NCBI GenBank assembly: GCA_019359435.1
Contig: JAHHHI010000065.1
Coordinates: 62,001 to 126,000 of the forward strand
Source of the DNA: Kaiparowitsia implicata GSE-PSE-MK54-09C
GTDB taxonomy: Bacteria > Cyanobacteriota > Cyanobacteriia > Elainellales > Elainellaceae
Direction: 5' to 3'
Length of the DNA: 64,000 nucleotides
Below the pieces are notes generated by a model. It saw only the letters and a list, made by a program, of their open reading frames with translations. It searched no databases and was not told the DNA's origin. Position numbers and translations under genes: made by a program. Numbering within the stretch: position 1 is the stretch's first letter; the number at the start of each line of letters is the position of its first letter. Positions 1-64,000 of this stretch are shown one piece after another.

Positions 1-237
1 TCACATCGCGGCCTGATCGGCCTCATCCACCGGCAATAGAGCGGGGTCTGAGTTCCACAGACGCTCAATTCGAGGGACGTTGTACTGATAGCTGAGCCTT
101 GCTGCGTTGGGGTTTGTCACGCGGTAGTGATGGCCCCGTTCAAAGTCGCCAGCGGCCCGGCGATCGCGCAGATATCTCGTAGACTTGCCCAGTGCTTTAG
201 CTGCGTCCTTCGCATCCATCCAAGGTGATCTGTTCAT
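1..237 (-). CDS. Small HTH DNA-binding protein, excisionase-like
   Basis: 78 residues; the stop codon is the first three bases of the window. Residues 7-45 look like a winged-helix/MerR-type HTH of excisionases and AlpA-like regulators: a 'MDAKDAAKALGKSTRYLRD' helix-turn-helix followed by a basic loop and a terminal 'VPRIERLW' helix. This is inferred from pattern only. It is the most distal gene visible in the leftward primase arm and overlaps the preceding gene by 41 bp, so either it is translationally coupled or the true start is the internal Met7 (base 219). A role in excision or regulation of the mobile element fits, but no integrase is visible; it may lie left of the window. Confidence 0.6.
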   Translation of the reverse strand: MNRSPWMDAKDAAKALGKSTRYLRDRRAAGDFERGHHYRVTNPNAARLSYQYNVPRIERLWNSDPALLPVDEADQAAM

Positions 238-493
238 TGGCCCTCAGTTTCTCGTCTAACGCTCTAATCGCCCCATTGGGCAGGTTCACTCGTACCCATC
301 GCCAGCGCAGCGCTGGTTGCCATTGCGCCCACACCGCAGGCAATGCGACAGCAACACCGCGATCGCGCTCTATCGCAATCAGCCCCCAGGCGATTAAACG
401 GGGGTATGGGTCGCGGTTTTGGCCTACTTCTGACTTGGCCCACACGTCGATCGCCGCTAAGCAATCAATCAGGTCGCGGTTTTCCACAATCAC
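197..493 (-). CDS. Hypothetical 98-residue protein of the replication arm
   Basis: Not recognised. Start is a GTG that overlaps the 3' end of the primase gene by 29 bp, and its own 3' end overlaps the HTH gene, the compact packing typical of phage or plasmid operons. The N-terminal half has the helical pattern 'LIDCLAAIDVWAKSEVG' and the centre is Trp-rich ('WAQWQPALRWRWVRV'). No membrane segment, Cys cluster or known motif. Being a co-transcribed partner of the primase is inferred from position only. Confidence 0.5.
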   Translation of the reverse strand: MIVENRDLIDCLAAIDVWAKSEVGQNRDPYPRLIAWGLIAIERDRGVAVALPAVWAQWQPALRWRWVRVNLPNGAIRALDEKLRANEQITLDGCEGRS

Positions 494-1949
494 CCCCCCC
501 CGGATCGGTATCTAAATCGCTAGAACCCTTATCAGACGGTTCATTACACCCTGTACTTAGCTCCCACCCCTCCCAAAACGGCCTAGAATCCGCTGGTAGA
601 GCGGCATTACAGCCGCGATCGCCTAATAAGCTTTTGTGCATTTGCGGCAAGGGCGTCTTAAAACGCCCTTTGCCGCTCTTAAACTCTTTATCGTTGGGGG
701 GGTGCGGGGGGGTATTTCCGAGCGCTGTCGCGTTGGGATGCCAGTACTGCTGATGTCGGTAAAGAGTCTGACCGCTAAAGCCGTAACCCAGCGTCAGATA
801 CTCGAACCGTTCGAGGGTGCCCGCGGGCAACACGCCCCGCAGCTGCGCGTCTGCCACACACCATTTCAGGCGAAGCACTGCTTCTTGCTCCTGGAGCGCA
901 TTCCAGGCGATTTGCTCCGGCTCTACAGCTGCCGCCGGCGGCGCTGGTTTGCCCTTGCGATAGGGGTAATATCTGGGGCAAGCTGCAGCGCAACGCGCCC
1001 ATTCCTCGGCGCGGTTCCAAATGTCGGTTTGATGGCCGCAATACTCTTTGAATCCCGGCAAGCGTTGCGCAGTGGCGACGATATCGCCCACCAAACAATC
1101 GCCCTCTAGTGGCGATTGCTTCTTGTGCAGCACATGCCCAAAAATGTAGCTGCGTAGGGTGATTCGCCCCAAAAGGAAGTTGGTCTGACCATCACCCGTC
1201 CAGCCCAGCTCGATCTCGCGGTTGAGGTCTTCTAAGAATTTGTGCGCCTTATAGCTGAGTCTCAATCGCCGTCGGTTAAACTTTTCGGCAGCCTGGTCGA
1301 TTGCCTCTAGCTCTGGCAGGTTTCGCGCCGTGGCATGTTGCCACCGGCGCACAAATTCGGCTGATGTGGTGTGTGTCAGCTCCCAGGCATCATTAAGCAG
1401 ATAGCTGCCGGGTTGCAACGGCAGGCGATGCCCATTAAAGAGAGACGGCCTGCCATCTTCCCAGGTGCGCACGTTGGGAAAGACTTCAAGAGTTCCACCC
1501 TCTACCGTCACCCCTGCGAGGTTGAACATTTGATGCGCGGCGCTGGCAATCACCCAGCTCTCTATCTCAATGCCGAATGGAAAATAAAGATGGATGCCCC
1601 CGCTGTAGCTGCTGGTGACGGCGATGCTCTCACACAGGCCCAGGCGCTCAAGTGCTGCTCGGATGCGATGGATTGCCAGCCGATCGCCCTTGACCGGGTG
1701 ATAGGGTGAACCCGCATCGATGTCGATCATGAGATATTTAGTGGCAGGCCCAAACCGAACGCCAAGCAACCGGCCCCCGTCGAGAACTGCCCGATCGCTC
1801 AATGGGTAACGGCCCTCGGTGTGCCATTGTGGTTTATCACCGGGGCGTGGGTGCGCTGAATGCAGCCAGTCCCACCGGTGAGGCCAAAGGCTCAAAAATT
1901 TGTCTTGTATTTCCGGGATGCCCCCGGTTAAAGTTGTATTGATTGGCAT
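465..1949 (-). CDS. AEP-superfamily primase/polymerase-like replication protein
   Basis: 494 residues. The N-terminal ~200 residues carry the three conserved elements of archaeo-eukaryotic primase (AEP) folds: a hydrophobic strand ending in DxD (Asp76, Asp78 in 'YLMIDIDAGS'), a small-residue loop with His ('YSGGIHLYF', His120), and a third strand with an acidic residue ('GTLEVFPN', Glu155). Such proteins prime or replicate plasmids and phages; the family assignment is from motif pattern only. The C-terminal half is unassigned, with the last ~90 residues low-complexity and hydrophilic. No helicase Walker A motif is visible, so an unwinding enzyme would have to come from elsewhere. It is the main gene of the leftward arm, 51 bp downstream of a small gene. 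Start is ATG at 1949. Confidence 0.72.
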   Translation of the reverse strand: MPINTTLTGGIPEIQDKFLSLWPHRWDWLHSAHPRPGDKPQWHTEGRYPLSDRAVLDGGRLLGVRFGPATKYLMIDIDAGSPYHPVKGDRLAIHRIRAALERLGLCESIAVTSSYSGGIHLYFPFGIEIESWVIASAAHQMFNLAGVTVEGGTLEVFPNVRTWEDGRPSLFNGHRLPLQPGSYLLNDAWELTHTTSAEFVRRWQHATARNLPELEAIDQAAEKFNRRRLRLSYKAHKFLEDLNREIELGWTGDGQTNFLLGRITLRSYIFGHVLHKKQSPLEGDCLVGDIVATAQRLPGFKEYCGHQTDIWNRAEEWARCAAACPRYYPYRKGKPAPPAAAVEPEQIAWNALQEQEAVLRLKWCVADAQLRGVLPAGTLERFEYLTLGYGFSGQTLYRHQQYWHPNATALGNTPPHPPNDKEFKSGKGRFKTPLPQMHKSLLGDRGCNAALPADSRPFWEGWELSTGCNEPSDKGSSDLDTDPGGGDCGKPRPD

Positions 1950-2000
1950 AAGAATAAAAACAAGTGGGGGGCCGATCGCCAGATCTGCCCCCCGTTTCCC

Positions 2001-2234
2001 TTATTGGTGTGTCGTGAACCTTGGCAGCTCCACTGATGGAGGCATCCATCGCAGCCAAAAATCAGCGGCTTCCTCCCCTCTCAGCGTTTTTTGCCGTCGG
2101 TCAACAAACTCAATCACTACAGTCATCTCGTCGTTTTCCTTGTCTGGGTCGCAGGGCCGCATATGCGCCCAAGCAACGGTTGAACGATCTAGCTCTGGCA
2201 CGGTTACTATTGATTCCATAGGACATCTGTTCAC
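2001..2234 (-). CDS. Small acidic protein, first gene of the leftward arm
   Basis: 77 residues if the GTG at 2234 is used, 72 from the internal ATG at 2219. Not recognised. It has an acidic centre ('DPDKENDEM'), a strand-like 'TVVIEFVDRR' and a C-terminal 'EEAADFWLRWMPP'. It is the first gene leftward from the divergent control region, 51 bp ahead of the primase, and probably shares its promoter. No function is proposed. Confidence 0.5.
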   Translation of the reverse strand: MNRCPMESIVTVPELDRSTVAWAHMRPCDPDKENDEMTVVIEFVDRRQKTLRGEEAADFWLRWMPPSVELPRFTTHQ

Positions 2235-2244
2235 TTAGGTTTTT

Positions 2245-2280
2245 AACGGGGGTGCGCCCAGGCGCGCCCCCGTTTTTTTT
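2245..2280 (+). terminator. Rho-independent terminator-like hairpin in the divergent control region
   Basis: A 13-bp stem (2245-2257 with 2262-2274, one G-T pair) with a 4-base loop, followed by a run of eight T on the plus strand. There is no plus-strand gene immediately upstream. It therefore either blocks read-through into the repressor gene or, read leftward, sits as a structured leader just before the 2234 start codon. Confidence 0.7.
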
Positions 2281-2293
2281 GTGTGGAAAGCCG

Positions 2294-2325
2294 ACTTAGC
2301 AGAGTGACTAGTCACTCTGCTAAGT
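2294..2325. repeat. Perfect 32-bp palindrome
   Basis: Every base from 2294 to 2325 pairs with its mirror position around the central CTAG; each half reads ACTTAGCAGAGTGACT. It has no loop and no T-run, so it is a two-fold symmetric protein site rather than a terminator. It lies between the divergent arms of the mobile element. Candidate roles are an operator, a replication initiator site or a resolution/recombination site. Confidence 0.85.
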
Positions 2326-2389
2326 GATGGCTGATTATTGTGTGGACGGCGTGTACAAGTTGTCAGCCCATTCACGCCGCCCAGCCACA

Positions 2390-2408
2390 CCAGGTTGTTG
2401 TATACAAC
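2390..2408. promoter_or_regulatory. Operator-like inverted repeat upstream of the XRE gene
   Basis: AGGTTGT-(5 bp)-ACAACCT lies 21 bp upstream of the XRE start codon. The same half-site AGGTTGTA recurs twice as a direct repeat just after the XRE gene (2691-2698 and 2704-2711). Repeated half-sites flanking an XRE regulator suggest an autoregulatory operator; binding is inferred. Confidence 0.55.
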
Positions 2409-2429
2409 CTGATAATACAAGATGCTAAG

Positions 2430-2690
2430 ATGGAACCGAAAATAGTTCAAGTCTATAACCAGATACAGGCAGGTGAAATACCCTTGAAAGCTATACGGGA
2501 TGCGCTTCGGATGAGTCAAAATGAATTTGCACACAAGATAGGTGTGTCAATCACGACTGTCTCACGATGGGAGACAGGCAGAAACGCTGTAACCCTTACA
2601 ATCCCACAGGTTAAGGCGATGGAAAACCTTCTCCACGATATAGGGATGAATTTTAACAGCTTGCCTGATGATCTAGGGCCAAAAAAATGA
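2430..2690 (+). CDS. XRE-family HTH transcriptional regulator
   Basis: 86 residues from the ATG at 2430; a longer reading frame from 2340 would run through the operator-like repeat and is unlikely. Residues ~18-70 form a Cro/CI-type helix-turn-helix with the typical 'MSQNEFAHKIGVSITTVSRW' recognition segment, then a short C-terminal tail. It has no peptidase or oligomerisation domain, so it is a small Cro-like regulator. It heads the rightward arm and faces the leftward replication arm across a palindrome-rich region, the usual layout of a phage or plasmid switch. A strong bidirectional terminator follows 33 bp downstream. Confidence 0.85.
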   Translation: MEPKIVQVYNQIQAGEIPLKAIRDALRMSQNEFAHKIGVSITTVSRWETGRNAVTLTIPQVKAMENLLHDIGMNFNSLPDDLGPKK

Positions 2691-2711
2691 AGGTTGTATT
2701 TACAGGTTGTA
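2691..2711 (+). repeat. Two direct AGGTTGTA half-sites after the XRE gene
   Basis: AGGTTGTA at 2691-2698 and again at 2704-2711, 13 bp start to start (slightly over one helical turn). They match the half-site of the inverted repeat at 2390-2408, so they may be a second binding site of the same regulator. Confidence 0.45.
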
Positions 2712-2722
2712 AATGCTAAAAC

Positions 2723-2757
2723 GAAAAGGGCAGGGTGTTCATCACCCTGCCCTTTTC
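2723..2757. terminator. Strong bidirectional terminator after the XRE gene
   Basis: A perfect 15-bp stem (2723-2737 with 2743-2757) with a 5-base loop. It is flanked by A-rich sequence on the left arm and TTTTC on the right, so it can act in both directions. It isolates the regulator from the downstream genes. Confidence 0.85.
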
Positions 2758-2834
2758 ATTGCAATGTGTAACGCTCTGGGTCGGTACTTGGCGGTTCCCC
2801 CCAGAGCGTTGCCCCACTAAGAGGCACCTTAATT

Positions 2835-3056
2835 ATGGATCAGACAGGTCTTGGCGTCCCTGCGTCAGATTCGCAGCGCCCAATCACGGCAGAGCTAACC
2901 CAGCGCGAACTATTCGCGGGCTGGGCTATGCAAGCCCTGATTCGGGAGTTCCCCGGCAACAACTGCACGGCGATCGCCATCCACGCCGTCGAGATGGCAG
3001 ACGCGCTGATTAAAGAATTGAGCTTCAGCAGTCCCAACCGCGAGGGAGGGGACTAG
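2835..3056 (+). CDS. Small phage-type protein with an 'AxxMADAL' C-terminal helix
   Basis: 73 residues. The pattern 'TQRELFAGWAMQALI...AIAIHAVEMADALIKEL' matches a small protein very common in prophages and siphophage genomes (usual form: LRDYFAAKAMQ ... AYxxADAMLxER). Its molecular function is not established. This is the clearest phage-specific signature in the element. The alternative frame at 2735-3013 is an overlapping shadow. Its stop at 3054-3056 directly abuts the next start codon, indicating one operon. Confidence 0.7.
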   Translation: MDQTGLGVPASDSQRPITAELTQRELFAGWAMQALIREFPGNNCTAIAIHAVEMADALIKELSFSSPNREGGD

Positions 3057-3560
3057 ATGGGCGCAGGTCATCTGCTTGGCTGTTTAATGCTGCTGGCAGC
3101 TATTGTCGGTATCTCCGGCAGCGTTGAGCAGTCGTGGGATAGATCCGATCTAAACCCACAAAGCCCCAACTATGGACAGCCCCCAAATTTAGGGGGTGGA
3201 CAGAACTTAAGGGCGATCGAAATTCCCCCACCTCCCCCACCTCCCCCAGTTGGCGGCGGTGGCGGCGGGGTTTACTCGGCACAACCAATGGAGGCCGCGC
3301 CGGTCGCGCCGGTGACAGCCCCCGCCGGTGAGCAAATCCAAGACCTTGGATTAATCACACGGCAGCAATGGGAAGCGCTCGTCATTTCGGCGGGGGGCAT
3401 TGGTGACGATGGCTGGTTTGCGCGGCCCATCCCAGTTAGCTACGTGGCGGCTCGGATGAGTGCGATCAATCGGGTCGGTTTTGAGTGGGATGAGTATGCC
3501 GGTGTTCTTTTATTTGTTCGAGACAACGAAATTGTTGCTTTGGAGTATTGGTTTAAATGA
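3057..3560 (+). CDS. Secreted or membrane-anchored protein with Pro and Gly tracts
   Basis: 167 residues. The N-terminus is a signal peptide or anchor (residues ~5-22). It is followed by an Asn/Pro/Gly-rich linker containing an eight-proline run (~58-65) and a six-glycine run (~68-73). The C-terminal ~75 residues (from 'LITRQQWEALVISAGG') look like a compact domain. Not recognised. The design, an anchor, a flexible linker and a small domain, resembles envelope-spanning proteins. It starts immediately after the preceding stop and overlaps the next gene by 4 bp (ATGA), so it is translationally coupled to both. Confidence 0.65.
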   Translation: MGAGHLLGCLMLLAAIVGISGSVEQSWDRSDLNPQSPNYGQPPNLGGGQNLRAIEIPPPPPPPPVGGGGGGVYSAQPMEAAPVAPVTAPAGEQIQDLGLITRQQWEALVISAGGIGDDGWFARPIPVSYVAARMSAINRVGFEWDEYAGVLLFVRDNEIVALEYWFK

Positions 3561-3931
3561 CACAGACTACAGAAAAGAAAAGGCCACCGCTTATCATTAT
3601 TGTGCTGGCGTTGGGCGTTGCTGGGGCAATGGTGATGAGTGGTCAACCCACACAGCAATCAGCCCCCGGCGCTCAAATCATGCCCATGCTTCAAGACCCA
3701 GAGGCTGAGTATCACGAATGGGAATATGAGGTGTGGGCTAGCAGTCCCGAGCAAGCGGCATCAAAATGCCGCCAAGCGGCTGAGCAGCAAGGGCTGACAA
3801 CCTTTCACGAAAACAGCGTCAAGCAGGTAACAAGGCGACCATCACAATACGGTGAATACCTGTATAAATGTTCTATGTCAAGCGAAGTTTATGGGGAACC
3901 CCACTATGTACCCGACCATTCAAATCCCTGA
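3557..3931 (+). CDS. Small membrane-anchored protein, hypothetical
   Basis: 124 residues. A basic N-terminus (KKR) and a single hydrophobic segment (~12-28, 'LIIIVLALGVAGAMVM') suggest a type II anchor with the C-terminal ~90 residues outside the membrane. That part has two Cys (in 'SKCRQAA' and 'LYKCSMS') which could form a disulfide. Not recognised. It overlaps the preceding gene by ATGA, and the following small gene starts inside its 3' end. Confidence 0.6.
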   Translation: MTQTTEKKRPPLIIIVLALGVAGAMVMSGQPTQQSAPGAQIMPMLQDPEAEYHEWEYEVWASSPEQAASKCRQAAEQQGLTTFHENSVKQVTRRPSQYGEYLYKCSMSSEVYGEPHYVPDHSNP

Positions 3932-4220
3932 AATCCCACCGGCAGGCGAATACTGGATTACACTCAATCTTTCTAAAATTGAAGATGATGTGTTACACGC
4001 ATTGTTCAAAGCTGCAACTCTGGGGTTTAAGCCGCAAATCTGTTTGCAGGAAGGCACCGGCGATCTAATTGCAGTGCTTTTTTATCAATACAGAGCTGAT
4101 GATAGTTCCGATTTCTCTGAATTGTATTTTGATGAGAAAGCTGAACTGAACCATCTATACGGCGATGCATTGCAATGCTGTCGTGGACTGCACAAGAGAA
4201 ATCGACTAGTTGCGGCATAG
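3906..4220 (+). CDS. Hypothetical small soluble protein
   Basis: 104 residues from the ATG at 3906; a longer frame from 3852 would overlap the upstream gene by 80 bp. It has a mixed alpha/beta pattern with no membrane segment ('EYWITLNLSKIEDDVLHALFKAATLGF') and a Cys pair 'QCC' near the C-terminus. Not recognised. It is the last gene of the operon begun at 2835, followed at once by a terminator. Confidence 0.55.
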   Translation: MYPTIQIPEIPPAGEYWITLNLSKIEDDVLHALFKAATLGFKPQICLQEGTGDLIAVLFYQYRADDSSDFSELYFDEKAELNHLYGDALQCCRGLHKRNRLVAA

Positions 4221-4256
4221 CCCCTCAGCCCTCCACACAACACGGTGAAAGCTCCC

Positions 4257-4282
4257 ACGCCCCATCTAGGGGCGTTTTTTTT
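4257..4282 (+). terminator. Rho-independent terminator
   Basis: A 7-bp GC-rich stem (4257-4263 with 4269-4275), loop ATCTA, and eight T. It ends the 2835-4220 operon. Confidence 0.85.
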
Positions 4283-4327
4283 GGCCGCGACTGGGTACAG
4301 TTGGGGCCAAAGACGGGAATTATGAAA

Positions 4328-4351
4328 TTGCCCTGCCAAAATGCAGGGCAA
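4328..4351 (+). promoter_or_regulatory. Hairpin in the leader of the membrane protein gene
   Basis: A perfect 9-bp stem (TTGCCCTGC at 4328-4336 with GCAGGGCAA at 4343-4351) and a 6-base loop, 27 bp before the next start codon. There is no T-run. It may be a leader stem affecting translation or message stability. Confidence 0.45.
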
Positions 4352-4377
4352 ACACCATCACTTACAGGATTCCCACA

Positions 4378-4866
4378 ATGTTTAAGGCAATCATCAGAGC
4401 GTGTCAGCTTTGCCTATGGAACTATCTCGGACTGGTCATATTTTTCTTTGCATTTTGGTGCCTATTCCTAGGTGGAATATTTCTCAGTATTAATATTTTT
4501 AGTGTTGATCCACTAATCCTTTCTGCATTAGCATTCGTCCCTTTATTAATTGGCGTCGCCTTGTTCGCAATTGCGTTATTGATATGGTCGCTAATATTGC
4601 GAATATTGTGGACAAAACCCCCGGCATGGCTCAATGTTCAATGGCGTGAATTTGGCTGGGACTGCCTCACTTCACTGCTTGCAACTCTCTCCCTCGCTAT
4701 CTTATTTTTCTCCAAGATTTTCATCTATTACAACATTGAAAAGGTATTTCTCGTTGACCTTGAATATAGAGGCATTGCAGAAGATATCGTGCTTAATTTT
4801 TGGTGGCTATGGTTGATAGTTGCAACATTTTCAATGCTAAATCGTGCAGGTAAAGCTACTATTTAG
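4378..4866 (+). CDS. Polytopic membrane protein, hypothetical
   Basis: 162 residues with four hydrophobic segments (~15-35, ~45-75 as one or two spans, ~97-112 and ~138-152) joined by a 'WTKPPAWLNVQWREFGWDC' loop. It is noticeably AT-richer in codon use than neighbouring genes and lacks the alanine-rich style of the following genes, which suggests a separate origin. Not recognised. It could be a virion or export membrane component, or a superinfection or immunity protein carried as cargo. Confidence 0.6.
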   Translation: MFKAIIRACQLCLWNYLGLVIFFFAFWCLFLGGIFLSINIFSVDPLILSALAFVPLLIGVALFAIALLIWSLILRILWTKPPAWLNVQWREFGWDCLTSLLATLSLAILFFSKIFIYYNIEKVFLVDLEYRGIAEDIVLNFWWLWLIVATFSMLNRAGKATI

Positions 4867-4887
4867 AAGCTGTTTCCAACTATTAAT

Positions 4888-5196
4888 ATGGTTGCCTTCG
4901 CCGCTTCAGACCTTCCGCCAAACATCGATTCAATAGAAAAGCTGGCAATTTGGTCAGCCACAATCCTAAACGACCTGGCTGGAAGCCAGACCTATGAGCC
5001 AGACGCCGGAGTGATCGACTTTCTGGCGCAAGCGGCCCCTGTTCAGGTATTTAGAGGGCCGAATGTGGGATGGCGCTACGAGTTCAGAGTTTCCGTCCCT
5101 ATCGGAACTGGCGATTTCCGCAGGGCCGGTAAGATTTGGAGCTATGCGCAACCGCTCTCCTCTGCCGCGCTACCCGTTGCTTATCGCTCTGCCTAA
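4888..5196 (+). CDS. Hypothetical 102-residue protein coupled to the large structural-type gene
   Basis: Begins at ATG 4888, 21 bp after the membrane protein. The stop overlaps the next start (TAATG at 5194-5198), so the two are translationally coupled. Not recognised. The centre is rich in beta-prone segments ('VGWRYEFRVSVPIGTGDF'). No membrane span. A structural or assembly role is suggested only by its position. Confidence 0.55.
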   Translation: MVAFAASDLPPNIDSIEKLAIWSATILNDLAGSQTYEPDAGVIDFLAQAAPVQVFRGPNVGWRYEFRVSVPIGTGDFRRAGKIWSYAQPLSSAALPVAYRSA

Positions 5197-7913
5197 TGTC
5201 TCTATCCCCTCTTATTCGGGCCGCAGGTGAATGGTTGCCCGTCATTGGTGCCGTCGCGCCGTTGGCGATTCAGCAAGCGCGACAGCAGTTGCCCCGTGCA
5301 AGGGCGATCGCCGGTCGGCTTGTCCCGGCCATGCGGCGCGTTGGCAACCCTCCAATTACGCCGCGAGTAGGAGTTGCGCCAGCGGCGGATAGAATGGCCC
5401 CGGCCATCGGTAGCGCCACCCGCACCGCCGCCGATTCGTTTGAGCGGCAATTGCGCGCGCCCGCCGCCCGCCGCCCGCCCACACCATCTCAGGCGGCGGC
5501 GGTCGGGCAACTGAATCAGTTGTATGGCTTGCCCGACGCCGTCCGCCCGCCCCTGGCCCCAACAGCACCCCGCCTGCCAATTGGTTCACCTAGCGCCCCC
5601 TCTGCCGCTGCGAGGGGTGCCACACGCAGGGCGGCGGCAGCGGCCACACGCAGGGCCGCCGCTGGTTCACTGCGGGCGGCCGCCCCATCCATCGCCAGAG
5701 CCGCCGTCCGCAGAGGTCTACTCAGAGCAGTCGCACCCTGGGCGTTGCGAGCTGCCGCCGTGGGTCGCTTTGCGATTAGCCCACTGGGCACCGTCGCCCT
5801 ACTCGCAGCAGAATTCGGAATTCGCTACTATCTCCAGCGACGGAGAGAACGCGCCGCATCATCGTCAGGCAACGCTATCCCGGCCCCCTATCCAGAGGCG
5901 CTCACCACCGGCGGCGGCAACGGCCAACCCTACGGTATTGAGGCCTTTCGGGATGGCGTTTCTGCCTACAGTGAGCAAACCGTATACGGCCCCGTAACGG
6001 GATTTGAGACTGTAGTAACGCAAGAAACTAACAGGTTTGGCTATGTCGAAACTCGGCAAGTTCCTACGGTTTATGCCCGTGCCACACCAAACGGGCCGAT
6101 TCAGGCTATCAATCTAGGCGACGGAGACTTTTGGATCGGAGATCAACCTGCTCCACAGTGGAGCTACGGCATTCGCCCGCTGTTTGAGGGGCAAGACACG
6201 CCGCTAGTGGTTCAACCTACAAACCTACTAGCACCGGATTTAACACCGCTACCACAGCAATCGCCCATCCCCACCCCCGCCCTGGCCCCGGCAACGGCCC
6301 CCGCCCCATCCCCCTTATTAGTTCCGTTTCCGTTCCCATTCCCGGCCCCGATACCGGCCCCCGGTGCCACACCTGGAACCGGCCCCTTCCCTAGATTTAA
6401 CCCCACACCTGGACACACCCCCCGGCGATCGCGCCCCGTTCAACCTGGCAGCGGATCATCCATTGGCCGCAGAGTTGCCAGCGGGCCAAGCCGGTCAAAC
6501 CTACCTGATACGTCATTGCGGCAACGAATCTCTACATTTGTCAGCACCGGCGGCGGCATCGACACCGACCAATGCCCCGACCCCTGCCCTGACCCCTGCC
6601 CAGACCCCTGCCCAGAGCCAGAAGATTACAACGATCGGTTTGACCAGTTAGAACGCCGTTTGGCGTTTATGGATGTGAAGTTAAACCGCATCTTAAACCG
6701 CCTCCCTGAGGGCGGTTTAGGCGGGGCGATCGCCGCTTCATTAGAGTGGAACAACCCAGAAACCCTAGAGCCTGAAGTGAGAGATTTCGAGGGCGAAGGG
6801 ATTGCAGGCATCCATGCTCAGCTCAATGCAATGCAAGAACTGCTGACACAAGTCACGCACTCACAGTCAAGATTGTGGCGAATCTATCGACTGTTAGAAG
6901 GGGACTTATGGTATCTCGATAGACCTGATTCTCTCTTTCCTTTCAGAAAGGTTAAGCCAGAGCAGGCGTTAAGAAACCCCCGCGCTTATCGATCAGATCG
7001 AGATGATTATGACCCGCTTGATTGGAGTTATGAAGAATTCTGCAATTCTCTACTGCAATTAAATGAGTTGCAGTTAGGCGCAATATTTGAGCGCTCAGGG
7101 TTATATCGGTTCCCCGCAGAGCTGCCAGACTCGCTTACTTCAGAAGAAATAGACCCCCAAACGGGAGATCCAAAATTGGCTGATATTTTGGATCAGGCAA
7201 CATATCATGAATGGTTTTTGCGACAATTCGACTCAATTCTAGGCGAATTTCCAATAAAAATCAGATATAAAGATTCAGACAATAATGACCAATTGATAGA
7301 ACTGCCGAACCTCGCCGAATCAATAGCAGAATTAACCGGCTTAATGCTGAATGTTGCGGCAGATGCTGAGATTGGAACACAGCTTGGATTTAGCGCTACA
7401 ACAGAGGCGATCCGCGCGAATATGTCAGCGGTCAATGCTGCCGATTTTTCTAGAGCAATCGCTGAATATCTAGGGTTTAAGTTTAAGGAAACAACGCGGG
7501 ATGTGAAACTATCAATCTCACCAGGCGCAACCAACATCAGAGACTCATTAAAGCCCGGTACATTAAAAGGTCAAAAGGTTGAATACGCTGAAAAAACCGA
7601 TTTTCAGCAGGACTTGAGACGGCTGGTGATTGGTACAGAAATCATTAAAGCCGCATTTTATAGGCCGTGGCGCGGTGTCAACGATGAGTTCCCAGGTGAG
7701 GGCATCCGCAAGGATCGGGAAGTTGAACCATCAGACACCGAAACCGAGAGCGATCGCCAGTGGCGCGAGTTTCTAGAGCAGCTAGAGCGGCCAAGGGGCG
7801 GTTGGGCACGTGATGCCGGAGCGCCAAAGCCCGACTTCAAAAATATTGCACCCAGAGATAGACCGGATGGGGAGTACCCGCCGCCGCCGCAACCAACCGG
7901 AGGGGGCCGCTAA
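5196..7913 (+). CDS. Large Ala/Pro-rich protein of the phage-like element, structural candidate
   Basis: 905 residues from the ATG at 5196 (TAATG overlap; a start at 5136 would overlap the upstream gene). The first ~220 residues are Ala/Arg-rich, with many 'RRAAAAATRRAA' stretches, and end in a hydrophobic span ('ISPLGTVALLAAEFGI'). A long Pro/Ala linker follows at ~340-460, then a Cys-Pro-Asp-Pro repeat with 'DQCPDPCPDPCPDPCPEPED' at about residue 465, then a predicted coiled coil ('DRFDQLERRLAFMDVKLNRILNRL') and a ~400-residue folded C-terminus. No terminase, portal or tail motif was recognised. The basic N-terminus could bind nucleic acid. It is the largest gene of the element and is followed 2 bp later by another large gene. 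Confidence 0.65.
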   Translation: MSLSPLIRAAGEWLPVIGAVAPLAIQQARQQLPRARAIAGRLVPAMRRVGNPPITPRVGVAPAADRMAPAIGSATRTAADSFERQLRAPAARRPPTPSQAAAVGQLNQLYGLPDAVRPPLAPTAPRLPIGSPSAPSAAARGATRRAAAAATRRAAAGSLRAAAPSIARAAVRRGLLRAVAPWALRAAAVGRFAISPLGTVALLAAEFGIRYYLQRRRERAASSSGNAIPAPYPEALTTGGGNGQPYGIEAFRDGVSAYSEQTVYGPVTGFETVVTQETNRFGYVETRQVPTVYARATPNGPIQAINLGDGDFWIGDQPAPQWSYGIRPLFEGQDTPLVVQPTNLLAPDLTPLPQQSPIPTPALAPATAPAPSPLLVPFPFPFPAPIPAPGATPGTGPFPRFNPTPGHTPRRSRPVQPGSGSSIGRRVASGPSRSNLPDTSLRQRISTFVSTGGGIDTDQCPDPCPDPCPDPCPEPEDYNDRFDQLERRLAFMDVKLNRILNRLPEGGLGGAIAASLEWNNPETLEPEVRDFEGEGIAGIHAQLNAMQELLTQVTHSQSRLWRIYRLLEGDLWYLDRPDSLFPFRKVKPEQALRNPRAYRSDRDDYDPLDWSYEEFCNSLLQLNELQLGAIFERSGLYRFPAELPDSLTSEEIDPQTGDPKLADILDQATYHEWFLRQFDSILGEFPIKIRYKDSDNNDQLIELPNLAESIAELTGLMLNVAADAEIGTQLGFSATTEAIRANMSAVNAADFSRAIAEYLGFKFKETTRDVKLSISPGATNIRDSLKPGTLKGQKVEYAEKTDFQQDLRRLVIGTEIIKAAFYRPWRGVNDEFPGEGIRKDREVEPSDTETESDRQWREFLEQLERPRGGWARDAGAPKPDFKNIAPRDRPDGEYPPPPQPTGGGR

Positions 7914-7915
7914 CT

Positions 7916-9412
7916 ATGCCGATACCCGCATGGGCAGCAGGCGGAATTAAACTCACGCGGCAGGCGATGGCATCGCGTCAAGTGCGCGTGTTTTTGGGTG
8001 AGAGAAACATCGACATTTTCACCTCGCTAACCCAGCCAGAACCCACCCGCACCAACCCAGACGGTTCGATCGTCCCCTCGTTTCTGAATGGCGCATGGCG
8101 ACTGGCACGGCGATTAGGTGGGTTTGTGCTGCGAGTCGCTAGCGCTGCTGTAGGTTGGTTACTGCGAAACCTATGGGATCTGCTAGTCGATGCCTACTTT
8201 GAAATCATCAACTTTGACTTCAATCAATTGGATAGCGACATTCAAACCGCAATTAACGCAAACAACCTTCAGATTTTTGGGGCACTGGGGCAGTTTGCCG
8301 GATCGTCCCTAGTGTGGATTGCCTCCGCAGGTTTGGCAGCAGGCTTAACCCTAAAATTCCCGGTGATCGCCGGTAAAGTGTTCATGGCCCTCGCAGAGGA
8401 AGGCTCAGACGAAATCAGAGGCCAATTAGTGGGCTTAATTCAGGTTTCAGGGTATGCCATGTCTCGCAGCCTGTTGCTAAGTTCCTTTCTCACCCTGCGC
8501 CGGTTGCGGTTGTTTGGCCTTGCGCCAGTAACAGAGCGCCGTGAACCGTGGACAATTGCCGAAGCAGTTGAAGAAAGAGTGCAAAGGATTGAGAGTAATG
8601 CCCTCAGAATTTTTGTTGAGAACTTTTTAGAAGGTGTCGAAGAAGCGGTGATCGAAGCTGGCTACGTAGTGAGCTATGCCATTGATGACTACTACCAGGC
8701 GGCAAAATACGCATCACAAAGCCAATTAGGAAAAGAAAGAGCCGTGGTCATTACCCCCAATGAGGAATTAAGAGGCGAAACGGTAGTGTTAAGCGGCAAA
8801 ACGGAGATCCTGAAGCCGCAGATCCAACAGACGCTAGCCACACACAGGCTCATCCATAACCGCGATGTAGGCGAAATTGTGGGGCAACCGGCAGAGGATT
8901 GGTACAGAGCGGGTGTGCAGCGCCGCAAGCTTACGATCATCTTTAAATCAAAATCAGAGCCACCGTGGCGCACTGCCTCTGGTGAGCAAGTCAAGACAGT
9001 TACATACACCATCCCAGAGCCAAAACGCGGGTTGAACTGGCAAGAAATCAAGCTTGCAGCCCGTCTATATGATTGGGGTAAATATCGGGCAACAGCAAAC
9101 CTAGATAATGGGCGGCAAATGGCCGTCTATGGCGCGTCTGAGGCAGAGGCAGAGCGCAAACTGAGAGAACTGCTCACCCTCTCAACGGGTGAACTCATCA
9201 CCCTAAGCGTGACAGAAGAGAAGGATCGCAACATCGCATTGCGAAAAGACCCACAGCGCATGTATCCCGCGTTTGCCTATCTGCTCGTCAGACGGCCCAC
9301 AACCTCGATCACCGGGAACACTGACCTGACCGGCCAACGGTTTCGAGATGAGAAAACCCGTATCGACCTATGGCCCACAGTTGAACCACCAGACTTCACC
9401 CCAACCTTATGA
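7916..9412 (+). CDS. Large protein with central hydrophobic helices, structural candidate
   Basis: 498 residues. Starts 2 bp after the preceding stop and overlaps the next gene by 4 bp. There are hydrophobic segments at ~75-90 and ~120-180 ('FAGSSLVWIASAGLAAGLTL', then another around 'VIAGKVFMALAEE'). The C-terminal ~250 residues are soluble alpha/beta, with 'KTVTYTIPEPKRGLNWQEIK'. Not recognised as a portal, capsid, tape-measure or Zot-type ATPase: no Walker A motif is visible. It probably acts with the coupled 905-residue protein, for example as a membrane-associated virion or assembly factor; this is inference. Confidence 0.6.
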   Translation: MPIPAWAAGGIKLTRQAMASRQVRVFLGERNIDIFTSLTQPEPTRTNPDGSIVPSFLNGAWRLARRLGGFVLRVASAAVGWLLRNLWDLLVDAYFEIINFDFNQLDSDIQTAINANNLQIFGALGQFAGSSLVWIASAGLAAGLTLKFPVIAGKVFMALAEEGSDEIRGQLVGLIQVSGYAMSRSLLLSSFLTLRRLRLFGLAPVTERREPWTIAEAVEERVQRIESNALRIFVENFLEGVEEAVIEAGYVVSYAIDDYYQAAKYASQSQLGKERAVVITPNEELRGETVVLSGKTEILKPQIQQTLATHRLIHNRDVGEIVGQPAEDWYRAGVQRRKLTIIFKSKSEPPWRTASGEQVKTVTYTIPEPKRGLNWQEIKLAARLYDWGKYRATANLDNGRQMAVYGASEAEAERKLRELLTLSTGELITLSVTEEKDRNIALRKDPQRMYPAFAYLLVRRPTTSITGNTDLTGQRFRDEKTRIDLWPTVEPPDFTPTL

Positions 9413-9615
9413 ACGAGTTCCCGTTATATCGCCGTCTAAGCACTCGCAGCCGCCGCGCCATAGTCCGAACCAATAAACGCTATGGGCACCCCTACACATA
9501 CAACCCACGGGGAAACCTGTTGCGGCGGCTGTCGCGTGAGACTGGCATGACTCTAGAGCAGGTGTACTCTCAGCTAATGCGAGAACGTTCTGAATTGATA
9601 AGAACCAGGCGATAA
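9409..9615 (+). CDS. Small highly basic protein
   Basis: 68 residues with about 17 Arg/Lys and several Tyr ('RRLSTRSRRAIVRTNKRYGHPY'). The start codon overlaps the previous stop (ATGA). The second half resembles a short amphipathic helix ('TGMTLEQVYSQLMRERSELI'). Small basic phage proteins often condense nucleic acid or are virion components; that role is inferred from composition only. Confidence 0.6.
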   Translation: MNEFPLYRRLSTRSRRAIVRTNKRYGHPYTYNPRGNLLRRLSRETGMTLEQVYSQLMRERSELIRTRR

Positions 9616-9768
9616 ATAGCGGTCAAAGTATTAAGTTTTATTACCCTTGGTCCTGTGTGCTAAAAACAAACCCTTAGGGTTCGATATCAGAACTTACGTA
9701 AATACCGAGGCTTGAAACGCTTTCTGTGATTGCGTTACGGTTGCATCACATTCAAGGAGTCAACCTCT
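9616..9768 (+). promoter_or_regulatory. Leader with strong ribosome binding site before the 112-residue gene
   Basis: This 153-bp gap interrupts an otherwise tightly packed gene array. It contains a TTACGTAA palindrome near 9694, a small AACCC/GGGTT hairpin, and AAGGAG at 9754-9759, ideally spaced 9 bases before the ATG at 9769. A separate promoter is likely but no convincing -10/-35 pair can be assigned by eye. Confidence 0.45.
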
Positions 9769-10107
9769 ATGGCCGCTATTACCCCTTCTGTTTTGTTCCC
9801 TGGCTATGCCCTGCTGGCTGCTGCTGAGGCCGCCCCAAGTCAAGGTATTTTCATCCCCCTAGCTGACCTAGTTGGACTAACAGCCGCCGAAGGTGACGTG
9901 GCCACCGGCGACGGTCGCAAGGTTGCTTATGAAGTGTTGCGCAGAATTGAATCATCGTTCTCCGCACTGCCTACGACAGATCGCCCGACTCGCATGAACG
10001 TTGCCGTAGGCACACCGACCGGCATTAATGGCAACACCGTACGCCGCTCCTATACCCTCACATTTGATGTCAGCATTAGCGACACCGATATGGCTGACGA
10101 AGCCTAG
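9769..10107 (+). CDS. 112-residue protein, candidate major virion or abundant protein
   Basis: Starts at ATG 9769 behind a strong AAGGAG. The N-terminal ~30 residues are hydrophobic and small-residue rich ('PSVLFPGYALLAAAEA'). The middle reads 'IFIPLADLVGLTAAEGDVATGDGRKV', and the C-terminal half is a likely beta-hairpin region ('NTVRRSYTLTFDVSISDTD'). Not recognised by family. Its separate leader, strong ribosome binding site, small size and a hairpin just after it are what one expects for an abundant structural subunit. That is inference; it could also be a regulatory protein. Confidence 0.65.
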   Translation: MAAITPSVLFPGYALLAAAEAAPSQGIFIPLADLVGLTAAEGDVATGDGRKVAYEVLRRIESSFSALPTTDRPTRMNVAVGTPTGINGNTVRRSYTLTFDVSISDTDMADEA

Positions 10108-10108
10108 A

Positions 10109-10139
10109 AATAGGGTGATCGAGTGAGTTAAACCCTATT
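10109..10139 (+). promoter_or_regulatory. Hairpin after the 112-residue gene
   Basis: An 8-bp stem (AATAGGGT at 10109-10116 with ACCCTATT at 10132-10139) begins one base after the stop codon. There is no following T-run, so it may stabilise the 3' end or attenuate transcription into the next gene. Confidence 0.4.
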
Positions 10140-10158
10140 AGAGGCAAATTAAAAAACA

Positions 10159-10755
10159 ATGGCACAAAACGTTTACGACAGAAGGCGATCGGTCTATGTG
10201 ACACCGATTAGAGCATCTGTACTGAAGTATGGGTTTCTAACCAACGTGACAGCAGCAGTGGGAACCGCTTGCGGACACGTTGCGGTAGATCCCGAGAACC
10301 CTCCTACTGGCCTGGCTTATGGGGTGAATGCTCCCAAACCAGGACGGGCAACCCGCCGCCGTTTTGACGGACATGATTCCACCTGGTATGACATCGGGCA
10401 GGCTAGTGCGCTGCGACAGGCTGGCTACAGTCTTTCACGGCCTAGAATCCGAATTAGTGGAGGTGGAGAAAACTCCTTCCCTGTCTACGTGACGCTCGCG
10501 GGGATTAAGTATGCGTGGAGAATGCCCGTTCATACCTACTTGGCTGCTGGAGGCGATCGCGCCGCGTTAGGAATCCAGGACGCAACATCAGGAGACCGAG
10601 ATCTAGTTTGGGGTGCTGATAGTCCTAAGCCGCCGAAAGGCTACAAAAAAGAGGAGAACCGAAGTATCTCAACGTTTGTAGACCCGCAGCGGATCGACAA
10701 CCTACCCCCCGGCTGGCGTGCAGTTGACCGGGATGCAGAACGCGACGAGGGATAG
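10159..10755 (+). CDS. Hypothetical 198-residue protein of the late-type operon
   Basis: Begins 51 bp after the 112-residue gene. The N-terminal half has a repeated 'YGFLTNVTAAVGTACGHVAVD' style beta pattern. The middle ('SRPRIRISGGGENSFPVYVTLAGIKYAWRMPVHTYLAA') looks like a beta-sandwich segment, and the last ~50 residues are charged and probably disordered. Not recognised. Its stop overlaps the next start (GTG at 10755), indicating coupling. A minor virion role is inferred from position. Confidence 0.55.
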   Translation: MAQNVYDRRRSVYVTPIRASVLKYGFLTNVTAAVGTACGHVAVDPENPPTGLAYGVNAPKPGRATRRRFDGHDSTWYDIGQASALRQAGYSLSRPRIRISGGGENSFPVYVTLAGIKYAWRMPVHTYLAAGGDRAALGIQDATSGDRDLVWGADSPKPPKGYKKEENRSISTFVDPQRIDNLPPGWRAVDRDAERDEG

Positions 10756-11009
10756 TGGTGCTTATCCTCCCAGGCGATCCACTGTTTGACCTGACATTAG
10801 CGACAAGCCTGCCGCCTGATTGGCAGGCTGTAGCTAGTGCCATCAATCAGCCCCCCGTGTTTGTGGCTAGCGCGGCCGATGGCATCCTGCGACCGGCGAC
10901 ACCAAAGGAGACGATTGAATATCTCTATGGTGGCGAATATGACGAGCGCAACGACTCAATAAACGACGACGGCGATGACCTGGCAATATCTGAATTTATT
11001 GAACGTTGA
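10755..11009 (+). CDS. Small acidic protein, hypothetical
   Basis: 84 residues from a GTG overlapping the previous stop codon; a second GTG follows directly at 10758. The C-terminus is very acidic ('GGEYDERNDSINDDGDDLAI'). It overlaps the next gene by 35 bp in another frame. Short acidic proteins just upstream of a receptor-binding protein are often chaperones or connectors, but no family is recognised. Confidence 0.5.
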   Translation: MVLILPGDPLFDLTLATSLPPDWQAVASAINQPPVFVASAADGILRPATPKETIEYLYGGEYDERNDSINDDGDDLAISEFIER

Positions 11010-11739
11010 CCTAGAGTGGCAGCTCTCCGCAGAAACAACCGCCACATTGGTTAAGCTGACTTGGATACCCTCGATTGGTTACGATGTGGCGGGCCGTGCC
11101 CTCATAGGTCAGGCATGGGTGACAGATCAGGGTAAGTATGAGCTGTTTGGCATCCGGCGCGCCTATGCCAAAAATGAAGGCGATCTGTATGAGTTATCTG
11201 CCCCCGCTCAATACCCACAGAGCAGGCGAATCGCCTTCAGGTTTTTACCGGCCCCCTATTGGTCACGCCTGCAAAGCGTACTGGTAGAGCAGTGGGTTGG
11301 GGATGCCCCCCCGCCAACAGGGAACACCTACAACATTAACTTTCAGGATGCGCCCAGCTTTGCTAGGCTCACCGGCGCTAGTACTAGCGGTAGTACAAGT
11401 GGCGTCGATTACCCAATTAATTTCACCACTGCAATTATTCAGGGTTTTACTAATACCGAAAATGGACTACTGACGGTGTTAGAAAGTGGCTTCTATTTGG
11501 TTACTTATCGGCTTCAATTCTCTTCAACCTCTACTGCCGGTGAACGTGTTGCGTGGGTTAATAATAGCGGCAATCAAGTTTTACTTAATCAATCCGCAGG
11601 AAGCGCCTCGAGCATTGTGCCACTATCGTTAATTCAAGAATTCTTAGCAGGCAATACGCTACGGCTAGTCTGTAGGCAAACGTCAGGAACACAGTTACCG
11701 CTAGTGAATGCGAATATTTCAATTGTCAAGGTTGCATAG
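10975..11739 (+). CDS. C1q/TNF-like beta-sandwich protein, receptor-binding candidate
   Basis: 254 residues. Residues ~1-115 form an N-terminal attachment-like domain, followed by a Ser/Thr/Gly linker ('GASTSGSTSGVD', ~133-145). The C-terminal ~110 residues follow the jelly-roll pattern of C1q/TNF-like domains: 'ESGFYLVTYRLQFSS', a central strand, 'FLAGNTLRLVCRQTSG', and a terminal 'NANISIVKVA' strand. In phages such domains cap fibres and bind host surface polymers. The family call is by pattern. It lies just upstream of the lysis-type genes, where receptor-binding proteins usually sit. Confidence 0.65.
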   Translation: MTWQYLNLLNVDLEWQLSAETTATLVKLTWIPSIGYDVAGRALIGQAWVTDQGKYELFGIRRAYAKNEGDLYELSAPAQYPQSRRIAFRFLPAPYWSRLQSVLVEQWVGDAPPPTGNTYNINFQDAPSFARLTGASTSGSTSGVDYPINFTTAIIQGFTNTENGLLTVLESGFYLVTYRLQFSSTSTAGERVAWVNNSGNQVLLNQSAGSASSIVPLSLIQEFLAGNTLRLVCRQTSGTQLPLVNANISIVKVA

Positions 11740-12077
11740 TGGCTATAACTATCGAAACAATTGCCTTCATCTCTGCCTTGTTAGGTCTAGCTGGTGCACT
11801 CTGGAATGCTTACCACAAGCTGTATTCAGCCAAAGAGCAGATACACACTGAGCAGTTAAGAATCGTTCATAGATTAGAGATTTTAGAACGCGAAATTGAT
11901 GCCCAGAAAGATAGATTAACACTAGGTGTGAATGGGTGTCTTGAGAAAGTTGACCACATGAAAACGCGGCTTGTGGGAACTCAAAACGAAACCCAAAATA
12001 GAGTAAGTCAGATGGAAAGCTATCTACAAAAAAACACGGCTTTTGAGATTCGTTCTTGGGGAGGGCCGGGGCATTGA
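11739..12077 (+). CDS. Membrane-anchored coiled-coil protein, holin/spanin candidate
   Basis: 112 residues from a GTG overlapping the previous stop. There is one N-terminal transmembrane segment (~5-24, 'IETIAFISALLGLAGALWNA') followed by a long heptad-rich region (~30-100, 'LRIVHRLEILEREIDAQKDRL'). Size, topology and its 22-bp overlap with an endolysin-type gene fit a holin or spanin-like protein of a lysis cassette. No specific family is recognised. Confidence 0.6.
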   Translation: MAITIETIAFISALLGLAGALWNAYHKLYSAKEQIHTEQLRIVHRLEILEREIDAQKDRLTLGVNGCLEKVDHMKTRLVGTQNETQNRVSQMESYLQKNTAFEIRSWGGPGH

Positions 12078-12502
12078 AACTAAGCAAATATTTCACGCTG
12101 GCTGAAATGACTTTCTCCCAAACGGCATTACGACGGGGAATTAATAACACCCCTGGGCCGTCAGAGATAAAGAATCTACAGGTTTTATGTGAGGAAGTTT
12201 TAGACCCAGTAAGAGAGCAATTCGGTAAGGCAATCACCCCAAATAGCGGCTATAGATCAGAGGAATTAAATTTGGCGATCGGTGGCGCTCGAAGTAGTCA
12301 ACACATTGCGCGGGGGAAGGCGGCCGCCTGTGACTTTGTGGTGCCAGGTGTGAGCGTTCCTATCGTCTGTGACTGGATTCACTACAATTTGACGTTTGAC
12401 CAGCTCATAGAGGAATTCTGGAACCCAAAAACGGGCCGGGGCTGGGTGCATGTGTCGTATGACCCCATGCGGCAACGCCGTCAGAGAATCAGAATCGGAT
12501 AG
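12056..12502 (+). CDS. M15-family peptidase, endolysin-like
   Basis: 148 residues; the first in-frame start is a TTG overlapping the upstream gene, with another TTG at 12074. The sequence has the M15_3 layout: 'LSKYFTLAEMTFSQTA' lead, 'ITPNSGYRS' loop, 'SSQHIARG' with zinc ligand His83, 'AACDF' with Asp93, and 'GWVHVSYDP' with His132. These enzymes cleave D-Ala or L-Ala-D-Glu bonds in peptidoglycan stems and serve as phage endolysins. The His-to-Asp spacing is about three residues longer than usual. It closes the rightward arm after the holin-like gene. Confidence 0.82.
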   Translation: MGRAGALKLSKYFTLAEMTFSQTALRRGINNTPGPSEIKNLQVLCEEVLDPVREQFGKAITPNSGYRSEELNLAIGGARSSQHIARGKAAACDFVVPGVSVPIVCDWIHYNLTFDQLIEEFWNPKTGRGWVHVSYDPMRQRRQRIRIG

Positions 12503-13025
12503 CTTTACCCTTGCTATCTTTTAGGCTAGTTTTTAGGCACAAGGAACAGCAAAGCGACTGAAATGCTTTAATATCAAGCCTTTCAGCGATAGAGTGCGGT
12601 GATTCGAATTCCCCTGGGGGTACTTAGCGCATGGCAAGGCGCTTTAATGCAAAAGGCGGTGGACAACTTCGATTGTCTGCCGCTTTTTGTATTGAAGCTC
12701 TGGAGGGAAGCGGCCTGCAAACGTTGGGGCCGACCTAGGGCGATAGGGAAACGCCTAGCCTAGCGCTCATAGCTGGCTGGGTTGGCCTCAGCGTTGCATC
12801 CTTAGTTTAAGGCCAGCTTTAAGGCAAAGCATCGTTGGGGTTGAGCGTGTTCCCATTCATTTTTGCTGCAGGGTAGCACGCTAGAATCTAAAGCAAAAGC
12901 CATGGCCTGTAGAACCAGAAGAACTGAGTGAAACCATCTCTACGCGCTGCGTTCATCCCGCTTCATTGGTCTAGCCCAGCAAGGTGTAGCAGCGCTAAGA
13001 ATTTTCCGAAGGAGGACACCTGCGA
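12503..13025. other. Gene-free junction between the mobile element and host genes
   Basis: This stretch has no convincing gene. At about 12597-12613 a plus-strand segment with loop TTCGAAT and 4 of 5 pairs resembles a tRNA T-arm, followed by a G-rich run that could be acceptor-stem remnant. It may be an attachment-site relic, but no complete tRNA is present. A strong terminator lies at 12652-12688. From about 12.7 kb onward only spacer and the VOC gene leader are seen. Confidence 0.4.
12652..12688 (+). terminator. Rho-independent terminator
   Basis: An 11-bp stem (12656-12666 with 12673-12683, two G-T pairs), loop CTTCGA and five T, preceded by AAAA so that it may work both ways. It is 150 bp past the M15 peptidase gene and probably ends that transcript or a small RNA starting in the spacer. 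Confidence 0.75.
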
Positions 13026-13487
13026 ATGATTGCCAACGTCAATGCTGCATTGCCAACCTTAGCTCCGGGGATGTTGCGCCGAGTGCATCATGTCGCCCTA
13101 AATGTAAAAGACATGACAATCTCTCGCCAGTTTTATGGAGAGATCTTGGGCCTGCATGAGTTAACGGGGCGTGAGGTGCCTGCCACCCTCACGCAGCTCG
13201 TCGCAGATGGAAAGGTGGCAAACTTCATTACGCCTGATGGAACTATTTTGGATTTATTCTACGAGCCCGATCTGGCACCGCCGAGCGCTAATCCGCGTCA
13301 GCAGTTCACCCGTGCGAACCACCTTGCGTTCGATATTGCGCCTGAACTGTTTGATGACGCTGTGGGGGTCTTGCGTCAGCATCATGTTGAGATTGATCAC
13401 GGGCCAGTTACGCGACCCACTGGGCGCGGGGTTTACTTTTATGACCCGGATGGGTTTTTGGTAGAAATTCGGTGTGACGCGGTTTAA
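13026..13487 (+). CDS. VOC (glyoxalase/dioxygenase superfamily) metalloprotein
   Basis: 153 residues preceded by GGAGG at ~13011. Two beta-alpha-beta-beta-beta modules are visible: 'RVHHVALNVKDMTISRQFY' starting module one and 'RANHLAFDIAPELFDDAV' starting module two. Likely metal ligands are His in 'RVHHVAL', His in 'ANHLAFD' and Glu in 'GFLVEIR'. Members act as glyoxalase I, fosfomycin-resistance or extradiol dioxygenase enzymes; the substrate cannot be told from sequence. It is a single gene in its own transcription unit and the first clearly host gene after the mobile element. Confidence 0.8.
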   Translation: MIANVNAALPTLAPGMLRRVHHVALNVKDMTISRQFYGEILGLHELTGREVPATLTQLVADGKVANFITPDGTILDLFYEPDLAPPSANPRQQFTRANHLAFDIAPELFDDAVGVLRQHHVEIDHGPVTRPTGRGVYFYDPDGFLVEIRCDAV

Positions 13488-13573
13488 TGCGGTCTAAACA
13501 GTGGGATGGGGATTGAGATAGGAGGATTGAGATAGGGCGATCGCCCCATTCTGTCTCGCTTACCCAATCTTGG

Positions 13574-13999
13574 CTAAGCCTCGATCAAACGTTTTAGCGC
13601 CTTGATCTGGATGGCGCGGCTGGCAATTGTGGCAGAGTCTTTCTCAAAATCAACATAAACTTTGCCAGAAAGAAAGCGGCTGGCCCCTTTGCGGGTGTAT
13701 ATCAACAACGTTGGGTCTGCGTCTGGCGTTTCTATTTGCTCATAGCCCATTTGAGTCAGAATGCCGTTGAGCTTATTGCGGAACGGTTTTTCCGTTTTGA
13801 CTGGAACAGTGAAGCTAGTCGAGCGATTAAAGTAAGCGCCCACTAACCCTCCCAAAATGCCGCCCGCCAGCCCCAGCTGTTGCGGAAATCCACTCGTGGC
13901 GCTTACTCCTAATGCCTGAGCGGCCACGAGGGAAAAGATGATGGCAACGCTCGCAAAGTAGTAGAGAAATGTGGCAGTAAACCCAGGACCATATTGCAT
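13574..13999 (-). CDS. Conserved cyanobacterial-type membrane protein
   Basis: 141 residues from the ATG at 13999; the longer open frame to 14407 runs antisense through the neighbouring gene and is rejected. Two hydrophobic segments (~8-28 and ~38-58, the second with 'GGILGGLVGAYFN') are followed by a soluble domain of ~80 residues containing 'FRNKLNGILTQMGYEQI' and ending in 'KDSATIASRAIQIKALKRLI'. The family was not recognised with certainty. It lies 170 bp downstream of the parvulin gene on the same strand. Confidence 0.65.
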   Translation of the reverse strand: MQYGPGFTATFLYYFASVAIIFSLVAAQALGVSATSGFPQQLGLAGGILGGLVGAYFNRSTSFTVPVKTEKPFRNKLNGILTQMGYEQIETPDADPTLLIYTRKGASRFLSGKVYVDFEKDSATIASRAIQIKALKRLIEA

Positions 14000-14171
14000 A
14001 GAGGCTGTTATGAAGGCTGTCTCAGATAATTGATGCGCATGACTGGGGCGTTTTGCAGGGCGAGGCTGACTACTAGGCTGCCTGCATCGAATCGTGGGCA
14101 GCAGGGCGATCGCCCCATGTCTCCCTACCCTCAGTGAGGGTATCAGTAAGTTTATAGCACTTACTGACCCG

Positions 14172-14948
14172 TCAAGCGGCCTGTGCGAGCCATGCCTGTT
14201 GGTTAACCGGCAAGTATTGCAGTTGATCCCGTAGCCATGTGTCGAACAGCTCTTCCAAAAGGCGACGGCGCACCGCCGCATCAAACTGCACAGGGATGAA
14301 TTGCTCAAGCCGCACGATGGCGACCCATTCTCCGAGAGGAATGGGATAGTGCAGCTCGCCGGGTTGGCTGGCGCGCAACAGGTTTCCCAAGACGGGATGC
14401 AGGGCACCTAGCTCAACAGGCCCAGCAATGCCGTGGCTATTGGCTTCTGGCCCTAGGGAAAATTGTTGCGCTAGGTTGGCAAAGGATTGTTCGCCCGATT
14501 CTATACGGAAATAAAGTTCCTGGGCGATGCCCATGTCTTTAATGCGAATTAAGGAATAAAGAGCTTTGTCGAGCTGCCGCGATCGCTGAAGGAAGTAGGA
14601 TTCTAGCTTAATGCCCAAGACGGTTTCTTTGAATTTCTCAATGCGGTAGGGGCGCGTGGCGATCGCCTGTGCGTGTTCTAGAGTAATACCGGCTTGCTCT
14701 AGCCAAATTTGGCGGTCGGCTTCGGTGGAGAGATGGCGATCGCCAAAAAACTGATCGACCGCAGCGTTGGTTTCTTCGGGGGTGCAGGTGATAGGGGCGA
14801 TCGCCCGGTCAATAATGCTTTCTCTCAGAAACTGTGGCAATAGTTGATATTCGCTCAAGCGCAACAACACATCATTGACAGAGATTGCGGCAGATGCAGA
14901 TGACACTGCAGTGGGCGGGGGCGTCACTGTCATAGGGCTTGTATTCAT
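14172..14948 (-). CDS. Parvulin-type peptidyl-prolyl isomerase-like protein
   Basis: 258 residues. A helical SurA/PrsA-like N-terminal region (~25-130, 'QFLRESIIDRAIAPITCTPEE') is followed by a parvulin-like domain (~135-235) with 'AQELYFRIESGEQSFANLAQQFSLGPEANSHG' split over the beginning and 'GPVELGALHPVLGNLL' in the middle. There is no clear signal peptide. In cyanobacteria such soluble parvulin-like proteins often lie near type I or ABC exporters and may assist substrate folding; no exporter is adjacent here. Enzymatic activity is unproven because several family members are divergent. Confidence 0.75.
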   Translation of the reverse strand: MNTSPMTVTPPPTAVSSASAAISVNDVLLRLSEYQLLPQFLRESIIDRAIAPITCTPEETNAAVDQFFGDRHLSTEADRQIWLEQAGITLEHAQAIATRPYRIEKFKETVLGIKLESYFLQRSRQLDKALYSLIRIKDMGIAQELYFRIESGEQSFANLAQQFSLGPEANSHGIAGPVELGALHPVLGNLLRASQPGELHYPIPLGEWVAIVRLEQFIPVQFDAAVRRRLLEELFDTWLRDQLQYLPVNQQAWLAQAA

Positions 14949-15343
14949 AAGGCGTATTCAGCACAAAGGCGTTGGGGTGTGATTACTGAACAGTAAAAAC
15001 TCCTTCTATTACGCAAACGATGTCACTAAAGCACCAAACAACATCCAATCCTATTGGGTTGCTCCCCGGTTTCACAACCATCAATCTATAGAGGCGAATG
15101 GCACCTGCCTTACCAAGCCGGGGGTATAAGATTCGGATTTAGGGAAAGAAAAGGCGTCACTCCGTCATATAGAGCGACGCCTCAGTGTTCAGAGGACTGG
15201 TCTGTTTTGCAGGTTAACCCATCTTCATAAGAGTCCTATAGCGATCGCCACGGAATCAGAGCAGTTGCGCGGAGCCCGCTTACGGCTCGGGTTCTGCGCA
15301 ACCGCTCTGGGGTCGCTGCTGTGTTTGAGTACTCGTTCTGACA
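14949..15343. other. Intergenic region with hairpin and long imperfect palindrome
   Basis: No gene was found. It contains a 7-bp AGGCGTC/GACGCCT hairpin at 15152-15182 and a 53-bp imperfect palindrome at 15257-15309, listed separately. It also holds the upstream region of the parvulin gene. Confidence 0.5.
15257..15309. repeat. 53-bp imperfect palindromic repeat
   Basis: CAGAGCRGTTGCGC arms surround GAGCCCG/CTCGGGT inner arms with a short CTTACGG centre; nearly all positions pair. There is no T-run. It resembles the dispersed palindromic elements of cyanobacterial genomes. It lies just downstream of the Anbu gene, so it could also act in that message's 3' end. Confidence 0.65.
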
Positions 15344-16111
15344 TTAATCCATGTACAGATCGTCAGGAGGAAGAGAGGTGTGACAATCCCAATCAAGATC
15401 AGGCATTTGCTCAAATGCCTGTCGCAGCGATAGTTCCCATTTTTTTCGGATGCCAACCAGGTAGGGATCACCCAACCGCAACTGCAACTGGTAATGGATT
15501 TTGAAAGAATTGGTCTTATACATAATTAAGTTGACGGGTGGCCCTACAGAAATATTGGATTTCATGGTGGAGTCAATGGAGAGCAGCGCACATTTTGCGG
15601 CTGCTTCTACCGAAGTGTCGTAAGACAGAATGCGATCTAAAATCGGCTTGCCATATTTAGTTTCACCAATTTGCAGAAATGGGGTTTCACGGGTTGCCTG
15701 AATGCAGTTGCCTTGGCTATAGATTTTGTAGAGTTCTGGTTCTTCGCCAGGCACCTGACCCGCTAGCAGGCACGTGCAGCTAAAGTCGATGTGGTCTCGC
15801 TCTAACCAAGGGCGATCGCGCTCTTGAATTTGGCGAATTTTGCTGCCCACGTAACATGCCATGTCATACATCGTCGGCAAGGTATGCAGATTATCGGCAG
15901 AGCCTGTCTTGAGCTCTTGCTCTAGCAAATGCACGACTGCTTGAGTAATAGACAAATTTCCAGAGGTGCAGAGCATCACGGCTCGCTGCCCTGGCTGAGA
16001 AAAGTCGTAGAGCTTGCGATAGGTCGAAATGTAATCAACTCCCGCATTGGTACGCGAATCCGCTGCAACCACCAGACCATCACAGGTGACAATGCCAAGA
16101 CAATAGGTCAT
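15344..16111 (-). CDS. Anbu-type proteasome-like Ntn hydrolase
   Basis: 255 residues beginning MTYC, so removal of Met leaves an N-terminal Thr as nucleophile. Further proteasome beta-subunit residues are present: Asp18 in 'VVAADSRTNAG' and Lys33 in 'YISTYRKLY', plus the 'CTSGNLSITQAVV' helix start. This pattern is characteristic of Anbu (COG3484), a self-assembling relative of HslV and the 20S proteasome. Anbu genes usually sit with ATP-grasp, alpha-E and transglutaminase genes; none is adjacent here, so this copy is solitary. Substrate unknown. Confidence 0.85.
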   Translation of the reverse strand: MTYCLGIVTCDGLVVAADSRTNAGVDYISTYRKLYDFSQPGQRAVMLCTSGNLSITQAVVHLLEQELKTGSADNLHTLPTMYDMACYVGSKIRQIQERDRPWLERDHIDFSCTCLLAGQVPGEEPELYKIYSQGNCIQATRETPFLQIGETKYGKPILDRILSYDTSVEAAAKCALLSIDSTMKSNISVGPPVNLIMYKTNSFKIHYQLQLRLGDPYLVGIRKKWELSLRQAFEQMPDLDWDCHTSLPPDDLYMD

Positions 16112-16165
16112 GAAGAATACGACATGGAAAAACAGCCGCGACGGCGATAGTCCGTCAATAATTCG

Positions 16166-16621
16166 TTAATTGATGCGTTGCAAGTTACCCGATTTTACCC
16201 ACCCCTCGCTGCCATTTCCTAGGCGCACGTTGATCCACTCGCCATCATCGCTCGTTCCTAATACTGAAAGTTGAGCGTTATATTCCACGCCACCCACTTG
16301 CGGAAACGATACACCAGGGCCATCTCGCAAAATCAGCCCAATGGCAACCGTGACCCGTGCCTGGTACTCTACGTTGTCGGCAGTTGGTTCTGGCTCGGCG
16401 GGCTCAGCGGGAACTGCGGCTTCTTCAACCGGGGGGGCCGGGTCTATGGCGGCATCTGCGGGGGGCGGTGCAGCGCTGTCATTGGGGAAGGTAGGGCGCG
16501 GTGGCAGTGACGACAATCGGGTTAGGAAGTAGCGAGCGGTGGCAGCCCCGGCAAAAAATAGGATGGCGATCGCCAGCCCAATTCCCAACATCCCCTGAGA
16601 GAGGCGCATTAATGCCTTCAT
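16166..16621 (-). CDS. Membrane-anchored bacterial SH3-domain protein
   Basis: 151 residues. An N-terminal membrane anchor (~10-30) is followed by a Pro/Ala/Glu-rich linker (~40-80) and a C-terminal SH3b domain (~88-150) with the typical 'LILRDGPGVSFPQVGGV' opening and 'GEWINVRLGNGSEGWVKSGNL' close. Such domains bind cell-wall peptides or mediate protein contacts in the periplasm. It lies 54 bp upstream of the Anbu gene on the same strand, so the two may be co-transcribed; a functional link is speculative. Confidence 0.8.
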   Translation of the reverse strand: MKALMRLSQGMLGIGLAIAILFFAGAATARYFLTRLSSLPPRPTFPNDSAAPPPADAAIDPAPPVEEAAVPAEPAEPEPTADNVEYQARVTVAIGLILRDGPGVSFPQVGGVEYNAQLSVLGTSDDGEWINVRLGNGSEGWVKSGNLQRIN

Positions 16622-16871
16622 GGTGATTCAACCCCAATTTCCATAACGTCAGCAGCTCACGCCAAAAACACGGCTGCATATCACTGACCGTTATACCAAT
16701 GATTGAGGGAGATGAACCGGCAATTCCGCATGGATCATGGTGCAGTTCTGCGTTATGGAGCCACCCATTTCAGGAAATTCAGCCAACGGTGTGGTTATCG
16801 GCATGTTTACGGGCACTGGCCTAACACCAAACAGGGCTGCGCCAGAGTTGCCCTACCCACTCAACACCATA

Positions 16872-16913
16872 AACATTGCCCCGGACGCAATACTTAGCGT
16901 CCGGGGCAATGTT
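16872..16913. repeat. Perfect 17-bp-arm palindrome, MITE-like element
   Basis: AACATTGCCCCGGACGC (16872-16888) and its exact complement (16897-16913) flank an 8-base loop. A segment at 16937-16959 containing AGTTCGGGACAAGCTCAAA matches, with three differences in 23, a segment beside the hairpin at 42.7 kb (42788-42810, opposite strand). There is no T-run. The shared tail suggests a non-autonomous mobile repeat rather than a terminator. Confidence 0.7.
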
Positions 16914-17008
16914 TGCAATCTCATATCCCAACCAAACCTAAGTTCGGGACAAGCTCAAACCGTCCTACCCTGAACTGAGGTCAACCAAAAGAATAGGACA
17001 GAATGGAA

Positions 17009-17491
17009 CTAACCCTGGGTAGATGGCCCTAAGACCTGACGATTGAGTTCCAGAATTGGGCAGAACAAGTTGGCCTGTTTGGGTGTTAAATGCTGCTGCA
17101 CCACTTGATGCATCACCTCGTAGGTGACAGCGCAGCTATGCTGAGCTCCAAACGCCCGCATGATTGTTTGAAACCACAGCAAAAACCGTTCGCGCAGGGT
17201 GTCTGGGTCGTTGATAAGTAGGGCGATCGCCGAATAACGCAGCACTCGCAGGGTGTCCCGCTTCCACTTTGCCGTCATGTCTTCTCGCCCGCTGAAGAAC
17301 AGGTTGGGGCTAAGAGTTTTGATTTTTTCCAGCACTTGCTGCACAATAGCTGCTTCGCAAACTTGCAGCTGCTGATAAGTTTCTAGTCGAAGCGCGTAAG
17401 ATTGAGCGTAATCTTCAAGCCATTGCAGATCTGCATCAGTGGCGTAGCATCCGTCTAAGTTAAGGCTGAGATTTTTGAGCTGACTCAGCAT
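17009..17491 (-). CDS. Phycobiliprotein-like (globin-fold) protein lacking the bilin cysteine
   Basis: 160 residues from the ATG at 17491; a longer frame to 17614 has a poor extension. The length and helix pattern match phycobiliprotein subunits. The region equivalent to the bilin site reads 'TAKWKRDTLRVLRYSAIALL': the RD and following helix match the 'CxRD' of phycocyanin, but the Cys is replaced by Trp, so covalent chromophore binding there is unlikely. Related orphan proteins are clustered with ferredoxin and V4R genes in the Synechocystis slr0144-slr0152 region implicated in photosystem II assembly (recalled, not checked). It lies last in a run of three same-strand genes. Confidence 0.75.
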   Translation of the reverse strand: MLSQLKNLSLNLDGCYATDADLQWLEDYAQSYALRLETYQQLQVCEAAIVQQVLEKIKTLSPNLFFSGREDMTAKWKRDTLRVLRYSAIALLINDPDTLRERFLLWFQTIMRAFGAQHSCAVTYEVMHQVVQQHLTPKQANLFCPILELNRQVLGPSTQG

Positions 17492-17668
17492 AGTGGGCTG
17501 CCCTCGAGCGATGAGTAGTTCTACTATTCCCAGACGGCAACAATTTGTAACATACAGAATTGGACGGACACCTAGACATTTTGCAGTCGCACTATCTTGC
17601 AGCAGCGCAGACAAGCCTTCGGATTGACGGCTGTTTGCCCAGCGCAGGGTTCTTTTCGAGAAATGGCC

Positions 17669-18154
17669 TTAGCTACCGCTGCTTTGGTTGAAATATTCTC
17701 CAACATTAAAGTTGGCGGTTTTTTCAATTTGCATCATCATCGAGCGGGTGATGAGCTTGCCGGCTTCGACTAGCACCTGGCCAGTAAGAGGGTGCAGCAG
17801 ATTTTGCTCGGCTCGCCGCCCGATCAACACCTCAATATCTTTGAGCGAGTTAATGTACATCCCTGGTGGCAACTGCACCACTACCCCCTGGCCCAGCACT
17901 CGAGATTGGCAAGCCAGCCGCGAGTTGGTTTGGCAGGATGTGATGACCTCAAGGGTGCGTTGCTCTCGTCGATTAATGGGCGACAGCGACTCCATCCCTT
18001 CGTTGACGTAGATATGGCAGGTGGCACACATGCCGCGCCCGCCACATTCGCGCAATACGTCCAGTTCTTTGTTCAGCAGCACTGAGAGCAGGTTGCCGTT
18101 GGTTTCGATGGAGGTTTCTTGAGCGATGGGCTCTAGCCGAACGATCTTTGCCAT
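17669..18154 (-). CDS. 2Fe-2S ferredoxin-like protein with C-terminal extension
   Basis: 161 residues from the ATG at 18154 (MAKIV). Cluster ligands are visible as 'LRECGGRGMCATCHIYV' (CX5CX2C) and the fourth Cys in 'SRLACQSR', the spacing of adrenodoxin/bacterial-type rather than plant-type ferredoxins. A ~60-residue C-terminal extension ('GRRAEQNLLHPLTGQVLV...') is not part of a standard ferredoxin. It sits between a roadblock-like protein and a phycobiliprotein-like protein on the same strand, a combination resembling the Synechocystis slr0144-slr0152 cluster, so a role in photosystem assembly or repair is possible. Confidence 0.85.
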   Translation of the reverse strand: MAKIVRLEPIAQETSIETNGNLLSVLLNKELDVLRECGGRGMCATCHIYVNEGMESLSPINRREQRTLEVITSCQTNSRLACQSRVLGQGVVVQLPPGMYINSLKDIEVLIGRRAEQNLLHPLTGQVLVEAGKLITRSMMMQIEKTANFNVGEYFNQSSGS

Positions 18155-18238
18155 GGGAGGTTGATGAAGGTAGAAGTGGTCAAGCACGCGGTCGGGGACT
18201 TAGGAGTTAAAGCCTGCATTGCTTCAACTCACTGCGAT

Positions 18239-19129
18239 CTAAGGCATGGGAAGCTTTAGCAGGCTTTTTTGTTGATCGTTCAGTGGAATTTGCTGGATGA
18301 GTTGGGGAAAGTCACGGATGACATAGGCGCAACGTTTCATGAAGGCAGCCACCCAGGTCTGAACCTGATCGAGCTGGTCTGGAGAGAGTGGGGCGATCGC
18401 CCCTGTGGCAACGCAGCTAAACTCACCTGCGCGATCAACCTCTAGCTGGCCGAGCCATTCCGCTGAGGGGCGCGTCGTGTTCCAGTAGTTTTTAACCACC
18501 GTGGGCCCAAGATAGTGGGCCGCAAATCGACTTACCTGATTCAGCGCCTCCGTCAGTTCACTCAACCCGGAATGGATCGTGGTCTGAGAGGGTAAGGGCG
18601 TTGCAGAGGTGGCAACCCTGCCCGCCGCAGAGGCAGATTGCGTGCCATCAGGATAGGAGGCCCCCTCATAGACTGGTGACCATGGGCTTGAGCCCAATGG
18701 ATGCCCATTGCCAGTGGCAACAGCGCGCTGCTTCCAGTAGTTTTGATTGGTGAGAGAGATGTTGCCCGCCATCAACCGAAAAGTGGCGATCGCATTAGCA
18801 GAATCTAGCTCTAACTCTTGTTTTAGGGTGCCTATGGCAGTCCGATAGCTATCCTGCACTAGTTCTAAGCCAGTCACCACCAGCAGAACGACGCGGTGCG
18901 CTAGCTTATAGATATAGGTCTGGTGCCCGTTAAACTGAAACTCGAAGTAGTTGAAGCCCAGTGGCGTGGTTTCAATCACCTGTTGAATGCCTTGCGCCAG
19001 CGCTTCCTTTTGCTGAAAGTTAAGGTTTTGGTCCACACCGTAAAAATAGGGGCGTGAATGCCCATCCATCAAGGCAATACCCACCACCCCCGGCAAATTT
19101 AAAAACGCTTCGATGACCTCCCGCTTCAT
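18239..19129 (-). CDS. Roadblock/LC7-like protein, first gene of the ferredoxin cluster
   Basis: 296 residues. The N-terminal ~120 residues ('REVIEAFLNLPGVVGIALMDG') have the alpha-beta layout of roadblock/LC7 domains, including the 'HRVVLLVVTGLELV' strand. A Gly/Ser/Thr-rich linker spans ~165-190, and a second domain occupies ~190-290 with 'FAAHYLGPTVVKNYWNTTRP' and a terminal 'LIQQIPLNDQQKSLLKL'. The exact family is uncertain. It is the first gene of a three-gene leftward run, 84 bp ahead of the ferredoxin, and probably shares its promoter. A thylakoid-associated role is inferred from the partners. Confidence 0.6.
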   Translation of the reverse strand: MKREVIEAFLNLPGVVGIALMDGHSRPYFYGVDQNLNFQQKEALAQGIQQVIETTPLGFNYFEFQFNGHQTYIYKLAHRVVLLVVTGLELVQDSYRTAIGTLKQELELDSANAIATFRLMAGNISLTNQNYWKQRAVATGNGHPLGSSPWSPVYEGASYPDGTQSASAAGRVATSATPLPSQTTIHSGLSELTEALNQVSRFAAHYLGPTVVKNYWNTTRPSAEWLGQLEVDRAGEFSCVATGAIAPLSPDQLDQVQTWVAAFMKRCAYVIRDFPQLIQQIPLNDQQKSLLKLPMP

Positions 19130-19479
19130 AAGATGCTCTAATACATAGATAATGATCTTGAGAACCTTGAATTTTGCTGCAATCTACTGCAATCAAGGTC
19201 TATGGCGAGTCTTTTGACATTTCGATCAACTTAGGATCTACTTATAGAAGGGTCTAAAGTTTCCTGTCATCTGGGTTCAACCTTTAAGGTCACCTTTCTG
19301 AAGTGTTCCCATAATGACTACAGTTCTTGAACTTTTCTGCCGCTGTTCTGCTTTGATGGAGTGTATTGCCGGGATCAAGCTGTCGCGCTAAATCTGCAGG
19401 CTGTTCTGATGTTTTCACCGAGAGCTGGGGTTTGATGGATTCACTGGCTTTTGGCTCTTTGTTTCAGGCTTTTTAACCC
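19130..19479. other. Divergent promoter region between the ferredoxin cluster and rbcR
   Basis: 350 bp without a gene, between the leftward roadblock-ferredoxin-phycobiliprotein-like run and the rightward rbcR gene. It must hold both promoters. LysR regulators often bind T-N11-A sites in such regions; several fit by chance, so none is assigned. Confidence 0.4.
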
Positions 19480-20538
19480 ATGTCTGACCTTCCTTTTACT
19501 CTGGATCAGCTGCGTATTTTGAAGGCGATCGCCGCCGAGGGCAGCTTTAAACGCGCAGCAGACAGCCTATACGTGTCTCAGCCTGCAGTGAGCTTGCAGG
19601 TGCAAAACCTGGAGCGCCAGCTAGATGTGCCGCTGTTTGACCGAGGAGGTCGGCGGGCGCAATTGACTGAAGCGGGGCATCTGTTACTCAGCTATGGCGA
19701 TCGCATCCTATCGCTGTGTGAAGAGACATGCCGCGCCATCGAAGATCTGCAAAACCTCCAAGGAGGAACGCTGATCGTGGGGGCGAGCCAAACCACAGGC
19801 ACCTATCTGCTGCCCCGCATGATTGGCATGTTTCGGCAGCGCTACCCAGAAGTAGCCGTGCAGCTTCATGTGCATTCCACGCGTCGCACCGCCTGGGGTG
19901 TGGCCAACGGTCAGGTCGATCTTGCCATCATTGGTGGCGAAGTCCCTACAGAACTGCAAGATTCTCTCGATATCGTTCCCTATGCGGAAGATGAACTGGC
20001 GCTGATTATGCCAATGGTGCATTCCCTGTCGCGCCAAACCACCATTCAAAAAGACGACCTTTATAAGCTAGGCTTCATTTCACTTGATTCCCAATCCACC
20101 ATTCGCAAGGTGATCGATCAAGTGCTGACGCGATGCGGCATCGAAACTCGTCGCCTCAAAATCGAAATGGAGCTTAATTCCATTGAGGCCATCAAAAATG
20201 CAGTGCAGGCCGGATTAGGGGTCGCGTTTGTCTCCACCTCTGCAATCGAGAAAGAGGTGCAGTCGGGGATGCTTCACCGAGCCCGAATTGAAGATGTAAC
20301 AGTAAACCGGATGCTGTCGGTGATCGTGAACCCCAACCGCTATCGCTCCAAGGCGGCGCAGGCATTTACAGATGAAATTTTGCCCATGTTCAGCGTGTTT
20401 AACCCTGTCTCGGCAAAGACGACCGAAAATGGTAACCTAACCGGCACTGACAAAGGTTCAAAAAAGGGGACAGACGCTGACACGGCCCAAAAGTCTCTGG
20501 CAGAGGCGTCAAAACCTATCTCAATAGAATCGCCTTAA
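19480..20538 (+). CDS. rbcR: LysR-family regulator RbcR (Ycf30)
   Basis: 352 residues. An N-terminal winged helix-turn-helix ('[20 protein letters not shown]...[15 protein letters not shown]') is followed by a LysR effector domain (~95-300) with '[22 protein letters not shown]'. The sequence matches the RbcR/Ycf30 branch that controls Rubisco and carbon-fixation genes in cyanobacteria and red-type plastids, responding to metabolites of the Calvin cycle and photorespiration. The last ~45 residues form a Ser/Thr/Lys/Glu-rich tail not usual in the family. It is a single gene; effector specificity versus NdhR/CmpR is judged from overall resemblance. Confidence 0.85.
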
Positions 20539-20741
20539 GCGAACCGCATAGACTTGTGAGTGCATTGGTACAGTACGGACGCTTAGTTTTACCCAGCGCC
20601 ACGTTACAGCATTGACCCACAGTTAAGCTCTATCGTGAGGCTGCCAATCATCACCCTTCCGGCGGGCTACAGATATTTAGCATGTACGGTACGTGCCGTC
20701 TAGACGTATGCTGGGGGTAACGTAATGTAACGGCAAGCGCT

Positions 20742-21572
20742 ATGGTTGAACGTCCTATTAAACGATCTGAACGGCTGGCCCGAGAGGCCGCTGGCACTGC
20801 AGAAAATTCCGATCGCCCAGTCTCTGATCGCCCAGCTTCCGATCGTCCAGATTCCGATCGCCCCAAAAAAGAAGACCGCCCACGGGGGGGCGATCGCAAG
20901 GGCAAGCGCGATCGGCGAGATCGAGATCAGGACGAGCGCGCCAGTAGACCGCCCGCTAATCCGGCGTTGATGCGGGGACCCAAACCCAGTGCTAAGTCTG
21001 TGGAAGAAGACGCTCCGACCACGGCGCCCGTGTTGGCAAACATACCCGATGCCCCCGACGCTGATGCCCCTGAGCTAGACACCGCTGCACTTGAGCCAGA
21101 GACGACTGCTCCTGACGTGGCTGCAGTCGCATCAGAACCGGAGGTTACGTCATCTGTGGCGGAACCAACCGTAGAGGCAGCTGCAGATGTTCCCCAGGTG
21201 AACCCGGTGCCGGTAGAAGTAGACGCAATGGCCGAGACTGCGATCGCCGATGTGGCCGCAGATGATTCTGCTGACGTGACGGCAGCGGCGGCTGATGCTG
21301 CCGCTGATGCCGCTGATGATGCCACAACAGACGTGGATGTGGAATCGGTTGCTGAACCCGCTACACCCGAGGGTGCAATCGCTGATGGGGCAGATGCGTC
21401 TGTGCCCGTGGCGGATGTGATCGAGGCGGACGCGGGGCCGACTGGCGCTGCCGCGCTCAGCGATGAGCCAGATGCTGCCGCTATGGATGGTATTCCTGAA
21501 GCCGCAATAGAGCAGGCGATCGCCGAGGCTCCCGTTGAAGAGAACTCTGACCCGCCTGTTGCTGACGCGTAA
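20742..21572 (+). CDS. Low-complexity acidic Ala/Asp-rich protein with SDRP repeats
   Basis: 276 residues and no recognisable fold. The N-terminus is basic and contains four tandem 'SDRP' units in about 20 residues (encoded by a degenerate 15-bp repeat built on GATCGCCCAG), then 'KKEDRPRGGDRKGKRDRRDRDQ'. The rest is Ala/Asp/Glu/Pro/Val repeats of acidic character. The design, a basic Arg/Asp tail on an acidic disordered body, occurs in RNA-associated or ribosome-associated cyanobacterial proteins; this is only an analogy. The opposite strand has a 269-residue open frame that is a composition artefact. Confidence 0.6.
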   Translation: MVERPIKRSERLAREAAGTAENSDRPVSDRPASDRPDSDRPKKEDRPRGGDRKGKRDRRDRDQDERASRPPANPALMRGPKPSAKSVEEDAPTTAPVLANIPDAPDADAPELDTAALEPETTAPDVAAVASEPEVTSSVAEPTVEAAADVPQVNPVPVEVDAMAETAIADVAADDSADVTAAAADAAADAADDATTDVDVESVAEPATPEGAIADGADASVPVADVIEADAGPTGAAALSDEPDAAAMDGIPEAAIEQAIAEAPVEENSDPPVADA

Positions 21573-21710
21573 TCGGGCGATCGCCCCATTTTAAGACGTT
21601 CCCAACTGCGGTTAATTCTGCGCTTGACATGGGTCTCAACAGACGCCGCAGGCTGTCCCGCAGGAGGCGTGGCCCTACTGCACGGGTCTACAACGCCGAT
21701 CACACTCCCC

Positions 21711-21763
21711 AAAAGCCGATGGTGCGGTGGAAGCAAGGCTTTTCCATTGCATCATCGGCTTTT
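21711..21763. terminator. Large imperfect hairpin after the acidic protein gene
   Basis: AAAAGCCGATGGTGCGGTGG (21711-21730) pairs with a right arm ending ATCGGCTTTT (to 21763); about 19 of 22 positions match. It ends in TTTT on the plus strand and begins with AAAA, so it can act as a terminator in either direction. It lies 140 bp after the acidic protein gene. Confidence 0.55.
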
Positions 21764-21847
21764 GCCTAGGGTGCCGATTACCGATTGCCGATTGATGATT
21801 CACCGCCCTCTCCTCTATCGTTGCTGATGTTGCTGAGCGATCGCCCG

Positions 21848-22363
21848 ATGATGACCCATCCTGAAAACACCCCCGATCAACCCGTTACGCACTCTGTTCC
21901 TGCCTCTCTAGAACCCTGCATTCAGGAGCCCTCGGTGAAGTCATTAGCGGAACCGTTAACGGTAGAAGCAGCGCATCACTGCCTTAAACAATTTGATGCA
22001 GCCCCCCCCATAGGCGAGGCCAGTCTGCCACCCACCGCGGCTGAGCGGACACGACTGCAGGCGGCGCTGGGTGTGGTGGCAACCCACTCCGAGCATCAGT
22101 TGTTGGGGATCTGCGCGGCTTCTCAGGACGAGGGAGTCGCAGCACTGATGGCCTATGCACATGCCCTGGGCTACCAGCCTGTAGTGCAACTCCCTACAAT
22201 GGAAGGCGCGGTTTACCTTAAGTTCAACCCGCTGACAGGATTGGTCTATGGCGATCGCTATAGCGGCTCTCATCGTGGCGTGTTGGTGTCGTGCCAGTCT
22301 GCAGACGGGGACGGGGTGAACGATATGTATGGGCATTTGCCGCTCGACCTATTCCCAGGCTGA
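21848..22363 (+). CDS. DUF1824 family protein
   Basis: 171 residues from the ATG at 21848; an upstream start at 21785 would add an unlikely leader. After a disordered N-terminus (~1-40), the domain (~45-170) has the family features 'LLGICAASQDEGVAALMAYAHALGY' and 'GAVYLKFNPLTG' with the 'GVLVSCQS' strand. DUF1824 is restricted mainly to cyanobacteria and its function is unknown. It ends 25 bp before the pseudouridine synthase gene on the same strand, so the two are probably co-transcribed. Confidence 0.8.
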   Translation: MMTHPENTPDQPVTHSVPASLEPCIQEPSVKSLAEPLTVEAAHHCLKQFDAAPPIGEASLPPTAAERTRLQAALGVVATHSEHQLLGICAASQDEGVAALMAYAHALGYQPVVQLPTMEGAVYLKFNPLTGLVYGDRYSGSHRGVLVSCQSADGDGVNDMYGHLPLDLFPG

Positions 22364-22388
22364 GTCAACCCTGCCCCACTCAAACCTT

Positions 22389-23390
22389 ATGGTGTCAGAA
22401 CCTGTAATGGCAAAACCTGTGACGGCAAAACCCGTGAGCTTAGAGAGCGAATTCGACCTTGACCCACAGATTGAACTAGCGGTATCGCATGGGGGCGATC
22501 GCCTCGATCAGTATGTGGCCTCACAGGTGCCCAATGTGTCGCGCGCCCATGTGCAGCGGCTGATTGAGCAAGGGCAGGTGCAGGTGAATGGAGCGGTGTG
22601 CGAGTCTAAAAAGGCAGAGGTAAAGGTGGGCGATCGCATCGTGCTTATCCTCCCCCCCGCCCAGCCGCTGGATGTATTGCCAGAAGAGATTCCCCTCGAC
22701 GTGCTCTACGAAGACGACCAACTGTTGATTCTCAACAAGCCCGCAGGCATGGTTGTGCATCCTTCCCCCGGCCATAACCGGGGCACGTTGGTGAATGCGC
22801 TGCTGGCGCACTGCCCCGATTTGCAAGGCATTGGCGGGGTGCAGCGTCCTGGCATTGTGCATCGGTTGGATAAAGATACGACGGGGGCGATCGCCATTGC
22901 CAAAACCGACTTGGCACACCAACACCTGCAGGCTCAGTTCAAGACTAAAACCGCTCGTCGCACCTATCTGGCAGTTGTCTACGGTGCCCCGAGCGCCGAC
23001 CAAGGCACCGTGGACGCTCCAGTGGGGCGGCATCCTGTTGATCGCAAAAAAATGGCAATTGTGCCAGAAGATCGGGGAGGCCGCCGGGCCATCACCCACT
23101 GGCAGGTTCTGGAACGGCTCGGCAACTATAGCGTTCTGCAATTTGATTTAGAGACAGGCCGCACTCACCAAATTCGAGTTCACAGTGCCCATGTCGGTCA
23201 TCCGGTGGTAGGCGATCCCGTCTATGGTTCAGGGCGAACACTGGGGGTCAATTTACCGGGGCAAGCACTCCATGCCTGGAAATTACGGCTGCAGCATCCA
23301 CGAACTCAAGGCTGGATCGAGGCGATCGCCCCACTACCTACCCAATTTTCGACCTTAATTCTCAAACTACAGCAGCGATTTACGTCATAA
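22389..23390 (+). CDS. RluD-family ribosomal RNA pseudouridine synthase
   Basis: 333 residues from the ATG at 22389. An S4 RNA-binding domain (~35-95, 'DRLDQYVASQVPNVSRAHVQRLI') is followed by the catalytic domain with the 'GIVHRLDKDTTG' motif (catalytic Asp at about residue 165), 'LETGRTHQIRVH' and 'ALHAWKL'. Enzymes of this family convert uridine to pseudouridine in helix 69 of 23S rRNA or, for RluC/RluA-like members, at other sites; the exact target cannot be told from sequence. It follows the DUF1824 gene by 25 bp. The cpc leader begins downstream. Confidence 0.88.
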   Translation: MVSEPVMAKPVTAKPVSLESEFDLDPQIELAVSHGGDRLDQYVASQVPNVSRAHVQRLIEQGQVQVNGAVCESKKAEVKVGDRIVLILPPAQPLDVLPEEIPLDVLYEDDQLLILNKPAGMVVHPSPGHNRGTLVNALLAHCPDLQGIGGVQRPGIVHRLDKDTTGAIAIAKTDLAHQHLQAQFKTKTARRTYLAVVYGAPSADQGTVDAPVGRHPVDRKKMAIVPEDRGGRRAITHWQVLERLGNYSVLQFDLETGRTHQIRVHSAHVGHPVVGDPVYGSGRTLGVNLPGQALHAWKLRLQHPRTQGWIEAIAPLPTQFSTLILKLQQRFTS

Positions 23391-23997
23391 TTCGCAATCT
23401 ACGAGAGGTTTTGTTTACATTGTGCAACAAAGCCTGCACTCTTCCTCAGGATTGGATGGATTCAAGCAAACTCTTTAATTCACTAGACTTGCGGCATTTA
23501 TAAAGAGAATCCTAGTCCAAAATCTTGCGTTTGATGGCATGTCTGACGCGCCCTCAATGTTAAAAAAATTGACCTGAATTCATGACGAAAATTAGCTGAA
23601 ATCCCTGCAAATCCTAGCACTTGGCGGAACTTCTGATTATCTCTATACAATTTAATAACTTGTAACAAATAATGGCTTGCCTGCATTGTATAAAGAGATT
23701 CAGAAGGGTAACTTGCATCCGCCAGCCAAAGAAAACTGCTGATTTCGCTGGGTTTCGACCTTCTCATACAACGATGAACTTTTCTCAGAATGTTGAGTTA
23801 GGGTTCATGGGCAGTAAAGAAGATCAAGAGTCAGGTGTCGGTCGGTTTCTATTAAGAGCTGCGCGCCGCTCAACAAGCTGGCAAGCGTGCGGATGGCGAT
23901 CCCTTCTACCGCGCTGATTAACTCAGTGCAGACTGGCTCAAGTCAAATCCAGTTTTATTAAGACCGAACTCAACTAAAAAAGTAGGAGATTGAGTCC
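23391..23997 (+). promoter_or_regulatory. Long leader of the phycocyanin operon
   Basis: 607 bp between the pseudouridine synthase and cpcB. A TATAAA at 23689-23694 is a possible -10 element, implying a leader of ~300 nt, common for cpc operons, but no good -35 was found. A ribosome binding site-like TAGGAG precedes the cpcB ATG. At 23856-23921 a 21-codon reading frame (starting 'ELRAAQQAGKRADGDPFY') with good codon use follows a stop codon; it may be a gene remnant. A minus-strand frame at 23498-23767 is not convincing. Confidence 0.5.
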
Positions 23998-24516
23998 ATG
24001 TTAGATGCTTTCGCCAAGGTCGTTTCCCAAGCTGATGCAAAGGGTGAATTCCTGAGCGGTGCTCAGTTTGACGCTCTGGCAAACATGGTCAAAGAAGGCA
24101 ACAAGCGCCTTGACACCGTAAACCGGATCACCAGCAACGCCTCGACCATCGTTGCCAATGCAGCTCGGGCGCTGTTTGAAGAGCAGCCCCAGCTCGTTCA
24201 GCCCGGTGGCAACGCCTACACCAACCGTCGCATGGCTGCTTGCTTGCGCGACATGGAAATCATTCTGCGCTATGTGTCCTATGCCACATTGGCTGGTGAT
24301 TCAAGCGTTTTGGATGATCGCTGCCTAAACGGTTTGCGTGAGACCTACCAAGCACTGGGTGTACCCGGTGGTTCTGTCGCAGCTGGTGTATCCAAAATGA
24401 AGGATGCTGCTGTGTCCATTGTTAACGACACCAACGGCATCACCAAAGGTGACTGCTCCGCTCTGGCTTCAGAAGTAGCTAGCTACTTTGACCGCGCTGC
24501 CTCTGCAGTTGCGTAG
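23998..24516 (+). CDS. cpcB: C-phycocyanin beta subunit
   Basis: 172 residues, exactly the usual length. The bilin-binding Cys82 ('[11 protein letters not shown]') and Cys153 ('[10 protein letters not shown]') are present, as is Asn72 ('GGNAYTN'), the conserved gamma-N-methylated residue. It absorbs orange-red light in phycobilisome rods; Cys82 is loaded by CpcS/CpcU-type lyases and Cys153 by CpcT, none of which is in this window. First gene of the rod cluster, after a long leader, with cpcA 119 bp downstream. Confidence 0.98.
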
Positions 24517-24635
24517 TCAGCTTTCGGTGAGGACCAGTTGCTTCGCTCCTCGATCTGAGGGCTTAGCTGCTATCCACCTTTTTACTTTTCAACTTCAAAA
24601 CAAGTAGATTTTAGGTTCTAGGGAGATATCTCGAC

Positions 24636-25124
24636 ATGAAGACCCCAATTACTGAAGCGATCGCAGCTGCCGATACTCAGGGTCGGTTTTTGAGCAACAC
24701 CGAGCTACAGGCTGTGAACGGTCGCTTTGAGCGTGCCGCCGCTAGCTTAGAAGCTGCCCGTGCACTCACCAGCAATGCTCAAGGTTTGGTTGACGGTGCC
24801 GCCAATGCGGTTTACCAGAAGTTCCCGTACACCACCCAAATGCAAGGGCCCAACTTCGCTGCTGATTCTCGCGGTAAGTCCAAGTGTGCTCGTGACATCG
24901 GCTACTACCTGCGGATGGTGACCTACTGCCTAGTTGCAGGTGGCACCGGCCCCATGGATGAGTACCTGATTGCTGGTTTGGATGAGATCAACCGCACATT
25001 TGATCTATCTCCCAGCTGGTATGTCGAAGCCCTGAAGCATGTCAAAGGCAACCACGGCTTGTCTGGTCAGGCTGCTAACGAAGCCAACACCTACATCGAC
25101 TACGCGATCAACGCACTAAGCTAG
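24636..25124 (+). CDS. cpcA: C-phycocyanin alpha subunit
   Basis: 162 residues, standard length. Phycocyanobilin attaches to Cys84 ('[12 protein letters not shown]'), which is loaded by the CpcE/CpcF lyase encoded downstream. It pairs with CpcB to form (alpha-beta)6 hexamers in the rods. A GC-rich hairpin right after the stop probably reduces read-through to the linker genes, giving the expected excess of biliprotein over linkers. Confidence 0.98.
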
Positions 25125-25135
25125 TTGATTGTGCT

Positions 25136-25195
25136 GCCCGGAGGGGTAAGCGGTTGCTGGCTAAGCTGCTGGCAAATGTTTACGCTTCCGGGCAT
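25136..25195 (+). promoter_or_regulatory. Post-cpcA stem-loop, partial terminator or stability element
   Basis: TGCCCGGA (25136-25143) pairs with TCCGGGCA (25188-25195), with further partial pairing inside. It begins 11 bp after the cpcA stop. Such structures stabilise the abundant cpcBA message and attenuate expression of the linkers in other cyanobacteria. Confidence 0.5.
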
Positions 25196-25461
25196 TGCTG
25201 TATCTATGCTAGCCCTGGTTGCAATCAATCATTGCAATCAATCAATGGCGGACACCTCCGATTTATTCGGCAGTTCTGGCTAAACGCTGTTGATCCATGC
25301 ATCGGTAGATGGTGCTCTGAGGACGCGGGCAATTTGCTCATTGGCTAAACCTGGTGGGCTGACAACCTCACTGATGGCGTGGGTCGATTTCTACCCGCTA
25401 CGTTGATTGGGGCTGTATTGATGGGCGTTCTCCTAGTTGTGTAGTTGGGAGGATTAAGACA

Positions 25462-26310
25462 ATGACAGGCTTGGTTGCGGCAAATCAGTTAGGTATCTCG
25501 GCGTATGATGCATCGGAGCGGGTTGAGCTGCGCTCAACCTGGACTGAAGATGATGTGCAGGCGGTTATTTGGGCGGCCTATCGTCAGGTGCTGGGGCATG
25601 ACCACTTAATGGGCAGTGAGCGGCTCGTCAGCGCTGAGTCACTGTTGCGTCAGGGTCAAACTTCAGTTCAAGATTTTGTGCGGGCGATCGCCCTATCCGA
25701 ACTGTACAAAGAAAAATTCTTTTACAGCACACCTCAGGTGCGGTTTATTGAATTGAACTTTAAGCATCTGTTGGGACGTGCACCCTACGACGAATCGGAA
25801 ATTTCACATCACGTTGATTTGTATAACCAGCAGGGGTATGACGCTGAGATCAATTCCTATTTAGATTCAGCGGAATATCAAGAAAGCTTTGGCAATGGGG
25901 TTGTGCCTCACTATCGCGGCTTTCAAACCCAGCGGGGGCAAAAAACGGTTGGGTTTCCTCGTATGTTTCGGCTGTTTCGAGGCTATGCCAACAGCGATCG
26001 CGCCCAGTTTGGCAAAAACCGCTCTCGGCTAACCCAAGAAGTTGCCCGCAACCAGTCGATGCCAGTCGTGCCTCCCGTGAGCGGGGTGCGGGCGGTGTCA
26101 GCGAAGGCTGATGGGTCTACCTTGGTGGGGGCAGCAGCGGGCGATCGCGAGCAACTGTTTCGGGTGCGCGTGGTTCAGTCTGCCTCTGGTGGCGCCACGC
26201 CATTGCGCCTTAGCAATCGCGATCTGCTGGTGCCTTACGGCCAACTGTCTGCCCGGTTGCAGCAGCTAAACCGCAGCGGAGGCCGCGTCGTTAGCGTATC
26301 GCCTGCGTAG
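25462..26310 (+). CDS. cpcC: Phycobilisome rod linker CpcC (first copy)
   Basis: 282 residues, the size of 32-33 kDa rod linkers. The N-terminal phycobilisome linker domain (~20-150) has '[14 protein letters not shown]', '[25 protein letters not shown]' (in two parts) and '[12 protein letters not shown]'. A C-terminal CpcD-like domain (~230-282) ends in '[17 protein letters not shown]'. It joins adjacent phycocyanin hexamers in the rod. Its start is 338 bp after cpcA; that spacer contains a decayed HTH-like reading frame noted among the findings. The second copy follows 120 bp downstream. Confidence 0.94.
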
Positions 26311-26430
26311 CGCTGGCGATAGTGCTCTCGTTAAATCAATCTATATCATCCATAGCCGTATAAAGCCGCGTGGATGTGCATGCTGTGTTGACTGTGTTTT
26401 GTTTATCAGGAGAATTCAGGAGAGAAATCC

Positions 26431-27318
26431 GTGCCTATTACAACAGCCGCGTCGCGACTGGGCACCTCTGCCTATAGCGACATCCAACCCATTGAGTTGC
26501 GTCCAAATTGGACGAAAGACGATATTGAAAGTGTCGTGCGTGCCGTTTATCGTCAGCTTTTGGGCAACGACTATTTAATGAAATCTGAGCGGCTGACCAG
26601 CGCTGAGTCGTTGCTGCGAGACGGCAACATCTCGGTGCGCGAGTTTGTGCGCTGCGTTGCCAAATCTGACCTCTACAAGCAAAAGTTCCTCTACGGCAAC
26701 TTTCAAACCCGTGTGATCGAGCTGAACTACAAGCACCTGTTGGGGCGTGCTCCCTACGACGAGTCAGAGGTGATCTTCCATCTCGATCTGTATGAGACTC
26801 AGGGGTTTGATGCGGATATCGATTCTTATATCGATTCCGAAGAGTATCAGGCCAACTTTGGCGAGAACGTAGTTCCTTACTATCGGGGCTTTAAGTACTA
26901 CGATGGCGCTCGCACCGTAGCCTTTAATCGGATGTTCCGTCTATATCGGGGCTATGCCAACAGCGATCGCTCCCAAACTGGGGGGCGTCAATCACACCTG
27001 GCACGCGACCTAGCACGGAACAAAGCGACTTCTATTATGGCGCCCTCGAGCGGCAGTAGCTTTGCCTTCTTTAGCTCATCTAATGATGTGGCTCCGACCA
27101 AGTGTCTGGGCGGCTCCATTAGCGAAAACCCTCGCGTCTACCGATTAGAAGTAGCTGGATTGAGAAATGGCGGCTCTGGCGTGGGCTATCCCAAGCTACG
27201 CCGTAGCAGTACGGCCTATCTAGTGCCCTACGATCAGCTGTTGCCGAAAATGCAGCAGATTCATCGCCAAGGTGGGCGGATTGTGAGCGTCTCGCCCGCA
27301 AGCGTTGCCAGCGAGTAG
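26431..27318 (+). CDS. cpcC: Phycobilisome rod linker CpcC (second copy)
   Basis: 295 residues beginning with GTG at 26431. Domain order is the same as the first copy: linker domain (~20-150) with '[16 protein letters not shown]' and '[18 protein letters not shown]', and a C-terminal CpcD-like domain ending in '[20 protein letters not shown]'. The two copies are clear paralogues and probably occupy different positions in the rod (core-proximal versus distal disks), as CpcC1 and CpcC2 do elsewhere; which is which cannot be assigned here. Followed by cpcD after 228 bp. Confidence 0.93.
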
Positions 27319-27546
27319 CGCCTCTAGCGGAGCGATGCAGTCTGCATCGCTCCACTTCGGGTTAGCGTTCTCGGCTTAGGGCTAATGCAGTGGCAAGATG
27401 TCGGGCTTGTAAAGCATTCCATTTTCTGCCGTTTGTGGCAAGGGTGACTCTAACAGGTTCTGCCCTCTCCCTGCGAGAGCCTACTCTGCATCAGCTCTAG
27501 TGCTTTAGTCGTCGCGTTAATAGTCATTGTTTAGAGGTACACATCA

Positions 27547-27786
27547 ATGTTTGGACAAACTGCGGTCGGGCGTGCAGCCAACACGCCTTCTGGGGCACGG
27601 ATGTTTCGCTATGAAGTAGTCGGGCTACGGCAAAATGACGAAGCCGATAAAAACAACTATTCCATCCGCAACAGCGGCAGCATCTTTTTGACGGTGCCCT
27701 ATAGCCGAATGAATGAAGAGATGCAGCGCATTAGCCGACTGGGTGGCAAGATTATCAACATCTCGCCCCTCACTGCAGACGACTAA
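27547..27786 (+). CDS. cpcD: Small rod-capping linker CpcD
   Basis: 79 residues, typical for the ~9 kDa rod cap. The whole protein is one CpcD domain: 'ARMFRYEVVGLRQNDEADKN' start and 'MNEEMQRISRLGGKIINISP' end, matching the C-terminal domains of the two CpcC linkers. It terminates the rod at its distal end. It lies 49 bp upstream of cpcE. Confidence 0.95.
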   Translation: MFGQTAVGRAANTPSGARMFRYEVVGLRQNDEADKNNYSIRNSGSIFLTVPYSRMNEEMQRISRLGGKIINISPLTADD

Positions 27787-27835
27787 TGCAGCTGACGCGT
27801 CAGGTTGTGCAAGATAGTTTGGTTGTATTGGGCTA

Positions 27836-28681
27836 ATGCAAGAGCCGAGTCTGGAATCTAATACTGCTCAATCGCTCGATCCATCGGGGCAGGCTGGAGC
27901 GCCACCCCTGACGGTAGAAGGGGCGATCGCCCAACTCACAGGGGATGACCCTAGCCTGCGCTATTATGCGGCATGGTGGCTGGGGAAGTTTCGTGTTAGC
28001 GAACCGGGGGTCGTCACGGCGTTGATTGCCGCGTTAGAGGACGACTCTGATCGCACCGAATTGGGCGGGTATCCGCTGCGGCGCAATGCGGCGCGAGCGC
28101 TAGGAAAACTGGGCGATGAGCGTGCCGTACCGGGGCTGTTGCGCTGTTTAGACTGTTCAGATTTTTATGTGCGAGAGTCAGCAGCGCAATCCTTAGGAAT
28201 GCTAGGCGATCGCCGGGCAATTCCACCTCTCTTGGCCTTAATTCAGGACGGGATGGCCGTGGCGCAGCGGGTGCCCGGGCGGCCCCATCTGGTGCAGCCT
28301 GTGGAGTCTATTCTCGAAGCGCTGGGTGCGCTGGGTGCTACCGAAGCGCTGCCGCTGGTGCAGCTGTTTTTAGAGCACCCACTTCAGCGGTTGCAGTATT
28401 CGGCGGTGCGCGCCATGTATCAGCTCACGGGCAAGGCCGACTATGGCGATCGTCTCGTGCAGGCGCTTCACAGCAGCGATATCAATCTGCGGCGAGTGGC
28501 GCTGTCGGATCTGGGAGCGGTAGGCTACTTGCCTGCAGCGGGGGCGATCGCCTCTGCAGCCGCCGAAAATAGCTTTAAGCTCTTTTCACTCAAAGGCTTG
28601 CTTGATGCGGCAGTCGCCACCGAAGGCGCAAGTTCTGAGGCGGCGCAGCAGGTCATGGCGCTGATGGATCAGCTGCTTTAG
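27836..28681 (+). CDS. cpcE: Phycocyanin alpha-subunit bilin lyase, CpcE subunit
   Basis: 281 residues made of HEAT-like repeats: 'DPSLRYYAAWWLGKFRV', 'RRNAARALGKLGDERAVPGLL' and 'VRESAAQSLGMLGDRRAIPPLL'. With CpcF it forms the heterodimer that ligates phycocyanobilin to Cys84 of CpcA. The location directly after cpcD and before cpcF is the canonical order. It has the usual length for the family. Confidence 0.94.
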   Translation: MQEPSLESNTAQSLDPSGQAGAPPLTVEGAIAQLTGDDPSLRYYAAWWLGKFRVSEPGVVTALIAALEDDSDRTELGGYPLRRNAARALGKLGDERAVPGLLRCLDCSDFYVRESAAQSLGMLGDRRAIPPLLALIQDGMAVAQRVPGRPHLVQPVESILEALGALGATEALPLVQLFLEHPLQRLQYSAVRAMYQLTGKADYGDRLVQALHSSDINLRRVALSDLGAVGYLPAAGAIASAAAENSFKLFSLKGLLDAAVATEGASSEAAQQVMALMDQLL

Positions 28682-28783
28682 GTCTGTTGCTCTAGGACTG
28701 CTGGTATGGGGGCGATCGCTCAATCGTGCTCCGTTTAAGACCCTTTGATACCGTCATTCTCGGTCAGTCACTCTCGGTCAATC

Positions 28784-29422
28784 ATGGTCAGTTCTTCTTC
28801 ATCCATATCTACCTTAATCACCGCTGTCGATCAGGCCGATTCTCCAGAACGGCTAATCGCGGCGGTGCAGGCGTTGGCGGCGGCGCAGTCGCCCGAAGGC
28901 TTGCCCAAGCTGATTGAAGCCTTGGGTTATAACAATCCGGGTGTAGCGGTCACAGCCGTGCAGGGATTGGTGCAGATGGGTGATGCCGCCGTGATGCCGC
29001 TGCTAACCCTGTTGGATGACTACAACTATGGGGCACGCGCCTACGCGATTCGAGCATTAGCGGCGATCGCCGATCCCAGAGCGCTGGATATCTTGGTCAG
29101 TGCTGCCGAAACGGACTTCGCCCCCAGCGTTCGTCGTGCAGCCACCAAAGGCGTGGGTATGCTGCAGTGGACGCACCTGTCCGAGTCAGAGAGCCAATCG
29201 GCTCAACAGCGCGCCGTGCAAACCCTTCAAACCGTGCTGAAGGATGATGATTGGTCGCTGCGCTACGCTGCGGTCGTAGGGCTACAGGCCTTGGCGACAT
29301 CGGCTCCGGCGATCGCCCCCCACATCTACGCCCACTTGGGTCACGCGGCTGAGCAAGAAGCTGACATCGGCGTGGCTGCCCGCATCACTTGGGCGTTATC
29401 TCCCCCTGAGTCCGCGTCATAG
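28784..29422 (+). CDS. cpcF: Phycocyanin alpha-subunit bilin lyase, CpcF subunit
   Basis: 212 residues from the ATG at 28784; an upstream in-frame ATG at 28745 gives an unlikely 13-residue leader. HEAT-like repeats are visible: 'GNNPGVAVTAVQGLVQMGD'-like and 'GARAYAIRALAAIADPRALDIL' patterns, and 'DWSLRYAAVVGLQALA'. It is the partner of CpcE in alpha-subunit chromophorylation. It is followed 73 bp later by the first cpcG gene, so the lyase and rod-core linkers may share a transcript. Confidence 0.92.
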   Translation: MVSSSSSISTLITAVDQADSPERLIAAVQALAAAQSPEGLPKLIEALGYNNPGVAVTAVQGLVQMGDAAVMPLLTLLDDYNYGARAYAIRALAAIADPRALDILVSAAETDFAPSVRRAATKGVGMLQWTHLSESESQSAQQRAVQTLQTVLKDDDWSLRYAAVVGLQALATSAPAIAPHIYAHLGHAAEQEADIGVAARITWALSPPESAS

Positions 29423-29495
29423 CCTTGCTCCAGCAGCTATCGCCCCGCAGCCCTACAGATGTTCCGTTTTCACACACACGAGGTCTACATCACCC

Positions 29496-30335
29496 ATGTC
29501 TTTACCCCTGCTCAAGGTTAGTCCCCTCACGCAAAATCAGCGCGTCCCCGGCTACGATGTGGCGGATGAGGACGACCCTCAGGTGTACCGCCTGGCAAAT
29601 GCCATCTCGGATACAGATGTGACCGAGATCATTTGGGCCGCCTATCGCCAAGTCTTCAGCGAGCACCTCATTCTAGAAAGCAATCGCCAGATTCAACTAG
29701 AGTCACAGTTGCGGAATCGCGCGATCAACGTCCGCGAGTTTATTCGTGGCCTAGGCAAATCAGAGGTGTTTCGCGATCAAATCGGCGAAGTTAACTCCAA
29801 CTACCGCCTCGTGGATTTGGTCTGCAAGCGCTTTTTAGGACGTGCATCCTACGGCAAGCAAGAGCAGATTGCTTGGTCGATTGTGATTGCGACCCAGGGT
29901 CTGCATGGCTTTATCGACCTCGTGCTAGACAGCGACGAATACCGCGAAAACTTTGGCGATGATATCGTCCCCTTTCAGCGGCGGCGGATGGAAGCGCGTC
30001 CCTTCAACCTGGTCAACCCTCGCTATGGCGAATACTGGCGCGGTCGCTTGATGGAAATGGAGCTGACCACCCGCTCATACTACCAAGTGCGGCAATATCA
30101 GTCGGGCGATTTAGATAAAAAAGTCATTCGCCAGGCCATTCCAGCATCGTTCTTGGTGATGGCCCAAAACATGATGGTGCCTCAGCTCAGCTCTCAGCGC
30201 GATGTGGCACGCTCTACCTCCAGCATGATTCAGGTGCCCGATAGCACATGCCCAGGCAATGAGGGCAAGTCGAAGGTGAGAACCGTGACGGCCCAACTCC
30301 CCTATCGCTATATCCCAACCCTTGTTAAAAACTAG
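29496..30335 (+). CDS. cpcG: Rod-core linker CpcG, first copy
   Basis: 279 residues. The N-terminal phycobilisome linker domain (~15-175) begins 'MSLPLLKVSPLTQNQRVPGYD' in two pieces with the CpcG-specific 'TQNQRV', then '[22 protein letters not shown]', 'RAINVREFIRGLGKSEVF' and '[23 protein letters not shown]'. The C-terminal ~90 residues bind the allophycocyanin core in conventional CpcG. It has no hydrophobic C-terminal segment, so it is a core-attaching type. First of four tandem cpcG-type genes. Confidence 0.93.
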   Translation: MSLPLLKVSPLTQNQRVPGYDVADEDDPQVYRLANAISDTDVTEIIWAAYRQVFSEHLILESNRQIQLESQLRNRAINVREFIRGLGKSEVFRDQIGEVNSNYRLVDLVCKRFLGRASYGKQEQIAWSIVIATQGLHGFIDLVLDSDEYRENFGDDIVPFQRRRMEARPFNLVNPRYGEYWRGRLMEMELTTRSYYQVRQYQSGDLDKKVIRQAIPASFLVMAQNMMVPQLSSQRDVARSTSSMIQVPDSTCPGNEGKSKVRTVTAQLPYRYIPTLVKN

Positions 30336-30484
30336 ATCTACACCCAGGCGAGGTCTGGCGGTGTGGGGTAAGCGCCGTTAGCCTTACCCTAAGCCCGTCT
30401 AGCTCAGGTTGAGGAAAGCCCTAAGCGGGTGGCGCTGTGAATTAAATCGATGATGCGTTCTGTTGTCTATTCTCCTGATTAACA

Positions 30485-31228
30485 ATGTCAATTCCATTGC
30501 TTGAATACAAACCTGCATCCCAAAACCAGCGGGTCTCTGGCTACGAAGTGTCAAACGAAGATACGCCTTACCTGTATCGGTTAGAAGATTGTATGGATGC
30601 CAGCGGCATTGATCAGCTGATCTGGGCCGCCTATCGCCAGGTATTTAGTGAGCATGTGATGCTCAAGAGCAGCCGTCAAGGTGATCTAGAATCGCAGCTC
30701 AAAAATCGCTCGATCACCGTGCGCGACTTTGTGCGCGGGCTAGCAAAATCCACGGTCTATCGTGAACTTGTGGTAGAAACTAACTCCAACTACCGCATTG
30801 TGGATCTCACGCTGAAGCGTGTTCTCGGACGTGCATCTTACAATCAGGCCGAACAAATTTCTTGGTCGATTGTGATTGCAACTCAGGGGTTTGAAGGGTT
30901 TGTGGATGCCCTGATTGACAGCGACGAATATACCGAGAATTTTGGCGATAGTACGGTGCCCTATCAGCGCCGACGCTATGGCGATCGCCCCTTTAACTTG
31001 GTCAATCCCCGCTACGGCAGCTATTGGCGCGATCGGCTAGAGAGCGATCGCTACAAGTGGGGTGACATCAACAACTTTCGGGATATGGCGCGCTCCATCC
31101 AAGTGTCTGAGCAAAAGTTCACGCCTGTATCCACTGCCAACATCCGCATCCCAGACATGACGCGGAACAGCACCACCCCTGGCGTGCCTGTGTCGATCAG
31201 CCCATCAGCCAGCTTTCCCGTGCGGTAA
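30485..31228 (+). CDS. cpcG: Rod-core linker CpcG, second copy
   Basis: 247 residues with the same N-terminal linker domain ('KPASQNQRVSGYEVSN', '[19 protein letters not shown]', 'VLGRASYNQAEQISWSIVIATQG'). The C-terminus is shorter than that of the first copy but still hydrophilic ('RDMARSIQVSEQKFTPVS'), so a core-attaching role is likely. Between the stop and 31269 is a palindrome centred on a HIP1 site. Confidence 0.92.
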   Translation: MSIPLLEYKPASQNQRVSGYEVSNEDTPYLYRLEDCMDASGIDQLIWAAYRQVFSEHVMLKSSRQGDLESQLKNRSITVRDFVRGLAKSTVYRELVVETNSNYRIVDLTLKRVLGRASYNQAEQISWSIVIATQGFEGFVDALIDSDEYTENFGDSTVPYQRRRYGDRPFNLVNPRYGSYWRDRLESDRYKWGDINNFRDMARSIQVSEQKFTPVSTANIRIPDMTRNSTTPGVPVSISPSASFPVR

Positions 31229-31237
31229 GGATGAGAA

Positions 31238-31269
31238 GTTGAGGGAGGGGCGATCGCCCCTCCCTCAAC
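31238..31269. terminator. 32-bp perfect palindrome around a HIP1 site, terminator-like
   Basis: GTTGAGGGAGGGGCGA and its exact complement meet at the GCGATCGC centre. It lies 10 bp after the second cpcG stop. With only CTTC following, termination would be weak; it may instead stabilise the message end. Confidence 0.6.
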
Positions 31270-31621
31270 CTTCATACTGTGAACCCGCAGTTACAGTGCT
31301 GAATCGAAACCCGTTAATGCCATCGAAAACACATTAGCGCTATTGACGGTGATCTCATGTTTGTGACCGACTCATTGAGACTCTGCTCCCCCATCAATCC
31401 GGTGGGGTGCATCGCATTATCTTCTGTAGTTCAAGCCACTAATCTGCTCTGCATTCGTGATCCCTACACCCGTGCAGCCGACTGATTACCGCCATGCATC
31501 GATCGCTCAAGCCGTTGGAGCTATTTGGATTGTGGAGCATGCTCACCACACCCTGTTCGGCAATCTCGGTTTAAGCAATTGAACAAGGCGATCAGACTTG
31601 AAATAATTTAGGAAGTACATC

Positions 31622-32359
31622 ATGATATTGCCTGTTTTAAAGTACAACCCCTCCACCCAAAATCAGCGCGTACAAAGTTTTGGCACTGTAGATACCAATG
31701 GCGATTTGCCCGTTATTTATCGACTAGAGGATGCAACAGACTCTAGCGGCGTGGATGAATTAATTCATGCGGCCTATCGTCAGGTATTTAACGAACAAGA
31801 GATGCTGCGGTTTAACCGACAGATTGCGCTAGAGACCCAGTTGCGAAACCGTGCGATCTCAGTCCGCGATTTCATTCGAGGATTAGCCAAGTCAGAACGA
31901 TTCTATTCACTCGTGGTGGAATCTAATGACAACATCCGTTTGGTGGAATTGGCGATTAAGCGGCTGCTTGGGCGCAATCCTTACAATCAAGAGGAACTCA
32001 TCGCTTGGTCGATCCAGATCGCCACACGGGGCTGGAGCGGGTTTGTCGATGCCCTGATGGACGGTGACGAGTATGCCACCGCATTTGGGGATGGGACGGT
32101 GCCCTATCAGCGCAAACGGATGGGCGATCGCCCCCACAGTTTTACCCCGCGCTACGGGGCATATTATCGCGATCGCCAGCCTCAGCCGCATCCTTACACT
32201 CCAGTTGGGCGGTTTAATCTCACCTTTGATCAGGACTTTGACCTACAGACCTTTCTCCGCACCACCAACTGGGTGCGCGTGTCGGGGCTGTTGCTGCTGC
32301 TTGTGCTGGCCTGCGTTTTCTTGCTTGGCTTTGGCGTGCTCACCAGCTCCGCAGGATAG
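31622..32359 (+). CDS. cpcL: Membrane-anchored rod linker CpcL
   Basis: 245 residues. The N-terminal linker domain is like CpcG ('[17 protein letters not shown]', '[18 protein letters not shown]', '[23 protein letters not shown]'). The C-terminal ~30 residues are a strongly hydrophobic helix of Leu/Val/Ala/Phe ending 'FGVLTSSAG', the hallmark of CpcL (CpcG2 of Synechocystis). CpcL anchors core-less phycocyanin rods to the thylakoid membrane and directs energy to photosystem I, supporting NDH-1 cyclic flow in known cases. It has a long (393 bp) upstream gap, so it may have its own promoter. Confidence 0.93.
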
Positions 32360-32925
32360 CGTGTGGAACACGGCACCAGGAATGTATAGGATGCAGCGGC
32401 GTGGAACCTCGACGGTGTATGAGTTCCACGCCACTCAATCTATCAATTGCTGCATTGAGCACGCCATCAATAGTCATTAGATTGAACCGCCAATCCCGGT
32501 ATCAAAATCGGCCTCAATTTAACCCACCAAAATTTTGCTGTGAATACCTAACCAAAAATATTGATAAATTGCGCTAAAAGCGACCCTCAAACCCTTTACA
32601 ATAAGCCCTATGAGCTAAGGCCCTGTTCAAATACTGGCATTGCTGAATGGTTGTATGAATCAGATCAGCATCGCCTAGGTGATTGCTGTTTATACCAATT
32701 CAGCTGGGCAGCGTGAATGTATCTGCCTACTCTAGAAACCTCAAAAAAATGTTCAGAAGAACGTGGAGATGAGGCTCATTGCAATCTAGAGATTAATCAA
32801 AAATTGGTTTAGCTGACCGTTTATGTTCGATGATCCGTTGAATTCAATGGCTGCATTAGCACTCTGAATCAATGCATCCATTCAACGCAATCCGTCTAGA
32901 TAAATAGAAAAGGGAGATGATATCC
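32360..32925 (+). other. Spacer between cpcL and the last cpcG gene
   Basis: 566 bp with no convincing gene. It is AT-richer than neighbouring genes and ends with AGGGAGATG as a good ribosome binding site before the ATG at 32926. A separate promoter for the last linker gene is likely but not identifiable by eye. Confidence 0.4.
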
Positions 32926-33693
32926 ATGGCGTTGCCGCTGCTCGACTATAAACCTACGACTCAAAACCAGCGCGTTGCCAGCTTTGGCACGGCCGATCTC
33001 AGTGAAGACACCCCCTACCTCTACCGCATGGAGGATGTAACCGACTCTACCGATATGGAGTCGCTGATTTGGGCTGGCTATCGCCAAGTATTTAGCGAGC
33101 ATGCAATCCTAAAGTCAAATCGTCAGGTGACGCTAGAGAGCCAGTTGCGCAACGGCTCGATCACCGTGCGTGACTTTATCCGGGGTTTGGCCAAGTCTGA
33201 TGTGTTCTATAAATTGGTTGTTTCGACCAACAACAACTATCGCTTGGTTGATGTCTGCCTAAAGCGGCTGCTGGGTCGTGCCGCTTATAACCAAGATGAA
33301 ACCATTGCTTGGTCGATTGTGATTGCCACTAAAGGCTTTGGCGGTTTTGTGGATGCGCTGCTAGAGAGCGACGAGTACACCAACGCCTATGGCGACTACA
33401 CTATTCCCTTCCAGCGGAAGCGCATGGGAGCCCGGGCAGAAGGTCGCCCGTTCAACCTCAGCACACCGCGTTACGGTAAGGAATTCCGCGCGAAGGTGGG
33501 TACGACATCGACCGATTGGCGCTTTGTGATCGAAGATTTCTACTCTCGCAAGTTTCAAGAGCGGATGATGGCGGAGGGCGACCCTCGCCGCTATCGCGAT
33601 ATGGCGTCCTCTATTGCCGCCAAGGGGAACTATGCTCAGTCGATTCGCGCCAGCGACATTGACTATCTCAACAAGGTGCCTCGTCGTCGGTAA
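32926..33693 (+). CDS. cpcG: Rod-core linker CpcG, last copy
   Basis: 255 residues from the ATG at 32926 (MALPLL), preceded by AGGGAG; an upstream in-frame ATG at 32917 is less likely. The linker domain is complete ('[14 protein letters not shown]', '[17 protein letters not shown]', '[23 protein letters not shown]'). The C-terminal region is hydrophilic with '[21 protein letters not shown]', lacking a membrane helix, so it is core-attaching. It ends the phycobilisome cluster; a 19-bp-arm terminator follows 95 bp after the stop. Confidence 0.93.
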
Positions 33694-33788
33694 AGGGGAG
33701 ATGGCCGCAGGTGTTGCGGATAGGGGGAGCTAACACCACCCTATATATCGGACTATCACGGCTGCCTCAACCGACTTAAAACATAACT

Positions 33789-33829
33789 TCAAAAGAAAGG
33801 GGGCTGCGGCGCAGCCCCCTTTCTTTTGA
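33789..33829. terminator. Strong terminator closing the phycobilisome cluster
   Basis: A perfect 19-bp stem (TCAAAAGAAAGGGGGCTGC at 33789-33807 with its complement at 33811-33829) and a 3-base loop, ending in TTCTTTT. The A-rich left side also allows termination of leftward transcription. Confidence 0.85.
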
Positions 33830-34039
33830 GTGGTGACTCTAATTTTCATGAACAACTGCTGATTTCATCCGGATCTTGCGTAATTCCACTGATATTCTCT
33901 GATGACTATACTAAGCCCCCACAACACACCTCGGTGAAGCGGGCGATCGCCCCCCTTAATCACAAACAGGCGATCGCCCACGGTTCCCCCCCAACCCACT
34001 TCACCGGGGCTTCTTCACAACACCTGGGAGGATCAATCC

Positions 34040-35365
34040 GTGGCAAAGCGAAAAGGCATCGGTCGGTGGCGAAATCCTTCTGCATTTTGGGGCGATGGCA
34101 CCAGTTGGTCCTATGGTGCGCTAGAGCCAGCATGGCCTGGCTATGATTTTGACAGTGTAGGTAATGGCCCGTTACCCTTTGAGTTTGGGCCAGGCTCTAT
34201 CCCCTTCACGGTTAAGCCCGGTGGGTTTGGGCCACAGGCTCGCGTGTTTGTGCTGGCGCTTGAGCCTGGCACCGAGGTGTTGGGCTTTACCCAAGAAACC
34301 TATGTATTGACGGCAGCCCCCACTAACTACACAACCCATGCCGTGCAGCTAGCAACAGGTAGCCCCTTTCAGTTTTCTACCATCCTGTGGCTTGCTGGCA
34401 GCACCCCCATTCTTCAACTGGGCAATCAAAAAAACGTTTATTCGGGAACTGCCGGAGCCGATGTAATTTTTGCGGGCGGGGGCAATGATGACATTTCTGG
34501 ATTGGACGGTCATGACGTAATCCGAGGACAGGGCGGCAACGACAAGATCTGGGGTGGAGCCGGAGACGACACCCTACTCGGTGATGCGGGCCATGATCGG
34601 CTTTGGGGACAGGGGGGGGATGACTACCTGAATGGCGGCACTGGCAACGACACCCTGTATGGCGGCCCTGGTGACGACATTTTAGAAGGGATGGGCGGCA
34701 ATGACCTGCTGATCGGCGGCGCGGGGGACGATGCACTAATTGGCGGAGCCGGAGACGATACGCTGTATGCAGGCCCAGGAACAGGCGGTTTAGATCAGCT
34801 ACTCTATGGCGGTGCTGGCAATGATGTGCTGCATGGCAGCACGACTATAGATGTCATCTTTGGAGAAGACGGTAATGACGTGGCCTATGGCTATGCGGGC
34901 GACGACTATATGTATGGCGGGGTAGGCAGCGATACGCTCTATGGCGGCCCTGGCAATGATCTGCTTGCTGGCGATATTGGGTCCGATTTTCTGTATGGGG
35001 GCTTGGGCAACGATACCCTGCGCGGCGGTAACGGCAACGACCTGCTCTCAGGAGGGGATGGCAATGATCTGCTGGTCGGCGGCTTCGGCACTGACACGGT
35101 GTGGGGCGGCGCGGGCGCCGATACCTTTGCCTTTAACGATGTGTCAGACGGTATTGATTTAATTCAGGACTTCAATTGGACAGAAGGAGATAGAATCCGC
35201 GTTTCTATGCCAGGGTTTGGTGCGACATCCTTTGCAGACTTTAGCTACACCACCGCCAGTGGGGCGCTGTCATTTAAGGGCATTCAGTTTGCGACCCTTC
35301 AGGCTGGCACGAACTTCGTCCCATCTTTAGATCTGGAACTGGTGAACTACACCATCTTTCACTAG
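34040..35365 (+). CDS. RTX-type (hemolysin-type calcium-binding repeat) protein, first tandem copy
   Basis: 441 residues from the GTG at 34040, homologous to the start of the second copy. Residues ~1-130 are a non-repeat head ('RNPSAFWGDGTSWSYGALEPAW'). From ~135 to ~370 come many GGxGxDxLx nonapeptides ('GGNDDISGLDGHDVIRGQ', 'GGAGDDTLLGDAGHDRL') that form a Ca2+-binding parallel beta-roll. The last ~70 residues ('DVSDGIDLIQDFNWTEGDRI') match the C-terminal signal/peptidase M10-like cap seen in type I secreted RTX proteins. Such proteins are exported by ABC/HlyD/TolC systems; none is in this window. The head lacks recognised enzymatic motifs. Confidence 0.82.
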   Translation: MAKRKGIGRWRNPSAFWGDGTSWSYGALEPAWPGYDFDSVGNGPLPFEFGPGSIPFTVKPGGFGPQARVFVLALEPGTEVLGFTQETYVLTAAPTNYTTHAVQLATGSPFQFSTILWLAGSTPILQLGNQKNVYSGTAGADVIFAGGGNDDISGLDGHDVIRGQGGNDKIWGGAGDDTLLGDAGHDRLWGQGGDDYLNGGTGNDTLYGGPGDDILEGMGGNDLLIGGAGDDALIGGAGDDTLYAGPGTGGLDQLLYGGAGNDVLHGSTTIDVIFGEDGNDVAYGYAGDDYMYGGVGSDTLYGGPGNDLLAGDIGSDFLYGGLGNDTLRGGNGNDLLSGGDGNDLLVGGFGTDTVWGGAGADTFAFNDVSDGIDLIQDFNWTEGDRIRVSMPGFGATSFADFSYTTASGALSFKGIQFATLQAGTNFVPSLDLELVNYTIFH

Positions 35366-35624
35366 TGGCCCGTCGCTTTTGGTCAGCACACACCCGGCTC
35401 TAGACGAGAAAAACCGATGATAATGATTTTTTCCATGAACATCCGATAATTTCATTCGGATCTTGCGTAATTCCACTACGTTCTCTGATGACTAAACTAA
35501 GCCCCCACAACACACCTCGGTGAAGCGGGCGATCGCCCCTCTTAATCACAAACAGGCGATCGCCCAGGGCTTCCCCCCAGCCCACTTACCGAGGCTTCTT
35601 CTCAACACCTATGAGGACAAATCC

Positions 35625-36962
35625 GTGGCAAAGCGAAAAGGCATCGGTCAGTGGCGAAATCCTGCTGCATTTTGGGGTGATACCCAAAATTGGTCCTATG
35701 ACGCGCTAGAGCCTGCATGGCCTGGCTATGATTTTGACAGTGTGGGCACTGATCCGTTGCCGTTCGAGTTTGGGCCAGGCTCTATCCCCTTTACGGTTAA
35801 GCCAGGTCATGATTTTGATCCAAAGGCTCGCGTATTTGTGTTGGCGCTCGAGCCTGGCATCGAGATTTTGGGCTTTACCCAAGAGACCTATGTGTTGACG
35901 GCAGCCCCCACTAACTACACAACCCATGCCGTGCAGCTTTCAACAGGTAGCACCCTTCAGTTTTCCACCATTCTGTGGCTCGACGGCAGCACCCCTATCC
36001 TTCAACTGGGCAATCAAAGAGACGTTTATTCAGGAACCGCCGGAGCCGATGTAATTTTTGCGGGCGGGGGCAATGATGACATTTCTGGATTGGACGGTCA
36101 TGACGTCATCCGAGGACAGAGCGGCAACGACAAGATATGGGGTGGAGCCGGAAACGATACGCTGCTGGGCGATGCGGACCATGATCGGCTTTGGGGACAG
36201 GGGGGGGATGACTACCTGAATGGCGGCACCAGCAACGACATCCTGTATGGCGGCCCTGGCAACGACATTTTAGATGGGATGGACGGCAATGATCTGTTGA
36301 TGGGTGGCGTAGGAGGCGATACGCTAATCGGCGGAGCTGGGAACGATACGCTGTATGCAGGCCCAGGAACAGACAACGTAGATTCATATTCACCACCTCA
36401 GCAACTCTATGGTGGCGCTGGCAACGATGTGCTGCACGGCAGCAGCACCACAGATTTGATCTATGGAGACGATGGCAATGACGTGGCCTATGGCTATGCG
36501 GGCGACGACGAGATTTATGGCGGGGCGGGCAGCGATACGCTCTATGGCGGGGCGGGCAATGATGAGCTAGATGGCAATATCGGGCCAGATTTTCTGTATG
36601 GGGGCTTAGGCAACGATACCCTGCGCGGCGGTAACGGCAACGACCTGCTATCGGGCGGTGATGGCAATGATCTGCTGGTCGGCGGCTTTGGCACTGACAC
36701 GGTGTGGGGCGGCGCGGGCGCCGATACCTTTGCCTTCAACGATGTGTCAGAGGGTATTGATTTAATTCAGGATTTTAATTGGACAGAAGGAGATAAAATC
36801 CGTGTTTCTATGCCAGGGTTTGGTGCGACATCCCTTGCAGACTTTAGCTACACCACCGCCAGTGGGGCGCTGTCATTTAAGGGCATTCAGTTTGCGACCC
36901 TTCAGGCTGGTACGAACTTCCTCCCATCGTTAGATCTTGAACTGGTGAACTACTCTTACTAG
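35625..36962 (+). CDS. RTX-type calcium-binding repeat protein, second tandem copy
   Basis: 445 residues from the GTG at 35625; an open frame upstream to 35520 translates the duplicated leader and is not the likely start. Same domain order as the first copy: head, RTX nonapeptide array and C-terminal secretion-type cap, with a short insertion in the array ('DNVDSYSPPQQ'). The head begins 'AKRKGIGQWRNPAAFWGDT'. It may give dosage or antigenic variation of a secreted surface protein. It lies 51 bp upstream of the TPS exoprotein gene. Confidence 0.82.
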   Translation: MAKRKGIGQWRNPAAFWGDTQNWSYDALEPAWPGYDFDSVGTDPLPFEFGPGSIPFTVKPGHDFDPKARVFVLALEPGIEILGFTQETYVLTAAPTNYTTHAVQLSTGSTLQFSTILWLDGSTPILQLGNQRDVYSGTAGADVIFAGGGNDDISGLDGHDVIRGQSGNDKIWGGAGNDTLLGDADHDRLWGQGGDDYLNGGTSNDILYGGPGNDILDGMDGNDLLMGGVGGDTLIGGAGNDTLYAGPGTDNVDSYSPPQQLYGGAGNDVLHGSSTTDLIYGDDGNDVAYGYAGDDEIYGGAGSDTLYGGAGNDELDGNIGPDFLYGGLGNDTLRGGNGNDLLSGGDGNDLLVGGFGTDTVWGGAGADTFAFNDVSEGIDLIQDFNWTEGDKIRVSMPGFGATSLADFSYTTASGALSFKGIQFATLQAGTNFLPSLDLELVNYSY

Positions 36963-37013
36963 TGGCTTGTCGCAGTTAGTCAGCACATACCCGGTTCTAG
37001 GCCGGAACATCCC

Positions 37014-39617
37014 ATGACGCAATGGTCTAACGTTTGGGCGATCGCCCCTTCTCTGCTCCTGTCGCTGGTGCTGGTGCCCGCCGGGCAGTGCCAAGTGCAA
37101 CGAGATACCACGCTCCCCACGCCGTCTGTCGTCACCCGCCAAGGCGCGACGCTGGTGATCACCGGAGGCACCCAGCGGGGCAGCACGCTGTTTCACAGTT
37201 TCTCGGAATTTTCGCCGCGCGGTCGCACGGCATCGTTTCAGAGCATTGATGGCAGCGTGGCGCATGTCTTCGCTCGGGTGACTGGGGCCAACCGTTCTCG
37301 CATTAATGGCGTCTTAGAGTTGCTGAGCACGAGCGGTGCCGTGAGCAATGTCGATCTGTTTTTGATCAACCCCAACGGCATTCTGTTCGGCCAAAATGCG
37401 CAGCTCAACGTCGGAGGCTCCTTCATTGCCACGACTGCTCAACAGGTCAACTTTGCCGATGGCACCGCATTTGCGGCGTTGCCTACTGCATCGCCCTCGC
37501 TGCTCACCCTAAGCGTGCCGGTGGGGTTGCAATTTGGCGCGGCTCCGGCGGCGATCGTGAATCGGTCGTTTGTGCAATTGGGCACGCCAGACCAACCGCT
37601 CGACCCCACCGGCGACAGCTTTGTGGGACTCAGGGTGCTGCCTCGGCGCACGGTGGCGTTGATAGGCGGGGATATTCGGCTGCCAGCCGGAGAGCTGACC
37701 GCCTCGGCAGGGCGAATTGAGGTCGGCAGCGTGGCAGCAGCGGGCACCGTGGGGATGCAGCCCATCCCCAACGGCTGGACGTTTGATTATAGTGATATCT
37801 CTGCATTTGGGGCGATCGCCCTTTCGGCTGAAGCGGATCTGGATGTGAGCGGGGGGCAAGGCGGCACCATTCGCATCTGGGGCGATCGCCTCTCGCTTAT
37901 TCAAGACTCGTTTATTCGCGCCAACACCTTCGGCAGTCTAGACGGTGGCGGCATTGAGATTACTGCCGGAACTGTCGCGCTGGATCGATCGATCATCGCC
38001 ACCAGCACCAGCGGAACCGGCCATGCGGGCAACCTGTCTCTGACGACTCAGCAGTTGAGCTTGAGCACGGGGGCGCAACTGGCCTCAGTGACCAGCGATG
38101 CTGGAGCCGCCGGAACCCTAACCATTCTGGCGCGGCAGGGTATTAACTTGTCAGGCTATATCCTCGCGGGGGGCGGCAGCGTTGCTAGCAGCGGCATTGT
38201 CGTGCGCAACGACAGCGGCGCAACGGGCAATAACGGCAGCATTGCCATCACTACGCCCCGCCTCACCCTTAGCAATGGCGCACAGATCAGCAACGACACC
38301 TTTGGCAGCGGCGCCTCGGGCAGCACGGTGATCGAGGCGGTGGATGTGATGCTAGATGGGGTAGCGCGATCGCCCTCGGGTCTTGTTTTTGCCTTGCCCA
38401 ATGGCGCACCAGCAGCCCCCAGCGCGCTCACCGCTTTTAGCACCTCTAGCAGCGGCAGCGGCAGCCTCAGCCTGATAACCGAACGGCTCACCGTGCAGAA
38501 TGGAGCGGTGATTCAAACCAGCACTCAGGGCAGTGGCGATGCGGGTGCCCTCACCCTAGTAGCGAGCGATCGCCTTACCCTCAGCGGGGTCGCGCCAGAG
38601 TTGGGCTTCCCCAGCGGCATCCTTACCTTTGCGGGCGGCATTCCCGGCACTCCCTTTGTGATTAACGCCAACGCCACAGGGCGAGGCGGCGACTTGACCG
38701 TGACCGGCGGCACCATTCAGGTCTTAAACGGGGCAGTGATGGCAGTGGGCAGCGCTGGCGAAAGTTCTGGCGAAAATTCTGGCGCAAGCAGCCCCAGCGG
38801 TGCCGGAACCTTGACGCTAACGGGGCGATCGCTCCAGCTCGACACGGGGGCCAGTCTAGTCGCCAACACTACCTCTGGCGATGGCGGCAACCTGAGACTG
38901 GTGCTGCAAGACTATCTGACACTGCGACGGGGCAGCCAACTTTCCACCACGGCGGGCATTGCCGGGGCTGGGGGCGACGGCGGCAATATCGTCTTGCAGA
39001 CGCCCTTTGTGATCTCCGCGCTGGCAGAGAACAGCGATATTACCGCCAATGCCTTTACTGGCGATGGCGGTGCGGTGCAAATTCAAACCGAGGGGATCTT
39101 CGGCATTTTGCCCCAATCCGCTTCCACTCCCCGCAGCGACATCACTGCCAGTTCTGAATTTGGCACCAGCGGCGAGATTTCGATCACCAACCTGAGTGAT
39201 GACCCCTCACGCGGGTTGGTGGCTCTGCCAGAGGCGGTCACAGATGCCTCGCAGCTCGTGGCGCAGCAGTGTGCACGGCAGTCGGCGATCGCCCGCCAAA
39301 GTGAATTTGTGGTGACGGGGCGAGGGGGATTGCCGCCCTCGCCAAGACAAGTGCAACAGCCGGGGGCGATCGCCACTCAGTGGGCCACCGTAGCGGAGAC
39401 GGCTGAGCCTGCCGCCGCGATTCCGACTGTCTCTTCTCCGGTTATGGGAGACGCTAGGGCACCGGGGACTCTGGCATCGGGGACTCTGGCATTGGAAGCA
39501 GCGCCCCTCTGGATCGAAGCTCAGGGCTGGCAGCACACCCCCAGCGGTCAGGTAGAACTGGTGGCGACGGCTTTTTCTAGTGCAAGGGAAAATGTAACAG
39601 CGTGTCACCATCGCTAG
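37014..39617 (+). CDS. Two-partner-secretion exoprotein with filamentous-hemagglutinin N-terminal domain
   Basis: 867 residues. A signal peptide (~1-27) precedes the TPS domain (~30-150) with the diagnostic 'LINPNGILFG' motif. The remainder is a long right-handed beta-helix: repeated 'SLTTQQLSLSTGAQLASV' and 'GNLRLVLQDYLTLRRGS' style coils rich in Ser/Thr/Gly/Asn. The last ~100 residues hold 'LVAQQCARQSAIARQSEFVVTGRGGLPPSP', a C-terminal feature common in cyanobacterial FHA-type proteins. Export requires a TpsB/ShlB outer-membrane partner, which is not in this window. The CHAT protein gene follows 210 bp downstream. Confidence 0.85.
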   Translation: MTQWSNVWAIAPSLLLSLVLVPAGQCQVQRDTTLPTPSVVTRQGATLVITGGTQRGSTLFHSFSEFSPRGRTASFQSIDGSVAHVFARVTGANRSRINGVLELLSTSGAVSNVDLFLINPNGILFGQNAQLNVGGSFIATTAQQVNFADGTAFAALPTASPSLLTLSVPVGLQFGAAPAAIVNRSFVQLGTPDQPLDPTGDSFVGLRVLPRRTVALIGGDIRLPAGELTASAGRIEVGSVAAAGTVGMQPIPNGWTFDYSDISAFGAIALSAEADLDVSGGQGGTIRIWGDRLSLIQDSFIRANTFGSLDGGGIEITAGTVALDRSIIATSTSGTGHAGNLSLTTQQLSLSTGAQLASVTSDAGAAGTLTILARQGINLSGYILAGGGSVASSGIVVRNDSGATGNNGSIAITTPRLTLSNGAQISNDTFGSGASGSTVIEAVDVMLDGVARSPSGLVFALPNGAPAAPSALTAFSTSSSGSGSLSLITERLTVQNGAVIQTSTQGSGDAGALTLVASDRLTLSGVAPELGFPSGILTFAGGIPGTPFVINANATGRGGDLTVTGGTIQVLNGAVMAVGSAGESSGENSGASSPSGAGTLTLTGRSLQLDTGASLVANTTSGDGGNLRLVLQDYLTLRRGSQLSTTAGIAGAGGDGGNIVLQTPFVISALAENSDITANAFTGDGGAVQIQTEGIFGILPQSASTPRSDITASSEFGTSGEISITNLSDDPSRGLVALPEAVTDASQLVAQQCARQSAIARQSEFVVTGRGGLPPSPRQVQQPGAIATQWATVAETAEPAAAIPTVSSPVMGDARAPGTLASGTLALEAAPLWIEAQGWQHTPSGQVELVATAFSSARENVTACHHR

Positions 39618-39827
39618 AGTTTTTGAGAGCTCAGCAGTAGGCTGTAGAAAACCGGGAGCATCGCCGAACAGAACCCAGTTCTCACCCCATGCCCCGCTGC
39701 ATTCAACAGGCCATCCAGCCCTACCCAAACCCCAGCTCAATCATCGACTGGCTGTAGGAATCTGTAACTCCCAGTGTTTTAAGTGTGCAGGACTCCTGCA
39801 CGTGCATTCAACAAAACAAGAGGTCTC

Positions 39828-42590
39828 ATGAACATGCTGAGGCAATGGATGACAGCTTGCGGATTGGGGATGGCCCTGTTGATCGGGGAAGGTTTGGGCG
39901 CGGCGGCAGAGGCTCCCTTAGCGGCTGGGGCCACGGCGGCAGAGGCATCCAGTGGAACGAGTTGGACGCTCGCGTCTCTTGATGGGGTGGCGGAGCGATC
40001 GCCCCTAGCCTCCACGTCCTTGAGCAGTCGGGCACTTTATGAAGCGGGGCGCTATCCCGAGGCGATCGCCCAGCTCAACCAAGACATTCAGCACTTGCGA
40101 TCGCAGAACGATCGGGTGGCCTTGGGGCTCGCGCTCAGCAATCGGGCCTTGGTGCAACAGCAGCTGGGCCAGTGGGCCGCAGCGAATCAGGCGATGGACG
40201 AAAGCTTGGCGCTGCTGCAGCAGGCTCCTCAGACAGCGATGGCTCAAGCACAGTCGATTCAGGGCGGGCTGCGCCTAGCCCAAGGCGATGCCGAAGGAGC
40301 GCTAGAAGCCTGGGAACAGGCGGCTGACTTATTCGACCAAGCGGGCGATCGCCCCCGAGCCTTTCAGAACCAGTTAAACCAGGCGCAAGCCTTGCAGGCG
40401 TTGGGCTTTTATCGACGGGCGGTAACCCTGTTGGCAGACCTCGCGCAGAGGCAAGCCCAGCAGCCCGATTCCCTAGCAAAAGCCGTGACGCTTCGCAGCC
40501 TGGGAGATGCCCTGCAGGTGGCAGGCGATTTGGCAGAGGCAGAGCAGTGGCTCACGCAGAGTTTGGCGATCGCTACGCAGGTCGCGCCAGACTCGGGCAT
40601 GGACACACAACGGGCGATCGCCGCCGCCCATCTGAGCCTTGGCAATGTGGCCTGGGTCAGCGCCACCGCCGACCTCAGCCGCAGCGACCTCAGCCCTGCC
40701 GAGGCGATCGCCTTGCTGAATGCGCCTCCTAGCACGCCCAGTAGCCCCCTTCAGCGGGCAGTAGAGCGGCGCAAACAGGCGGCAGCTCAGGCCTATTTAA
40801 CGCAAACCCAGAGCGCGCTAGAGCACTATCAGCAGGCGATCGCCGCGACCGACAGCAACAGTAGCCAGCTACAGGCGCGGCTTAATGCCTTTAACGTGAT
40901 GGTGGTGACAGAGCGGCGCGAATCAGCGCTGGCGCTATACCAAGAGATTCAGCAACAGTTGCCCTCTGTACCGGGCGATCGCACCGCCGTGTATAACGCC
41001 CTTGATCTGGCTGAAAGCCTCATGGTCGATCGCACCCGACAGGCCGCGCCGATTGCTGATGTGGCAACCATTGCCCAACTGTTGCAAACCGCACACCAGC
41101 AGGCCGAGGCGTTAGGCGATCCGCGTACGCGGGCCTATGTGCTGGGCACCCTGGGCACGCTGTATGAGCACAACCAGCAATGGCCCGATGCCCAAACCCT
41201 GACCCAGCAAGCGCTAACGCTGTCGCAGACGGTCAATGCCACAGATATTGCCTACCGCTGGCAGTGGCAACTGGGCCGCTTGCGTAACGCCCAGCAAGAT
41301 CAGGCCGGGGCGATCGCCGCCTATAGCGAGGCCGTCGCATCCCTGCAAACCCTGCGGGGTGACTTGGTTGCCATCAATCGAGAGGTGCAGTTCTCATTTC
41401 GCGAAAGTGTGGAGCCCGTGTATCGAGAACTGGTGGATCTGCTGCTGACCCGAGAGGGCACGACGCCTGTGAGCGATCGCCACCTCACCCAAGCCCGAGA
41501 TGTGATCGAAGCCTTGCAAATTGCCGAACTTGACAACTTCTTCCGCGAAGCCTGTCTTGACTCGCAGTTTGAGCTGGATCGGATTGTGGATCAGGCGGAG
41601 CTAGCCTCGGCGGTGGTCTATCCAATTTTGCTGGGCGATCGCCTCGAAATTATCGCCAAGCTGCCTCAGCAACCGCTCATTCACCGCACCGTCGCCGTGG
41701 ATGATGAGACCTTTGCCACTACGCTGGACACCGCCCTGGCAGAGCTTAAACGGCCCTATTTCTCTCAGGTGCAGCGATCGCTCACCCAGCAGCTTTATGA
41801 CTGGATGCTGCGCCCCATTGCCGCAGACCTAACCGACGACATCAAGACCCTCGTGTTTGTGCCCGACGGCATTTTGCGAAACGTGCCCGTGGCCGCACTG
41901 CACGACGGCGAGCAATACCTGGTGGAGCAATACAGCCTTGCCTTTGCCCCCGGCCTGCAACTGCCCGACCCCAAACCCCTGCAGCAGAGAGAGATTCGGG
42001 CGCTGGTGGCGGGGCTGAGCGAATCGCGCGACACCTTCCCCGAGTTGCCCAACGTCGAGCGGGAAGTGGCCGAAATTCGCGCCGTGGTATCTAGCCAAGT
42101 ACTATTAAACGACGAATTTAGCCGCCTCAGCCTCGAGCGGGCACTAACCGATTCCCCCTTTTCTATCGTGCATGTGGCGACCCACGGCGTATTTAGCTCC
42201 AATGCGGCAGAAACGTTTATCCTCGCGTGGGATGAGCGGATCAATATTAACGATCTAGGTGACTTAATTCGGGGAAGCGACCTAGGGGCCGAGCCAATTG
42301 AACTCCTCGTGCTCAGCGCTTGTCGTACCGCAGAGGGCGATCGCCGTGCCGCCTTGGGCATGGCCGGAGTGGCCGTCCGCGCTGGGGCACGCAGCACTAT
42401 CGCCTCGTTTTGGAATGTGGACGACGAATCTGGGGCACTGCTCATGAGCCGCCTCTATGCAGAACTCAGCGAAAACCCAATTTCTAAAGCAGAAGCCCTA
42501 CAGCGCGCACAACTTGCCCTATTGCAAAACCCTCAATATCAGGCTCCCCGATTTTGGGCCTCCTTTGTGCTGTTGGGCAACTGGCTATAG
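39828..42590 (+). CDS. TPR-CHAT domain protein (caspase-like fold)
   Basis: 920 residues from the ATG at 39828; an upstream frame to 39783 is non-coding. A signal peptide (~1-27) is followed by several TPR-like helical repeats ('EAGRYPEAIAQLNQDIQHL', 'FYRRAVTLLADLAQRQAQ') and a C-terminal CHAT domain (~620-920). The catalytic His is in 'IVHVATHGVF' and the catalytic Cys in 'LLVLSACRTAEGDRR'. CHAT proteins are cysteine proteases of the caspase/separase clan. In cyanobacteria they often lie beside FHA-type exoprotein genes, as here, so processing of the exoprotein is plausible. Secretion is predicted from the signal peptide only. Confidence 0.85.
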   Translation: MNMLRQWMTACGLGMALLIGEGLGAAAEAPLAAGATAAEASSGTSWTLASLDGVAERSPLASTSLSSRALYEAGRYPEAIAQLNQDIQHLRSQNDRVALGLALSNRALVQQQLGQWAAANQAMDESLALLQQAPQTAMAQAQSIQGGLRLAQGDAEGALEAWEQAADLFDQAGDRPRAFQNQLNQAQALQALGFYRRAVTLLADLAQRQAQQPDSLAKAVTLRSLGDALQVAGDLAEAEQWLTQSLAIATQVAPDSGMDTQRAIAAAHLSLGNVAWVSATADLSRSDLSPAEAIALLNAPPSTPSSPLQRAVERRKQAAAQAYLTQTQSALEHYQQAIAATDSNSSQLQARLNAFNVMVVTERRESALALYQEIQQQLPSVPGDRTAVYNALDLAESLMVDRTRQAAPIADVATIAQLLQTAHQQAEALGDPRTRAYVLGTLGTLYEHNQQWPDAQTLTQQALTLSQTVNATDIAYRWQWQLGRLRNAQQDQAGAIAAYSEAVASLQTLRGDLVAINREVQFSFRESVEPVYRELVDLLLTREGTTPVSDRHLTQARDVIEALQIAELDNFFREACLDSQFELDRIVDQAELASAVVYPILLGDRLEIIAKLPQQPLIHRTVAVDDETFATTLDTALAELKRPYFSQVQRSLTQQLYDWMLRPIAADLTDDIKTLVFVPDGILRNVPVAALHDGEQYLVEQYSLAFAPGLQLPDPKPLQQREIRALVAGLSESRDTFPELPNVEREVAEIRAVVSSQVLLNDEFSRLSLERALTDSPFSIVHVATHGVFSSNAAETFILAWDERININDLGDLIRGSDLGAEPIELLVLSACRTAEGDRRAALGMAGVAVRAGARSTIASFWNVDDESGALLMSRLYAELSENPISKAEALQRAQLALLQNPQYQAPRFWASFVLLGNWL

Positions 42591-42691
42591 CCGCCGGGGA
42601 GCGAACCCATCGAGGCAAACCGTTTCGCAACCTGCATCAGGCCTCTGATCCTGCATCTGGATCTGATTTGGGATCTGACTTTGGATAACGT

Positions 42692-42810
42692 CAGTTCGGG
42701 TTAAGGGGGTTTTGGGGCACCGCGTGATGCGCGGTGCCCCAAAACCCCCTCAATGTGCAGTGCGCATCGCGTAAGGCACATTGAGGATTTGAGCTTATCA
42801 CGAACTCAGG
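42692..42810. mobile_element. MITE-like palindromic element
   Basis: A 21-bp-arm perfect hairpin (42704-42724 with 42730-42750), a second hairpin CCTCAATGTGC/GCACATTGAGG (42748-42786), and outer inverted ends (CAGTTCGGGTTAAG on the left, CTTATCACGAACTCAG on the right). The right end matches in inverted orientation the tail beside the 16.9 kb hairpin. The cbiD stop codon lies inside the right end (42806-42808). Non-coding; probably a non-autonomous transposable repeat. Confidence 0.65.
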
Positions 42811-43963
42811 TTGGATCTGAGGGGGCCGTGTGGAGGGCAATTAGGCGAGGGGCGATCGCATCCTCTCCAATCACCTCCCCCTGTCGATCGAACAAAAGTG
42901 TGCCCACCGTCAGCGCCGCAGCCGCATACTTCTGCACGTAGCGCGTGGACTGGTCACTCACGCACTGCGCCAGCGCCGTAAAGACGGGTGTAGCTAGGCC
43001 AAGCGCAGCGAGGGCTTGATAGGCCGCATCCGCCGTGGGGGCCGCCAGCACCGCCTGAGCAGCATCGAGCCGTTGAGTTTCTTGAATCACCCGCGCGCTG
43101 ATGATTTCGCGCTTGGCATCAGCCAAATGGCTAGAGGTGTTAAAAATGCCGCCCGCTAGCTTCACCAATTTGCCCTGGTAGCCCAGCAGCAGCACCGACG
43201 TGGCTCCCCGCAGCCCGGCCTCCACCAGCAACGCTCCCAGCCAGTTTCCCGTTTGCACAATCGCAGTAGTGGGCAGGCCGAGCCGCTGCGCCACCTGCCG
43301 CCCATTGCTGCCAATGCAAAAGATTAGATCGGGATTCGTCACGACTTTCGCCTGAAGATCTGTCCGAAATTCTTCTAGATGATCAGCCGCAGAGAGGGGC
43401 TGAGAGATGCCACTCGTTCCCAGCAGCGACAGCCCTTCTAGCACGCCAAACGCTGCGTTAGACGTGCGCTGCGCCAGTTGCCGCCCCTCCGGCAAAATAA
43501 TAGTGACCGTGACGGTTTTATCGGGAGGAATCAGCGGCAGCAGATTTGCCTCTAGCAGTCGTTGCGCATAGCGATAGATGGCAGGGTCGCCGGTGGCAGT
43601 GGTGCCTAGCCCTTCCCCCCCCTGTAAGATCAGCGGCTCCGCCAATGCGCGCGCGAAATGATGCCCCTCCAGAGATGGAGCGCCATTCTCCTCTGAGCAC
43701 ACGGTGCGATCGCCCACATGCACCCAAGCCCAAATCGGCGTATCTCGGGTTAAATCCAAATTATCGCCAGGGTCGCTGCGAGTAACAGCAAGGGCACTAT
43801 GCGCATCCAAACAAGCCACCTGCTCCACCGCAATCTCTGTCTGCTCAGGCAGCAAATCCAGCATGACTGCAGTGGGCGATCGCACCACCCCTAGCCGATG
43901 CAACAGTGCAGCCTTTGCTGCCGCCGCCGCAAACACCGGCAACGTATAACCACTACGAGCCAT
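42806..43963 (-). CDS. cbiD: Cobalt-precorrin-5B C1-methyltransferase
   Basis: 385 residues from the ATG at 43963 (MARSGYTLP); upstream in-frame starts lie close to the IS1 end. Family features are 'RSGYTLPVFAAAAAKAAL', the 'GEGLGTTATGDPAIY' segment, 'RTSNAAFGVLEGLSLLGTSG', and 'GSNGRQVAQRLGLP'. CbiD methylates C-1 of the corrin ring in the anaerobic (early cobalt insertion) cobalamin pathway. The original promoter region is replaced by the IS1 element ending 20 bp upstream, and the stop codon lies in a palindromic element, so the gene is boxed in by mobile DNA on both sides. Confidence 0.9.
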   Translation of the reverse strand: MARSGYTLPVFAAAAAKAALLHRLGVVRSPTAVMLDLLPEQTEIAVEQVACLDAHSALAVTRSDPGDNLDLTRDTPIWAWVHVGDRTVCSEENGAPSLEGHHFARALAEPLILQGGEGLGTTATGDPAIYRYAQRLLEANLLPLIPPDKTVTVTIILPEGRQLAQRTSNAAFGVLEGLSLLGTSGISQPLSAADHLEEFRTDLQAKVVTNPDLIFCIGSNGRQVAQRLGLPTTAIVQTGNWLGALLVEAGLRGATSVLLLGYQGKLVKLAGGIFNTSSHLADAKREIISARVIQETQRLDAAQAVLAAPTADAAYQALAALGLATPVFTALAQCVSDQSTRYVQKYAAAALTVGTLLFDRQGEVIGEDAIAPRLIALHTAPSDPT

Positions 43964-43999
43964 AAACATCCTAAAACTATTAAGGCATTGCAGAATCAA

Positions 44000-44723
44000 G
44001 AGATGAACCTGAGAGGGACAGGGATATCGTCGAACTTGAGGGAGTGCAGTAGCATACGCCTTCGGCGGGGCGTAGCCCTACGGATAGAGTGAGCTAGCAT
44101 TTCTACAGACTTGGAGCAGCAAAGCGTTTTGCGATGCAACCGAGCGAGATAGTGCCGTAACCGAGTGTTCTCTCCCTCGACCCGAGCCAGGTAGGTTTTA
44201 CTGACAATCTGATCGCCGTCTGGAATAAAGTTGGGATACACCGTCCACCTGTCAGTGACATAGAAGCAGCACTGCCAGCGAGCCACCCGCGACCAAAGCG
44301 GTTGAAATGTCTTGGCACTGTGGTCACCCAAGACCCAACCCACAATCCCTTGCCTGAAGTGGTCAACGGCCGTCCACAGCTAAATCTTGTTTTTTTGAGC
44401 CCACAAAGGTTTCTAACTCGTCCAGTTCACCGACCTCTGGGGTTGTTTCAGAGTCGGACGCATCCGGGAGCAATTCACCCACTGGCTTGACCCAGGTAAT
44501 CACCGTCGTATGATGCACCCCTTTGACCCGCTCAATGGCTCGAAACCCAGAGCCATTGACGGTACATCTTGAGGCACTCGCGTCTGACCTCGTTTGAGTA
44601 CCCTCGGTGGGGCTTTTAGGCATCAATGAACTGACGACCGCACGCTACACAGATATGATTTTGTTTACCCTTTCTCTTCCCATTCTTACGGATATGGGTA
44701 GCACCACACTCTGGACATTGCAT
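44000..44723 (-). pseudogene. IS1-family transposase, broken
   Basis: The N-terminal zinc-ribbon is intact at 44723 ('MQCPECGATHIRKNGKRKG', then 'ICVACGRQFIDA'). A TAA and a frameshift follow, then 'VNGSGFRAIERVKGVHHTTVITWV' and 'GELDELETFVGSKK' in the next frame. At a run of seven A there is another frame change with an in-frame TAG where Trp is expected, then the catalytic C-terminal part 'VDHFRQGIVGWVLGDHS', 'FIPDGDQIVSKTYLARVEGE' and 'YLARLHRKTLCCSKSVEML'. IS1 naturally uses A-tract frameshifting, but the two extra stops show real decay. Confidence 0.88.
44052..44081. repeat. Short palindromic repeat inserted in the IS1 transposase
   Basis: TACGCC-TTCGGCGG-GGCGTA with GTAGCCCTACG-type flanks. 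It adds about eight codons (RATPRRRR) where related transposases continue from 'HSIR' directly to 'LLLHYLK', so a ~24-bp palindrome inserted in frame into the element. Small GC-rich palindromes of this kind are dispersed in cyanobacterial genomes. Confidence 0.55.
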
Positions 44724-44750
44724 CGCAGATTTCCCTAACTCGTCTCTTAA

Positions 44751-45101
44751 TTATGCAACGCCGCCCCGTGTCTCTAACGCTAGACCCAGAGCTAGCGTGC
44801 GGCTGGCAAACGACAAACGCAGGTTGGCTGGATAACAGCCTGCATCGTATTTGCCAAAGTAACGATGGGCCTGGCGATCGCACGGTCGCATTCCCGTTGC
44901 GTTGGCAATCACCGTCGGTGCATCGACGGCGACTCCGCCAGAGTAATCGGATGGCAGCCACAGGTCTACCCAGTCTAATACCTGCGGCAGGTCGGTGCAG
45001 CGCTCCAGCGTCAGCAGGTGCAACTCGCCTGCCTGCCAGTCGAGGCAGCATACACCGCTGGGCTGCGACACCCAGCCAAAATCGATTCCCAAAAATCGCA
45101 T
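44751..45101 (-). pseudogene. DUF429-family protein, 3' truncated by IS1
   Basis: 116 residues where the family is usually ~250. The N-terminal RNase H-like start 'MRFLGIDFGWVSQPSGVCCLDW' (in parts), 'GVAVDAPTVIANATGMRPCDRQ' and 'YFGKYDAGCYPANL' are intact. Coding sequence stops at the IS1 boundary (44762) and the stop codon is inside the IS end. The missing ~130 codons are not found on the other side of the IS, so an adjacent deletion occurred. Confidence 0.85.
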
Positions 45102-45446
45102 TTTGCTAAACCTCAGTTGGGCAATTTCCTAGGGCATGTCATCAATTCCAACCAAACGCCTGATGCTATCAGCGTTGCCACGCCCGACCCAAAAACCAGG
45201 CTAGGGGCTGCAACCGCTGTTTTTTGGGGTCATCATCAGCCAATTGATGACAGCCTCTAGCACCACCTCTGTTCGGGGTGAGACAGGTTGTGGGGCACTG
45301 TGCGACCAATTTCCTCGACGCGCATGGCACATCGAAGGGGTTGGCTTATTCCGAACTCGGATTGGTGCTAATTCTTTGTGAAAGCACTATGGATAGTCCC
45401 TTCGAGGCTGCTCAGGGGACGCTGTCTAAGCAATGTCAAACTCACG
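45102..45446. other. Spacer with a possible MITE-like element
   Basis: 345 bp with no gene. At about 45270-45361 outer ends CTGTTCGGGGTGAGA and GGCTTATTCCGAACTCGG are mutually inverted and resemble the ends of the palindromic element at 42.7 kb, suggesting a third, more decayed member of that repeat family. Confidence 0.4.
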
Positions 45447-46628
45447 TTAACGAGATGAGCGCATCAGGAGAAAGAGCCCTACCGACAGCCCAAACGCATT
45501 GGGGAACCACGCCCCAATCAACGGGTGAACAAACCCAGCTTGAGCGATCGCCCCGCTCATAAACGCTGATAGGTAATACAAAAACACAACCAGAATGCTA
45601 ATTGCAAAACCCGTCGCGCGCCCGGTGCGGCGCAGTTGAGTTCCCAATGCTGCCCCCACCAAGCCAAAGGCTACGCAAATAAAAGGCAGAGAAAACTTTT
45701 GATGAATCCGCACTCGCAGCTCACGAATGCGGTTTTCATTGTTGCTGTTTTTGATCACCTGGTAGCGCTCTATCGCCTGGGCGATGTTCATTTCGTTGTA
45801 GTCGCGCGATCGCCGGGCCAAGTCAATGGGGGCTCGCGGCAGCTGCAATGCCTGCTCGTCGAATTTGACGATATTGCGGAATGAGCCATCTTCCGACACT
45901 ACATAAATGGTGCCATCTCGAAAGTTCCACAGATTTTCTCCAGGATTCCACTCCGCTGCGCGCGAACTGACAATTTGGCTCAGCCCAGTCCGTGAAAAAT
46001 CAAGGATGGTCAATCCATGCATTTCGACACCGTCAAATTCCTTGGCGTAGAACAGCCGCGACATGGCGTTCTCTCGGCTCCCGTCTTCCCGCGTCACCGT
46101 GCCGTATTCCTGATACAAAATATCGCGATCGCGAAATTGGGGTCGCTCTCGCCCCAGTGCCCGCTCCAGCGTTGTGGAGGCGCGGTAATTGGTCGCGGGC
46201 ATAATCACCTCCTGAAACATGAAGGTGAGCCCCGTCACCACCAGGCAAAAGGCAATGGTAGGCGCCACCAAGCGATAAACGCTGACGCCACAGCCCCGCA
46301 GTGCCACCAGTTCACTATCTCCCGAGAGGCGGCTAAAGGTCATTAGCATGGCCAGCAGCACCGAGGTCGGAAAGGAGTAGACGATAAACTCCGGCATCTT
46401 TAGCAGGAGCACCTCAAAGGCAATGGAGAGCGGTAACCCTCGCTCGACCACTTGGTTCACTAAGTGAAACAGGCTGCCAATTGACACCCCTACCGATGTG
46501 AACGCTCCCACCCCAAACAAAAACGGTGGAATGAGCTCTGAGATGATGTAGCGATCCATCACCGAGAGGGAGAACCAACGGCTCCAGGGTGGCTGTGTGG
46601 GTTTAGGAAAAGCGTGAGAACCGGACAT
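45447..46628 (-). CDS. LPS export permease, LptF/LptG (YjgP/YjgQ) family
   Basis: 393 residues. Six transmembrane segments in the LptF/G arrangement: three near the N-terminus ('MDRYIISELIPPFLFGVGAF', 'FIVYSFPTSVLLAMLMTFS', 'LVAPTIAFCLVVTGLTFMF'), a periplasmic beta-jellyroll of ~160 residues, then three C-terminal segments starting at 'FSLPFICVAFGLVGAALG'. It works with the LptB ATPase to extract lipopolysaccharide from the inner membrane. It is the third gene of an lptA-like/lptB/lptF run on the same strand. Cyanobacteria usually carry a single LptF/G-type permease gene that may form a homodimer. Confidence 0.88.
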   Translation of the reverse strand: MSGSHAFPKPTQPPWSRWFSLSVMDRYIISELIPPFLFGVGAFTSVGVSIGSLFHLVNQVVERGLPLSIAFEVLLLKMPEFIVYSFPTSVLLAMLMTFSRLSGDSELVALRGCGVSVYRLVAPTIAFCLVVTGLTFMFQEVIMPATNYRASTTLERALGRERPQFRDRDILYQEYGTVTREDGSRENAMSRLFYAKEFDGVEMHGLTILDFSRTGLSQIVSSRAAEWNPGENLWNFRDGTIYVVSEDGSFRNIVKFDEQALQLPRAPIDLARRSRDYNEMNIAQAIERYQVIKNSNNENRIRELRVRIHQKFSLPFICVAFGLVGAALGTQLRRTGRATGFAISILVVFLYYLSAFMSGAIAQAGFVHPLIGAWFPNAFGLSVGLFLLMRSSR

Positions 46629-46837
46629 AAGGAAGTGTGTTCGTAGGTGGGCGATCGCCCCTGTTAGGACCTGTCAATATTTAGTCAGCCGTGATTAGTC
46701 AGCCGTGATTAGTTAGACATGAACCACCGCGTGACGATGCCATCATCCTAGAGATGTAGGCGCCATCCCTAAGCGTAGCAAAAGCCCCGAGGTCATCCTC
46801 ATCGTGCAGTGACAGACGCAGGGCTGGATCTCTGGTT

Positions 46838-47566
46838 TTAGAGCTGAAAGCTGTCGCCCAGATAATACTCCCGCACCAGCGGATTTGCATACAGCTCTTC
46901 GGTGCTGCCCGATGCCAGAATCTGCCCATCTCGAAGGATATAAGAGCGATCGGTAATGGCTAAGGTTTCACGTACATTGTGGTCTGTGATTAGGATACCC
47001 ATTTGGCGATCGCGCAATCGGGCAATGATTGTCTGAATTTCGGCTACCGCAATCGGGTCAATTCCCGCAAATGGTTCATCCAGGAGCAAAAACCTAGGCC
47101 CCTCTGGCCCTGCGGCCAGCGCCCGTGCAATCTCAGTGCGGCGACGTTCCCCGCCCGACACTTGAATTCCCAGAGTATTGGCCACCTTTTCTAGGCGAAA
47201 GTCCTTCAGCAGGGCCTGCACCCGATCCTCATGTTCATCGGGTGGCACCTTCGTTTGCTGCAACACTAACAAGATATTGTCATGCACCGTCAGGTTGCGA
47301 AACACGCTGGGCTCTTGCGCTAGGTATGCAATGCCCAGCCGGGCCCGATGTTGAATCGGCAGGTCGGTGATCTCGCGATCATCCAGCCAAATGCGGCCCT
47401 GATTAGGTTTCTCAATCCCTGTGGCCATATAAAAGGTCGTGGTTTTGCCTGCGCCATTGGGCCCCAGCAAGCCCACAATCTCACCAGTCACCACAGAAAG
47501 TGAGACTCGGCTCACGATCATGCGCTTGCCATAGGATTTATGTACATTTTCCAGCAGGATCTTCAA
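46838..47566 (-). CDS. lptB: LPS export ABC transporter ATP-binding protein
   Basis: 242 residues, family length. Walker A 'GPNGAGKTT' (~35-43), signature 'VSGGERRRTEIARALA' and Walker B 'FLLLDEPFAGIDPIA' are present, plus the switch His in 'ILITDHNVRETL'. It powers lipopolysaccharide transport. It lies 37 bp downstream of the lptA-like gene and 209 bp upstream of the permease; that gap contains two copies of AGTCAGCCGTGATT in tandem near 46682-46711. Confidence 0.93.
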   Translation of the reverse strand: MKILLENVHKSYGKRMIVSRVSLSVVTGEIVGLLGPNGAGKTTTFYMATGIEKPNQGRIWLDDREITDLPIQHRARLGIAYLAQEPSVFRNLTVHDNILLVLQQTKVPPDEHEDRVQALLKDFRLEKVANTLGIQVSGGERRRTEIARALAAGPEGPRFLLLDEPFAGIDPIAVAEIQTIIARLRDRQMGILITDHNVRETLAITDRSYILRDGQILASGSTEELYANPLVREYYLGDSFQL

Positions 47567-47603
47567 CGACGCACCTCAACGCTACGAACCAAACGCATGT
47601 CTG

Positions 47604-48143
47604 CTAAAACGACGGCAAGCTAGGGCTAACGGGCCCCGGTGCGGGACGGGACTGGGTGTTGCCGTTGGCGTTTGTCATTGAGGGGTTGGGATCGGGAACG
47701 AGATAAATGGATTCAACCCGAGAACCGCGATCGGGCACGGCGATAAAGCGCCCTTCTTCTACCAGGTAGGTGATCACCTCACCTCTAAGGCTATTGCCGT
47801 CTTGCAGGACATACACATCGCCACTCAGCACAATTCGCTGCTCACGGCTGAAGTATTGCGCCTGCACGGCTGTGGCCTGAATGCGCCGCGCGGGGTAGTC
47901 AATGCGAACATTGCCCCGCGCTGTGATCACGCCTGTGACGGCATTGGCTTCTTGAATATCGGCTTCGAGACGTAGAGGCTGGCGGTCGGCAGCCGTTTGA
48001 GCCGTCGCGGGTCGAAATAGCATAACTGGCGCGATCGCTCCCTGAACCAGACACAGGGCGATCGCCAGCCCTAGCGTTTTACGCCCCGGCAGCCGTCGCA
48101 GGCTATCCCATCCAAACTGATTACAAGGCAACGAAAGCGTCAT
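47604..48143 (-). CDS. OstA/LptA-like periplasmic protein
   Basis: 179 residues. A signal peptide or anchor (~20-45, 'LGLAIALCLVQGAIAPVMLF') is followed by an OstA-like beta-jellyroll: 'LRLEADIQEANAVTGVITARGNV', 'RIDYPARRIQATAVQAQYFS' and 'ERRIVLSGDVYVLQDGNSLRG'-type repeats. The last ~30 residues are Pro/Asn-rich. It would bridge the periplasm for lipopolysaccharide. Placement directly before lptB supports this; distinguishing LptA from LptC-like proteins is not possible by eye. Confidence 0.85.
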   Translation of the reverse strand: MTLSLPCNQFGWDSLRRLPGRKTLGLAIALCLVQGAIAPVMLFRPATAQTAADRQPLRLEADIQEANAVTGVITARGNVRIDYPARRIQATAVQAQYFSREQRIVLSGDVYVLQDGNSLRGEVITYLVEEGRFIAVPDRGSRVESIYLVPDPNPSMTNANGNTQSRPAPGPVSPSLPSF

Positions 48144-48502
48144 AGGTTAAACCACAGCAAAATAATAATCGTGACGCGGGCACCCACCTAGGCAAAATCA
48201 GTGATCCTGACAGGTCAGCGATCCCGACAGGCCAACGATCCTGACAGCCCAGTAACTTTGAAACTTTGACAGCAATCGCATCAATTCGAGTGCTTGAATC
48301 GGCGTAATTTGCGTCAGCGCTGCGTGCTGCTGATGCAAACCATCGCTGATTCAAGCAAAGCCTGCTGCTTAGACGGGCTAAACGTGACAGGCATCGAAAA
48401 TGTGTAAACACATGTCAAATTCACCTGCTTATCTTACACCTGGCAGTGGGGTCAAGCCTCAGAGATCCTGACGATGGGCGGGGGAGTCAAGTTCCTGCCA
48501 GC
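48144..48502. other. Spacer upstream of the lpt genes with tandem repeats
   Basis: 359 bp with no convincing gene; a minus-strand frame to 48411 looks non-coding. It contains three 17-bp tandem repeats at 48203-48253 and the promoter region of the lpt genes. Confidence 0.4.
48203..48253. repeat. Three tandem 17-bp repeats
   Basis: GATCCTGACAGGTCAGC, GATCCCGACAGGCCAAC and GATCCTGACAGCCCAGT follow each other directly. Each carries a GACAG core. They lie ~60 bp upstream of the lptA-like start codon, so they could be regulator sites for the lpt genes. Confidence 0.65.
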
Positions 48503-48970
48503 CTAGGCGGTTGTGAATCCCTTACCCCTGACTCGCCGCACCTGCGGCAGTTGCACCACACCCACCTCTAGATTGCCCATTGCGGTCTTGCTGATCCCTT
48601 CTGCTGTTTGCCTAGCCGCGAGTTGTTCCCACACTTGCCCCGCTTGGTCTGCTCCCCGGGCATGCAAGAGCTGCATCAGCGCCACTCCTTGGGCTAGCAA
48701 GTCGTCTACATCCACGCCGCCATACTCGGGCTGATAGCGGCGCAGCCGGTGTGTCCCTTCTCCTAGCAAGATCACCGCACCGCGCCAGTTGTGGTTGCTG
48801 AGATGGTAAATGGCGACCGATATCTGCAACAAACCTTGGTAAAAACTGCGGTTCGGTTCAGTGGCCTCCATCCAAATGGCTTCTAGGGTATCGTGGCAGG
48901 CGTAATACTCCCCCTGGTTGAATTCTGCTACCCCAGTCCAAAATTCTGGGGCGATCGCCGCATCCGTCAT
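48503..48970 (-). CDS. DUF309 family protein
   Basis: 155 residues from the ATG at 48970; a longer frame to 49066 has an implausible leader. The family core is visible: 'EFWTGVAEFNQGEYYACHDTLEAIW' (in two parts), 'SFYQGLLQISVAIYHLSNHNW' and 'GAVILLGEGTHRL', a helical hairpin with conserved His and Glu. DUF309 proteins are widespread in cyanobacteria and Firmicutes; function unknown, possibly metal-binding because of the 'CHDTLEAIW' motif. It is a single gene upstream of the lpt cluster. Confidence 0.82.
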   Translation of the reverse strand: MTDAAIAPEFWTGVAEFNQGEYYACHDTLEAIWMEATEPNRSFYQGLLQISVAIYHLSNHNWRGAVILLGEGTHRLRRYQPEYGGVDVDDLLAQGVALMQLLHARGADQAGQVWEQLAARQTAEGISKTAMGNLEVGVVQLPQVRRVRGKGFTTA

Positions 48971-49319
48971 TATGCTCCCTATCCTCAACGCTGCTGGTTG
49001 CCTGACCGTCTTTAAGCATAGAGCGATCGCCCTCAGACTGAGGAAAGTCGAGGCGACACTCTGCAACTAACCCTGACAGCGTCAGCGTTTCATCCTTTAG
49101 ACAGCTTAATAGTGGCCGCGCTCAACCCTAACGGGCGATCCCCAAAGAATTAGGGCGATCGCACCCGCCAAAAGCGCCTAAAACCCGCTCTGCGACAGCA
49201 TTTATCCCCCTCCCGGGCATTGAACTTCAGGGGTGAGCGCGGTTAACTAAGACAGACGAAGCCCAGCGCTACAGGATTTGTCCTAAGCGCGAACTGTATT
49301 ACACTGAGACATTTTTATC

Positions 49320-50180
49320 ATGACGCGATGGATATTGGCAGTAACGCTGCCTCTGATGGGTGCAGTTCTATTGCAAAGCTGCGGCACTAGCACGACACCC
49401 CAAGCCGATGCCCCAGCCGCAGACACAACGACCACTGAAGCAGAACCCAGCGGTGAAACCGGAACCCTTCAAGTGCGCGCGAATGGTGAAGACTTTGTGC
49501 GTGAAGGGTTTGTCACCAAAGATGGTTGGGATGTGGAATTTGACCATGTTTACGTGACGCTAGACGAAATCTCTGCGTTTCAGACCAATCCCCCGTTTAA
49601 CCCAGAGCAAGATCCCACACCTCAAATCGAAGAGCAGGCCACTGTTTCTGAGATGCAAACGATTGATCTCGCTGAGGGTGGGGCCGATGCTGATACGATT
49701 TTGGTCGCTGAGGTCGATGCGCCCGCAGGGCAGTACAATGCGCTGTCGTGGAAGATGTCGTCTGCAGGAACTGGAGAGGTGAGCGGCTATCCCATCGTGA
49801 TGATTGGGCGAGCGTCTAAGGATGGGCAAACGGTTGAGTTCAACCTCAGGCTCGCGCAAGAGTTGGAGTTTGTGTGCGGTGAGTTTGTCGGCGATGAGCG
49901 CAAGGGCATCTTGCAAGCGGGCGACACGGCTGATGTCGAAGCTACATTCCACTTTGACCACTTGTTTGGGGATGGCGACGCGCCCCCTGACGATTCTATT
50001 AATACGGGCGCGTTGGGGTTTGACCCCTTGGCGGCGATCGCCCAAGATGGGCAGCTCGATGCGGATTCCACAGAACTTCAAGAGCAATTATCAGCAGCAG
50101 ACTACGCCACGTTAGAAGGAATCTTGCCCAGCTTGGGCCATGTCGGTGAAGGCCACTGTGCGGAGCGGATGCTGTCATGA
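49320..50180 (+). CDS. Lipoprotein of the nickel/cobalt transporter operon, DUF4382-like
   Basis: 286 residues with a lipoprotein signal (lipobox 'LLQSC', Cys at ~21) and a Thr/Ala/Glu-rich linker. The rest is a beta-rich domain ('GTLQVRANGEDFVREGF', 'VYVTLDEISAFQT', 'AGQYNALSWKMSSA') similar in style to DUF4382 domains. His, Asp and Glu are frequent near the C-terminus ('FHFDHLFGDGD', 'GHVGEGHC'), which could bind metal. It overlaps the next gene by ATGA, so it is translationally coupled to the transporter genes; a periplasmic metal-handling role is inferred. Confidence 0.7.
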   Translation: MTRWILAVTLPLMGAVLLQSCGTSTTPQADAPAADTTTTEAEPSGETGTLQVRANGEDFVREGFVTKDGWDVEFDHVYVTLDEISAFQTNPPFNPEQDPTPQIEEQATVSEMQTIDLAEGGADADTILVAEVDAPAGQYNALSWKMSSAGTGEVSGYPIVMIGRASKDGQTVEFNLRLAQELEFVCGEFVGDERKGILQAGDTADVEATFHFDHLFGDGDAPPDDSINTGALGFDPLAAIAQDGQLDADSTELQEQLSAADYATLEGILPSLGHVGEGHCAERMLS

Positions 50181-50749
50181 GACGATTGTCCCTCAAGTCC
50201 CTTAATTGGATTGGGCTGATGGCGCTGATGGGCGTGCTGCTCCCTCAGAGCCGCGCTGTGGCTCATGGTGCAGTCATGGACTATGAAATGACTCGGGCGA
50301 TCGCCATCACCGCTCAATACGACACAGGCGACCCCATGGCCCAAGCGCAGGTGGCCGTCTTTTCCCCAGACGATCCCCAAACGCCCTGGTTGACCGGCAC
50401 CACCGATGACGAGGGTAACTTTATCTTTGCGCCCGATCCAGATCAGCCTGGCTTTTGGGATGTGCAAGTGCGGCAGGCGGGTCACGGCCAGATCGTCAGC
50501 ATCGAAGTTCCTGACGTTGCCAGCAGTGCCAACGCCGCTCCCGACTCTAGCGCCGCCGCGAATCCTGAACCTGCCGCTGAAGACCAGGCCGAGTCGGCTG
50601 CCACAGGCGATGAATCTACGCCCACGGATGCCCCTGTAGCCGCTCGACCGTCTGCGGAGCCCACGCCGCTCCAGCGCGGGCTAATGTTGACCTCGGTCGT
50701 GTGGGGGTTTGTGGGCACGGCGCTTTTCTTCTTGCGCAATAAACAGTAA
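50177..50749 (+). CDS. NikL/CbiL-like periplasmic component of the metal ECF transporter
   Basis: 190 residues. A signal peptide ends near 'SRAVAHG', leaving a His-containing mature N-terminus. A carboxypeptidase-regulatory/transthyretin-like domain follows (~35-115, 'AQVAVFSPDDPQTPWLTGTTDDEGNFIF', in parts), then a disordered acidic linker and a C-terminal membrane helix ('LTSVVWGFVGTALFFL'). This architecture matches the extra NikL component of nickel/cobalt ECF systems that lack CbiN. It sits directly upstream of cbiM. Confidence 0.75.
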   Translation: MRRLSLKSLNWIGLMALMGVLLPQSRAVAHGAVMDYEMTRAIAITAQYDTGDPMAQAQVAVFSPDDPQTPWLTGTTDDEGNFIFAPDPDQPGFWDVQVRQAGHGQIVSIEVPDVASSANAAPDSSAAANPEPAAEDQAESAATGDESTPTDAPVAARPSAEPTPLQRGLMLTSVVWGFVGTALFFLRNKQ

Positions 50750-50811
50750 GACAACCATAGGCACAACCTTTTAGGCAGAGGGTTGTTTCAGTTGAATTAA
50801 GCCTAAATAGG

Positions 50812-50860
50812 TCAGAATAATGGGTGGCATGGGCTCAGCCCATGCCACCCATTATTCTGA
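50812..50860. repeat. 49-bp near-perfect palindrome between NikL-like and cbiM genes
   Basis: A 24-bp left arm (50812-50835) and its exact complement (50837-50860) around a single C. There is no T-run. It lies in an otherwise tight operon, 38 bp before cbiM. It may be a MITE-like palindrome, or a partial terminator tuning the ratio of accessory to transport genes. Confidence 0.8.
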
Positions 50861-50898
50861 GTTCCTTAGACCGATACCGAGAAAATTGGCAGTAAGCG

Positions 50899-51594
50899 AT
50901 GCATATTCCAGATGGGTTAATTCCAGTTCCGGTGGCGCTGGGTGGCTATGGGCTCACCGGGTTATTCACGTGGTATTCATTGCGACAAATCAACCGTCTG
51001 CCCAATCCCACTGTCGATATTCCCAAGGCGTCGCTGCTGACTGCTGCCTTTTTTGTCGCGTCGTCTATTCATGTGCCGGTGCCGCCCACCAGCGTTCACT
51101 TTGTGTTGAATGGGCTGCTGGGGGCGGTGCTCGGTTACTATGCGTTTCCAGCGATTGTGATTGGACTATTTTTTCAGGCGGTGATGTTTGCTCATGGAGG
51201 TCTTACGACGCTGGGGGTCAACGCGGCCATGATGGGGATTCCCGCTTTGATCGCGGCATCTATTTTTCGGCTGCATATTCACCTGCGGCGGCTGCCACCC
51301 AAGCGGGCGATCGCCATCACCGCGTTCTTGGCTGGGGTTGTGGGATTGGGTCTGGCGACGCTGATTTTTGTCGGCATTGTGATTACCAACATTCCCTCAG
51401 GGTTTAACGCTGCCACCGAGCGCGCTGCCATCTTGGGCTTGGGCTTAGCGCATGGCCCCCTGATGGTGCTAGAAGGTCTATTTACCACCATGCTGGTGTT
51501 GTTTTTGCAGCGCGTTAAACCCGACATGATGCGCGACAGCATCTATCCCCAGCTTCCCTTTGGCAAAGCCCCTGCCTCTGAGCCTCGCCGATGA
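50899..51594 (+). CDS. cbiM: Nickel/cobalt ECF transporter S component CbiM-like
   Basis: 231 residues beginning 'MHIPDGLIPVP', the diagnostic N-terminus of CbiM/NikM whose His2 and the free amino group bind Ni2+ or Co2+. It has about six transmembrane helices, including the 'SSIHVPVPPTSVHFVLNGLLGA' segment with further metal-site His. It is the substrate-binding membrane component. Metal choice between Ni and Co cannot be decided by sequence; the window also encodes a cobalamin pathway enzyme. It overlaps the next gene by ATGA. Confidence 0.93.
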   Translation: MHIPDGLIPVPVALGGYGLTGLFTWYSLRQINRLPNPTVDIPKASLLTAAFFVASSIHVPVPPTSVHFVLNGLLGAVLGYYAFPAIVIGLFFQAVMFAHGGLTTLGVNAAMMGIPALIAASIFRLHIHLRRLPPKRAIAITAFLAGVVGLGLATLIFVGIVITNIPSGFNAATERAAILGLGLAHGPLMVLEGLFTTMLVLFLQRVKPDMMRDSIYPQLPFGKAPASEPRR

Positions 51595-52391
51595 AACTGG
51601 CATTAGATGAACATGCGGGGCTCGATTCTCCACTCCACCGATGGGCCGCACCCTACAAAATCGTCGGGTTGGGGCTGCTGATGTTGGCGTTTGCCAGCAT
51701 TCGAGACTTGCGGCTGCTGCTGCCGATGCTGAGCATCGCGGGGCTGGTTTATATCGCATCGCGATTGCCTGCACGGGTGCTGTTAACGCGATTGCGCTAT
51801 CCGGGATTATTTCTAGTAAGTGTGATTGTGGCGCTGCCGCTGCTATCGGGTGAAACGGTGCTGTGGCAATGGGGCTGGCTTACGCTGCGGCAAGAGGGTG
51901 TGCAAGCTATGGGGCTAATTGTGGGGCGGTTTCTATCTATTTTGACGCTGAGTGTGGTGCTGCTAGGCACCACACCGTTTGTGACGCTGGTGCGCGCGTT
52001 CCGCTCGCTAGGGTTGCCGGCGATTTTGGCGGATATGCTGCTGCTGACCTACCGCTATCTGTTTGACCTGGCAGATACGCTGGCTCAAATGCAGCAGGCC
52101 ATGCGGCTGCGCGGGTTTGGCAGGCGGCAACGACCAGCGCGGGTGAAATTTTCTTTGTGGCGCACGCTCAACCGCTTGGCTGCGCTGGCGGGCACGCTGC
52201 TGGTGCGAAGCTATGAGCAGTCGGAGCGGGTGTATAAGGCGATGCAGCTGCGCGGCTATGGGGCACGGTTGGGGAAGGGGCGGAGCGATCGCCCCCAAGG
52301 AACTGCGTTTGATTGGTGGGGGGTTGTGATCGCCCTCATCAGCGCCCTGAGCCTGGTAATCGCTGAAGCCCTGCTAAACTGGCAACGATAA
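51591..52391 (+). CDS. cbiQ: ECF transporter T component CbiQ-like
   Basis: 266 residues. Membrane segments lie in the N-terminal two thirds, and two coupling-helix motifs of the A-R-G type ('AMRLRGFGRR' and 'AMQLRGYGAR') that contact the ATPase. It couples ATP hydrolysis to metal release by CbiM. It overlaps cbiM by ATGA and precedes cbiO by 12 bp. Confidence 0.92.
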   Translation: MKLALDEHAGLDSPLHRWAAPYKIVGLGLLMLAFASIRDLRLLLPMLSIAGLVYIASRLPARVLLTRLRYPGLFLVSVIVALPLLSGETVLWQWGWLTLRQEGVQAMGLIVGRFLSILTLSVVLLGTTPFVTLVRAFRSLGLPAILADMLLLTYRYLFDLADTLAQMQQAMRLRGFGRRQRPARVKFSLWRTLNRLAALAGTLLVRSYEQSERVYKAMQLRGYGARLGKGRSDRPQGTAFDWWGVVIALISALSLVIAEALLNWQR

Positions 52392-52403
52392 ATAAGTGCT
52401 CCT

Positions 52404-53156
52404 ATGGCTTGCTGCAATTCTGCCCTGACTGTTTCAAATCTATGCTTTGGCTACCCCGATCAGCCAGATGTTCTGCAATCGGTAAATCTGGAGGTAAAAC
52501 CGGGCGATCGCCTCGGCATCATCGGCAACAACGGCTGCGGCAAAACCACCCTGTTTTTGCTGCTGAGTGGCATTCTCACGCCCGATGTCGGACACATTGA
52601 GCTGATGGGGCAGCCGGTCGTGCCGGGGCAGTTTCGCCCTGAGGTGGGCATGGTGTTTCAAAATCCAGATGACCAGCTCATTTCTGCGTCGGTATGGGAG
52701 GATGTGGCCTTTGGTCTTGAGAATTTGGGCTTTACGCCGGAGCAAATCGATCGCCGCGTGGCGGAAGCGCTGACGCTCACGGGCACCCAAGACCTAGCCC
52801 AGCGACCGCCGCATCATCTCTCGGGTGGCGAGAAGCGGATGGTGGCGATCGCCGGAGTGATTGCCATGCGTCCCCAAGTGGTGATCTATGACGAACCCAG
52901 CGCTAATCTAGATCTGCGGGCGCGCCGACGGCTCATTTGCTTTTTGCAACAGGCCCCAGACACGATGGTGATCGCCTCCCATGATTTGGAGTTTGTGCTG
53001 GAGGTGTGCGATCGCACTGTGTTGATGAACGACGGCACCCTCATTGCTGACGCTCCTCCCCGAGATCTGCTCAGCAACACCGCGCTCATGCAAGCCCACG
53101 GGCTAGAAGTGCCCTATTCGCTCCGTACAGTATCCACTTCACAATCAGCGCTGTAG
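52404..53156 (+). CDS. cbiO: ECF transporter ATP-binding protein CbiO-like
   Basis: 250 residues. Walker A 'IIGNNGCGKTTLF', Q-loop 'MVFQNPDDQLI', signature 'LSGGEKRMVAIAG' and Walker B 'VVIYDEPSANLD' are all intact; the switch His is in 'MVIASHDLEF'. It completes the transporter encoded from 49320. Its 3' end overlaps by 12 bp the remnant of an acetyltransferase gene on the other strand. Confidence 0.92.
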   Translation: MACCNSALTVSNLCFGYPDQPDVLQSVNLEVKPGDRLGIIGNNGCGKTTLFLLLSGILTPDVGHIELMGQPVVPGQFRPEVGMVFQNPDDQLISASVWEDVAFGLENLGFTPEQIDRRVAEALTLTGTQDLAQRPPHHLSGGEKRMVAIAGVIAMRPQVVIYDEPSANLDLRARRRLICFLQQAPDTMVIASHDLEFVLEVCDRTVLMNDGTLIADAPPRDLLSNTALMQAHGLEVPYSLRTVSTSQSAL

Positions 53157-53425
53157 TTTGGTTCCTGCAAAAATCTGCGACCCGTAATCACATCGAAACG
53201 GCGGCTTAACGTTAGACTCTGGCCCAATGGCTCCGAACAACTCTTTGAGTAGAGATTGAGTAGAGACTGTCGCTCTGCATGTGCCTCAGGGCGAGCGCTG
53301 TGAAACGCCTGCAGAATTCTCTCTGAACGGAGATGCAGCGTGTTTAGCTCAGGATCGTGAGCACTGTAAGGCTCGCCTGCCAGCATTCGCTCCCGCATAG
53401 ATTTTGCTGCACTCGGTTGACTCAT
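53145..53425 (-). pseudogene. Sugar O-acetyltransferase (maltose acetyltransferase type), frameshifted and truncated
   Basis: From the ATG at 53425 the N-terminal Mac domain reads 'MRERMLAGEPYSAHDPELNTL' (in parts), with 'ILQAFHSARPEAHAERQSLL'. The frame then changes near 53252; in the shifted frame the family continues as 'LLKELFGAIGPESN' and 'KPPFRCDYGSQIFAG' before a stop at 53145. The left-handed beta-helix acyltransferase domain (~100 residues) is missing, replaced by the cbiO 3' end. So it is both frameshifted and truncated. Its own normal-frame product would be 103 residues and non-functional. Confidence 0.8.
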
Positions 53426-53545
53426 ATTCGTCGGGAATCTATAGAGCAAGTAAATTCTTGAATGTCTCAACTGATATCCCACTCTTTCACAAAGCACAAC
53501 TCAGTCGGCGGCTCATACCGATCCAGCCTCGAATCCGATAGTATT

Positions 53546-55090
53546 TTACTCTGGCGATTTTGCTGAGGGGGGTGGCTCTGGCGAGGGGGGTGGCGGAGCA
53601 TCTGGCAACTGGTATGATGCAGGCGGCTCGGCGGCTCGGGGGAATGGGGCTGGGGTCGGCGGGGGCACCAGTTCTAGCTGGCGCATGGGGCGATCGCCCT
53701 CCGTTCGCGTTCGAGCCGCCGATGCGGGGGTTGCATGGCGACGGCGCGACACGCCTTCTTCGCTAGTTTCTTCTGCCACAACCTCATATAGAATGGCGCG
53801 CTTGTCGCCTTGGCCCTTCCGCAGCACTCGCCCCAGACGCTGAATATATTCCCGACTAGAGCCGCTGCCCGAGAGAATGATTGCCACCCGAGCATCGGGA
53901 ACATCCACCCCCTCATTCAGCACATGAGACACCACCAGGGTGGTGTAGATGCCCTCGCGAAACCGCTGCAACACGTCATGCCGCTCTTTGACCGGGGTTT
54001 GGTGCGTGATGGCGGGAATGAGAAACTCCTGCGAGATGCGGTAGACCGTAGCATTGTCGTTGGTGAATATCAATGTGCGGTCAGGATGGTGCTGCGCGAG
54101 TAGATCTGCTAGCACCCGCAGTTTGCCATCGGTGCCCAGGGCGATCGCTCGAGCGTCGCGATGAGCCAGCATGGCCCGGCGACCCGCTTGGGATTGAGCG
54201 CTCGCCATCACAAACCGCTGCCATCCCTCCAGGCTGCCCAGATAGAGGTTCTTCTCTTCTAAAAATCGGTTGCGGGTTTGGATCAGCGCATCGTAGCGAT
54301 CGCGCTCAGCCGCCGAAAGGGAAACGCGGATGGGCACCAAATCGTGATGCGCTAGGGCATAGCCCGCCAACTCCTCTGGGGTGCGATGGTAGACCACCGA
54401 TCCCAGCAGGTGGTCTAAATCTTGATGGCGACCGTCAGAGCGATCAGGCGTGGCGGTGAGCCCCAAGCGATACGGGGCGATCGCATACTCCGCAATTACC
54501 CGATTAAAATCGCTCGGCAAATGGTGGCACTCGTCGCAGATCAGCAGCCCATAGCGGTTGCCTAGAGTTTCGGCATGGATGGCCGCACTATCGTAGGTGG
54601 CAACTAAAATCGGCGTCCGATCCGTTGACCCGCCGCCTAGCAAGCCCACCTCACCGTCGGGAAATGCAGCCAGCAGTTGGGCATACCACTGGTGCATCAA
54701 GTCTAGGGTGGGCACGGTGATCAGCGTGCTGCGCGGCGTGGCCTGCATCGCCATTTGCGCCAAATAGGTTTTACCTGCTGCCGTGGGCAGCACCACCACC
54801 CCCTGCCGTCCCGCCGCAATCCAGGCTTCTAGCCCTTCCTGCTGATGGGGATACGGCTCACGGGTCAACGCTGGGGTTAGGGCGATCGCCTCAAATCCTT
54901 TTGCGGCATCTTCAAACGGGACTTGGTCTGCCTGTAGCGTTTCGACCAAGCGGCGATAGTGCTGTGCAGGCACCCGAAATCGCTCCACCCGGTCATCCCA
55001 CGTGGCAAATTCAATCCACGCTTTGCCGCGTGGCGGCGGGTGCAAAATCAGCGTGCCCCGGTCAAAGGTCAGTTTGGGGATGCGGGCCAT
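53546..55090 (-). CDS. XPB-like superfamily 2 DNA helicase
   Basis: 514 residues. A short N-terminal domain (~1-85) is followed by the helicase core: Walker A 'VVLPTAAGKTYLAQ' (~99-112), motif II 'LICDECHHLPS', motif III 'LGLTATPDR', and a second RecA domain with 'LIFTNDNATVYRI', 'NEGVDVPDARVAIILSGSGS' and motif VI 'QRLGRVLRKGQGD'. The pattern is that of XPB/RAD25-like helicases found in cyanobacteria and archaea, often next to a Bax1-type nuclease (DUF790); no such gene is adjacent here. The last ~50 residues are a Pro-rich tail of Pro/Ala/Ser. Confidence 0.88.
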   Translation of the reverse strand: MARIPKLTFDRGTLILHPPPRGKAWIEFATWDDRVERFRVPAQHYRRLVETLQADQVPFEDAAKGFEAIALTPALTREPYPHQQEGLEAWIAAGRQGVVVLPTAAGKTYLAQMAMQATPRSTLITVPTLDLMHQWYAQLLAAFPDGEVGLLGGGSTDRTPILVATYDSAAIHAETLGNRYGLLICDECHHLPSDFNRVIAEYAIAPYRLGLTATPDRSDGRHQDLDHLLGSVVYHRTPEELAGYALAHHDLVPIRVSLSAAERDRYDALIQTRNRFLEEKNLYLGSLEGWQRFVMASAQSQAGRRAMLAHRDARAIALGTDGKLRVLADLLAQHHPDRTLIFTNDNATVYRISQEFLIPAITHQTPVKERHDVLQRFREGIYTTLVVSHVLNEGVDVPDARVAIILSGSGSSREYIQRLGRVLRKGQGDKRAILYEVVAEETSEEGVSRRRHATPASAARTRTEGDRPMRQLELVPPPTPAPFPRAAEPPASYQLPDAPPPPSPEPPPSAKSPE

Positions 55091-55388
55091 CGGTGGGTGT
55101 CAAGATATGGCGCGGGTTCGGTTGGGTCTGTCTCTCTGTATGCTTTCTCTGTATTCTAGGACAGGTGCTCTCTCCGTTGGGGCAAGTCTGCTAGGGGAAG
55201 ACCGGGCGATCGCCCATCGTCCTCAGGTTTACACGTTAATCACCAGTATGCGTTGATAACCAGCGGGATCACGCCTATTTTCCCGCTGCAGCATTGCTGA
55301 GAAAACTTGCCAGAATGCCCCGGTTAACCAGTAAACTGATGAGTGCGGTTTGTCGATCGTTAATGAAGTCTTAAGAAAAGAGTCACCC

Positions 55389-56120
55389 GTGCGTAAACAG
55401 GTCATTGCTGGCAATTGGAAAATGTATAAGACCCAGGCAGAGGCGCTGGCCTATCTGCAAGGGCTTTTGCCACAGCTCACAGATACCCCAGACGAGCGCG
55501 AGGTGATCCTCTGCGTTCCCTTTACCGATCTAGCTGTGATGTCGCAAAACCTACACGGCGGTCTGGTGCGCTTGGGTGCGCAAAACGTCCATTGGGAAGT
55601 AGAAGGCGCGTTTACGGGCGAGGTGTCTGCGCCAATGTTAGTTGAGCTGAGCGTTTCCTATGTGGTGATCGGCCACAGTGAGCGACGCCAATACTTCGGC
55701 GAAACCGACGATACGGTAAACCTGCGGATGAGAGCCGCCCAAGAGGCCGGGCTAACCCCGATTCTCTGTGTGGGTGAAACCAAACAACAGCGCGATGCCG
55801 GGCAGACAGAGGCGGTGATCTTGCATCAGCTCAAAATCGGTTTGGATGGGGTGGATCAAACCCGGCTGGTGATTGCCTATGAGCCAATTTGGGCGATTGG
55901 AACAGGTGAAACCTGCGACTCGAAAGAGGCAAATCGGGTGATTGAAACCATCCGTCAGCAGTTGTCTTATGGGGATGTGCCGATTCAGTATGGCGGCTCT
56001 GTCAAACCTGGCAATATCGACGAGATTATGGCGCAGCCCCAGATCGATGGCGTGTTGGTGGGCGGTGCCAGTCTAGAGCCTCAGAGCTTTGGCCGCATTG
56101 TCAACTTTCAGACGGCATGA
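55389..56120 (+). CDS. tpiA: Triose-phosphate isomerase
   Basis: 243 residues from the GTG at 55389 ([12 protein letters not shown] when GTG is read as Met); a longer frame from 55350 is unlikely. Catalytic residues are visible: Lys in 'GNWKMY', His in '[11 protein letters not shown]', Glu in '[13 protein letters not shown]', and the phosphate loop '[10 protein letters not shown]'. It interconverts dihydroxyacetone phosphate and glyceraldehyde 3-phosphate in glycolysis and the Calvin cycle. Its stop overlaps the next start by ATGA. Confidence 0.96.
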
Positions 56121-56401
56121 CCCAGAGCGACATTACAATTACAGTGAAGCTGTTTGCCGCTTATCAAGAGGCCTATGGGGTGCCCGAGCTAACGCTGCAG
56201 TGCGCGGTGGGAACCACGGCCTCTGAGGTGGGCGATCGCCTAATTGCAGAGCACCCCACGCTCGCCCAGTGGCGCGACGTGACGCGATTCGGGATTAACT
56301 TAGACTTTGCAGAACCAAACACGGTTCTAAACGAGGGCGATGAGCTGGTTCTGATCCCCCCCGTGAGCGGTGGCTCAGGGCCTACGATAGAAGGCCCATA
56401 A
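56117..56401 (+). CDS. MoaD/ThiS-family sulfur carrier with C-terminal extension
   Basis: 94 residues. It has the ubiquitin-like fold pattern ('[20 protein letters not shown]', '[16 protein letters not shown]', '[16 protein letters not shown]'). The family functions through a C-terminal Gly-Gly that is adenylated and thiocarboxylated, usually ending the protein; here the Gly-Gly is followed by eight more residues (SGPTIEGP). The carrier would therefore need processing, or its function has changed. In molybdopterin synthase it pairs with MoaE, not found in the window. It is translationally coupled to tpiA (ATGA). Confidence 0.8.
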
Positions 56402-56698
56402 CGTAAATTCGAAGAATGGATTCGCTGTATAACGCTATCCAACCCAACAAGAGCCCAAGCTCTAACGTCTGCGTCATCTGCCTATTAAGCAGCACCGAAT
56501 CTAGAGTCTGGGCTTTGGAGAGGCAAACCAGTTAGATGAATGAAGGTGCCTGGGGTCGCTTGCTCAGACAAGCCTGACCGCGACCCCAGTCGCTTAAAAT
56601 TTCCAGTCGTTTGAATCAAGTATGTCGCGCAAGAGCCTCACCAATAGACACTCCTACGCAACAACCCACAGCTCATCCAAAGCGAACATCGCTCTATC
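56402..56698. other. Convergent intergenic region with a nested hairpin
   Basis: 297 bp between the moaD-like gene and the convergent glycosyltransferase gene. CTGGGGTCGC (56550-56559) pairs with GCGACCCCAG (56580-56589), and a smaller CTTG/CAAG stem lies inside. It may serve as a terminator for one or both genes; there is no strong T-run. No gene was seen. Confidence 0.5.
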
Positions 56699-57982
56699 TT
56701 ACGCTGCTACCTGAGGCTGCTTTTCTTGCTCTAGCGTCGTTTCCTTTTCCTCGATGAGTCGAGTGTAAAGCTTGCCAAGCTGAGTCGAAACGCCTTCCCA
56801 GCTAAAGTGCGACTCGATGCGTTGCCGACCGGCTGCACCGAGCTGATCTCGCCATTCGAGATCCCCAATGATGCGGTCAATGGCAATCGCAAACGCATCT
56901 ACATCCTTAGGAGGCACAAGTAGGCCAGTTTCTTCAGAAACCACCGTGAACTGCAAGCCGCCCACATCGCTAGCAACGACAGGGGTGTGGCTCGCCATCG
57001 CCTCGATGGGAACTAATCCAAAGGGCTCATAGTGGCTGGGCACAACGCACACATCCGCTGCCGCGTAGTACAGGTGCAGATTCGTTTCATCGAGCCGACC
57101 GGGGAAGTGAGTCATCTCCTGTAGCCCCAGCTCATTCACGATGCCTTCAATGCGATCGCGCTCAATGCCATCGCTCTTGCCGGGTCGACTCCCCCCGCCA
57201 ATCACCAGACGCAAATCGCCTGCTGCTCTGAGCTTTGACTGAGCCACAGCCCGCACCAGCGTTTCAATGCCTTTGCGGGGGTCAAACCGACCCACATACA
57301 GCACCATTTTCTCATGAGCGGGAATGCCCAGTTGTTCCCGAGCCTCTGTCCGCGACACGCGCCCAAAGCGCTGAATGTCGGTTCCACAAGGAATAATCTC
57401 GATGGTTCCCTGGTCAGACACATGCTCACGCATGTGAGCTTTTTCTTGGGGACTGGTGGCCACCACGCAGTCAATCGTTTCCAAACAGGTCTTTTCTACA
57501 GGCAGTCGCTGCGATGCTACTGTAGGCAGCTTTTTCGCAGTTTTGTACTTAATCACCCCTAGGGAGTGATAGGTATGCACCTGCACGAGCGGGTTGGTTT
57601 TCCGTAACTGCATGCCAACCCAGGACGACAGCCAGTAGTGGGTATGAATTAGGGCGTATGAAACGTTTTCTTGTTTTTGGAAGGCTTCAAACTGGCTCAC
57701 AAACTCTGGCATGTAATCAAAGATCTCATGCCGACTGCGAAACTCAAGCGGCCCAGCCTGCAATCGAATGGTGCGGCAATTGGGTTGATGTTGAACAATT
57801 TTTGCCTGATCGGGGCGGCTTTGCCGCGTAAACATATCTACCTGCCACCCCTGCAATGCTAGTGTCTCCCCGATTTGACGGACGTAAACGTTTTGACCAC
57901 CCGCTTCTTCTTGTCCGATCTCCGCAGCCGGATCACCAGAAACGGAAATCAGGGCAATACGCCGCTTTTGATCTGAATACAT
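56699..57982 (-). CDS. GT4-family glycosyltransferase
   Basis: 427 residues. A GT-B fold: an N-terminal acceptor domain with 'EEAGGQNVYVRQIGETLALQGW' (in two parts) and 'HTHYWLSSWVGMQL', and a C-terminal GT1-type domain with 'LYVGRFDPRKGIETL' and the catalytic 'HYEPFGLVPIEAMA' (EX7E). The N-terminal glycine-rich loop is typical of sucrose-synthase-like, sucrose-phosphate-synthase-like and glycolipid transferases. It could build sucrose, trehalose, glycolipid or cell-surface glycan; no neighbouring gene decides this. The C-terminal ~25 residues are a Glu/Gln-rich tail. Confidence 0.85.
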   Translation of the reverse strand: MYSDQKRRIALISVSGDPAAEIGQEEAGGQNVYVRQIGETLALQGWQVDMFTRQSRPDQAKIVQHQPNCRTIRLQAGPLEFRSRHEIFDYMPEFVSQFEAFQKQENVSYALIHTHYWLSSWVGMQLRKTNPLVQVHTYHSLGVIKYKTAKKLPTVASQRLPVEKTCLETIDCVVATSPQEKAHMREHVSDQGTIEIIPCGTDIQRFGRVSRTEAREQLGIPAHEKMVLYVGRFDPRKGIETLVRAVAQSKLRAAGDLRLVIGGGSRPGKSDGIERDRIEGIVNELGLQEMTHFPGRLDETNLHLYYAAADVCVVPSHYEPFGLVPIEAMASHTPVVASDVGGLQFTVVSEETGLLVPPKDVDAFAIAIDRIIGDLEWRDQLGAAGRQRIESHFSWEGVSTQLGKLYTRLIEEKETTLEQEKQPQVAA

Positions 57983-58789
57983 GTTGTCTCTTTCACCTCA
58001 TGGTTCACAATTCCTGCTCAGACGTTGGTAAAGGCTGGTGCGAACCCCGCCTTTGGTCAAGAGCAGGTGCAAAACGACACAGTCACATACCGTCTGAAGG
58101 ACGCGGTTGAGGATCGAAACACTCCATAATGCCGATCGTGCAGTCCCTCTCAATGCCGACGAAGTTAGCTGACGGGCGAGGGCTGAGAGTTGCCCCTCCG
58201 TGAAGGTTGAGCGCTGAAGGAACCAACATGTGGAACCCAAAGATTCGTGATGTAGAGCCCTGTTCAACAACTCAGTCTTCCTAAAAGATAAGCCCCAATG
58301 GATGGATCCTCCGCTTCATGAATGCCGACTACCATCACGATGATGAGCAACGGATTCGTGAATTAGGCTGACTTATGTTGTTTTGCTGCGAGGATAGCGT
58401 ACCAAATTATGATTAGTCAACTCATCATCCTAGAGAGAGAATAAATCTGATGAAGAAAATAGCTCGGAGCAAACTAATCGCAATAGTGATGAATAAATTG
58501 GGGATAACCGAACTCAAAACCATACTGTTGTGGCGTTTCTGCTAGTGAAATCTATTGGCAAAACGCAGCTCTAAGCATGCCATGGGGGCGATCGCCCCTG
58601 ATGTTTAGACCCTACAGTTGAAATTCAAAATAACTGATTGGGCAATCAGAAAACGCCGTCTGTATCGTAGCCCACACCAGAGTAGGTTCAATAGATTCTG
58701 AGCCCAACTGTTCAGGATTTTGGGAAAGGTCTGCGAATTTCAATCGAACCCAGCCTCTGCGGTATTGACGCCATTAATCAACTGAGAAA
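57983..58789. other. Intergenic region, divergent promoters
   Basis: 807 bp between the leftward GT4 gene and the rightward GHL10-type gene. No convincing gene; minus- and plus-strand open frames here lack family features and good starts. It must contain both promoters. One HIP1 palindrome (GGGGCGATCGCCCC) is at ~58586-58599. Confidence 0.45.
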
Positions 58790-60046
58790 ATGAACGAAGT
58801 AGACAGAGTTAACCCCATAAAAGGCTCCAAGGCTAGTCGCTTTTCTCGGGCTGGGGCCGGAGTTTGGGGGCGGTGGCGCTATGGGGTGTGTGGGGCGATC
58901 GCCACGCTCATTATTCTGCTTCAGCCGGGGCATCTGCTGCCGGGGCAATCGGCGATTTCCCTAGCTGCCGCACCCGCGACTGAACTGCGTGGGGTGTGGA
59001 TGACCAATGTAGACAGCGATGTGCTGATGTCGACAGACAAGCTCAAAGCAGGGCTAGCGCGGCTGGCACGGCTGCGGTTCAACACGGTTTATCCGGTGGT
59101 ATGGAACTGGGGCTATACGCTTTATCCCAGCCCCCTAGCTGAATCGGTGATTGGGCGATCGCACCTGCCCAATCGAGGGCTGCGCCACCGAGACATGCTG
59201 GCTGAGGCGGTCGCTGAGGGCCATCAGTTGGGGCTAGCCGTAATTCCCTGGTTTGAATTTGGGCTGATGGCACCTGCGGGGTCGGAATTGGCCCAGCGCC
59301 ACCCCGACTGGCTGACCCAGCGCCAAGACGGCACCCAGGTCGTGATGGAGGGCATCTGGCCACGGGTATGGCTCAATCCGTTTCATCCCGACGTGCAGCA
59401 GTTCATTGTTGGGATGATCACAGAACTAGTAGAAACCTATGATGTGGATGGCATTCAGCTAGATGATCACTTTGGCCTACCCCGCGAACTAGGCTACGAC
59501 CCTTACACGGTGCAGCTCTATCGCCAAGAGCACAATGGGCAATCGCCCCCAGCCGATGTGAGTGACCCAGCCTGGATGCGCTGGCGGAGCGATCGCATCT
59601 CTCAACTCATGGTGCAGATCTTCAACGCTGTCAAAGCCCACGATCCCAACTGCATCCTGTCGCTCTCGCCTAACACCCAAGACTTTTCGTATCGCAATTA
59701 CCTGCAAGACTGGGGCAGTTGGGAACGGCGCGGCTATGTGGAAGAAGTGATCTTGCAGGTCTATCGGGATAGCCTGACTCCCTTTCGCACTGAGCTAGAG
59801 CGCCCAGAGGTTCAGCAGGTTCACAGCCATATTCCTCTAGCAGTGGGCATCCTAGCCGGACTCAAGAATCAGCTCGTGTCACCAGAGCTGATTCAGCAAA
59901 AGGTCAACGCCGTGCGGCAGCGGGGGCTATCGGGGGTAGCGTTCTTTTTCTACGAAACCCTAGACCAACGGGATGGCTTACTCGAACAGCTCTTTCCCGA
60001 GCCGGCTGAACGTCCCTTGTCCGCCAGCCTCACTCGCCGGAGTTGA
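58790..60046 (+). CDS. GHL10-type (DUF187) glycosyl hydrolase-like protein
   Basis: 418 residues. A signal peptide or anchor (~33-60) is followed by the GHL10 domain (~65-400): 'LRGVWMTNVDSDVLMS', 'RLRFNTVYPVVWNWG', 'LGLAVIPWFEFGLM', 'VDGIQLDDHFGLP' with a putative catalytic Asp, and 'PNCILSLSPNTQDFSYRNYLQDW' (in parts). The fold is a TIM barrel related to GH10/GH13 enzymes. Such proteins are exported and may act on peptidoglycan or exopolysaccharide; the substrate is unknown. Confidence 0.87.
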   Translation: MNEVDRVNPIKGSKASRFSRAGAGVWGRWRYGVCGAIATLIILLQPGHLLPGQSAISLAAAPATELRGVWMTNVDSDVLMSTDKLKAGLARLARLRFNTVYPVVWNWGYTLYPSPLAESVIGRSHLPNRGLRHRDMLAEAVAEGHQLGLAVIPWFEFGLMAPAGSELAQRHPDWLTQRQDGTQVVMEGIWPRVWLNPFHPDVQQFIVGMITELVETYDVDGIQLDDHFGLPRELGYDPYTVQLYRQEHNGQSPPADVSDPAWMRWRSDRISQLMVQIFNAVKAHDPNCILSLSPNTQDFSYRNYLQDWGSWERRGYVEEVILQVYRDSLTPFRTELERPEVQQVHSHIPLAVGILAGLKNQLVSPELIQQKVNAVRQRGLSGVAFFFYETLDQRDGLLEQLFPEPAERPLSASLTRRS

Positions 60047-60210
60047 CCTAGGCTGCTCGAATTTACACCTCGCAGCGCTGCAATGATGCGGTCGATGATC
60101 TCTCTTGCTGCCCGCTGGCCCAGTTGACGGCAGCAGCGCAATCAGTAGGAGTGCTCAGGAACCGATAGAATGAACGGTGTTCGCCATTCTAAATTTATTG
60201 CGATACCGCT

Positions 60211-62550
60211 ATGACTGAGGCTGCTACGCCTGCCGCTACTACGGCTCCCTTTTCTCCCCAAGAGATTGCTGCTGAGGGCATTAAACCCGACGAGTATGCC
60301 GAGATTGTGCGCCGCCTAGGGCGTCACCCCAATAAGGCCGAACTGGGCATGTTTGGCGTGATGTGGTCGGAGCACTGCTGCTATAAGAATTCACGCCCGC
60401 TGCTGGCACAGTTCCCAACGGAGGGCGATCGCATTCTGGTTGGGCCAGGCGAAAACGCCGGGGTTGTGGATTTTGGCGATGGGCTGCGGGTGGCGTTCAA
60501 AATTGAGTCTCACAACCATCCCTCAGCGGTAGAGCCGTTTCAGGGCGCGGCCACGGGGGTGGGCGGCATTCTGCGCGATATTTTTACCATGGGGGCGCGG
60601 CCCTTGGCCGTGCTTAACTCCCTGCGGTTTGGCAGCTTAGAGGATGCTCGAACGCGGCGGTTGTTTAGCAGCGTGGTGGCGGGCATTGCCCATTACGGCA
60701 ACTGCGTCGGTGTGCCCACTGTGGGCGGCGAGGTGTATTTTGATCCGGCTTACGGGAGCAATCCCTTGGTCAACGCCATGGCGATTGGGCTGATGGAAAC
60801 GCCCGATATCGTCAAATCTGGGGCAACCGGCTTGGGCAACCCGGTGCTGTATGTCGGCTCGACGACGGGGCGAGATGGCATGGGCGGCGCTAGCTTTGCC
60901 AGCGCTGAACTCAGCGACGAGTCGATAGACGATCGCCCAGCCGTGCAAGTGGGCGACCCTTTTTTGGAGAAATCGCTGATCGAAGCCTGTTTAGAAGCAT
61001 TCAATACGGGGGCGGTGGTCGCCGCCCAAGACATGGGCGCTGCGGGGATCACCTGCTCCACCGCTGAAATGGCGGCGAAGGGAGGCGTCGGCATTGAGCT
61101 AGATCTCGATAAAATTCCCGTGCGAGAGACGGGCATGGTGCCCTATGAATTTTTGCTGTCGGAATCTCAAGAGCGGATGCTATTTGTGGCGACGGCAGGG
61201 CGAGAGCAAGAGCTGATTGACATCTTCCACCGATGGGGGCTGCAGGCGGTGGTGGCGGGGACAGTCATCGCTGAGCCGATTGTGCGCATCCTCCATCAAG
61301 GGGACGTAGCGGCAGAGGTGCCTGCCCTGGCGCTATCTGATGATACGCCGATTTATCATCGAGAGCTGCTGGCAGAGCCGCCAGACTATGCTCGTCACGC
61401 CTGGGCGTGGAGTGAGTCCGCGCTGCCCCCCTGCGACGCCGCAGGTCTTGAGGATATGAATTGGACGGCGGTGCTGCTGCACTTGCTTGATACGCCGACG
61501 ATCGCCTCTAAGCGCTGGGTGTATCGTCAGTACGATCATCAGGTGCAGAACAACACAGTGCTGTTGCCGGGTGGGGCAGATGCGGCGGTGGTGCGGCTGC
61601 GATCGCAACAGGCTACGCCGCCCGTTGCTCCCGCCACCTGCAAAACCGGGATCGCCGCTACGGTAGACTGCAATCCCCGCTATGTGTACCTGCATCCCTA
61701 TGAGGGAGCCAAGATGGCAGTGGCAGAAGCCGCGCGCAATCTAAGCTGCGTTGGTGCAGAACCGCTGGCAGTTACCGACAACCTTAACTTTGGCAGCCCC
61801 GAAAAGCCCATCGGCTATTGGCAATTGGCCGAGGCCTGCCGAGGCTTAGCAGAAGCGTGCCGTGAGTTTCGCACGCCTGTGACGGGGGGTAACGTATCGC
61901 TCTACAACGAAACAGTGGATTCAGCTGGGGTGCCTCAGCCGATCTACCCTACCCCCGTTGTGGGCATGGTGGGGCGTGTGGCGGATGTGACCCAAGTGGT
62001 GGGGCAGGGTTGGCAGCAGGCGGGCGATCGCCTCTATCTTCTTGGGTCTCTCACCGATGTGACGCTGGGCGGGTCGGAATATCTAGCTAGCGTTCACCAG
62101 ACAATCGCGGGGATGCCACCCATCGTCAACTTTGAGCTAGAACAGCGGGTGCAGGCGGTGTGTCGCGAGGGCATTCGTCGGGGTTGGGTGCGCTCAGCCC
62201 ATGATTGCGCTGAGGGTGGGCTGGCAGTGGCGATCGCCGAATCTGCCATCAGCGGCGAGCGGGGAGCGGATATTTATCTGCCAGCCAATGGAGGGCAGCG
62301 CTGGGATACCCTGCTCTTTGGTGAAGGGGGCGCGCGTATTGTGGTCTCTGTCACCCCTGAGCAGACGCCCGCCTGGGATGCCTACTTAATGGAGCAGTTG
62401 GGCAACCGCTGGCAAGCCCTCGGTACTGTCGGAACCGCTGCTATGCCGCTGCGCGTGCTAGCGTCTGACCAGACAGTGTTGCTGGACGCTACCATGGCAG
62501 AGTTACACCATGCCTGGGCCGGGGCGATCGCTCGCCGAATGATGTCATGA
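60211..62550 (+). CDS. purL: Phosphoribosylformylglycinamidine synthase subunit PurL
   Basis: 779 residues, the small-type PurL without a fused glutaminase domain, so PurS and PurQ must come from elsewhere. Key features are '[21 protein letters not shown]', split across the Mg-ATP/substrate site, '[12 protein letters not shown]', '[20 protein letters not shown]' in the middle, and a second PurM-like half with '[12 protein letters not shown]' and '[14 protein letters not shown]'. It makes FGAM in de novo purine synthesis. The purF gene follows 895 bp downstream on the same strand, so the genes may be co-regulated but are probably not one tight operon. Confidence 0.95.
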
Positions 62551-63445
62551 CAGGGGGCACCCTACTTTTATAGCCCTTACCTCAATCTCTCTCCCATCGG
62601 AGACTACTAAGTACACACCTCTCGACCCTCGCCCCCTCTGTCTTCCTCTCCCAAAAATGGGCAATGAGAGACCGAACAGCAAGGGTTGCAAGACTAGGAT
62701 TGGCTCTGATGACACGGCACTCACACCACCTTTCAACCCAATCTGTCAGGCAGACTGAACTGATCGTTGATGTAATCTGGGCACTAACGATTGGGGTTTG
62801 GGATATAGGATGATTAAGGAACCGTTAACGCTAGCTAAAATTTGGCGCGATCGCCCCCTCGCAGATTCAGATCGACGCTAGCCCTGCAATACTCTGGCAC
62901 CCATCTGAATGGGGGCGTCCTAATCAGTTAATGATTGGAATCCTCCTTGAAGTAAAAGGTCGCAGATTATTGATTGAACAGATGATTGAGCGGGTGCGAT
63001 CGCCCCGACTCGACTACAGCAGTCCCCAAGGTATTAGCCTCCAACGCTCATGATTCCCACGCTAAAGATAGGTAGACCTCGGTTGATTGTGACTCGGTTG
63101 ATTGTGAATAGTTAATCCTTCCAACGAACCCTGTACCCTGTAGCTGTCGTCAGCCATAGGGTGCGACCCGCAATGCCATCTATCTCGTATATTCACTGGA
63201 TGAATTCACTGAAGCCCCGCCCGCTCTTGGCCTCAGGCCTTTCCCGTTACCGTAGACTTATCCGCTGCCCGTCGTGCTAAATCGCTGCAACAGAATCACT
63301 GGCCAGAATTTTCTTCCGTGAGGTGTTGCTCGTTGCTGACAAGCACTCGCTCTAGGCACAGCGCTGATCTGCCCTGTTGATTCCGCTCTCTTGATCCCGT
63401 TAATAACGCCGATTCGCGTCTGCCTAGTTTGGAGCCAAACCATCC
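62551..63445. other. Long spacer between purL and purF
   Basis: 895 bp with no convincing gene; the short frames here (for example 62545-62736, minus) lack support. It contains a few HIP1 sites and a CTGTAGCTGTCGTCAGCCATAG-like segment, but no purine riboswitch core (no clear three-way junction) was recognised. Confidence 0.45.
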
Positions 63446-64000
63446 ATGATTCCCACCTCTGATGACCATTCCAAGTCTTGGAATGCTGCTGCTGAGTCCG
63501 ACCATCCCGATAAGCCAGAGGAAGCGTGTGGTGTGTTTGCCATCTACGCACCGGGAGATGATGTCGCTAAACTGACCTACTTTGGGCTGTTTGCCTTGCA
63601 GCATCGAGGGCAAGAATCCGCAGGCATCGCTACGTTTGAGGGCATTCATGCCAGCGATCCCACCACAACTCGCGTGCATTTGCACAAAAACATGGGGTTG
63701 GTATCTCAGGTGTTTAATGAAGCCATCCTGAACGAGATGCGGGGAGAAATTGCTGTAGGGCACACCCGCTATTCAACCACAGGCTCCAGCAAGGTTGTAA
63801 ACGCCCAACCGGCAGTCGTAGACTCGCGACTGGGCACTCTGGCTCTGGCTCACAATGGCAATCTGGTCAACACGGGGAACCTGCGTGATGAATTGCTGAA
63901 AGCCAATGCGCAGCTGCAAACCACGACCGATTCTGAGATGATTGCCCATGCGATCGCCCAAGAAGTAGATCTGGGTCAAAGCTGGACAGACGGTGCTATC
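63446..64000 (+). CDS. purF: Amidophosphoribosyltransferase, 5' part
   Basis: The first 185 residues, running off the right edge. After a short propeptide-like leader ending 'DKPEEA', the catalytic Cys of the Ntn glutaminase is in 'ACGVFAIYAPG'. Other glutaminase residues are 'LQHRGQESAGIA', 'VGHTRYSTTGSS' and 'LAHNGNLVNTGNLRDEL'. It commits PRPP to de novo purine synthesis by making phosphoribosylamine. The leader is about 28 residues, as in other propeptide-type enzymes. No stop codon is reached in the window. Confidence 0.95.
   Translation, partial: MIPTSDDHSKSWNAAAESDHPDKPEEACGVFAIYAPGDDVAKLTYFGLFALQHRGQESAGIATFEGIHASDPTTTRVHLHKNMGLVSQVFNEAILNEMRGEIAVGHTRYSTTGSSKVVNAQPAVVDSRLGTLALAHNGNLVNTGNLRDELLKANAQLQTTTDSEMIAHAIAQEVDLGQSWTDGAI

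Follow-up and report, generated by a model that had tools for sequence, protein, structure and literature searches.

We found that the region between two divergent gene arms of a virus-like cyanobacterial element is probably an autoregulated, lysogeny-type switch built around an XRE repressor, with an insulating terminator and with a perfect palindrome that would give the replication-operon transcript a stable leader hairpin. The parts of this reading carry their own weight. That the region is a switch cassette with an insulating terminator appears very probable. That the palindrome is a leader hairpin is tentative, with a little less than an even chance, and we infer its role.

The element measures 13,827 bp and is integrated in tRNA-Glu of the chromosome. 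It is bounded by 26-bp att repeats (GATTCGAATTCCCCTGGGGGTACTTA), with one copy each at attL (L002:18774-18799, the 3' end of tRNA-Glu, left of the window) and at attR (window 12601-12626, plus strand), where the 3' end of tRNA-Glu is repeated. The window, G000:C70:62001-126000 of a cyanobacterial genome, is the whole stretch of 64,000 nucleotides that was analysed, and coordinates without a locus name refer to it. From left to right the element carries an integrase, a xis-like HTH gene, a primase-polymerase (Prim-Pol), a small gene, the switch, the XRE gene, rightward genes and an M15 endolysin. The integrase, encoded outside the window on its left side from L002:18890, has a weak Phage_integrase match (E 4e-4); the xis-like gene gave weak matches only, and the endolysin belongs to phrog_894 (E 8e-40). 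An integrase, tRNA-Glu att repeats, a Prim-Pol arm on the left and late genes with an endolysin on the right are what is expected of an excisable element.

The late genes (e.g. 5196-7913, 7916-9412 and 10159-10755) had no significant match in Pfam, PHROGs or NCBIfam. One late protein of 498 aa gave 0 matches in IMG/VR, and the fold of one late protein had no significant counterpart in a viral library, so that the late genes of this element family stand without a match in the phage, viral-contig or Pfam families tested. Within the family, late genes are shared across window 3057-12502, L027, L079-L091 and L096-L114, and related late proteins occur in elements of Leptolyngbyaceae-like and Pseudanabaena genomes. 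No related elements were found in IMG/VR, and the switch DNA gave 0 matches to plasmids and phages in distant mode. The late genes possibly define an undescribed provirus family, which gains here defined borders, att sites and a control logic in cyanobacteria. A 254-aa protein of the late operon (10975-11739) has a spike-like C-terminal BclA_C/TNF-like domain with a weak match (E 3.9e-5). Two closely similar copies of a related element, L082 and L083 (G018:C1), lie ~15.4 kb apart in a tandem-like arrangement.

The leftward replication arm encodes an AEP-type Prim-Pol of 494 aa (465-1949, minus strand), identified by its motifs and fold. The motifs DxD (residues 76-78) and SGGxH (116-120) are kept in six relatives, save for one substitution in L082. 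Its AF2 model, of moderate confidence (mean pLDDT 66), has the CRISPR-associated Prim-Pol (CAPP) 7nqd as best PDB match (E 1.8e-6), and the protein has 0 matches in Pfam, PHROGs and NCBIfam. The search for the primase in phages found none; cyanobacterial plasmids gave 66 records, all below 60% identity. The first gene of the arm is small (72 aa, 2001-2219, minus strand); the copy in the related element L024 is 67-69% identical, and L027 has a gene of similar size at the corresponding place. Between these two genes, a Prim-Pol leader hairpin (1966-1993) matches its L024 counterpart (685-712) better in inverted orientation (27/28), the loop being seemingly flipped.

On the other side of the switch lies the gene of the XRE/HTH_3 repressor (86 aa, 2430-2690, plus strand; PF01381, E 7.4e-11). 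The exact sequence AGGTTGTA has four copies in the 64 kb, three of which (2403 on the minus strand, 2691 and 2704 on the plus strand) fall within 310 bp around this gene. Repeated half-sites on both sides of the regulator, as described from the sequence alone, are therefore present, and so is the divergent arrangement of an XRE-type regulator, operators and a primase arm, in which the primase is the AEP Prim-Pol. An upstream CAGGTTGT at 2391 completes a dyad with the neighbouring AGGTTGTA-type site, and we predict that this dyad (CAGGTTGT-TGTAT-ACAACCTG, 2391-2411), which adjoins a GATAAT -10-like box (2411-2416), is the XRE operator. The downstream sites form a tandem (2690-2711, plus strand). 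In this the region agrees with a phage-type lysogeny switch, where the promoter of an HTH repressor gene bears operator repeats specific to that repressor. The XRE protein would most likely repress its own promoter from the 2391-2411 dyad and probably also the divergent replication arm, and it may act at 2690-2711 as well. The repressor gene is followed by a bidirectional-looking terminator (2720-2760) with 18-bp arms that are 94% complementary.

The region resembles the immunity region of temperate phages (CI/Cro-type) in that an HTH_3 repressor gene and a replication arm diverge, in its repressor-specific dyads and in its heteroimmune exchange of cassettes. It differs in having one small XRE gene with no second regulator identified, a structured leader and an inward-facing terminator; moreover, it resides in a cyanobacterium, and its late genes are without match in the phage families tested.

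The left border of the switch is an intrinsic terminator (2245-2280, plus strand) with its stem at 2245-2274 and a T-run to 2280, which faces the switch. In the T8 hairpin, a 2-nt loop caps a stem of 14 bp that contains one mismatch. No plus-strand gene ends close upstream, the nearest being the integrase ~2.2 kb away, and the terminator-like hairpin without a preceding plus-strand gene that had been noticed before holds up. The T-run lies on the repressor-facing side in 11/11 switches compared, mostly on unrelated sequences, and thus all 11 have the orientation of an insulating terminator of the Tn916 T1 type, against incoming transcription. We infer that the terminator insulates the switch and that termination in vivo has this direction. 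It would stop antisense transcripts that cross the replication arm before they enter the switch, and such transcripts might originate at the integrase gene, in the host DNA or, once the element is an excised circle, in the late genes on its far side. In Tn916, an insulating terminator and a cis-acting RNA antiterminator are established (PMC11658703). By analogy with its T1/canT, the terminator here would bar outside transcription from the control genes, and strong RNA hairpins lie nearby. Unlike in Tn916, the terminator stands between the arm leader and the repressor; the likeness is one of layout, and antitermination is suggested by analogy only.

The genome contains a sister element, L024 (G000:C36), which shows where the module ends; these borders, the gapped inverted repeat at 2343-2383 and the direct repeat around the palindrome had escaped the sequence-only reading. 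Its DNA is 85% identical to the window over 1401-2279 and 94% over 2931-3050. The terminator's T-run marks the point (2279) at which homology is lost; it returns at 2828, around the start codon of the first rightward gene (2835-3056, plus strand; border and gene together 2828-3056), and between 2279 and 2931 the two elements share this context only. The N-terminus of the primase is 91% identical, and the upstream DNA and the T8 hairpin are common to both. The L024 cassette contains a different XRE gene, which was detected by a profile built on the XRE proteins of the switches, as well as its own TACCTC/GAGGTA repeats, and the palindrome is absent from it. Since L024 shares the arm and the hairpin but has another XRE gene, other operators and no palindrome, the palindrome belongs to the repressor cassette and does not follow the primase. 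Related elements thus differ by the cassette between 2279 and 2828, as in heteroimmunity, and comparison of the two sequences shows that it is exchanged as a unit in which repressor, operators and leader hairpins change together, with the terminator as its boundary. L024 may be decaying or defective, because its primase is truncated beside transposase-like sequence at the contig end.

We compared 11 switches: six with a Prim-Pol replication arm (the window, L024, L027, L082, L088 and L145) and those with an AAA_25 ATPase arm (L087, L090, L105, L112 and L147, the last taken together with L035). The ten related switches have the same layout, namely a repressor-facing terminator, often a gapped inverted repeat, and then repressor-specific operators. 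Each switch has its own set of operator repeats at the repressor start, such as three TGAAC-N4-GTTCA sites in L082. Gapped inverted repeats with a loop of 16-22 nt lie in the terminator-operator interval of the window, L027, L035/L147, L088, L090 and L145; several share a GATGATTRGG flank, and those of L027, L035, L090 and L145 exceed chance (0-1 of 150 shuffles). When the gapped repeats were aligned with MAFFT, their stems did not fall into register. Short-loop hairpins are more than random sequence would give in the window and in L035 and L105 (0/150 shuffles each), and more weakly in L082 (1/150); at 150 shuffles they do not in L024, L027, L087, L088, L090 and L112, nor in L145 (12/150). 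Since just three switches, those of the window, L035 and L105, have them clearly, the palindromic hairpin (hairpin B) is not obligatory. The closest parallel is L035, whose XRE is 49% identical to that of the window and which has the same order of terminator, short-loop hairpin, gapped repeat, operators and XRE; its 12-bp short-loop hairpin, in the corresponding position, and its gapped repeat were each matched by 0/150 shuffles. An arm-swap test (79/88 pairs against a mean of 46) was discarded as circular because the arms had been chosen for complementarity, and the 150-shuffle scan is the fair one. A search of 36 family genomes for the sequence GATGATTRGGTATGCGG gave three exact matches, each of them at a switch, and a match with one mismatch led to L145; the one-mismatch matches at L129 and L140 were rejected as chance and those with two mismatches as background. 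In L145, the leftward arm leader seems to have received a HicAB-like gene pair as an insertion (2935-3389).

The palindrome itself (2294-2325) is loop-free and perfect, as had been reported, with 16-bp arms, 0 mismatches and a 0-nt loop, and its stem is extended by AGCC/GGCT. Loop-free arms reached at most 10 when 30 copies of the window were simulated with a first-order Markov model. A second perfect loop-free palindrome of 32 bp occurs in the window at 31238-31269, centred on GCGATCGC and 10 bp past the stop codon of an ORF (247 aa) with the look of a phycobilisome linker; because of it, length and perfection are not diagnostic of an exotic function. The palindrome is no terminator, as the T-run is missing on both strands. 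Imperfect direct repeats flank it, TTTTTGTGTGGA (2276-2287, plus strand) and the 12-nt TTATTGTGTGGA (2335-2346, plus strand), with a match of 11/12, and if the palindrome is removed the leader still forms a short AGCC-GGCT hairpin. Both features would suit the insertion of a small palindromic repeat, mobile or dispersed, with a 12-nt direct repeat left behind. Such an origin is very unlikely, as no further copy exists in its own genome or in 385 other cyanobacterial genomes (≤3 mismatches), and its sequence as an exact 24-mer core or a 28-mer is absent from the genomes of 84,980 species and from IMG/VR. A dispersed repeat has many genomic copies; the palindrome is single-copy, so that the possibility of its recurrence at unrelated loci, raised by the sequence-only reading, can be set aside.

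The same reading had proposed that the palindrome is an origin or resolution site used by the primase and had named its absence from otherwise conserved related elements as evidence to the contrary. This absence is what we found: the palindrome is missing from L024 despite the 91% identical primase N-terminus, and it was not found in the Prim-Pol elements L027, L082, L088 and L145. The structure is not retained with the primase across related replicons, and the short-loop hairpins of L147/L035 and L105 accompany an AAA ATPase arm. That the palindrome, alone or together with the gapped repeat, forms an origin or single-strand initiation hairpin for the Prim-Pol is therefore quite unlikely, even though the arm encodes a Prim-Pol and the DNA strand folds strongly at the palindrome region (z -7.95). 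A precedent exists in plasmid pRN1, where an AEP-domain replication protein needs for replication a stem-loop that is conserved in structure but hardly in sequence (PMC4234260). The element shares with pRN1 an AEP Prim-Pol and hairpins conserved in structure rather than in sequence. However, the stem-loop of pRN1 lies 3' of the replication gene and has a long loop, whereas here the palindrome is independent of the primase between elements.

An operator is the other function to be weighed, although the palindrome had been thought too long and too perfect for a simple one. This objection is weakened by L087 (440-1000, minus strand), in which a perfect loop-free palindrome of 46 bp with TGAAC/GTTCA half-sites lies exactly at the XRE start codon; L112 (17100-17985, minus strand) has a near-perfect loop-free one of 44 bp with the same half-sites, also at the XRE start codon. 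Both are plain repressor-promoter sites. The core GTGACTAGTCA of the palindrome recurs in the operator regions of the XRE genes of L035 and L038, whose products are 49% and 47% identical to the XRE of the window, and the palindrome lies inside the divergent promoter region. Since long palindromes serve as operators in L087 and L112 and GTGACTAGTCA recurs in L035 and L038, a dyad over the leftward promoter that binds XRE or another regulator with high affinity is a serious rival. We nevertheless regard it as somewhat unlikely: the palindrome is without AGGTTGTA, the repeat clustered at the XRE gene, it lies ~65 bp off the XRE operator while those of L087 and L112 abut the start codon, and the shared 11-mer has, by a rough estimate, a probability of ~3% of being a chance match.

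As a leader hairpin, the palindrome would act together with a gapped inverted repeat (hairpin A, 2343-2383; 11-bp arms with one mismatch, 19-nt loop), both of which fall within the 5' leader predicted for the transcript of the leftward replication arm. The predicted leader RNA (minus strand 2219-2392) folds at -82.2 kcal/mol, compared with -51.0 for shuffles (z -7.2), and shuffling of the palindrome only costs the fold ~15 kcal/mol. In the fold, the palindrome is a 14-bp stem with the AGCC/GGCU extension beside the gapped repeat, and a GUGUGG/CCACAC pairing closes both. The leader would thus form a very stable structure of two hairpins and a three-way junction. Hairpin A is enclosed by GTGTGG (2281 or 2340) and CCACAC (2385-2390). 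Because GTGTGG is present twice (2281, 2340) and CCACAC once (2385), the leader structure has two alternative closings, an observation that is no demonstration of a switch. No consistent -35/-10 is shared by the leftward arms across the elements.

Most likely, the leader structure would tune expression at the RNA level by protection, pausing or antitermination. A broader proposal, in which gapped repeat and palindrome form a cis-acting RNA module (antiterminator or attenuator) whose structure and not sequence is shared across the switches of the family, seems unlikely. If true, it would coordinate the replication arm with the late arm, whose leader bears a similar hairpin. An RNA role of the gapped repeat is not proven, because the GU/AC asymmetry implies different strands in different elements, and the repeat possibly acts as single-stranded DNA or as a protein site instead. 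The leaders of both divergent transcripts are structured, as with the put RNA antiterminators of HK022, to which we draw an analogy only, the promoters here being predicted. If the leader hairpins are RNA regulators, they would add a testable cis-RNA layer to what is known of the temperate control of such elements in cyanobacteria.

A gapped inverted repeat with a 19-nt loop (2768-2812, plus strand) also stands in the rightward leader. Hairpins with a loop of 17-19 nt are present at this position and in the rightward leaders of L024 (1605-1643) and L027 (5034-5074), and in shape they resemble the leftward gapped repeat. Scanned against Rfam with gathering thresholds, neither the window nor five relatives showed a family within the switch; far from it, at 58140-58339 on the minus strand, the window carries a c-di-AMP riboswitch (RF00379, 47.1 bits).
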